Below, piece by piece: positions 1 through 31,371 of a stretch of 31,371 nucleotides of DNA. The position numbers and the translations under genes were made by a program. The DNA comes from a virus, in IMG/VR virus record IMGVR_UViG_3300034198_021866, positions 1 through 31,371 of that record. One strand, written 5' to 3'. Numbering within the stretch: the stretch's first letter is position 1; every line of letters begins with the position of its first letter. The notes under the pieces were generated by a model, which was not told the origin of the DNA, did no database searches, and saw only the letters and a list, made by a program, of their open reading frames with translations.

Positions 1-1
1 A

Positions 2-94
2 TTTTACACATTCAATCTCAACGAACCTAAACCTAACTATATAGACCACTATGAAGTTAGAGACTATGGTATGAGATTTATGAAATTAATATAA
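2..94 (+). CDS. C-terminal end of an upstream protein (partial)
   Basis: An open frame runs in from the left edge and stops at TAA 92-94, giving about 30 residues that end in RDYGMRFMKLI. The other two forward frames are interrupted sooner. The position just upstream of the neck genes suggests a virion protein, but the fragment is too short to assign. The TATTTATA/TATAAATA element follows immediately, so this gene ends its transcription unit or is read through into the neck genes. Confidence 0.5.
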   Translation, partial: FYTFNLNEPKPNYIDHYEVRDYGMRFMKLI

Positions 95-96
95 CA

Positions 97-108
97 TATT
101 TATAAATA
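97..108 (+). promoter_or_regulatory. T4-late-like promoter before neck gene
   Basis: TATTTATA (97-104) overlaps TATAAATA (101-108), the latter identical to the T4 late promoter core. It lies 7 bases before the ATG at 116. Promoter function is inferred from recurrence of this element upstream of many genes in the window. Confidence 0.6.
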
Positions 109-115
109 AATAACT

Positions 116-1276
116 ATGGCTAACATCCCTATATGGACAGGTTCCTCATCTTTTTCCCCTGGAAAAACTCCTTTTGGATTTTATGATTATGATTATCAAT
201 TTCAAATGGATGCTGATAGAGTGGCTAAATTTTGTGCTCAAAGATTAGGATATCCTATTGAAGAAATAGAATTACAAGATGTAAATTTCTACACAGCTTT
301 TGAACAAGCTGTTACAGTTTATGGAAATGAAATTTACTCATATAAAATTAGAGATAATTATTTATCTTTAGAGGGTTCTAACACTTCATCTAATTTAAAC
401 CAAGCCATAGTTTCTTCTAATATGGCTAATATTATTAAAATTTCTGAACAATATGGTAGTGAAGCAGGAGTTGGTGGTAATGTTACATGGTATAGTGGGT
501 CTGTAATCTTAACAGGAAGTATTCAAGATTATGATTTAAACCAATGGGCTATAGAAAATGGTATATCTGGTTCAGATTTAGAAATTAAACGAGTTTTTTA
601 TCAAGGGCGCCCTGCATCTGCAGATTATTATCAAGCTGGTGGTGTTGGTTTAGGAGGAGGTTTAGGAGGATATTTTGGGGCTTTAGGAGGTGTAGCGGGT
701 TATGGAGTTGGTACTAATTATTTAGTTACTCCTTTAAGTTTCAACCTTCAAGCTATTCAAGCTATTGAAGTAGCTAATGATGTTTTATTTTCTGCTCATA
801 GTTTTGAATTAATAAATAATAAATTAAGAATATTTCCTATACCTCAAGAAGCAGATACAGGTATAAATTTATATTTTCAATATATTAAAAAAAGTGAAAG
901 ACTATCTAATTCTATAACTCAATCTCCAGGACAAGTAAGTAATATAGCTAATGTAAATTACACTAATCCTTCTTATAGTGGTATTAATTCTGTCGGAAGA
1001 TCTTGGATTTTTGAATATACCTTAGCTTTAACTAAAGAAATGCTGGGATATGTTAGAGGTAAATATTCCCAAATCCCTATTCCAGGCGAGACAATTTCAT
1101 TAAATCAATCAGATTTATTAGCATCTGCTACAGCTGAAAAAGAAGCTTTAGTAAATAAATTAAAAACTTATTTAGATGAAACTTCTAGAAAAGCCTTACT
1201 AGAACGTAGAAAAGATGAATCAACTTTTCTACAGCAAGAATTGAATAATGTACCTTTACCAATTTATATAGGATAA
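116..1276 (+). CDS. gp13: neck protein, T4 gp13-like
   Basis: 386-residue protein placed directly before a gp14-like gene and upstream of tail completion and sheath genes, the position of the T4 neck genes. In T4, gp13 and gp14 form the neck that closes the filled head and receives the tail. The N-terminal part has the aromatic-rich start and the segment RLGYPIEEIELQDVNFYTAF seen in T4-like neck proteins. It is longer than T4 gp13 (309 residues), and part of the difference is a glycine-rich stretch at about residues 172-198. The C-terminal 60 residues are charged and helical. The ATG follows the late-like promoter by 7 bases and has no Shine-Dalgarno. The stop is one base from the next ATG, so the pair is probably translationally coupled. 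Identity rests on remembered family resemblance and gene order. Confidence 0.65.
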   Translation: MANIPIWTGSSSFSPGKTPFGFYDYDYQFQMDADRVAKFCAQRLGYPIEEIELQDVNFYTAFEQAVTVYGNEIYSYKIRDNYLSLEGSNTSSNLNQAIVSSNMANIIKISEQYGSEAGVGGNVTWYSGSVILTGSIQDYDLNQWAIENGISGSDLEIKRVFYQGRPASADYYQAGGVGLGGGLGGYFGALGGVAGYGVGTNYLVTPLSFNLQAIQAIEVANDVLFSAHSFELINNKLRIFPIPQEADTGINLYFQYIKKSERLSNSITQSPGQVSNIANVNYTNPSYSGINSVGRSWIFEYTLALTKEMLGYVRGKYSQIPIPGETISLNQSDLLASATAEKEALVNKLKTYLDETSRKALLERRKDESTFLQQELNNVPLPIYIG

Positions 1277-1277
1277 T

Positions 1278-1808
1278 ATGGCTTTATATGGATCATCCAG
1301 AGATATGTCTTTATTTAGACGAATAAATAGAGAATTAATGCATAATATTATATCACAACAATGTGCTTTTTATCAATTAAATTTAAAATCTACAGAATTT
1401 AATATTTATGGGGAGGCATCTAGTGAAAAATATTATAAAGGTCCTTTTTTATTATATACTCTAATTGAAATTCCTGATCAAGCCCAACCTACAGATGATA
1501 GTGGAGTTACATTTGAATGGGGTCCTACTTTTAGATTTCTAAGAGATGATCTTACATCTGTAGGATATGGAAATACTACTGTAGATATAGTCCCTCAAAT
1601 TGGAGATGTAATATTTTGGGAAAATTCATATTATGAAGTAAATGCTATAAATGAAACTCAATTTTTTATGGGCAAAAATCCTGATTTTGCTATTTCTCCT
1701 AATCCTCTAGAATCTAAAATATCTAATTTCGGATACAATGTATCTATAATATGCTCCACCCATTATATTCCAGCTGATAAAGTAGCTTTAAGTAAAGAAA
1801 GAACATGA
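1278..1808 (+). CDS. gp14: neck protein, T4 gp14-like
   Basis: 176-residue protein, shorter than T4 gp14 (256). The start MALYGSSRDMSLFRRINREL and the central motif IGDVIFWENSYYEVNAINET, followed by QFFMGKNPDF, are characteristic of gp14-type neck proteins of T4-like marine phages. It would act with the upstream gp13-like protein at the head-tail junction. It starts one base after the preceding stop and its own stop overlaps the next start (ATGA at 1805-1808), a tight operon arrangement suggesting stoichiometric coupled translation. Confidence 0.65.
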   Translation: MALYGSSRDMSLFRRINRELMHNIISQQCAFYQLNLKSTEFNIYGEASSEKYYKGPFLLYTLIEIPDQAQPTDDSGVTFEWGPTFRFLRDDLTSVGYGNTTVDIVPQIGDVIFWENSYYEVNAINETQFFMGKNPDFAISPNPLESKISNFGYNVSIICSTHYIPADKVALSKERT

Positions 1809-2647
1809 CATACAAAAAACCAACACCTAAAACTCAAAAAGAAATATCTAGGGAATTACATAAGGATACATATCTCCAACAAGGTAATCCTAATGATCTT
1901 AATATAACTAATAGAGGCAATGAAAATTCATGGCGTGGGGATGATACTAAACCTTTTTATATAGGAATTCAAAATATAGATGAAGCTATAATATATCATA
2001 TTAAAAATGAGATAAAGCCTTTTGTAATCCAAAATGGAGAAAGAATTGAAGTACCCGTAATTTATGGTTCACCTGAAAGGTGGAAATCTGTTCAAAAAGA
2101 TGGATATTATAAAGATTCTAATGGAGCTATTATGCTTCCTTTAATGATAATAAAAAGGGATACTATAGATAAAATTAGAGATATAAGTAATAAAATAGAT
2201 GCTAATAATCCTAATAATTATGAGTATTTTGAAAAAAAATATTCATCAAGAAATGCTTATTCTCAATTCAATATTTTGAATGAAATAAAACCTCAAAAAG
2301 AATTATATAATGTAGTTATCCCTGATTATGTTCGTATAGGATATAGTTGTATAATTTCTACTTATTATATAGATCAATTAAATAAAATAATTGAAGCTGT
2401 TAATTATGCATCAGATTCTTATTGGGGAAATCCTGAAAGTTTTAAGTTTAAAGTTAAAATAGATTCAATTTCCACTCCTGTAGAATTAGTACAAGATAAT
2501 AATAGATTAATCAAATCAACTTTTAGTTTAAGTGTTCAAGGATATTTAATTCCAAATACTATCCAAAAAGATAAGAACAGTATTAATAAATCTTTTAATA
2601 AAATAAAAACTATTTTTACTACTGAAGTTGTCTCTAACATCCCCTAA
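1805..2647 (+). CDS. gp15: tail completion/sheath stabiliser, T4 gp15-like
   Basis: 280 residues, close to T4 gp15 (272), which caps the finished tail and joins it to the neck. Visible marks are VIYGSPERWKSVQKDGYYKD followed by a GAIMLPLMIIKR segment (about residues 86-120), and near the C-terminus a WGNPESFKFKVKIDSIS segment and a RLIKSTFSLSVQGYLIP segment, a pattern I associate with the T4-like gp15/gp3 tail terminator group. The gene overlaps the gp14-like stop by four bases and is the last of the neck/terminator trio. It could alternatively correspond to gp3. The last 25 residues are Lys/Asn-rich and probably disordered. Confidence 0.5.
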   Translation: MTYKKPTPKTQKEISRELHKDTYLQQGNPNDLNITNRGNENSWRGDDTKPFYIGIQNIDEAIIYHIKNEIKPFVIQNGERIEVPVIYGSPERWKSVQKDGYYKDSNGAIMLPLMIIKRDTIDKIRDISNKIDANNPNNYEYFEKKYSSRNAYSQFNILNEIKPQKELYNVVIPDYVRIGYSCIISTYYIDQLNKIIEAVNYASDSYWGNPESFKFKVKIDSISTPVELVQDNNRLIKSTFSLSVQGYLIPNTIQKDKNSINKSFNKIKTIFTTEVVSNIP

Positions 2648-2649
2648 TA

Positions 2650-2657
2650 TATTTATA
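2650..2657 (+). promoter_or_regulatory. late-like promoter element before coiled-coil gene
   Basis: TATTTATA, 13 bases before ATG 2671, in the same A-rich context as the other copies. It lies immediately after the gp15-like stop codon. Confidence 0.45.
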
Positions 2658-2670
2658 TAAAAATAAGTTT

Positions 2671-2925
2671 ATGAAAACTGTAAAAACATTAACCTCAGAC
2701 GAATTAAATAGTCTTAATAATTTATTAGATAAAAATAATTCTATAATTTTTGAATTAGGCCAAATTGAAAGTGAATTTGTATTTCTTAATAATAGAAAAC
2801 AAAAATTACAAGAGGCTCTAATAAATCTAAAAAAAGATGAATTAGAATTAGGTAATATATTGAATACTAAATATGGTGATGGAAAGATAAATTTAGAAAA
2901 AGGGGAAATTGAAGTATATCAATAA
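2671..2925 (+). CDS. small coiled-coil protein of unknown function
   Basis: 84 residues, strongly helical, with leucine-rich heptad-like spacing from about residue 8 to 65 and a short non-helical tail (KYGDGKINLEKGEIEVYQ). Proteins with this helix-then-tail layout occur near structural genes of other T4-like marine phages, but I know of no assigned role. It has its own late-like promoter and sits between the tail terminator and sheath genes, so a virion or assembly role is plausible but unproven. No cysteines, signal peptide or membrane segment are visible. Confidence 0.6.
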   Translation: MKTVKTLTSDELNSLNNLLDKNNSIIFELGQIESEFVFLNNRKQKLQEALINLKKDELELGNILNTKYGDGKINLEKGEIEVYQ

Positions 2926-2962
2926 AAGTTGTATAAAAAATAGTTTCAATAATCTTTAGACA

Positions 2963-2974
2963 TATGTATAATAA
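2963..2974 (+). promoter_or_regulatory. variant late-like promoter before sheath gene
   Basis: TATGTATAATAA, a variant of the TATTTATAATAA context found before several other genes, 19 bases upstream of ATG 2994. It is the only such element in the 68-base gap ahead of the tail sheath gene. Confidence 0.35.
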
Positions 2975-2993
2975 AATTAAAACTAATTAAAAT

Positions 2994-4694
2994 ATGGCAG
3001 AAACTTTAATATCTCCAGGCGTATTAGCCAGAGAAAACGACCAATCTCAAATAACATCAGGCCCAGTTACTGTAGGGGCCGCTATTATAGGACCTACTGT
3101 TAACGGTCCTGTAGAAATTCCTACAATCGTAACTTCATATTCTGAATATCAGAATAAATTTGGAACTACATTCACTAGTGGTAGTCAAGTTTATACTTAT
3201 TTTACTTCTATAGCAGCTTATAATTACTTTAATAACGGAGGTGAAACTTTATTAGTATCTAGAGTAGTTAGTGGATCTTTTACTTCAGCTACAGCTTCTA
3301 TGAGTGGTAGTAATGTTGCTAATGCTTTAGTAATCAAAACTATATCTCAAGGAGCTATAATGAATAGCTCAGGTTCAGAAGTTAGTGGTTCTTTAGTTAG
3401 TGGTTCATCTGATAATTTAAGATGGCAAGTAGTTAATTCCAATACATCCTCTGGTACTTTTGATTTATTAGTTAGAAGAGGTGATGATAATAATTCACAA
3501 CCTGCAGTCTTAGAAACTTGGACTAACCTATCTCTAGATCCGTTCTCTGCGAATTATGTAGCTAGAGTAATTGGTAATACTTATCATACTTATAATTCGA
3601 CTGAAAATTATATTCAAACTGTAGGAGATTTCCCTACAAGATCTAATTATATTTATGTAAGTTCAAGTATTCTTACTCCTAATTATTTTGATAATAATGG
3701 TGTTGCTAAATCTGAATATACTGCTTCTATTCCTGTAGTTGCTAGTGGATCTTTTGGTGGAGCTAATGGTACTATAAATGGAGGTAGTGGTTTCTTATAT
3801 TATAGTGCTATAAGTGGTGCTGCTGATCCTAATAAAATTCAAGGAATACCTTCATCTAGTTATACTAATAGTATCAATTTATTATCTAATGAAGATGATT
3901 ATAAATTTAACGTATTATTAACTCCAGGATTATTCCAACAATATCAACCTTCTCAAATCACAAGTATTATAACAAATACTCAAAATAGAGGAGATAATAT
4001 TTTTGTAATGGATACTGTAGGATATGGTTCTACTATCTCTTCTACAGTGTCAGCTGCTGCCGCAAGAAATACTTCATATGCTGCTACTTATTGGCCTTGG
4101 TTACAAACTATAGATCCTGATACAGGACAAAACGTATGGGTTCCTGCTTCAACTATGATAGGTGGAGTTTATGCTTACAATGATAGAGTAAGTGAACCTT
4201 GGTTCGCTCCAGCAGGTATAAATAGAGGTGGATTAACTAATGTAGTTAGAGCTGAAAGAAAATTATCTCCAGCTAATAGAGATACTTTATATAATAGTAA
4301 TGTTAATCCTATAGCAACTTTACCTGGAACTGGTGTTGTGGTTTATGGTCAAAAAACATTACAAAAACAAGCATCAGCTTTAGATAGAGTAAATGTTAGA
4401 AGATTATTAATTGATTTAAAATCTTATATTTCTCAAGTAGCTAATAATTTAGTATTCCAACAAAATACTATAGCTACTAGAAACCAATTTTTAAGTCAAG
4501 TTAACCCTTATCTAGAATCAGTACAACAAAGACAAGGATTATATGCTTTCAAAGTAACAATGGATGATAGTAATAATACGGCTGATGTAATTGATAGAAA
4601 CCAGTTAGTAGGAGCTATTTATATCCAACCTACTAAAACCGCTGAATTTATATATCTAGATTTCAATATCACACCAACTGGAGTTCAATTCTAA
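2994..4694 (+). CDS. gp18: tail sheath protein, T4 gp18-like
   Basis: 566 residues (T4 gp18 is 659). It forms the contractile sheath around the tail tube. The N-terminus (SPGVLARENDQSQ, then GPVTVGAAIIGPTVNGPVE) is the usual sheath start, in which the first strand hooks neighbouring subunits. The C-terminal third, from about residue 395 (EPWFAPAGINRG) through DRVNVRRLLIDLKSYI to QPTKTAEFIYLDFNITPTGV, is the conserved core that packs on the tube. The middle is Ser/Gly/Asn-rich and corresponds to the variable outer domains. Upstream is a variant late-like promoter and downstream a strong terminator, so it may be a monocistronic, highly expressed unit. Sheath and tube genes are normally adjacent; here about 3.3 kb of homing endonuclease DNA separates them. 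Confidence 0.92.
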   Translation: MAETLISPGVLARENDQSQITSGPVTVGAAIIGPTVNGPVEIPTIVTSYSEYQNKFGTTFTSGSQVYTYFTSIAAYNYFNNGGETLLVSRVVSGSFTSATASMSGSNVANALVIKTISQGAIMNSSGSEVSGSLVSGSSDNLRWQVVNSNTSSGTFDLLVRRGDDNNSQPAVLETWTNLSLDPFSANYVARVIGNTYHTYNSTENYIQTVGDFPTRSNYIYVSSSILTPNYFDNNGVAKSEYTASIPVVASGSFGGANGTINGGSGFLYYSAISGAADPNKIQGIPSSSYTNSINLLSNEDDYKFNVLLTPGLFQQYQPSQITSIITNTQNRGDNIFVMDTVGYGSTISSTVSAAAARNTSYAATYWPWLQTIDPDTGQNVWVPASTMIGGVYAYNDRVSEPWFAPAGINRGGLTNVVRAERKLSPANRDTLYNSNVNPIATLPGTGVVVYGQKTLQKQASALDRVNVRRLLIDLKSYISQVANNLVFQQNTIATRNQFLSQVNPYLESVQQRQGLYAFKVTMDDSNNTADVIDRNQLVGAIYIQPTKTAEFIYLDFNITPTGVQF

Positions 4695-4714
4695 ATAAAA
4701 ACAATTTTTTAAAG

Positions 4715-4747
4715 AGAGGAGATATCTTTGATATCTCCTCTTTTTTT
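4715..4747 (+). terminator. strong intrinsic terminator after sheath gene
   Basis: A perfect 12-bp stem (4715-4726 with 4730-4741), TTT loop and a T run through 4747. It closes the sheath transcript and separates it from the homing endonuclease gene. Confidence 0.9.
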
Positions 4748-4751
4748 GTTA

Positions 4752-4759
4752 TATTTATA
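4752..4759 (+). promoter_or_regulatory. late-like promoter element before homing endonuclease 1
   Basis: TATTTATA just after the sheath terminator, 31 bases before ATG 4791. It gives the endonuclease gene its own candidate promoter. Confidence 0.4.
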
Positions 4760-4790
4760 TTTAGCTGAATTAGGCTTAATTATTAATAAT

Positions 4791-6410
4791 ATGGATTCAA
4801 AATCTAAAAAATCTAACAGAGAGGGAACTGGAAAAGTTGTCCCTTGTAAAAAATGTAAAGCTTTAATACCCTCTCATAAAAAATTCTGTAGTAGAGAATG
4901 CTATTCTAATTATAATAGAGTTATCATAATATGTCAGACTTGTGGACTTGAAAAATCTCTTCCTAAAAATAAAAAAGATACTAAATATTGTAGTATAAAA
5001 TGTTCTAATCAAGGTATTGATAGGAAGCAAAGTTATGTAAAAGCTAAAAATACTTTAGAAAGTAAACATGGGGTAGATAATCCCTTTTTAATTAAAGGGT
5101 ATGAAAATTTAAATATAAAAAGAAATGGAGATAAAATATCTCAATCTTTAAAAAATAAATCCGATGAAGAAAAAGTAGAAAGGAAAAATAAAATTTCTAA
5201 TACTTTAAAAAATAAATCCGATGAAGAAAAAATAAAAATCAAAGAAAAAAGAAAAAATACTAATATTTTATTATATAACGTTGAATCTTACCTTAGTAAG
5301 GATAGTCCTTTTAGAGAAGAAATTAAAATAAAATTAAGAAATTCTCAAACTTTAAAATATAAAAATTGGTTACAAGAAAATAATTTAGAACTGTTAGATG
5401 AATATAAAGGAGTTAAAGATTTAGAAGGAAATATAATTTATTATAAGTTTAAATATATACCTACTGGAGAGATTTTCGAAGATCATTTAGCTTGCGGAAG
5501 ACTCCCAGTATATAAAGATCCTAAATTAACAATAGGTATATCTAAAGCTGAATCTGAAATTTTAGAGTTTATAAAAAATAACTATAAAGATGAAATCATA
5601 TCTAATAGTAGAAAACTTTTAAAAGGATTAGAAATAGATATATATTTACCTAATTTAAAATTAGCTATAGAATTTAATGGATTAAGATGGCATTCCGAAT
5701 CTATGGGTAAATTCCGTAACTACCATTTATATAAAACTCAGAAATGTGAAGAGATAGGGATCCAACTTATTCATATATTTGAAGATGAGTGGGTTTATAA
5801 AAAAGATATAGTAAAATCTCGAATTTTAAATTTAATAAAATCTACTCCTAACAAAATATATGCTAGAAAATGTGTAATAAAATTTATTAATTCTACTGAA
5901 AAGAATTTATTTCTTAATAAAAATCATATACAAGGAGAAGATAAATCCTCTATTAGAATAGGATTAATATATAATAATGAATTAGTATCTATTATGACTT
6001 TAGGAGCTTTACGAAAAGTAACTGGAAATAAATCTAAAGAAAATTCATATGAACTTATTAGATTTTGTAATAAATTAAATACTAATGTTATAGGAGGTTT
6101 TAGTAAATTATTTAAACATTTTATAAAAAATTATAACCCTGAATCTATAATAAGTTACGCCGATAGAAGATGGAGTATAGGTAATTTATATGAAAAAAAT
6201 AATTTTAAATTTATTCATAATAGTCAACCTAATTATTGGTATCTAAAACATTATAATTATAGAGAACATAGATATAAATATAATAAACAATCTCTATCTA
6301 CAATCCTACCTAAATATAATCCTAAATTATCAGAATGGGAAAATATGAAAGTTAATAAATATGATAGAATATGGGATTGTGGAAGTAAAAAATATATTTA
6401 CCAACCCTAA
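4791..6410 (+). CDS. free-standing homing endonuclease (Vsr/EDxHD-type nuclease)
   Basis: 539 residues from ATG 4791. A longer frame starting with TTG at 4728 would begin inside the terminator and is rejected. Two zinc-binding knuckles come first (C19/C22/C33/C37 and C48/C51/C67/C71), then a Lys-rich region with a repeated LKNKSDEEK (57-base DNA repeat near 5150-5230). A Vsr-like nuclease core at about residues 278-345 shows LEIDIYLPNLKLAIEFNG (E281, D283, E294), WHSE (H301) and IHIFEDEW. The fold is that of I-Bth0305I-type phage homing nucleases. The C-terminal part (about 365-500) looks like a GNAT-fold domain (SIRIGLIYNN, LIRFCN, SYADRRWSIGNLYEKNNFKF). It would cut a related phage genome lacking this insert and spread by repair. 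Its nuclease and C-terminal domains are close relatives of the convergent gene at 6418-7890. Confidence 0.8.
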   Translation: MDSKSKKSNREGTGKVVPCKKCKALIPSHKKFCSRECYSNYNRVIIICQTCGLEKSLPKNKKDTKYCSIKCSNQGIDRKQSYVKAKNTLESKHGVDNPFLIKGYENLNIKRNGDKISQSLKNKSDEEKVERKNKISNTLKNKSDEEKIKIKEKRKNTNILLYNVESYLSKDSPFREEIKIKLRNSQTLKYKNWLQENNLELLDEYKGVKDLEGNIIYYKFKYIPTGEIFEDHLACGRLPVYKDPKLTIGISKAESEILEFIKNNYKDEIISNSRKLLKGLEIDIYLPNLKLAIEFNGLRWHSESMGKFRNYHLYKTQKCEEIGIQLIHIFEDEWVYKKDIVKSRILNLIKSTPNKIYARKCVIKFINSTEKNLFLNKNHIQGEDKSSIRIGLIYNNELVSIMTLGALRKVTGNKSKENSYELIRFCNKLNTNVIGGFSKLFKHFIKNYNPESIISYADRRWSIGNLYEKNNFKFIHNSQPNYWYLKHYNYREHRYKYNKQSLSTILPKYNPKLSEWENMKVNKYDRIWDCGSKKYIYQP

Positions 6411-6417
6411 TTAAATA

Positions 6418-7890
6418 TTATTTCTTTATCCATTTTGAATTACCTGAATCCCAAACTCTTTTCCACCCATTATTAATCATATTTTCATATTCAGTCTGAT
6501 TAGGATCAAATTTATCTAATAATTTATGAAGTTTATGTTTCTGACAAGACATTCTATTTAATATTTTATTATTTTTCCAATATATATAAGAAGGATTTGT
6601 ATTTTTTATAAATTCAAACCCTAAAGACTTATATAAATTACCTTTAAAAAATCTTCGATCCGAAAATGATATTATAGGTAAATTTTCTTTATTATAATTA
6701 TTTTCAAAATATTTAAATAATTTTGAAGCAGCACCTATAATATTAGTATTTAATTTATTACAAAATCTAACTAGTTCAAATTCATTTGAGTTTTTCTTAA
6801 ATCGGTTTTTAGAAAAAGTCATTAAAGAATATAATTCATCTTGATAAAATAATCCTAAATTTATTGAAGAATGAGTATAACCTTGGATATGGTTAATATC
6901 TAAGAAATTTCTTATTAAACTTACATCTTTTATTTCTTTAATAATACATTTTCTAGCGTATATTTTATTTTGAATTTTTCCTAACCTATTAAGTAATATA
7001 GATTTTAATATAGATTTTTTAAACAACCATTCATAATCTAAAATATGAATTAATTGTAATCCAATTTCTTCACATTTCTGAGTTTTATATAAATGGTAAT
7101 CTCTATATTTACCCATAGATTCAGAATGCCAATATACACCATTAACTTCTATAGCTAGATTATAAGAAGGAATATAAAAATCCAATTCTAATCTACTAGG
7201 TAATATATCTCTTCTATTAAGGGCTATATCATCCTCTATAACTTCACTTAGAAAACTTAAAATCTCATCCTCTATAAGAGAATAACCTTTATAATTAGAA
7301 CATTTACATGTAGGTAAATAACCATTAGATAAAAAAACTTCTGTAACTTCAGAACATTTATTACATTTAAATTTAAATTTATTATTAAATTCATGTTTAA
7401 GTTTAGTATTTTCTAAATAGTTTTTATCAAATAAAGGCTCCATTCCTGATATCTCATAATAATTTAATAATTTTTCCCATTTAGTATTTATGAAAGTATT
7501 TCGAGGGAGTTCTCTACCTTTTAAAGTATTAGAAATTTTATTTTTCACCTCATCATTTTGAGAGGCTATTTCAAATCCATATTTATTTATGATAGATTGT
7601 TTTGCTTTATCTTTAAACTCTTTAATTTTAAAAGGATTATCTTCCCCATATTTAGATTTTAAATTTGATTTATATTTCTCTTGCACTTCTTTAGATTTAA
7701 ATGCAATTTCTTCTCCATATCTATCTAAACAGGTTTTCTTTCTTTTTTCCATCCACTGTTTATCTACTCCTTTAAATTTTTGAGCACACGCCCTAGAACA
7801 AAATTCTTTTTTAGAAGAAGGTAAAGTTGAAAATATATTATTACAAAATTTACAATTTTTATGAGTTTGTTCTCCCTGGGGTCGTGGCAT
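6418..7890 (-). CDS. second homing endonuclease, opposite strand (Vsr/EDxHD-type)
   Basis: 490 residues from the ATG at 7890. The frame is open further upstream but the MPRPQGEQ start fits relatives and leaves room for the divergent tube promoter. Domains in order: an N-terminal zinc knuckle (CKFC at residues 13-16, then FCSRAC); repeats of a KYGxxNPFK type (DRYGEE, SKYGEDNPFK, NKYGFE), typical DNA-binding modules of phage homing enzymes; a second CxxC...CxC knuckle before the nuclease; a Vsr-like core (RLELDFYIPSYNLAIEVNG, WHSESMG, LIHILDYEW); and a GNAT-like C-terminal domain (SINLGLFYQDE, LVRFCNK, SFSDRRFFKGNLYKSLGFEF). The nuclease block is strikingly similar to that of the gene at 4791-6410, but here the second zinc knuckle is intact. 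It converges on that gene with only seven bases between stop codons. Confidence 0.8.
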   Translation of the reverse strand: MPRPQGEQTHKNCKFCNNIFSTLPSSKKEFCSRACAQKFKGVDKQWMEKRKKTCLDRYGEEIAFKSKEVQEKYKSNLKSKYGEDNPFKIKEFKDKAKQSIINKYGFEIASQNDEVKNKISNTLKGRELPRNTFINTKWEKLLNYYEISGMEPLFDKNYLENTKLKHEFNNKFKFKCNKCSEVTEVFLSNGYLPTCKCSNYKGYSLIEDEILSFLSEVIEDDIALNRRDILPSRLELDFYIPSYNLAIEVNGVYWHSESMGKYRDYHLYKTQKCEEIGLQLIHILDYEWLFKKSILKSILLNRLGKIQNKIYARKCIIKEIKDVSLIRNFLDINHIQGYTHSSINLGLFYQDELYSLMTFSKNRFKKNSNEFELVRFCNKLNTNIIGAASKLFKYFENNYNKENLPIISFSDRRFFKGNLYKSLGFEFIKNTNPSYIYWKNNKILNRMSCQKHKLHKLLDKFDPNQTEYENMINNGWKRVWDSGNSKWIKK

Positions 7891-7969
7891 AATAAATAAT
7901 TTTAAGTTCAAATAATGGTACGTTAATAAATATATAAAAGATTTTTTAAAAATCCAAAATATTAATATG

Positions 7970-7977
7970 TATAAATA
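7970..7977 (+). promoter_or_regulatory. T4-late-like promoter of tail tube gene
   Basis: Exact TATAAATA, 5 bases before ATG 7983, in the 92-base region between the divergent endonuclease start (7890) and the tube gene. The predicted transcript would have almost no leader. Confidence 0.6.
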
Positions 7978-7982
7978 AAAAT

Positions 7983-8471
7983 ATGGCAGTACTAGATCCA
8001 AATCAAATATTCTTTACGGCTTTCGAGCCCAAACAATCTAATCGATTCATAATGTATATCGATGGTATCCCAGCTTATGAAATTAAAGGAGTTGGAGCTG
8101 TTACTTTAACTCAAGGTACTGTAGCTCTTAACCACATTAACGTTCAACGTTTTGTTAAAGGTAAAACTACTTGGGGTACTATTCAATTTACATTATTTGA
8201 CCCTATCACTCCATCAGGTGCTCAAGCAGTAATGGAATGGGTTCGTTTACATCACGAATCTGTAACAGGTAGAAATGGATATTCAGATTTCTACAAAAAA
8301 GATTTAACATTTAATGTTTTAGGCCCTGTAGGAGATATTGTATCTGAATGGATAATTAAAGGAGCTTTAATTACAGAAGCTAATTTTGGAGATTATGGTT
8401 GGGATGATGATGGTACAGCGGTTAATATCACATTGACTGTCCAACCTGATTATTGCGTGCTCAATTTCTGA
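7983..8471 (+). CDS. gp19: tail tube protein, T4 gp19-like
   Basis: 162 residues, essentially the length of T4 gp19 (163). It polymerises into the inner tail tube through which DNA passes. Recognisable features are FFTAFEPKQSNRFIMYIDGIPAYEIKGVG near the start, a central HHESVTGRNGYSDFYKKDL, and a C-terminal GDYGWDDDGTAVNITLTVQPDY, the standard layout of T4-like tube monomers. Its codons use more C/G-ending forms (for example CGT, CAC, AAC) than neighbouring genes, consistent with high expression. It has its own TATAAATA promoter and a strong terminator, so it looks monocistronic. Confidence 0.93.
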   Translation: MAVLDPNQIFFTAFEPKQSNRFIMYIDGIPAYEIKGVGAVTLTQGTVALNHINVQRFVKGKTTWGTIQFTLFDPITPSGAQAVMEWVRLHHESVTGRNGYSDFYKKDLTFNVLGPVGDIVSEWIIKGALITEANFGDYGWDDDGTAVNITLTVQPDYCVLNF

Positions 8472-8501
8472 TTTAGAGTACTACCGTCAATTTGTATTTT
8501 C

Positions 8502-8544
8502 AAATCCTCTTCGTATGTTTATAATAAACAGAGAGGATTTTTTT
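8502..8544 (+). terminator. intrinsic terminator after tail tube gene
   Basis: A 9-bp stem (8502-8510 with 8532-8540) and an inner stem TGTTTA/TAAACA (8516-8521 with 8525-8530), followed by T 8538-8544. The inner hairpin contains TTTATAATAAA, the promoter-like string used elsewhere in this window. Confidence 0.8.
8518..8528 (+). promoter_or_regulatory. promoter-like element inside terminator loop
   Basis: TTTATAATAAA, the same string that precedes the genes at 9783, 12539 and 30928, lies within the apical part of the tube terminator and 16 bases ahead of the mini-ORF at 8545. Function is inferred from the match alone. Confidence 0.3.
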
Positions 8545-8649
8545 ATGATAAAATGCCATTATTATGATTATACAACAGACAGTAAAATTAAGTTTGCTAA
8601 ACATATTCTACATGAACATAAACTTAATAAACAAAATTATTTAAAATAA
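8545..8649 (+). CDS. 34-residue peptide resembling a degenerate C2H2 zinc finger
   Basis: ATG 8545 to TAA 8649, encoding 34 residues: KCHYYDYTTDSKIKFAKHIL followed by HEHKLNKQNYLK. The spacing matches a C2H2 finger (C4, x2, position 7, x12, H20, then H23/H25), but position 7 is Tyr (TAT) where Cys (TGT) is expected, a one-base difference. The rest of the finger consensus (aromatic after Cys, hydrophobic before the first His) is kept. The ORF sits exactly between two terminators, has a candidate promoter in the upstream hairpin, and ends 11 bases before its own terminator, so it looks like a miniature transcription unit. It may be a real small DNA-binding peptide or a decaying one. Confidence 0.45.
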   Translation: MIKCHYYDYTTDSKIKFAKHILHEHKLNKQNYLK

Positions 8650-8660
8650 ACCGTAAAAGA

Positions 8661-8690
8661 GCTCGCAAATTATTGCGAGCTTCTTTTTTC
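8661..8690 (+). terminator. intrinsic terminator after mini-ORF
   Basis: A perfect 8-bp stem GCTCGCAA/TTGCGAGC (8661-8668, 8673-8680) with a four-base loop, followed by TTCTTTTTTC. Confidence 0.88.
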
Positions 8691-8696
8691 TTGGTA

Positions 8697-8704
8697 TATT
8701 TATA
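8697..8704 (+). promoter_or_regulatory. late-like promoter element before tail chaperone gene
   Basis: TATTTATA, 30 bases upstream of ATG 8735 and directly after a terminator, so the chaperone/tape-measure unit probably begins here. Confidence 0.5.
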
Positions 8705-8734
8705 TATGATAAAAAGTTATTAAAAATAAAAATT

Positions 8735-9469
8735 ATGGCAGATTTTAAATTTCCTACTGAAATAGTAGATTTACCTTCAAAAGGTTTAGTTTATCCCAAA
8801 GAAAATCCCTTATCGTCTGGTCAAGTTGAAATGAAATACATGACTGCTCGTGAAGAGGATATTTTAACTAATATTAATTATATACAAAAAGGTATAGTAA
8901 TTGAAAAATTATTAAAATCCTTAATAGTTTCTAATATTAATGTAGATGATTTAATTATTGGAGATAAAAATGCTTTATTAATTGCAGCTCGAATTTTAGG
9001 ATATGGTAGTGAATATTCATTTAATTATTATGGAGAAAAACATACTATAGATTTATCAAAACTAAAACATAAAATTATAGATGAATCTTTATTCACTCAA
9101 GGAAAAAATGAATTTTCATTTACTCTTCCTCATACTAAAACAGAAGTAACATTTCAATTACTAACTGAAAAATTAGAGAAAAATATTGACGCTGAGTTAA
9201 AAGGATTATCTAAAATAAATAAAGATAATATCCCTGAAATTTCTACTAAAATGAAATATATAATAACTTCAGTAGAAGGTAACAGAGATAAGAAAACTAT
9301 AAATGAGTTTGTAGATAATCATTTACTAGCTAGGGATGCTAAGGCTTTACGAGACTATATAGTATTAATTCAACCTGATGTAGATTTATCTACAGAAATT
9401 GAGATAAATGATGAAAAAATTGAAATTGAAGTACCTATAAGTTCTAACTTTTTTTTCCCTAACGAATAA
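8735..9469 (+). CDS. gp26: gp26-like baseplate protein / tail assembly chaperone, short form
   Basis: 244 residues. The start FPTEIVDLPSKGLVYP and the segment VEMKYMTAREEDILTN (about residues 30-46), with LLIAARILGYGSEY at about 83-97, are the pattern of the T4 baseplate (gp26-type) family. T4 gp26 (208 residues) is needed for hub assembly. The gene lies between the tube and tape-measure genes, the position of the lambda G/GT tail assembly chaperones in most tailed phages. The last codons run over eight consecutive T (9449-9456). The +1 frame is open from 9441 and continues for about 100 residues, so this ORF is probably the unshifted product and the shifted fusion (next entry) a minor longer product. 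The ATG follows TATTTATA at 8697-8704. Confidence 0.7.
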   Translation: MADFKFPTEIVDLPSKGLVYPKENPLSSGQVEMKYMTAREEDILTNINYIQKGIVIEKLLKSLIVSNINVDDLIIGDKNALLIAARILGYGSEYSFNYYGEKHTIDLSKLKHKIIDESLFTQGKNEFSFTLPHTKTEVTFQLLTEKLEKNIDAELKGLSKINKDNIPEISTKMKYIITSVEGNRDKKTINEFVDNHLLARDAKALRDYIVLIQPDVDLSTEIEINDEKIEIEVPISSNFFFPNE

Positions 9470-9752
9470 TGAAGCTGTAGAATATAGAGCTTATTTATTT
9501 GAACAATTACATGAAATAGTTTTTTATAGTAAAGGTGCTTACACCTGGGATTTTATGTATGATGCTCCTATATGGTTAAGAAAATACACTTTTTCAAAAT
9601 TAGTAAATCATTATGAATCTCAATCTAAAACTACCACTAATAATAATGTAGATAAATCTATACAAGCTATGAAATCCGCTGGTTTTACCGCGGAAAATTT
9701 AAATAAAAAACATAATAAACCTATTTATACATCAAAGGCCTCTAAAAATTGA
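9441..9752 (+). CDS. frameshift extension of the tail assembly chaperone
   Basis: This frame opens after TAA 9438-9440 and runs to TGA 9752. It has no ATG before 9555, yet the stretch before that ATG reads as conserved-looking protein: SLTNNEAVEYRAYLFEQLHE then IVFYSKGAYTWDFMYDAPIW. A shift of +1 (or -2) on the T8 run at 9449-9456, inside the 29-base overlap of both frames, joins the first 240 residues of the gp26-like protein to about 98 more residues, a fusion of about 338. This mirrors the G/GT arrangement of other tailed phages. The alternative, a separate 65-residue protein starting at ATG 9555, would discard about half of the recognisable domain. The last 25 residues are polar. The coding end overlaps a 9-bp hairpin. 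Confidence 0.65.
   Translation, partial: VLTFFSLTNNEAVEYRAYLFEQLHEIVFYSKGAYTWDFMYDAPIWLRKYTFSKLVNHYESQSKTTTNNNVDKSIQAMKSAGFTAENLNKKHNKPIYTSKASKN
9449..9456 (+). promoter_or_regulatory. candidate programmed frameshift (slippery) site
   Basis: Eight T in a row, read AAC TTT TTT TTC CCT in the upstream frame. A P-site tRNA on TTT can re-pair with TTT after a +1 or -2 move. Transcriptional slippage on the run is an alternative mechanism. It lies in the only interval (9441-9469) where both frames are open. Confidence 0.6.
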
Positions 9753-9759
9753 GGCCTTT
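9734..9759 (+). terminator. hairpin at end of chaperone ORF (weak terminator or processing site)
   Basis: 9-bp stem AAAGGCCTC/GAGGCCTTT (9734-9742 with 9751-9759) with an eight-base loop, overlapping the stop codon at 9750-9752. There is no long T run, so termination would be partial at best. Confidence 0.5.
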
Positions 9760-9761
9760 AA

Positions 9762-9769
9762 TATTTATA
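9762..9769 (+). promoter_or_regulatory. late-like promoter of tape-measure gene
   Basis: TATTTATA in the context ATATTTATAATAAAAATAT, 13 bases before ATG 9783, right after the hairpin at 9734-9759. Confidence 0.55.
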
Positions 9770-9782
9770 ATAAAAATATAAT

Positions 9783-12512
9783 ATGGTTCAAGATCCTAAT
9801 AACATGCGTGAAAGGGCATTAGAAACTGCTACTATAGTTGAAGATGCTTTAATGAGTATAAGTCAAAATCTTAAAAAGACAGTTGAAACCTACTTTGAAG
9901 ATACTGATGGAGTTGTTAAAAATCTGGGGAAGAATCTAACTCGAGAAATAAATAGTTTAGGTAAAGTTGGAGATATTATAGGTAAATCTTATGAAAAAGC
10001 TTTAGATGGTTCATTTAAACAAGCTGATTTAGCTAAAATTATTTTACAACGTAATACTAAGATTTTTGAGATTGAAAGTAGAATAAATATTCTTAAAGCT
10101 TTAGGAAATAAAGGAGATAAAGAAGCTTTAGCAATTGTTAAGAAATTAGAAAAATCTAAACAAGAAATTAAAACTATAGATGAGGAAACTAATAAAGAAT
10201 TAGAAAACAGTCTAAGAATATCTAATAATATATCTAAATCTATGGGTGTAACAGGAGATATTCTTAAATCTTCTCAAAATATTTTAAATAAGTTAGGATT
10301 AAATAATTTAGAAGAAATAATTTCTGAGGCTAGTGATGCTTCTTTAGATATGACTAAAAATTTAACTAATAATGGAGAAAAAATGGCTTCATTAGGAGAT
10401 AAATTTAAAATATTTGGAGCAGGTGCTAAAACTTTATTTATGGGAATAGGTAAATCTTTAATAGATCCTGTATTCATATTTGGTACTTTAGTAGCTACTA
10501 CCAAAGGTTTAATATCACTTTCAGGAGAATTTTTAAAAGAACAATCCAAAATAGCAACAACTTTTAATACATCTGCTGAGTCCTCTAAAAAAATACAAGA
10601 AAATATTAGAAAATCAGCTGATATAAATTATTCTCCAGATCAATTAATTGAAGGATATGAAAGATATAATAAAGCTGTAGGTCTTAATTTAAGTTATAAT
10701 GAGGATAATGCTAAATTAATGGTTGATTTAGTAGATAACTTAGGAATGAGTGAAGAAGAAGCTGGAAGGTTAATTAAAACTTCTCTCATTTTAGGTAAAA
10801 GTTTTAAAACATTTGATAAAACTATAACTAGCTCTACTAATACTTTAAATAAACAAAATCAAACATCAATTAGTTTATCAGAAGTTAATGATAAAATAGC
10901 TAACTCTTCAGAAGCTACTAGATATAATATATTAGGGGGAGTTACAGGATTAGCTAGAGCAGCTCACACTGCAGCTCGTTATGGACGTGAAATGGATGAA
11001 ATTGTTCAATCTGCTGAATCCCTATTAGATTTTCAGGGTTCTTTAGAAAAACAAATGAAAGCAGAAATGTTTTTACAAAAATCTATAAATGTACAAAAAC
11101 TTCAATACGCTAGCCTTACAGGAAATGCTGAAGAAATAGCCAAAGAACAAGCTCGTATTATAAATGAAAACTGGGCCTCTACTAAAGGAAATGTTTTAGC
11201 TCAACAAGCCTTAGCTGAGTCTATTGGATTATCTAAAGAACAAGCTGCTGAAATATATAATATAAAATTAAAAGAAGCTGAGATTTTAAGAAAACAAGGT
11301 CCTCAAGCTTTAAAACAATATCAAGATACTTTAGAAGCTCAGAAAAATCAAGCACAAGAAGCTAAGAAATTTGATAATGCTTTAAGTAGTGCTATTAATT
11401 CTCTTAAAACAAGTTTATTACCTTTAGTAGAAACTATAACTCCATTGTTTATAAAGATGGCCGAGGCTATATCAGGTATAGCTAAAAGTTTATCAGGGGA
11501 TGTGGGTAAAACTATTATGGGAATTCTAGGTGCGGTCGCCGGTGGGGGTGCTTTATTTTATGGTGGATCTAAATTAGTTAAAGGATTCCAAGGATTAAAA
11601 CAAGCTTATTCGGGAGGAGTTTCAGAAGACACTCCTGGTACTAAAAGTAAAGGTGGTTTAGCTGGAGTATTAGAAAAAGTTACAGGAAAAGGTAATTTAG
11701 GAGAATCTGCTAATAATCCTATGTATGTTTATGTAACTAATATGGGAGGAGGTATAGAATCTTCTATAGATAGTTCAAGTAGTTCTCCAAGTAGTTCAAG
11801 TAGTTCTCCAAGGGGTGCTAAACCTAAAGGCTTTATGGGTAAAGTAGCAAATTTTGCTGGAAATATATCTAAAAAATTAAATCCAAAACAATTTTTAAAA
11901 GGAAATATAGGAAAAATGTTAGGTAAGTTTTTTAAGAGTTCTAAAGCTATGGTAGGAGGAATACTTAAAAGAATACCTGGAATAGGCCCCTTAATAGATT
12001 TAATATTAATGGGTAATGATATTGACAGTATAATCTCTCAGGGAGGATATGATTCAAAACCTCAAATGGAATCTGATATAGGTAAAACTATTATAGGCTC
12101 CGGTTTGGGTATGTTGGGAGGAGGATTAGCAGCATCTGTAATTTCAGCTCCTTCAGCTTTAGGTATTCCCACAGCTCTTATGGCTCCTCTAGCTTATACT
12201 GGAGGTGATATGTTAGGTAGATTAATTGGGGAAAGTATATCAGATTATATAGGGGGCCCTCAATTAGGTAAATTAGTAGTTGATAATTTTGCTTCTGAAG
12301 GTGAAGCTAAAAAAATGGCTACTGGGGGTATTGTAACAAAAGCTACTAATGCTATAGTAGGAGAAGCTGGAAGTGAAGCTGTTATACCTTTAAATGAATT
12401 TTATAGAAAAATTGATGAACTTATAGCGGTTGTAAAACAAGGTGGAAATATTTACTTAGATGGTAAAAAAGTAGGTACAGCTATGGCTATGGGAAGTTAT
12501 AGGATTCAATAA
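9783..12512 (+). CDS. gp29: tail tape-measure protein, T4 gp29-like position
   Basis: 909 residues, against 590 in T4 gp29. It sets tail length during assembly and is ejected ahead of the DNA. Evidence: its size, its position after the chaperone and before hub genes, long helical segments (about residues 1-170 and 380-550), and hydrophobic Gly/Ala-rich stretches at about 212-240, 575-600 and 760-810 that could insert in the host membrane. The C-terminal block at about 845-890 (MATGGIVTKATNAIVGEAGS, EAVIPLNEFYRKIDE) is a very common end of tape-measure proteins. A Ser/Pro-rich low-complexity stretch at about 659-677 is encoded by two copies of a 21-base repeat. Own promoter, ATG start, no Shine-Dalgarno. 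Tail length scales with this protein, so a longer tail than T4 is expected. Confidence 0.85.
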   Translation: MVQDPNNMRERALETATIVEDALMSISQNLKKTVETYFEDTDGVVKNLGKNLTREINSLGKVGDIIGKSYEKALDGSFKQADLAKIILQRNTKIFEIESRINILKALGNKGDKEALAIVKKLEKSKQEIKTIDEETNKELENSLRISNNISKSMGVTGDILKSSQNILNKLGLNNLEEIISEASDASLDMTKNLTNNGEKMASLGDKFKIFGAGAKTLFMGIGKSLIDPVFIFGTLVATTKGLISLSGEFLKEQSKIATTFNTSAESSKKIQENIRKSADINYSPDQLIEGYERYNKAVGLNLSYNEDNAKLMVDLVDNLGMSEEEAGRLIKTSLILGKSFKTFDKTITSSTNTLNKQNQTSISLSEVNDKIANSSEATRYNILGGVTGLARAAHTAARYGREMDEIVQSAESLLDFQGSLEKQMKAEMFLQKSINVQKLQYASLTGNAEEIAKEQARIINENWASTKGNVLAQQALAESIGLSKEQAAEIYNIKLKEAEILRKQGPQALKQYQDTLEAQKNQAQEAKKFDNALSSAINSLKTSLLPLVETITPLFIKMAEAISGIAKSLSGDVGKTIMGILGAVAGGGALFYGGSKLVKGFQGLKQAYSGGVSEDTPGTKSKGGLAGVLEKVTGKGNLGESANNPMYVYVTNMGGGIESSIDSSSSSPSSSSSSPRGAKPKGFMGKVANFAGNISKKLNPKQFLKGNIGKMLGKFFKSSKAMVGGILKRIPGIGPLIDLILMGNDIDSIISQGGYDSKPQMESDIGKTIIGSGLGMLGGGLAASVISAPSALGIPTALMAPLAYTGGDMLGRLIGESISDYIGGPQLGKLVVDNFASEGEAKKMATGGIVTKATNAIVGEAGSEAVIPLNEFYRKIDELIAVVKQGGNIYLDGKKVGTAMAMGSYRIQ
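11772..11813 (+). repeat. two-copy 21-bp tandem repeat in tape-measure gene
   Basis: Two units of 21 bases (11772-11792 and 11793-11813) differing at the last base, encoding SSSSSPS-type repeats. The repeat is in frame, so copy-number change would lengthen or shorten only the disordered linker. Confidence 0.8.
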
Positions 12513-12519
12513 AGTAACA

Positions 12520-12527
12520 TATTTATA
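12520..12527 (+). promoter_or_regulatory. late-like promoter element
   Basis: TATTTATA in the context ATATTTATAATAAAAATATT, 11 bases before ATG 12539. It is nearly identical to the tape-measure promoter and may drive the baseplate gene run to 18488. Confidence 0.55.
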
Positions 12528-12538
12528 ATAAAAATATT

Positions 12539-12808
12539 ATGGGACTAAAAGATAAATTAACATCAGGCGCTTCAGCTTTATCCTACAATGGTACAACTCC
12601 TCCTACAAATATAGGAGCTACTAAATTATCTAAACTTCATGCTTTTGGAAATGATCCTGGGTATTCTTTGAATGGTAATTTTTCATCAGATGTTATAAAT
12701 GCTTACACAGCTTATAATGACGGTGTTAATAATGCTTTACCACAACCCTCACAATTAGATTTAAATGGAACTTCTCCTTCAAAATATTTAGATAATCTTC
12801 CTGGTTAA
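12539..12808 (+). CDS. small protein of unknown function, baseplate cluster
   Basis: 89 residues, rich in Asn, Ser, Gly and Pro, with little predicted regular structure and no cysteine. It starts MGLKDKLTSGASALSYNG and ends LNGTSPSKYLDNLPG. It is first in the run of baseplate genes and ends nine bases before the next ATG. I do not recognise the family. Composition and position suggest a minor virion component or a linker-type protein attached to the baseplate. Confidence 0.6.
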   Translation: MGLKDKLTSGASALSYNGTTPPTNIGATKLSKLHAFGNDPGYSLNGNFSSDVINAYTAYNDGVNNALPQPSQLDLNGTSPSKYLDNLPG

Positions 12809-12817
12809 TAATTTAAT

Positions 12818-14701
12818 ATGGCTTTAATAAATCTAAGAACAAATCTTAAAAGTTTAAGATATGGAAAGGATACACCTGGGGGTGGGGATAGTGGGCAGCC
12901 CTATATCCAAAAATCTATTCCTGATGGGTATACTAATAAATCTCCTGATTTTATTTTAAGGGGAGGGTTATTGGCTGCTCAAGATACTTTAGAAGATATT
13001 TCTAGATTAACTAAAATGTTCTTTGATTTTAGATCCCCTAACGGTTTATTATTTACAGCCAAACAAAATTTATTATCTAGAACTGCAGTCAGAACTCAAG
13101 CAAGTGGAGTGTTAAATGAAGGAATTTATACTCCTTTATCTACTTTAGCACAAGCTGGTGTTGTAGCTTTTGGGGGTCATTTAAATAAACAAGGTATAGA
13201 TCCTTTTACACCTACTGGAGCTTATGCTAATGGTGGGGGTTTATTTAATGTAAATGATATAAAATTATATAGTCAAGTTGTAAATCGAGATCCTAATCAA
13301 TCTTTAGATAGTAATAGATTATATCAATTATATGACTTAAAAATCCAAAATAATACTTTTGGAGATCCTAACATAATAACATATCAAGGAGGTCCTGGCT
13401 CTATTTTAGGCGTAGGTAATACTAATATTAGATTTGCAGATCAAAGAACTGGCATCAATAATGTAAAACCTTATACAGGAGATGAAACATGGACTCCTAA
13501 TCAAGAAATTAATCGAAGTCTTTCTGAATTATTAATAAAAGGAACTAATATATCTTCTTCTAAAAGTATTAGTAAATTTTATAGTAGTAATTTTGGTTCA
13601 ATTTCAAATTATTCATCATCTTTAGCAAACTCAGTTTACGATTCAAGTTTCGGGGATGGTTCACTTATAAATACTGAAAAAATTTATAATGAGGGTACAA
13701 TTACTTTTAACCAAACTTTAATAAATTCTCAAATTCCTAATTCTTTAGGTTCCCCTAAAATCCAAGATTTTAGAAAAATTTTAAGAGAATCTGGAGCTTC
13801 TGAAGGTATGGATAAAAGTAAAATAAATTCAGGTAAAATTAATGGAAACCTAATTGAATCCCCTGATTATATTGATAAAGGATATGAAAAACGAGTTAAT
13901 ATAGGAGGTAAAAATGGGAATGGACCTGGTAGTAAACAAGGTAAAAATTTATTCTCATACACTAATGGTTCAGGAATAGGCCCTGTAGATAAAATAAATG
14001 CTTTACCTATATATCGTAGTTCACAGATCGAATCTAAATATCCTGTAAATGATCTAATAAAATTCAGAATAGCTGCTATTAATAATAATAATCCTAATTT
14101 AAAAGATTTTATACATTTTAGAGCTTTTATAAACAGTTTTTCAGATAGTTATAATTCAACTTGGGCTGATTCTTCATATTTAGGTAGGGGAGAAAAATTT
14201 CATACATATAATGGATTTGATCGTTCTATAGATTTAAGTTTTACTGTAGCAGCTCAATCTAAAGAAGAATTAATACCTATGTATAAAAAACTAAATTATT
14301 TAGCCTCTAACTTAACTCCAGATTATAGTCCTAATGGATATATGAGGGGCCCTTTAATCCAATTAACTATGGGGGGTTATTTATATGAGCAAGTTGGATT
14401 TATAACTAGTTTAATTTATACTATAAATGATGATACTACATGGGAAATTGGTATAGATGGTAAAGGAGATTCAGATAATAAAGTTAAAGAATTACCCCAC
14501 AGGATTGAAATTAGTTCATTTTCTTTTACCCCAATCCATAACTTTAGACCACAAAAACAAGAATTAAAAAAACAAGAATTAAACTTTGGTATAGATAATC
14601 TAGGATATCCTGATTTTTATGGAAATCAACATTATATAGCTTTAAGATCTGATACTGACACTAGTAATTATACTATAAATGATGAATTTAGACCTCTTTA
14701 A
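12818..14701 (+). CDS. tube-initiator/baseplate protein, gp48/gp54-like C-terminal domain
   Basis: 627 residues. The C-terminal 190 residues carry the recognisable domain: DFIHFRAFINSFSDSYNSTW, GRGEKFHTYNGFDRSIDLSF, YKKLNYLASNLTPDYSPNGY and RGPLIQLTMGGYLYEQVGFI, a strand-rich tube-like fold seen in phage proteins that cap the baseplate and nucleate the tail tube (T4 gp48 and gp54). The N-terminal 400 residues are Asn/Ser/Gly-rich, with LNEGIYTPLSTLAQAGVVAF at about 108-127, and are much longer than in T4. Three bases separate it from the LysM-like gene, and contractile systems also pair these two functions. The assignment to gp48 rather than gp54 cannot be made by eye. Confidence 0.55.
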   Translation: MALINLRTNLKSLRYGKDTPGGGDSGQPYIQKSIPDGYTNKSPDFILRGGLLAAQDTLEDISRLTKMFFDFRSPNGLLFTAKQNLLSRTAVRTQASGVLNEGIYTPLSTLAQAGVVAFGGHLNKQGIDPFTPTGAYANGGGLFNVNDIKLYSQVVNRDPNQSLDSNRLYQLYDLKIQNNTFGDPNIITYQGGPGSILGVGNTNIRFADQRTGINNVKPYTGDETWTPNQEINRSLSELLIKGTNISSSKSISKFYSSNFGSISNYSSSLANSVYDSSFGDGSLINTEKIYNEGTITFNQTLINSQIPNSLGSPKIQDFRKILRESGASEGMDKSKINSGKINGNLIESPDYIDKGYEKRVNIGGKNGNGPGSKQGKNLFSYTNGSGIGPVDKINALPIYRSSQIESKYPVNDLIKFRIAAINNNNPNLKDFIHFRAFINSFSDSYNSTWADSSYLGRGEKFHTYNGFDRSIDLSFTVAAQSKEELIPMYKKLNYLASNLTPDYSPNGYMRGPLIQLTMGGYLYEQVGFITSLIYTINDDTTWEIGIDGKGDSDNKVKELPHRIEISSFSFTPIHNFRPQKQELKKQELNFGIDNLGYPDFYGNQHYIALRSDTDTSNYTINDEFRPL

Positions 14702-14704
14702 ATT

Positions 14705-15010
14705 ATGAATAGATACCAAGGAATACCCATAATAAAATCTTTAGAAGGAAAACAGATGTATGCTACTTCACGTTATCCTGAAATACCTCTATCTGAGAAT
14801 GATATTTATGTATATTCAACCTGGGGTGATAGATTCGATATATTAGCTTATAAATATTATAGTGATTCTTCATTATGGTGGGTTATTGCTATAGCAAATC
14901 CTGATGTTTTTGATTTAAATAACATTATAATACCTCCAGGAATACAAATACGTATACCTAACACTTATTCAAATATTATAGATAATTTTGTTGCTATAAA
15001 CCAAATTTAA
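14705..15010 (+). CDS. LysM-like baseplate protein (gp53/gpX type)
   Basis: 101 residues. The pattern DIYVYSTWGDRFDILAYKYY, then LWWVIAIANPDVFDLNNIII and PPGIQIRIP is a LysM-type fold: a threshold for the first strand, helix with LAYKYY, WW in place of W..I, and a final PPG.QIRIP strand. In contractile phages such small LysM proteins (P2 gpX; the LysM domain of T4 gp53) clamp the central hub to the surrounding wedge. Its location between the tube-initiator-like gene and the hub gene supports that role. It starts three bases after the preceding stop and ends five bases before the next start. Confidence 0.7.
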   Translation: MNRYQGIPIIKSLEGKQMYATSRYPEIPLSENDIYVYSTWGDRFDILAYKYYSDSSLWWVIAIANPDVFDLNNIIIPPGIQIRIPNTYSNIIDNFVAINQI

Positions 15011-15015
15011 GTTAT

Positions 15016-17895
15016 ATGAATTTACAAGGAAAGGAAATTAAACCTGAAATTTCCAAACAAATAGATATAAGACAAAAAATATATGGTTCTATTAATAGAA
15101 CTAATAAACAATTAGTATATCTAAATTCTAGAACATCTTTTGTTAGGGTCGTATCATCAGTTGATATTGATCCTTCAAAATTCAAAACTCAAAGTAAAGA
15201 ATTAAATGATGTTATTAAAGAATATTCATCTAGTGAATTAGCTAAAAATTTTATTTTATTTAATGGTGTTAGTACTATAAATAATACTTCTAAATCAGGA
15301 ATTGCTCGAGATAAATCTATTTTAAACTCTAGAGTATATGGATTTGGAGGCCTTGAATTTGGTTTAACCCCGATGCCAGGTATTGAATCTTTTAGTTTAA
15401 ATTCACCTACTATGGATTCAGTTAAAACTTCTACTATAACTATAAAAGCTTGGAATAGAGTTCAATTTGAAATAATAGATTTATTATACCTAAGATTAGG
15501 CTACTCAGTTTTAGTAGAATGGGGAAATGTTATTTATTTTGATAATAATAATAAATTTCAATCTCAACCTCAATTTTCATTACAAAAAGATTTCCTAAAT
15601 AATTCAGTTTCATATGAAGAATTACTTAAAAAAATGGAAAAGTATAGACTTGAAAGTGGAGGTAATTATGATGCTTTTTTAGGAAAAGTTAGCAATTTTT
15701 CATGGAATTTTGATGATGCTGGAGCTTATAATATTACTTTAACTTTAATAAGTTTGGGTGATATAACAGAGTCTTTTAAAGTAAATACTCCTAGTTCAAT
15801 TGTTATAAGTGATGAAAAAAAGGAAACTCAAAATAATACTTCTCAACCAGGTGAAGATATTGAAGAGTCTATATCAGTAGAATCCGAAAAGAATAAACAT
15901 CAATTTGGGATGTTATTTTATAAATTTAAAAGAGCAACTCTAAACCAACAACCTTCATCAGCTAATGGGTGTGTAGTTTTTGGTGATATCCGAAATAACC
16001 AAACTCAAGAAAGTTTATTAAATACTAATGATATCTTAAGTAAAAAAAATTTTTTAATACAAGTTTATGATGGAAATCCTGAACCTCAATATTATATAAG
16101 ATTAGGAGCTTTATTAGCTTATATACAAAATGTAATATTTCCTCAATATGTAAAAAATGAAAGTAAGAAACCTATAATTAATATTGATTATAATGATGGT
16201 GATAATTTTATGTATACTATCCCTAATCAAATTAGTGCTGATCCTCGAATTTGTTTAGTAAAACAAGAAATTCCAACTACAAGTGGAGGTGCTTATTCTT
16301 ATATTAGGGAAGCTGAAGATTTCTCAGTTGAAATAGGAGGGGTTAGAGTAGGAAAAATAATGAATATTTATGTAAATTGTCTTTTTGTTTTACAAGTTAT
16401 AAATAGTAATATAGGCCCTGATTTAAAATGTACTTTAGATATATTCTTGAGAGAAATATTAAATGGTATTAATAATGCTCTTGGTAATATAAATGGTTTA
16501 CAAATTTTTATTGAAGAAGTATCTAATACTTTAAAAATTATAGACACTTCTCAAATCCCTGATAAAAATAAATTATTTAACGCTTTAGGTTTAGCTAATC
16601 CTACTCCTACTGTAATAGATATGTATGGTTATTATAATAGAGAAGGTACTATAACTTCAACATTTGTAAAAAACTTTTCATTCCAAACTGAAATTACTCC
16701 AGATTTAGCTATGAGTATTTTAATAGGCTCTTCACAATCAGGATTTGTTAAAGGTTCGGATTCTACATCATTATCAAATCTTAATACAGGCCTAATTGAT
16801 AGAATTAAACCTGATATAAAAGATACAGATTCTACTTCTACAATTTCATCTCCTGATCTTTCTCAAGAAGCCTTAAAAGAAATTGAGAATAAATATGGAG
16901 AGAAAGTTAAACAATATAAGGCTTATATTCTAGAAATAGGCTCAAAATTAAATCAAACTAAACCTAAATGGAATCCTGATAATATTGATGTTTATACTAG
17001 TTTGCAATCTGATTTTTTTGAATACTTAAATGCTGTAGATGCTATAAAAAATAAAAAAGGATCTAATAGTTTAAAATACATTCCAATTAGTTTTAATCTA
17101 ACTTTAGATGGTATATCAGGATTATCTGCTCGTGAAATTATACGAATAGATACATCTTTCTTACCTTCTAACTACCCAGAAATTATGGATTTTTATATAG
17201 AAAGTATAACTCATAATGTTTCTAATGAATGGACTGTAGAATTAAAAACTATAATGGTTATTAAAGACCCTTCAAAAAATCCTGGAGTAGGATATGGAAC
17301 TTCTAATAATACTATATCTAATAGAGCTTCTAGTAGGGGTAATAGTCAGGTTTCTAATAATGCTTGTTTAGCTAATGATATTAGATTGTCTCCTAATTAC
17401 AAATTATCACAACTTTCATGTAATGCTTCTGTAGCTAAATATAATTTACCAAATGATATAAAGACAGGCCATAGTAGAGGTTCATTTACTCGAAATCAAA
17501 TTATAGATAATCTAAGAAATTTAGCTCTTAATATTTTAGAACCTATAAAAAGTAAATATCCTACAGTAGTAGTTACTAATGCTTATAGAAATAAAGGGAG
17601 TAATAGTCAACATGAAATAGGAGAAGCTGCAGATATTCAATTCACTGATATAGTAGGAACTATAAAAGAACAAAATAAAAAAATATTATTACGAGCCCAA
17701 GATATAAAATCTATTTTAGATAATACAAATGGGTATGATCAATTTTTATTAGAATATAAAACAGATAGAGGAAATAGACCTTGGATTCATATTTCATATA
17801 GAGGAGATGGTAAAAATCGAAAAGATTTTAATACATTTCTAAATGATAAAATAGCTATAAATGGTTCTAAAAACTTATATAATCCCTTAGCTTAA
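15016..17895 (+). CDS. baseplate hub protein with C-terminal M15-type peptidase
   Basis: 959 residues. The N-terminal 700 look like a hub of the gp27 kind: SPTMDSVKTSTITIKAWNRV, then LLYLRLGYSVLVEWGNVIYF at about residues 156-176, and repeated beta-rich segments. A Ser/Asn linker (about 755-785) leads to a peptidase domain (about 790-945) of the M15 DD-/LD-peptidase type. Zinc ligands appear as H866 and D873 in SQHEIGEAADIQF and H925 in PWIHISY, with TNAYRNKGSNSQHEIG matching the family pattern. The domain would cut peptidoglycan peptides when the tail penetrates the host wall. T4 instead carries a lysozyme in gp5, so this is a different local wall-cutting solution. It lies three bases before the next ATG. 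Confidence 0.75.
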   Translation: MNLQGKEIKPEISKQIDIRQKIYGSINRTNKQLVYLNSRTSFVRVVSSVDIDPSKFKTQSKELNDVIKEYSSSELAKNFILFNGVSTINNTSKSGIARDKSILNSRVYGFGGLEFGLTPMPGIESFSLNSPTMDSVKTSTITIKAWNRVQFEIIDLLYLRLGYSVLVEWGNVIYFDNNNKFQSQPQFSLQKDFLNNSVSYEELLKKMEKYRLESGGNYDAFLGKVSNFSWNFDDAGAYNITLTLISLGDITESFKVNTPSSIVISDEKKETQNNTSQPGEDIEESISVESEKNKHQFGMLFYKFKRATLNQQPSSANGCVVFGDIRNNQTQESLLNTNDILSKKNFLIQVYDGNPEPQYYIRLGALLAYIQNVIFPQYVKNESKKPIINIDYNDGDNFMYTIPNQISADPRICLVKQEIPTTSGGAYSYIREAEDFSVEIGGVRVGKIMNIYVNCLFVLQVINSNIGPDLKCTLDIFLREILNGINNALGNINGLQIFIEEVSNTLKIIDTSQIPDKNKLFNALGLANPTPTVIDMYGYYNREGTITSTFVKNFSFQTEITPDLAMSILIGSSQSGFVKGSDSTSLSNLNTGLIDRIKPDIKDTDSTSTISSPDLSQEALKEIENKYGEKVKQYKAYILEIGSKLNQTKPKWNPDNIDVYTSLQSDFFEYLNAVDAIKNKKGSNSLKYIPISFNLTLDGISGLSAREIIRIDTSFLPSNYPEIMDFYIESITHNVSNEWTVELKTIMVIKDPSKNPGVGYGTSNNTISNRASSRGNSQVSNNACLANDIRLSPNYKLSQLSCNASVAKYNLPNDIKTGHSRGSFTRNQIIDNLRNLALNILEPIKSKYPTVVVTNAYRNKGSNSQHEIGEAADIQFTDIVGTIKEQNKKILLRAQDIKSILDNTNGYDQFLLEYKTDRGNRPWIHISYRGDGKNRKDFNTFLNDKIAINGSKNLYNPLA

Positions 17896-17897
17896 TT

Positions 17898-18488
17898 ATG
17901 CCTTATTATCCTAAATCACAAATAAAAACTAACTTATATAGTAATAACGAATTTGCTCTTATAACTAATAACCAGTTATATAAAGGATTTTACTGGAAGA
18001 ATTCCTCAGGTAAGTTTTTCACAGGGAAAACCCCTCAGGATACTCCTAATATAGAGTTAATTCCTATATCTGATAATTTTACTCAAACTGATGATATAGA
18101 ATTATCTCCATCTCTTGACACTCAACAATATAATGAGTCTTTAGGAAATAATTTACAATTTCAAGGTAATATTCCTCAATATAGTCCTAATTTACCTACT
18201 AATCAGGATTACCAAATAGGGGAATTTAGAAGATATTTTTGCAAAAAAACTAATGAATTAATATACATAGAAATTGATGAAAATACATATAATTTACTGA
18301 TTTCTAAGGACCCATCAATATTATGGACATTATATACTCCATTTAATTTACCATGGTCTTTAACGGGAGAAAAACAACAAGTAGCTATTACTAATCGTGA
18401 TATGGTATTATTAACTCAATTTAGATTAAAATTAGTAGGATTTGAAACTTATTTAAAAAAAGATTATCTTAAATATTATAAAGTTTAG
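17898..18488 (+). CDS. unknown protein, probably baseplate or virion
   Basis: 196 residues, mixed strand and loop, with a polar Gln/Asn/Pro-rich middle (about 75-110). The C-terminal third, LWTLYTPFNLPWSLTGEKQQ and RLKLVGFETYLKKDYLKYYK, resembles uncharacterised proteins found in the same place in marine T4-like phages. It follows the hub gene by two bases and ends the structural run, so it is translated with the baseplate genes. No enzymatic motif, membrane segment or cysteine-rich site is visible beyond a single Cys. Confidence 0.55.
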   Translation: MPYYPKSQIKTNLYSNNEFALITNNQLYKGFYWKNSSGKFFTGKTPQDTPNIELIPISDNFTQTDDIELSPSLDTQQYNESLGNNLQFQGNIPQYSPNLPTNQDYQIGEFRRYFCKKTNELIYIEIDENTYNLLISKDPSILWTLYTPFNLPWSLTGEKQQVAITNRDMVLLTQFRLKLVGFETYLKKDYLKYYKV

Positions 18489-18509
18489 TAACTCTAAATT
18501 TCTTTCATA

Positions 18510-18517
18510 TATTTATA
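18510..18517 (+). promoter_or_regulatory. late-like promoter of cassette copy A
   Basis: TATTTATA followed by CATAAACGAAAAACAA and the ATG at 18534. The same leader, differing at one base, precedes the paralogue at 29936. Confidence 0.55.
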
Positions 18518-18533
18518 CATAAACGAAAAACAA

Positions 18534-18896
18534 ATGAAACAATCAGAATTAAGACAAATAATTCGAGAAGAAATTGAAAAAGAACTATCTTCAAATTCAA
18601 AAGGAATGAAAGTTGAAGATTTAAAACTTTACAATAAATATAAATATATAAATTATCAAGATGGAGAATTTATATATATCGGAATTGATAATTATGATTA
18701 TTATTGTTTTTTACATAAAAAGGAAAAATATAATACAACCTCTTTAACATTGAAAAATTATGATATTAATCTTGATAAAATTGTTAAAGATTTAAATCTT
18801 GAAACATTTATTAATTATAATGGTAAATATATTAAAGGGTATGAATTGTATATTTATACAAAAGAAGACGTTGAACAATATTTAAAACCTCTCTAA
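18534..18896 (+). CDS. 120-residue accessory protein, paralogue of the gene at 29936
   Basis: Starts MKQSELRQIIREEIEKELSS, a charged helical leader, followed by a conserved GMKVEDLKLYNKYK segment and a strand-rich domain with EFIYIGIDN and NTTSLTLKNY. The end LNLETFINYNGKYIKGYE is nearly identical to the paralogue. The leader is shared with the genes at 29936 and 30928. I infer it could be a capsid-targeting leader, because the T4 prohead protease cuts after (L/I)xE and IREE fits, but no direct evidence exists. The function of the body is unknown. It is its own transcription unit, with promoter and terminator both duplicated in copy B. Confidence 0.65.
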   Translation: MKQSELRQIIREEIEKELSSNSKGMKVEDLKLYNKYKYINYQDGEFIYIGIDNYDYYCFLHKKEKYNTTSLTLKNYDINLDKIVKDLNLETFINYNGKYIKGYELYIYTKEDVEQYLKPL

Positions 18897-18916
18897 ACAA
18901 AACCTAAATCTCAAGA

Positions 18917-18946
18917 AGAGCTTGGAAATCCCAAGCTCTTTTTTTA
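18917..18946 (+). terminator. terminator of cassette copy A
   Basis: 9-bp stem AGAGCTTGG/CCAAGCTCT (18917-18925 with 18931-18939), loop AAATC, then T 18939-18945. The same hairpin ends copy B at 30319-30347. Confidence 0.9.
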
Positions 18947-18957
18947 TCTTAAATTAT

Positions 18958-20217
18958 ATGTTTTGGCTAATAGAGAATAAAAATCAATTAACTCAATTTG
19001 AGTTGAGGAATATAGATAAAGCCTTTATTGAAATCATTCCTTTATCTCCTATTTTACATCCTCAACAAAATGATATTTCATGTATTTATATAAAACCTTT
19101 GTATGATTATAAAGGATATATTATACCCTTAAATCATACTGAGGTAGAAGAAAATTTTGATATTGAAGAAATTTTTAATTTAATTAAAAAAATCAAATTA
19201 ATTTATTGTAGAGATAAAAAAGAGTTTATACATTATTTACCTCTAATACAAACTGTAGATATAACATTTGATATAAATTATAAACCTCAATATACTAACG
19301 CTCATAATTATTTTTATAACAAATATCCAAATTCTGATAATATTAATTCATTAATTCCTATCACTAAACATTATGAGTTTTGTGAAGGGATTTATGAAGA
19401 TCTTGAATACCAACTTGATAAACCTGTTAATACTTTCTACAACCATACAGCTTCATGGGTATTTAAAATTTTAGAATCATCTGGTCTTAAAGTTAATTTA
19501 GATCTAATAAATAAATATTTTAATAAATCTTATGATTCTGATATAATTTACACAAGATATAACTTAAAAACTACAACCACTAGACCATCTAATGCTTTTG
19601 ATGGTATAAATTACGCCGCTTTAGATAAAGAAAATGGTTGCCGAGCTTCTATTATACCTCGAAATGATTTATTAGTTGAAATTGATATATCATCTTACCA
19701 TCCTACTTTAATTTCTCAATTAATTAATTATAACTCAGAAGAATCTATATATGAGACTGTATCTAAAGAATTTAATATTACTTTAGATGAAGCCAAAGAA
19801 GTAACCTTTCAACAAATATATGGAGGTATTAGAAATAATTATAAACATTTAGAATTTTTTAATAAAACTCAAATTTTAATAGATAATATCTTCGAAGAGT
19901 TCAATAACTCAGGTAAAGTTATTACACCTATATCAAGTTATTGTTTTGAAAAATCTAAATTCCCTGATATAACTCCCCAAAAATTATTTAATTATTACCT
20001 ACAGAATTTAGAGACATCTAATAATGTATTACTATTGGAGAAAATATTTAAAATATTAAAAGGTAAAAATACTAAATTAATACTTTATACTTATGATTCA
20101 TTTTTATTTGATTTTGATAAAAATGAAAAAGATATTCTAATAAATTTAGATAATATTTTTATGGAAAAAAATTTAAATATTAAAGTAAAATACGGAAAAA
20201 ATTATAATTTTAAATAA
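18958..20217 (+). CDS. compact family-A DNA polymerase-like protein
   Basis: 419 residues from ATG 18958. An upstream in-frame start at 18922 would lie inside the terminator. The C-terminal half shows the family-A order: TTTTRPSNAFDGINYAAL (R209; compare TGRLSS...NLQNIP), motif A LLVEIDISSYHPTLIS (D243), motif B EAKEVTFQQIYGG (K280, F284, Y288, G289) and motif C LYTYDSFLFD (D380). The motif A glutamate of Pol I (SQIELR), which helps reject rNTPs, is H248 here, and motif C has DS instead of DE. The N-terminal part keeps a degenerate 3'-5' exonuclease look (FIEIIPLSP, then KGYIIPLNH) without its full set of acidic residues. A role in repair or gap filling is possible; whether it is active is unknown. 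The SSYHP string also recalls family-B motif A (SLYPS), but motif B favours family A. Confidence 0.6.
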   Translation: MFWLIENKNQLTQFELRNIDKAFIEIIPLSPILHPQQNDISCIYIKPLYDYKGYIIPLNHTEVEENFDIEEIFNLIKKIKLIYCRDKKEFIHYLPLIQTVDITFDINYKPQYTNAHNYFYNKYPNSDNINSLIPITKHYEFCEGIYEDLEYQLDKPVNTFYNHTASWVFKILESSGLKVNLDLINKYFNKSYDSDIIYTRYNLKTTTTRPSNAFDGINYAALDKENGCRASIIPRNDLLVEIDISSYHPTLISQLINYNSEESIYETVSKEFNITLDEAKEVTFQQIYGGIRNNYKHLEFFNKTQILIDNIFEEFNNSGKVITPISSYCFEKSKFPDITPQKLFNYYLQNLETSNNVLLLEKIFKILKGKNTKLILYTYDSFLFDFDKNEKDILINLDNIFMEKNLNIKVKYGKNYNFK

Positions 20218-20230
20218 AAATTATTATATG

Positions 20231-20255
20231 TATAAGGGATTATAATTTCCTTATA
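20231..20255 (+). promoter_or_regulatory. hairpin directly before a start codon
   Basis: TATAAGGGA (20231-20239) can pair with TTCCTTATA (20247-20255; one G-T pair), loop of about seven bases, one base before ATG 20257. No T run follows, so it is more likely to affect translation or mRNA stability than termination. Confidence 0.35.
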
Positions 20256-20256
20256 T

Positions 20257-20646
20257 ATGTTAAATAATAAATTATTCTGTACTTTTTCTGTTCAAGATAA
20301 TGTACTTCCTACTATAGAGTATATAATACAATACTATAATATTCTTTATAAAAAAATTTTTATTTTTGAATTAAAGGATAGTATTGAATTTGCTATTACT
20401 TATAATATTGAGGAATCTAATTTAGATTATATACCTCAAAATACTATTCTTATTCATAGAAAAAAAGAATCAAATACATTATATACAATAAACGCCTTAA
20501 ATGAATTAATTAAAAGGTTGAATCAAGGAGTAGTAGATGTAAATTATAAAATTAATTGGTCTCATTATAAGAATACTTTAATGTTAACTAATCAAAATGA
20601 TTTAAGAATACTTAAGACCAATCTTTATAAGATTATTGAATTGTAA
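20257..20646 (+). CDS. conserved-looking phage protein of unknown function
   Basis: 129 residues. It begins MLNNKLFCTFSVQDNVLPTI and has the central string HRKKESNTLYTINALNELIK (about residues 69-88), which I associate with an uncharacterised small protein found in many T4-like marine phages. Alternating strand and helix suggests a compact alpha/beta domain. No catalytic motif is evident. It follows the polymerase-like gene with a hairpin in between, and its end overlaps the promoter region of the next gene. Confidence 0.6.
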   Translation: MLNNKLFCTFSVQDNVLPTIEYIIQYYNILYKKIFIFELKDSIEFAITYNIEESNLDYIPQNTILIHRKKESNTLYTINALNELIKRLNQGVVDVNYKINWSHYKNTLMLTNQNDLRILKTNLYKIIEL

Positions 20647-20648
20647 CA

Positions 20649-20656
20649 TATTTATA
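20649..20656 (+). promoter_or_regulatory. late-like promoter element
   Basis: TATTTATA, 9 bases before ATG 20666, immediately after the preceding stop codon. Confidence 0.5.
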
Positions 20657-20665
20657 ACATATATC

Positions 20666-21166
20666 ATGTCTAAAGTAATATTTCTAAGTTGTACTAAATC
20701 AAAATTAAATAAACCATCACCAGCAAAGGATCTATATTCAGCTTCTCCAATGTTCCAAAAAACTTTAGAGTATGGTAAAAGTTTAAAACCAGATAAAATG
20801 TTTATCCTATCAGCTAAACATCATTTAGTTCCTATGGATAAAGTTTTGGCTCCATATGATTTAACTTTAAAAGACATGAAATCTGATGAAAAAGAAAAAT
20901 GGGGTGAAACCGTATTATCACAGATTAAAAAAGTAGGCTTGAATCCAGAAAAAGATAATTTTATATTCTTAACAGGGAGTGAATACATGAAGCCTTTAAC
21001 TAAATCTTTAAAAAATACAGAAAACCCCCTTAATAATAAAAAATTTGGTGAACGTTTAAAATGGCTTAATAGTAAAATAGAAGCAAAAATTAACGAATTA
21101 AAAATTAATATTAAAAATCTTATAAATGAAACAATTAGAAAATATTACCCAAAAACAATTAAATGA
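20666..21166 (+). CDS. DUF6884-like protein
   Basis: 166 residues from ATG 20666; an ATG at 20636 lies before the promoter and inside the preceding gene, so it is rejected. The pattern VIFLSCTKSKLNKPSPAKDL, then LYSASPMFQKTLEYG, MFILSAKHHLVPMDKVLAPY and DLTLKDM is that of the DUF6884 family (SC.K.K, A.DLY.S..F, ILSA..GL, PYD.tL), widespread in phages and plasmids. Its biochemical role is not established; Ser/Cys and His residues in SC and AKHH could form an active site (inference). The last 30 residues are an extra Lys/Asn-rich helix (INELKINIKNLINETIRK) not typical of the domain. The end overlaps the next gene by 41 bases. Confidence 0.65.
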   Translation: MSKVIFLSCTKSKLNKPSPAKDLYSASPMFQKTLEYGKSLKPDKMFILSAKHHLVPMDKVLAPYDLTLKDMKSDEKEKWGETVLSQIKKVGLNPEKDNFIFLTGSEYMKPLTKSLKNTENPLNNKKFGERLKWLNSKIEAKINELKINIKNLINETIRKYYPKTIK

Positions 21167-21377
21167 ATTTATTCATTTATTTTTAAATGACATTGATGAT
21201 TATTCAGATGATGTCCGTTATAATATGTTATGTGAGGCTACTCTTAACAAATTTAAAGTTTTAATCACTGAAAGTGATAATAATATACATTCTAGACTTT
21301 TAACTGAATCCAAAAAAGATACTGAACAAGGGGATGTTTTTAAGGATTTTCTTTTTTATATAGATAGTTTGGCTTAG
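21126..21377 (+). CDS. small helical protein, unknown
   Basis: 83 residues, acidic and helical, starting MKQLENITQKQLNEFIHLFL and ending KDFLFYIDSLA. It overlaps the 3' end of the DUF6884-like gene by 41 bases in another frame. The overlap is long enough that the true start might be later, but no good internal start exists before residue 36. No family recognised. Confidence 0.45.
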   Translation: MKQLENITQKQLNEFIHLFLNDIDDYSDDVRYNMLCEATLNKFKVLITESDNNIHSRLLTESKKDTEQGDVFKDFLFYIDSLA

Positions 21378-21418
21378 TCACATTTTATTATTATCTTTAG
21401 ATTATAAAGAAAATAAAA

Positions 21419-21673
21419 ATGGGACAAAAGTTGTACGAAGAAAAAACAATTACCTCTAATGGTTCTTTAATGCATCTTATTAAAATTGATAGTCAATGGA
21501 AACTTCATAACTGGTCAGGACCAGCTGTAGAACCTATTGATGAAAATTCTAAAACTAAAAAATCATACCATTTATATGGTAATGAACTTTCATTGAAAGA
21601 ATGGAAAGCTGCATTAAAAAATAGAGAAGGTTTACCATGGTATAAATCAGGCTCAACTAAATCAAGAAGTTAA
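21419..21673 (+). CDS. small protein of unknown function with HxxxGPAVE-like repeat
   Basis: 84 residues. WKLHNWSGPAVEPIDENS followed by SYHLYGNELSLKEWKAAL resembles one unit of the HREDGPA...YYLNGKEYSLEEW repeat seen in many phage and giant-virus proteins; here a single unit is present. Function unknown. It lies three bases before the P-loop kinase gene, so it may be cotranscribed with the DNA metabolism block. Confidence 0.55.
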   Translation: MGQKLYEEKTITSNGSLMHLIKIDSQWKLHNWSGPAVEPIDENSKTKKSYHLYGNELSLKEWKAALKNREGLPWYKSGSTKSRS

Positions 21674-21676
21674 AAT

Positions 21677-22195
21677 ATGCGTATAGGATTAACCGGAACA
21701 GTTTCAGTAGGTAAAACTACACTTGTAAAAGCATTACAAGAACTCCCAGAATTTGAAAATTATAATTTTTTTACAGAACGTAGTAGGTATTTAAGAGATT
21801 TAGGTATTCCTTTGAATACTGATTCTACAGTTAAAGGGCAATTAATTTTTGCTGCTGAAAGATCTACAGAGTTGATGAATCCTGATATACTAACAGATCG
21901 TAGTATTTGGGATGTATGTGCCTTTACTTTATCATCTAAAACAATTCCTTTTGATGATAGGGTACAATTAGTTAAATCATTTATGTTATTAAAAGATGAA
22001 TATGATATTATATTTTATATAGATCCTGAAGGAACAATTATTGAAAATAATGGAGTCCGAGAAACTGACAGTGAATATAGGGATAAAATAGATTGGGTTA
22101 TCCAAGAATTATTATTAGAATATCCCCCTAAAAAGTTAGTAAAATTGAAAGGCTCAACAGAAGAAAGAATTCAACAAATTAAACAAATTTTATAA
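21677..22195 (+). CDS. P-loop nucleotide/nucleoside kinase-like protein (AAA_28/NadR type)
   Basis: 172 residues. Walker A GLTGTVSVGKTTL is at residues 4-16. FFTERSRYLRDLGIPLNTDS and LTDRSIWDVCAFTL give the DR(S) base/phosphate-contact motif of the NadR/AAA_28 kinases, and VRETDSEYRDKIDW is the lid-like region. Such proteins phosphorylate small nucleosides or nucleotides. Next to gp32, uvsX and nrd genes, a dNTP supply role is likely but the substrate cannot be read from the sequence. It is not an obvious homologue of T4 gp1 dNMP kinase. It ends three bases before gp32. Confidence 0.7.
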   Translation: MRIGLTGTVSVGKTTLVKALQELPEFENYNFFTERSRYLRDLGIPLNTDSTVKGQLIFAAERSTELMNPDILTDRSIWDVCAFTLSSKTIPFDDRVQLVKSFMLLKDEYDIIFYIDPEGTIIENNGVRETDSEYRDKIDWVIQELLLEYPPKKLVKLKGSTEERIQQIKQIL

Positions 22196-22198
22196 ATT

Positions 22199-23044
22199 AT
22201 GGATTTAAACTCAATTAAAAACAAATTGAATACCCTACAGACTGCGGGGCAGAAAAAAGAAAAAGTAGATTTTTCTAAGTATTTATGGAAACCTAAAAGT
22301 GAAGGTAAATTCCAAATTCGTTTTGTACCATCAAAACATGACTCATCTAACCCATTCAAAGAAATTTTTGTACATTATGGATTTTCTAAATTTCCAGTGT
22401 ATGCTCTTTCAAATTGGGGTGAAAAAGATCCTATTATCGAGTTTGCTAAACAATTAAGACAAACTTCAGATAAAGAAAATTGGAGAATTGCTAAAAAATT
22501 AGATCCTAAATTGAGAGTATTTGCTCCTGTAATTGTTAGGGGTGAGGAAAGTAAAGGGGTTCGTTTATGGGAATTTGGTAAAGAAATTTATCTACAGTTA
22601 TTAGGTATTGCTGATGATGAAGATTATGGTGATTATACTGATATAAATGAAGGTAGAGATTTTACTGTAGAAGCTGTTAAAGGTGATGTTGGTGGTAGAG
22701 AAGGTTTAAAATGTTCTATTCGTATTAAACCTAAGACAACTCCATTAAGTAATGATGCTTCTGAAATTGAAAAATGGTTAAATGATCAACCTGATATTTT
22801 AGAAATGCAAAAAACCTATAAACAGAGTTTTGAAAAAATTAAAGAATTACTTCAAAATTGGCTAGAGCCAAATGCTGAAGAAAATACTGAAGAAGTTGTT
22901 GAAGAAAATGATGAACCTGAAACTCCTACTAAACCTTATGCTCTAAATACTAGTTCTTCTAAAGTTAAGAAATCTAAATTAGATAAATTTGATGAGGTTT
23001 TTGAAGACGACACTCAGGATCTACCTTGGGAAAACGAAAATTAA
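22199..23044 (+). CDS. gp32: single-stranded DNA-binding protein, T4 gp32-like
   Basis: 281 residues (T4 gp32 is 301). It coats ssDNA in replication and recombination. The start DLNSIKNKLNTLQ corresponds to the N-terminal cooperativity region. The core KYLWKPKSEGKFQIRFVPSK and a DPKLRVFAPVIVRG segment with LWEFGKEIYLQLLGIADDED are characteristic of gp32. The C-terminal tail is acidic (EENTEEVVEENDEPE, and DEVFEDDTQDLPWENEN), as needed for partner binding. The region that carries the zinc-binding His/Cys cluster in T4 (around residues 64-90) reads HYGFSKFPVYALSNWGEKDP here and has no cysteines, so the zinc site appears lost. It sits 13 bases before uvsX. Confidence 0.9.
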   Translation: MDLNSIKNKLNTLQTAGQKKEKVDFSKYLWKPKSEGKFQIRFVPSKHDSSNPFKEIFVHYGFSKFPVYALSNWGEKDPIIEFAKQLRQTSDKENWRIAKKLDPKLRVFAPVIVRGEESKGVRLWEFGKEIYLQLLGIADDEDYGDYTDINEGRDFTVEAVKGDVGGREGLKCSIRIKPKTTPLSNDASEIEKWLNDQPDILEMQKTYKQSFEKIKELLQNWLEPNAEENTEEVVEENDEPETPTKPYALNTSSSKVKKSKLDKFDEVFEDDTQDLPWENEN

Positions 23045-23045
23045 T

Positions 23046-23053
23046 TATAAATA
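23046..23053 (+). promoter_or_regulatory. TATAAATA before uvsX
   Basis: Exact TATAAATA, four bases before ATG 23058, in the 13-base gap after the gp32 stop. If used, the transcript would be leaderless; it may be coincidental in AT-rich DNA. Confidence 0.35.
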
Positions 23054-23057
23054 AGTT

Positions 23058-24158
23058 ATGGCTAAGAAAAAAGAATCCCTAACTGAGGCAGTTGCCTCAG
23101 AATTGAAGAAAAATTTTAATTTGGATAAATTTAAAACTGTAAAAGGTTTAAATCAAAATGTCCATTTTAAAGAACAAAAATGGATTCCATTTAGCCCCGC
23201 TGTAAAAGAAGCAATCAAAATTCCAGGTTTTCCTATGGGTCATTTAATATTGACCCGAGGAAGATCTGATACTGGGAAAACCACATTAATGATTGAGAGT
23301 GCTATAGCAGCTCAAAAAATGGGAATACTTCCAGTATTTATCATTACTGAAATGAAATGGGATTTTGAACATGCCGCTACTATGGGGTTTGAATTGGAAA
23401 GAATACCAAATCCTGATAACCCAAATCATATTGAGTATGGAGGATTTTTCTTGTATGCTGACAGGTCAAGTTTAAATTCTATTGAGGATGTGGCTGCTTT
23501 TATTTTAGACTTATTTGATGAACAAAAGAAAGGAAATTTACCTTATGATTTGTTATTTTTATGGGATTCGGTAGGTTCTATTCCATGTCAATTAAGTATA
23601 GATGCTAAGAATAATAATGCTCAATGGAATGCAGGTGCAATGGCAATTCAATTTGGTAATTTTGTTAACCAAAAATTCGCTATGACTCGTAAAACTGATT
23701 ATCCTTACACTAATACTATGTTAGCTATCAATAAAGTAGGAGTACAATCTCCTGAAAGTCCTATGGGTCGTCCTAAAATGACTAATAAAACTGGAGATAC
23801 TATGTATTGGGATGCCTCTTTAGTTATTACATTTGGAAATGTTACTAATAGCGGTACCTCAAAATTAAAAGCTATCAAAAACAAACGAAATGTGGAATTT
23901 GCTAAAATAACTAAAATAGCTGTAGATAAAATACATACAGGGATTGGTGTTACATGTGCTTCTACAGTTGTAGTTACTCCACATGGTTTTATTGAAAATG
24001 CCGATAATTCTATTGCTAAGTATAAAAAACAATATAGTAATACTTGGTTTGAAGAAGGAGGTGGGGATGATATTGAAATTGTAGAAGATCGTAGTGAGTG
24101 GGAAGAAGATTCTAAAGTTGGATTAGCTGAAATTTTTGATAATTTAAATAATGATTAA
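23058..24158 (+). CDS. uvsX: recombinase UvsX (RecA-like)
   Basis: 366 residues (T4 UvsX 391). It forms filaments on ssDNA and catalyses strand exchange for recombination-dependent replication, working with gp32 encoded just upstream. Walker A is GRSDTGKT (residues 68-75). PVFIITEMKWDFEHA contains the catalytic glutamate region, LLFLWDSVGSIP is the Walker B strand, and NTMLAINKVG leads into the L2-type region. The C-terminus is acidic (DDIEIVEDRSEWEEDSKVGL). The N-terminal 40 residues form the helical subunit-interaction arm. Two bases separate its stop from the next ATG. Confidence 0.93.
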   Translation: MAKKKESLTEAVASELKKNFNLDKFKTVKGLNQNVHFKEQKWIPFSPAVKEAIKIPGFPMGHLILTRGRSDTGKTTLMIESAIAAQKMGILPVFIITEMKWDFEHAATMGFELERIPNPDNPNHIEYGGFFLYADRSSLNSIEDVAAFILDLFDEQKKGNLPYDLLFLWDSVGSIPCQLSIDAKNNNAQWNAGAMAIQFGNFVNQKFAMTRKTDYPYTNTMLAINKVGVQSPESPMGRPKMTNKTGDTMYWDASLVITFGNVTNSGTSKLKAIKNKRNVEFAKITKIAVDKIHTGIGVTCASTVVVTPHGFIENADNSIAKYKKQYSNTWFEEGGGDDIEIVEDRSEWEEDSKVGLAEIFDNLNND

Positions 24159-24160
24159 AT

Positions 24161-25198
24161 ATGAATAAACTTAACCTCCTTGATATGTTAGATAATATTA
24201 AAGAACATGATAATATTAAGGTCGATAGACATGATAGAGTTCTTGTTATTGATGGTTTAAATATGTTTTTTAGAAACTTTGCTGTAGTTAAATTTATAAA
24301 TAATGAAGGAACCCATATTGGGGGGTTAAGTGGGTTTTTGAGATCATTAGGAGCTTTAATTAAAACTATTTATCCTACCTCTGTTTATGTAATATTCGAT
24401 GGAGTAGGTTCTACTGTAAATAGGAAGAACCTACTTCCTGAATATAAAGAAAATAGACATATTAGTAGGATTACAAATTGGGATATTTTTGAAAATTTAG
24501 AAGATGAACATAACTCTCAAATTGACCAAATTACCCGTTTAATTCACTATCTAAAATGCCTACCTATTAAAACCATAGCCTTGGATAGGTCAGAAGCTGA
24601 TGATGTAATATCATATATTTCCACGAAATTATCTAATGAATATAATTCAAAAGTATTTATAGTTTCTAATGATAAGGATTTTATCCAATTAGTAAATTCT
24701 AATATTTCAGTTTATAGACCTTCAGAAAAGGATTTTTATAATTTAGAAACTGTAATAGATAAGTTTGGCATCCCCTCAGAAAATTTTATCTTATATAAAG
24801 TATTATTAGGTGATAATTCAGATAAAATCAAAGGTATTAAGGGTATGGGTGAGAAAGCTTTAATTAAAAGATTTCCTGAAATTAAAACTCAGATTTTAAC
24901 ATTAGATGATATACTTAGAATAAGTGAGGAACGTTTAAAAGAACATGTTATTTATGCTAGAATATTATCTGATATTCCTAATTTAAGACGAAATTTCCAA
25001 ATTATGAATTTACATAATCCTATGATTGATGATAATGGGAAAAAAGATTTAGATGAGTTAATTTTAGATAATACTCCCTCCTTAGATATACCTCAATTTT
25101 TAGAATATTATGAGATGGATGGGTTGAGAAATGCTATAAAAAATGTAGAATATTGGATTGAAAACACATTCAGAGATATTTTAGATATAGAAAAATAA
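24161..25198 (+). CDS. rnh: 5'-3' exonuclease/flap endonuclease (T4 RNase H-like)
   Basis: 345 residues. It removes RNA primers and 5' flaps. VLVIDGLNMFFRNFA gives the first metal-binding Asp, then YVIFDGVGSTVNRKNLLPEY with the arch that follows, SEADDVISYI and VFIVSNDKDFIQLV complete the acidic cluster, and LLGDNSDKIKGIKGMGEKAL is the helix-3-turn-helix of FEN nucleases. T4 RNase H is 305 residues; the C-terminal extra 100 residues are helical. It sits between uvsX and the helicase gene. Confidence 0.88.
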   Translation: MNKLNLLDMLDNIKEHDNIKVDRHDRVLVIDGLNMFFRNFAVVKFINNEGTHIGGLSGFLRSLGALIKTIYPTSVYVIFDGVGSTVNRKNLLPEYKENRHISRITNWDIFENLEDEHNSQIDQITRLIHYLKCLPIKTIALDRSEADDVISYISTKLSNEYNSKVFIVSNDKDFIQLVNSNISVYRPSEKDFYNLETVIDKFGIPSENFILYKVLLGDNSDKIKGIKGMGEKALIKRFPEIKTQILTLDDILRISEERLKEHVIYARILSDIPNLRRNFQIMNLHNPMIDDNGKKDLDELILDNTPSLDIPQFLEYYEMDGLRNAIKNVEYWIENTFRDILDIEK

Positions 25199-25211
25199 AA
25201 AATAATAAGTT

Positions 25212-26561
25212 GTGACCTTACAGAATATAGATCAATATGGGCCTTCATTTCAATTGAAGGTAATAGCTGCCTTACTTAATAGTAAGAAATTTTTAACAAA
25301 TATTCATGATATAATTAGTGATGAATATTTTAATAACCAGGCTCATAAATGGATAGTTAAAGAAATTATAAAATATTATAATAAATATCATACTACTCCT
25401 ACACTTGAGGTATTAAAAGTAGAATTAAAGAAAATACAAAATGAAGTATTACAAATTTCAGTAAAAGAACAATTAAGAGAAGCTTATAAAGAATCCGATG
25501 ATTTAGAATATGTTGAAGAAGAATTTTCTTCATTTTGTAAAAATCAAATTTTGAAAAAAGCTCTTTTAAATTCTGTGGATTTACTTCAAGTAAATGATTA
25601 TGATTCTATTAAATTAACTATTGAATCTGCTTTAAGAGCAGGGCAAGATAAAAATATGGGTCATGAGTATAATAAAGATATTGAAACCCGATATAGAGAA
25701 GAACATAGAATTGTAATACCTACTCCATGGAATGATTTCAATATTCTATTACAGGGTGGTTTAGGAAATGGTGATTTTGGATTGATATTTGGTAACCCAG
25801 GAGGTGGTAAATCTTGGGCGTTAGTAGCTTTAGGAGCTCATGCTATTGAATTAGGATATAATGTTAATCATTATACTTTAGAGTTAGGAGAAGATTATAT
25901 AGGGAGAAGATATGATGCATGTTTTACTAGGATTCCTGTAAATAATATTATTGAGAATAAAAATAAAGTTATACCTAAAGTAGAAGGATTAAAAGGTAAT
26001 TTAGTGATTAAAGAATATTCACCTGGAAAAGCCTCACTATCTACTATAGAATCTCATATTAAAAAATGTATTGAATTAGGGCATAAACCTGATTTAATTA
26101 TTATTGACTATGTGGATTTATTAAGATCTCGTAGAAGTTCAACTGAACGTAAACATGAAATTGATGATGTTTATACTGGAACTAAAGGTTTAGCTCGAGA
26201 ATTAAATATTCCTGTTTGGAGTGTTTCTCAAGTTAATAGAGCAGGTGCCAAAGATGATATTATTGAAGGAGATAAAGCAGCTGGATCTTACGATAAAATT
26301 ATGATTGTAGATTTTGCTATGTCTCTAAGTAGAAAACGTGAAGATAAAGTTAATGGAACTGGTAGATTTCATATTATGAAAAATAGATATGGAGGAGATG
26401 GTTTAACTTTTGGTTCTAAAATTGATACATCTATGGGAGTATTTGAAATAATATCTGATGATGAGTTAGAAAGTATAACTCCATCTGCCAAACCTGGAGA
26501 AGTTTCAGATAGAGAGAAATCTTATTTAAGGCAACAACAACAATTTTTTTTAAATCCTTAA
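25212..26561 (+). CDS. gp41: replicative DNA helicase, T4 gp41-like (DnaB family)
   Basis: 449 residues, close to T4 gp41 (about 475). A ring helicase that unwinds the fork. The start is GTG at 25212, the only suitable start in this frame upstream of conserved sequence; ATG codons come too late. An N-terminal helical domain (to about residue 150) is followed by the RecA-like domain with WNDFNILLQGGLGNGDFGLI, Walker A GNPGGGKS (about 194-201), Walker B LIIIDYVDLLR (about 295-305), SVSQVNRAGAKDD and the arginine/sensor segment FHIMKNRYGGDG near the end. The C-terminal 30 residues are polar and glutamine-rich. Confidence 0.9.
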   Translation: MTLQNIDQYGPSFQLKVIAALLNSKKFLTNIHDIISDEYFNNQAHKWIVKEIIKYYNKYHTTPTLEVLKVELKKIQNEVLQISVKEQLREAYKESDDLEYVEEEFSSFCKNQILKKALLNSVDLLQVNDYDSIKLTIESALRAGQDKNMGHEYNKDIETRYREEHRIVIPTPWNDFNILLQGGLGNGDFGLIFGNPGGGKSWALVALGAHAIELGYNVNHYTLELGEDYIGRRYDACFTRIPVNNIIENKNKVIPKVEGLKGNLVIKEYSPGKASLSTIESHIKKCIELGHKPDLIIIDYVDLLRSRRSSTERKHEIDDVYTGTKGLARELNIPVWSVSQVNRAGAKDDIIEGDKAAGSYDKIMIVDFAMSLSRKREDKVNGTGRFHIMKNRYGGDGLTFGSKIDTSMGVFEIISDDELESITPSAKPGEVSDREKSYLRQQQQFFLNP

Positions 26562-26570
26562 TAGGATTTT
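26552..26570 (+). terminator. weak hairpin at end of helicase gene
   Basis: 7-bp stem AAATCCT/AGGATTT (26552-26558, 26563-26569) with a TAAT loop that overlaps the stop codon at 26559-26561. It is followed by only a short T stretch and preceded by eight T, so it could act weakly in either direction. Confidence 0.35.
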
Positions 26571-26604
26571 GATACTAATTTAAAACTATAGAATATTTAC
26601 TACA

Positions 26605-26612
26605 TATAAATA
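26605..26612 (+). promoter_or_regulatory. T4-late-like promoter of nrdB
   Basis: Exact TATAAATA, seven bases before ATG 26620, in a 58-base intergenic gap. Confidence 0.5.
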
Positions 26613-26619
26613 AAATTTT

Positions 26620-27570
26620 ATGATTACAGAACCTCGCATTTTTTATAAACCCTTTGAATATCAAGAAGCGTTTGATTTTTTCAAAAACCAACATAGAGCA
26701 CATTGGTTAGCAGATGAAATACCTTTGGCTTCTGATTTAAATGATTGGAAGTTAAAACTAAATGAATCTGAAAAGAACTTAATAGGAAATATTTTAAAAT
26801 CATTTGCCCAAACAGAAGTACATGTTAATGATTATTGGTCTACTAAAGTTTCAATTTGGTTTCCTAAACCCGAAATCCAAGCTATGGCTAGAGCATTTGC
26901 GGACTTTGAGAGTGTTCATGCTGAAGCTTATGCAAGATTAAATGAAGAATTGGGTTTAGATAATTTTCAAGCATTTTTAGAAGATGAAACATCTAAAGCA
27001 AAAATCGAAAGACTTATAGAAGTCCCTGGAGATACTTTAGAAGAAAGAGCTATATCATTAGCTATATTCTCAGCTTTTACTGAAGGAGTTAATCTATTCT
27101 CTTCATTTGCTATATTAATGAGTTTTCAATTAAGAAATTTAATGAAAGGAACAGGTCAAATTGTAGCTTGGTCTGTACGAGATGAATCATTACATTCTAA
27201 AGCAGGGTGTTGGTTATTTAGAAAATTATTAGAAGAACAATCTACATTAAATACTCCTGAATTAAGAAATAAAGTTATTGAAGCCTGTAATTTATCAGTA
27301 CAATTAGAATTTGATTTTATTGATAAAGCATTTGAAATGGGAGATATTGAAGGGTTAAATAAAAATCAACTTAAAAACTTTATCAAAGCTAGAGCAAATG
27401 AAAAAATGATTGAATTAGGCTATAATGGAGTGTATAATGATATAGATCCTAATTTACTTAAACAAATGGAATGGTTTGGACATTTAACTAACGGAGTTGA
27501 ACATCAAGATTTCTTCGCTCAAAGACCTACTTCTTATGCTAAATCTACTGCTGATTGGAGTGATTTATAA
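26620..27570 (+). CDS. nrdB: class I ribonucleotide reductase small subunit
   Basis: 316 residues. It makes the metal/radical cofactor used by NrdA to reduce ribonucleotides to deoxyribonucleotides. A full metal ligand set can be placed: E66 (FAQTEVHVNDYW), E97 and H100 (FESVHAEAY), E155 (FTEGVNLFSSF), E189 and H192 (DESLHSKAG). Y104 is at the radical tyrosine position. The first ligand is Glu where E. coli-type enzymes have Asp, as in several Bacteroidota-type NrdB proteins. The C-terminal tail (FFAQRPTSYAKSTADWSDL) is the NrdA-binding peptide. Its own TATAAATA lies just upstream. The order nrdB then nrdA, split by two small ORFs, is the reverse of the T4 order. Confidence 0.93.
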   Translation: MITEPRIFYKPFEYQEAFDFFKNQHRAHWLADEIPLASDLNDWKLKLNESEKNLIGNILKSFAQTEVHVNDYWSTKVSIWFPKPEIQAMARAFADFESVHAEAYARLNEELGLDNFQAFLEDETSKAKIERLIEVPGDTLEERAISLAIFSAFTEGVNLFSSFAILMSFQLRNLMKGTGQIVAWSVRDESLHSKAGCWLFRKLLEEQSTLNTPELRNKVIEACNLSVQLEFDFIDKAFEMGDIEGLNKNQLKNFIKARANEKMIELGYNGVYNDIDPNLLKQMEWFGHLTNGVEHQDFFAQRPTSYAKSTADWSDL

Positions 27571-27580
27571 AAAATATATT

Positions 27581-28039
27581 ATGATAAAATTAAAAGATTT
27601 ACTTAAAGAAATAATTGATATATACTCTCCAGAAGAACTAAACTCTAAAGATATTGAATATGAGATTACTCTAGAGTCTAATACTCGTTTTACTGTAAAT
27701 ATAAAATATAAAGATCAGTATTACAAATTAAGAATATTACCGTTTTTTAATCCTAAACGCCCTAATTTAACTTTTGGTAGTACTGATGAAGATTACGAAA
27801 ACATGAACTTCAGTGAACTATTAAATTCACCATATTCTTCTAGAATTTTAGCTGCAGTTTTTGGATTAATTAGATATTGGGTAGATAAATATAATATTCA
27901 ACAATTTGAGTATGGAGCTGATGGTAACACCAGAATTAAGCTTTATGATTACTATCTAACAAAACATTTCCCAGATTTTAAAAATACAAACAAAGTAGAA
28001 ACAACTGACTCAGATATATTCATATGGGAGAAAATATAA
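27581..28039 (+). CDS. unknown 152-residue protein with leader and GNAT-like C-terminus
   Basis: Starts at ATG 27581, 10 bases after the nrdB stop; a longer frame from 27497 would overlap nrdB and is rejected. MIKLKDLLKEIIDIY is a short amphipathic leader resembling those of the genes at 18534, 29936 and 30928. The C-terminal part (SSRILAAVFGLIRYWVDKYN, then RIKLYDYYLTKHFPDF) resembles a helix-plus-LY motif seen in uncharacterised phage proteins with a GNAT-like fold. No acetyl-CoA loop is convincing, so enzymatic activity is doubtful. It separates nrdB from nrdA. Confidence 0.55.
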   Translation: MIKLKDLLKEIIDIYSPEELNSKDIEYEITLESNTRFTVNIKYKDQYYKLRILPFFNPKRPNLTFGSTDEDYENMNFSELLNSPYSSRILAAVFGLIRYWVDKYNIQQFEYGADGNTRIKLYDYYLTKHFPDFKNTNKVETTDSDIFIWEKI

Positions 28040-28197
28040 TATATAAAATAGAAATTCTTCAACTTATTGAATCTAAATATAATATTGAAATAAAAGACGA
28101 AGAAGTTGAAAATATACTAACTTTAGAAAATTTAATTGAATTGATAAAATCAAAAATAAAAAATGAACATAAATACAGATATAACAAATTGGACTAA
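28024..28197 (+). CDS. 57-residue ORF resembling half of an acyl carrier protein
   Basis: ATG 28024 to TAA 28197. Residues 9-45, EILQLIESKYNIEIKDEEVE then NILTLENLIELIKSKIK, match the C-terminal half of acyl carrier proteins (helix II end, the I.I.DEE motif, helix III/IV). The phosphopantetheine attachment serine (DSL/DSV) is absent because the protein starts too late. The frame overlaps the end of the 152-residue gene and the nrdA start at 28163 by 35 bases, an overlap typical of tightly packed phage genes. Small ACP-like proteins occur in other T4-like phages. It may be a truncated relic or an ACP-fold adaptor. Confidence 0.4.
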   Translation: MGENIIYKIEILQLIESKYNIEIKDEEVENILTLENLIELIKSKIKNEHKYRYNKLD

Positions 28198-29890
28198 AGG
28201 AAAAAATTATCCTGAATGGCTCGATGAGATAGGACTAAGTATGATTTCAAAAGGTTATCTATTACCTGATGAAGATGTATTTGGGGTTTTTAGAAGAGTC
28301 AGCAAAGCCTCTTCTCGTAGATTAAAACGTAAAGACCTTCAACCATATTTTTATGAAGCTATGGTTAAAAACTGGTTATGTTTAGCATCTCCAGTTCTAT
28401 CAAATATGGGAACTGAAAGAGGTATGCCTATATCATGTTTTGGAATATCTGTGGGAGACTCAATTGAAGGTATAGCTGATTCAAATTCAGAATTAATGAG
28501 GTTAACTTCCCAAGGAGGAGGGGTAGGTATTGATCTATCTAATATCAGAGGTAGAGGTAAATCAATTAAGGATAATGGAGTAAGTGAAGGTATTGTACCT
28601 TGGGCTAAAATATTTGATTCTACTATTCTAGCTACAAATCAAGGTTCAGTGCGTAGAGGAGCAGCCTCTGTTAATTTGAATATTAATCATCCTGATATTG
28701 AAGAATTCCTTCAAATCAGACGACCTAAAGGAGATGTAAATCGCCAATGTTTAAATTTACATCAATGTGTTGTAATTGATGATGAATTTATGGATAAATT
28801 AAATAATAAAGATCCTAAATCATTAAAAATATGGGGTGAAATTTTAAAAACACGTTTAGAAACAGGTGAACCCTATATTATGTTTGAGGATAATGTTAAT
28901 AATGCTAATCCTGAAGCTTATAAAAAAAACAATTTAAAAGTTACATACACTAATATATGCTCTGAGATATCATTATTCTCAGACCCACTTCATTCATTTA
29001 TTTGTTGTTTATCTTCTTTAAATTTAGCTCGTTGGGATGAATGGAAAGATTATAAATTTGAAAACGGAATGTCATTACCTGAACTTACATGTTGGTTTCT
29101 AGAAGGGGTTCTTCAAGAATTTATTGATAGAGCTAAAAATATGAAATTCATGGAAAATACAGTACGTTCAGCTGTTAAAGGTAGAGCAATAGGTATTGGA
29201 GTGTTAGGATGGCATACATATTTACAATCTAGAAATATTCCCTTTATAGGATTACAATCAAATGCTTTAACTAGAGTTATGTTTGATTTCATACAAAAAG
29301 AAGCATTAAAAGCTTCAAAAGATCAAGCTGAGGAATATGGAGAACCAGAATGGTGTATAGGTACTGGATTAAGACATACCCACCATTTAGCTATAGCTCC
29401 TACTATTTCAAATGCTCATATTTCGGGAGGTGTTTCTCCTTCAATAGAACCAATTCCTGCTAATGTTTATAATCTGAAAACAGCCAAAGGAGTTTTTATA
29501 AAAAAGAATAAGATATTAGAAAATTTATTAGATTCTAAAGGATATAACATAGATAGTATTTGGGAAAAAATAGCTAAAGACCAAGGTTCGGTATTAGGTT
29601 TACCTGACTATATATTATCAGAACAAGAGAAAGAAGTATTTTTGACATTTAAAGAAATAAATCAATTAGAAATAGTTCGACAAAATGGAATACGTCAAAA
29701 ATTTGTAGATCAAGCTATCTCATTAAATTTATGTTTTGACCCAAATGACTCCCCTAAATGGATTAGTCAAGTACATAAGGAAGCACATAAATTAGGAGTA
29801 AAAACACTATACTACTTACGCACAGAAAGCGTATTAAGAGGAGATAATTTACAAAGAACTGCAGAGACGTGCTCTAGTTGTGAGGGATAG
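28163..29890 (+). CDS. nrdA: class I ribonucleotide reductase large subunit
   Basis: 575 residues, shorter than T4 NrdA (754). Active-site residues are all visible: C92 (PISCFG), the N264/C266/E268 triad (TNICSEI), the partner cysteine at C281 or C282 (FICCLSSLNL), Y550-Y551 for radical transfer (TLYYLRT) and the redox pair C570/C573 (CSSCEG) at the tail. The protein begins directly with the catalytic barrel region and lacks an N-terminal ATP-cone, so the usual dATP overall-activity control is probably missing. SQGGGVGIDLSNIRGRGKSI and the GSVRRGAASV segment fit the substrate-site loops. It works with NrdB encoded at 26620. Confidence 0.93.
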   Translation: MNINTDITNWTKGKNYPEWLDEIGLSMISKGYLLPDEDVFGVFRRVSKASSRRLKRKDLQPYFYEAMVKNWLCLASPVLSNMGTERGMPISCFGISVGDSIEGIADSNSELMRLTSQGGGVGIDLSNIRGRGKSIKDNGVSEGIVPWAKIFDSTILATNQGSVRRGAASVNLNINHPDIEEFLQIRRPKGDVNRQCLNLHQCVVIDDEFMDKLNNKDPKSLKIWGEILKTRLETGEPYIMFEDNVNNANPEAYKKNNLKVTYTNICSEISLFSDPLHSFICCLSSLNLARWDEWKDYKFENGMSLPELTCWFLEGVLQEFIDRAKNMKFMENTVRSAVKGRAIGIGVLGWHTYLQSRNIPFIGLQSNALTRVMFDFIQKEALKASKDQAEEYGEPEWCIGTGLRHTHHLAIAPTISNAHISGGVSPSIEPIPANVYNLKTAKGVFIKKNKILENLLDSKGYNIDSIWEKIAKDQGSVLGLPDYILSEQEKEVFLTFKEINQLEIVRQNGIRQKFVDQAISLNLCFDPNDSPKWISQVHKEAHKLGVKTLYYLRTESVLRGDNLQRTAETCSSCEG

Positions 29891-29911
29891 GCGATCTTTA
29901 AAATCTTTGAA

Positions 29912-29919
29912 TATTTATA
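29912..29919 (+). promoter_or_regulatory. late-like promoter of cassette copy B
   Basis: TATTTATA followed by CGTAAACGAAAAACAA and ATG 29936, the same arrangement as at 18510. Confidence 0.55.
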
Positions 29920-29935
29920 CGTAAACGAAAAACAA

Positions 29936-30298
29936 ATGAAACATTCAGAACTAAAACAAATGATTAAAGAGGAAATCGAAAAAGAATTATCTTCCAATTC
30001 AAGAGGAATGAAAGTTAAAGATTTAAAACTTTATGGTAAATATAAAGATATACGTTTCCCAAACAGAGAATATATTTATATTGGAATCAGTAACAGAGAT
30101 GAATATTGGTTTTTATATAAAAATGAAGGAGATAATACAACCTCTTTAACATTGATATATTATGGTTTTAATCCTAAACAAATTGTTAAAAATTTAAATC
30201 TTGAAACATTTATTAATTATAATGGTAAATATATTAAAGATTATGATCGGAATTATCTTTCAAAAGAAGAAATTGAAAAATATATTAAACCTATCTAA
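29936..30298 (+). CDS. 120-residue accessory protein, paralogue of the gene at 18534
   Basis: Starts MKHSELKQMIKEEIEKELSS and shares with the 18534 product the leader, SRGMKVKDLKLYGKYK, EYIYIGISN, NTTSLTLIYY and LNLETFINYNGKYIKDY; both are exactly 120 residues. The middle has changed most (for example DIRFPNRE against YINYQDGE), suggesting divergence under continued selection for an intact frame. It lies between nrdA and the FAD-enzyme piece as an independent transcription unit. Function unknown; an internal (packaged) virion protein is one possibility because of the leader. Confidence 0.65.
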   Translation: MKHSELKQMIKEEIEKELSSNSRGMKVKDLKLYGKYKDIRFPNREYIYIGISNRDEYWFLYKNEGDNTTSLTLIYYGFNPKQIVKNLNLETFINYNGKYIKDYDRNYLSKEEIEKYIKPI

Positions 30299-30318
30299 AT
30301 AAAACTTAAATCTCAAGA

Positions 30319-30347
30319 AGAGCTTGGAAATCCCAAGCTCTTTTTTT
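30319..30347 (+). terminator. terminator of cassette copy B
   Basis: Stem AGAGCTTGG/CCAAGCTCT (30319-30327, 30333-30341), loop AAATC, then a T run through 30347. Identical to copy A. Confidence 0.9.
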
Positions 30348-30359
30348 ATATTTAACATA

Positions 30360-30373
30360 TATAAATATTTATA
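30360..30373 (+). promoter_or_regulatory. late-like promoter before FAD enzyme gene
   Basis: TATAAATA (30360-30367) overlapping TATTTATA (30366-30373), five bases before ATG 30379, directly after cassette B's terminator. Confidence 0.55.
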
Positions 30374-30378
30374 ATAAA

Positions 30379-30906
30379 ATGGGAAAATACGATAAAAAAA
30401 TTGTAGTAATAGGAGCAGGAGTAGCAGGAATCAATGCTGTTACTAAATTAGTAGATAACGGATATCCTGGAGAACTTATCACAGTAATTGATATGGGAAA
30501 TGATCCTTTTGAAAGAAAACCAGAAGAAGTTATGACAGGTATGTTAGGAGCTGGTGGTTGGAGTGATGGTAAATTAACATATCATACAGCAATCGGAGGT
30601 CAATTATCAAAATATTGTGGTGAAGAAAAAGCAATGGAATTAATGGATCAAGTTATTAGTAACTTAAGACTATTCCACCCTAAACCTGAAGAAATATTTT
30701 GTTCTGACCCACAAGAAGAACCAGATTTCATTAAACCATATTTTGGTTTGAGAATGTTTCCTGTATGGCATATAGGATCTAATTATCTTCATCTCATCGC
30801 TTGCAAGTGGTACGAATATTTATTATCGAAGGGAGTGAACTTCATATGGAATACAGAAGTCATAGATATAAACTTTGAGACGGGGGAAATAATATTAAAA
30901 GATTAA
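30379..30906 (+). CDS. N-terminal part of an FAD-dependent dehydrogenase (COG2509-like)
   Basis: 175 residues. The N-terminus KIVVIGAGVAGINAVTKLV is a dinucleotide-binding GxGxxG motif followed by ITVIDMG, the strand that holds the FAD ribose. GAGGWSDGKLTYHTAIGGQL is the SDGKLT signature of COG2509 flavoproteins, and WHIGSNYLHLIACKWYEYLL with FIWNTEVIDINFETGEI fits the next part of that family. Full members run to roughly 450-530 residues, so at least half, including the rest of the FAD domain, is missing. TAA 30904-30906 is directly followed by the promoter of the next gene. It may be a truncated remnant, or the rest may lie beyond the window after an insertion or intron. As it stands it is unlikely to be a complete enzyme. 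Confidence 0.7.
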   Translation: MGKYDKKIVVIGAGVAGINAVTKLVDNGYPGELITVIDMGNDPFERKPEEVMTGMLGAGGWSDGKLTYHTAIGGQLSKYCGEEKAMELMDQVISNLRLFHPKPEEIFCSDPQEEPDFIKPYFGLRMFPVWHIGSNYLHLIACKWYEYLLSKGVNFIWNTEVIDINFETGEIILKD

Positions 30907-30914
30907 TATTTATA
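30907..30914 (+). promoter_or_regulatory. late-like promoter element
   Basis: TATTTATA in the context TATTTATAATAAAG, starting at the base after the FAD-gene stop codon and 13 bases before ATG 30928. Confidence 0.5.
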
Positions 30915-30927
30915 ATAAAGTATAATT

Positions 30928-31200
30928 ATGAAAAAATCAGAATTAAAACAAATCATTAGAGAGGAAATTTCTAATATAATTAATGAAGGAACTCCTGAAC
31001 AGGAAAAAATTAAAAAAATAGTAGACCAATATATAAATTTAAGGAAAGCCATAGACGATCCTAATTATCCTGATACTCCTCACACTAAAGCAGCAATGTT
31101 AAAAGTAGAAAATATCCTTAAACAAATGAGTAGAAAAGAAAATTATAGAATATCTTTACTTAAAATTTTACCCATACAATATCAAGATTTTTTAAAATAA
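30928..31200 (+). CDS. 90-residue protein with the SELKQIIREEI leader
   Basis: Starts MKKSELKQIIREEISNIINE, the same leader as in the genes at 18534 and 29936, followed by an unrelated helical body (EQEKIKKIVDQYINLRKAID, then TKAAMLKVENILKQM). The leader is thus attached to different domains, as expected for a targeting signal. The body is not recognised. It has its own promoter. No clear terminator follows; the next 46 bases are T/A-rich with a TTCTTAGAT direct repeat. Confidence 0.6.
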   Translation: MKKSELKQIIREEISNIINEGTPEQEKIKKIVDQYINLRKAIDDPNYPDTPHTKAAMLKVENILKQMSRKENYRISLLKILPIQYQDFLK

Positions 31201-31246
31201 TTTCTATTTCTTAGATTTTTTCTTAGATCTGTAATATATATAATCG

Positions 31247-31371
31247 ATGGGACGTATCAAAAAATACCAAACGGAAGATGAACATATTCTCAAACAACGA
31301 GAATATAGTAAGAAATATTACTGGTCTAATAAAGAAAAAATCGATGAAAAACTTAAACAAAAATACCACGA
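31247..31371 (+). CDS. start of a probable homing endonuclease (partial)
   Basis: ATG 31247 opens a frame that runs off the right edge after 41 residues: MGRIKKYQTEDEHILKQREY then SKKYYWSNKEKIDEKLKQKYH. This Lys/Tyr/Glu-rich opening (ATGRKK-like start, QREYSKKYYWSNKEKI) is typical of HNH or GIY-YIG phage homing endonucleases. The nuclease domain itself lies outside the window, so the class cannot be stated. Confidence 0.5.
   Translation, partial: MGRIKKYQTEDEHILKQREYSKKYYWSNKEKIDEKLKQKYH

Follow-up and report, generated by a model that had tools for sequence, protein, structure and literature searches.

How is a reading frame translated that overlaps the end of a gene, carries a conserved domain, and offers no start codon until that domain is well under way? 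The question is raised by a tail gene in a stretch of viral DNA of 31,371 nt (IMG/VR record IMGVR_UViG_3300034198_021866, positions 1 to 31,371; hereafter the window), for which a preliminary description had proposed a programmed +1 or −2 frameshift yielding a long tail assembly chaperone. The comparisons reported here make it likely that this T4-like chaperone gene gives a short product (TAC-N) and, by a +1 slip on a UUU codon of a conserved motif, a long one (TAC-NC). That there is a programmed frameshift, conserved and functional, is almost certain on comparative grounds.

The features of the locus are collected in Table 1. The positions given in the preliminary description, for the end of the 0 frame, the TAA of the +1 frame, the overlap, the T run and the first ATG, are all right. 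The +1 frame is open from 9441 to 9752, with no ATG, GTG or TTG ahead of the ATG at 9555; both frames are jointly open over 29 nt (9441–9469), within which a run of eight T (9449–9456) is followed by CCC. The conceptual fusion TAC-NC, with the +1 step placed on the second TTT, has 338 residues. From the alignments, the 65-aa ORF is most likely just a truncated 3′ part of the C-domain; its ATG falls within the conserved domain (TWDFMYDAPIW), and the same is true of truncated annotations in Flavobacterium phage immuto and in SP-15. The locus as a whole (8735–9752) lies between tube and tape-measure genes, the position expected for a tail assembly chaperone and the one first assigned to it; the family matches of its neighbors bear this out, and the same gene order is found in immuto, SP-15 and LIS04.

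Table 1. Features of the chaperone locus and its neighbors (positions in the window)
Feature	Positions	Strand	Evidence
Tail tube gene (context)	7983..8471	+	phrog_4542, E 1.4e-22
TAC-N, short tail assembly chaperone, T4 gp26/gp51 family, 244 aa	8735..9469	+	phrog_150, AF2, Foldseek
TAA of the +1 frame; bounds the shift upstream	9438..9440	+	
Putative frameshift motif TTT TTT TTC CCT (0 frame F F F P)	9449..9460	+	F-[FL]-[WYF]-P in 105/105 relatives
C-terminal extension in the +1 frame (98 residues if the step falls on the second TTT)	9456..9752	+	conservation, fold
Candidate stimulatory hairpin in the RNA, across the 0-frame stop, 2 nt beyond CCT	9463..9501	+	MFE, z
TAA closing the 0 frame; bounds the shift downstream	9467..9469	+	
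65-aa ATG ORF, the one a gene caller would report	9555..9752	+	
Tape-measure protein gene (context)	9783..12512	+	phrog_1533, E 1.2e-6

The surroundings contain elements of other kinds. Between the tube and chaperone genes (8659–8689) lies a near-perfect terminator-like hairpin with a T-rich tail, which may set the level of the chaperone below that of the tube protein; the SP-15 record has a terminator annotated at the equivalent position. A 9-bp perfect hairpin (AAAGGCCTC/GAGGCCTTT, 9734–9759), also terminator-like, overlaps the end of the C-domain ORF directly ahead of the tape-measure gene. Between the sheath and tube genes sit two convergent ORFs that resemble homing endonucleases and share one family (phrog_3339, E about 1e-114), at 4728–6410 (+) and 6418–8001 (−), the second overlapping the start of the tube gene by 19 nt.

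The upstream protein is recognized at a distance. TAC-N of the window matches phrog_150 (E 6.7e-8, profile 12–233 of 282), which also matches T4 gp26 (14–235/282) and T4 gp51 (13–280/282), as well as proteins of immuto (8e-9), Mel-JY01 (9e-12) and GXN1 (2e-25). Compared as a single sequence with T4 gp26 and gp51, the window fusion gives nothing significant; membership in the gp26/gp51 family therefore rests on profiles, and the likeness of TAC-N to the T4 proteins is detectable by profile and fold only. Alignment of the fusion with the gp26 family was a check that the preliminary description had proposed; at the level of profiles, and with distant members added, fusion and gp51 stay in register across the junction and on through the C-domain (pair E 1e-4). 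The C-domain alone, set against the gp51 C-terminus with hhalign, does not rise above shuffled columns; of 94 C-domains, 7 have a match to phrog_634 (the family of gp51, named ‘baseplate hub assembly catalyst’), at best with E 0.0016.

For structure prediction, the fusion was folded with N-only alignment rows, and the C-domain separately. AF2 gives the N-domain a pLDDT >90 over most of residues 1–240, and Foldseek matches the predicted fold to T4-like hub/chaperone proteins in BFVD, down to E 1e-19; the C-domain is predicted to be helical (mean pLDDT 84). Solved structures searched by sequence gave no match. By structure, residues 1–92 of the model find YqbN (3klu, Z 5.7), which we take to be a phage tail assembly chaperone, and HK97 chaperone gp13 (2ob9, Z 4.5) at the top, Z values that are weak when taken alone. 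Assignment as a tail assembly chaperone, as first put forward, is supported by phrog_150, synteny and fold. Because of the phrog_150 membership, the alignment in register with gp51, the phrog_634 matches and the fold, the locus is filed as the TAC-N/TAC-NC pair of a T4-like myovirus; the chaperone role itself would follow from the family.

Relatives were gathered from IMG/VR, with the 244-aa protein (80 loci, 50–70% identity) and with the family alignment (80 further, more distant loci); immuto, Microcystis phage Mel-JY01 and the huge-phage genome LR756508 were added. The non-redundant set, environmental and isolate, comprises 105 lineages at <90% aa identity, including a few contigs whose record ends early in the C-domain. 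The C-domain stands in the +1 frame, at the same motif, in 104 of these lineages as it does in the window, and the pattern is therefore far beyond chance; an in-frame fusion of the two domains was seen in none of the 105. The preliminary description had said that the geometry is not −1, which this upholds, and had considered the shift notable for a phage of this kind: the shift is there, as a property of the family rather than a peculiarity of one phage. Lineage L151 alone has its C-domain in the −1 frame. Its junction (TTCTTTTGGCCCTCCCGG TAA), the sole one of that kind in the clade, may reflect either a genuine change of direction or an error of one base in the sequence.

Selection acts on the +1 product, and the C-domain evolves as a protein. 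Past the 0-frame stop, its dN/dS is 0.39 between the window and the nearest relative (L005); the C-domain median over 2038 pairs is 0.61, a rough figure affected by saturation at larger distances. The conserved core reads FFGL-YR-LH-QIF-...-VYNMP-LR-FY, with Y/P/R invariant (alignment A3). Viral contigs searched with the +1 peptide alone gave no match; a search for relatives of RAS14 found none, and one for relatives of GXN1 found a single partial match.

The place of the shift can be narrowed considerably. F-[FL]-[WYF]-P is found at the same position in all 105 relatives, most often written TTT TTT TGG CCT (67 lineages), otherwise TTT TTT TAC CCT (12), TTT TTT TTC CCT as in the window (5), TTT CTT TGG CCT (6, the site of immuto being of this type) or TTC TTT TTT CCC (6); the lineages outside these types have minor variants. 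In several lineages, a +1-frame stop ends 3 nt upstream of the motif and the +1 frame opens there; at the other side, L081 reads TTT CCC TAG, with a 0-frame stop directly after CCC. These two limits bound the motif, and the shift is therefore confined to it. Of 203 Phe codons at the motif, 194 are TTT; in the rest of these genes the figure is 700 of 882 (p 1.4e-9). Pro is written CCT or CCC in 105/105. The length of the T run varies from 3 to 9 among 110 motifs (the 105 plus L065, LIS04, GXN1, SP-15 and RM378). Judged by this comparison, the conserved element is TTT[T/C] inside F-F/L-W/Y/F-P, and the signal does not lie in the T8 run as such; this refines the preliminary description, which had noted the run in the middle of the overlap.

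One account of these observations supposes a +1 step, after which the P-site tRNA-Phe can re-pair (UUU to UUU or UUC) in all 110 motifs. A second supposes a programmed −2 shift on the T run, as in phage Mu (PMC5009743), which would lead to the same frame with one extra Phe. Re-pairing two bases back is possible for tRNA-Phe in 98 of the 110 motifs, that of the window included; it is impossible in the other 12 (L003 immuto, L033, L055, L065, L085, L087 GXN1, L103, L104, L107, L151, L165 and L176), which have a longest T run of 3–4 and keep the +1 option; L151 is the lineage in the −1 frame. RNA structure bears on the same choice. A hairpin starts within 10 nt of the Pro codon in 23 of the 105 relatives, against 4.2 expected from shuffles, and the folding z for +12..+36 averages −1.0, with upstream control windows close to zero; the hairpin of the window is a strong one (MFE −13.3 kcal/mol, z −4.05). 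Downstream hairpins usually favor backward shifts, and −2 therefore stays the strongest competitor where the run is long (T6–T9). A search of Rfam gave no match, and a Shine-Dalgarno-like stimulator was tried and set aside as too unspecific to claim (site mean −3.0, background −1.3 kcal/mol). Because all 110 motifs allow +1, only 98 allow −2 and 12 have T runs of 3–4, slippage by +1 is the simplest mechanism that all could share; a −2 shift is unlikely, though it deserves to be kept in view. The two movements had been offered side by side at the outset: the frame they share was correct, and +1 is now the better supported.

The remaining accounts dispense with a slip on UUU. RNA polymerase might slip on the T run, T8 in the window and T7–T9 in most relatives, to give a mixed mRNA population; however, the runs of 3–4 in the 12 motifs just listed (immuto and GXN1 among them) are judged too short, and slippage of this kind would feed the third frame too, which is not conserved open, so its probability is very small. 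A second gene might begin at a codon of its own, ATG 9555 or a non-canonical one: the 65-aa ORF exists, truncated ORFs like it are annotated for immuto and SP-15 in databases, and 27 of 101 lineages have an upstream ATG in the +1 frame. Yet conservation of that frame begins at the FF motif, well ahead of 9555, and as far as 12 nt beyond the 0-frame stop there is no ATG in 74/101 lineages and none of ATG, GTG and TTG in 43/101; start codons, where present, are not at conserved places. The check on relatives whose second frame has a start of its own, which the preliminary description had named as a possible refutation, left the frameshift reading standing, and two separate genes are equally improbable. 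The ribosome might also slip +1 at the Pro codon, as Listeria phage PSA does on CCC_UGA (PMC5009743); the invariable CCT or CCC and the TTT CCC TAG of L081 would agree with this. But 96 of the 105 codons are CCT, where tRNA-Pro would land on CUN after a +1 step and pair poorly; CCN re-pairing is possible in only 11 of 110 motifs; and CCT is already accounted for by double coding, Pro in the 0 frame and Leu in the +1 frame. Such a site deserves little credence, if slightly more than the two preceding accounts. Finally, an error in the T8 run, a possibility raised at the start, is excluded because relatives show the same two frames with T7, T8 and T9: T8 recurs in L005 and L014, T9 occurs in L009 and L015, and in most others the run is T7 and the next base differs.

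Of the mechanisms considered, a forward step of peptidyl-tRNA-Phe by one base on UUU-Y is accordingly the sole one that fits all lineages. Comparison establishes both frames, their conserved overlap, the selection on the +1 product and the family membership of the N part; we infer that the step takes place in vivo, forward by one base rather than back by two, and with an efficiency that would leave the majority of ribosomes making the 244-aa, gp26-like TAC-N. In a minority, peptidyl-tRNA-Phe on UUU of UUU UUU UUC CCU would slip one base ahead and re-pair with UUU; these ribosomes would read on in the +1 frame and complete the 338-aa TAC-NC with its helical C-domain. If the two parts divide their work as in lambda G/GT, coating of the tape-measure protein would fall to the N part, and the C-domain would bring in tube subunits.

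Direction is not uniform in the wider family. In the distant isolates SP-15, LIS04, GXN1 and RM378, the C-domain follows in the +1 frame; in XacN1, RAS14, PA5oct, Atu_ph07 and LR756511, TAC-N ends in FF (TTT TTT) with a similar overlapping C-domain, as in the window, but in the −1 frame. In the tree, four −1 isolates (XacN1, RAS14, PA5oct and Atu_ph07) form one well-supported group, +1 is found in 24 of 25 rows of the large clade that holds the window, and the branches of the RM378 and T4 proteins are too long to place. Because of the frames of the isolates and the tree, +1 is taken as the rule in the large clade, and direction as having changed within the family. GXN1 (L087), LIS04 (L086) and SP-15 (L182), with +1 geometry at FF, are phages of Gram-positive hosts.

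There is thus a reasonable case, held with some reserve, for a large undescribed branch of T4-like phages with an ultraconserved +1 site UUU-Y (UUU_UUU_UGG_CCU and variants), in a family whose shift has changed direction, between +1 and −1, at one and the same Phe-Phe dicodon and has given way in T4 to a short gene and a long one. If true, this would be a natural experiment on what determines the direction of a shift. A conserved +1 site in >100 T4-like lineages would extend the tail-chaperone frameshift rule with the opposite sign, and would supply a compact bacterial +1 signal (about 12 nt) for mechanistic work. Annotations would be corrected as well: the C-domain is entered as a separate hypothetical protein, truncated in immuto (L003 6903–7013) and SP-15 (L182 2333–2452) and start-shifted in Mel-JY01 (L004 6741–6977), and is unannotated in LIS04 and GXN1.

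Among known systems, lambda-type tail chaperones shift −1 and that of Mu −2, the archaeal myovirus HSTV-2 very likely shifts +1, and T4 has been named as an exception to the rule (PMC5009743). Lambda G/GT resembles the window in having a short and a frameshifted long chaperone between tube and tape-measure genes; it differs in its −1 shift and its slippery sequence. T4 gp26 and gp51 are of the same phrog_150 family and likewise short and long, and gp26, like TAC-N of the window, ends in FF-x-x-x; in T4, on the accounts available, the two forms come from two separate genes with no frameshift, whereas the window has one gene and an overlapping +1 C-domain. A short gene and a long fused gene are reported for some T4-like phages (PMC10885494, relating Vladimirov 2022). 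Poly-T −1 sites have been described in T4-like and Vandenendeviridae chaperones (PMC12846349). The chaperones of Vandenendeviridae and Andersonviridae share with the window a single locus for TAC-N and TAC-NC upstream of the tape-measure gene and a poly-T site close to where the TAC-N gene ends; their published shift is −1, at GTTTTT (PMC12846349), whereas the window has its C-domain at +1. For T4-like chaperones, the literature consulted contained no earlier account of a +1 shift; in it, Vladimirov, Gautam and Davidson (2022) is represented by the papers that cite it. Since the published T4-like cases are −1 shifts or short-plus-long gene pairs, the +1 shift seen in these alignments would be a widespread form of the known chaperone frameshift, and therefore new in direction. 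The nearest likeness of the site itself is to influenza A PA-X, where +1 slippage at UCC_UUU_CGU was established by mass spectrometry (PMC3498833): the ribosome is eukaryotic and the gene unrelated, but the step is likewise +1 on UUU followed by C, and the GXN1 site, TTC TTT CGT (UUC_UUU_CGU), nearly equals it. If the present reading is true, the phage motif would be a bacterial counterpart of the PA-X type of UUU_C +1 site.
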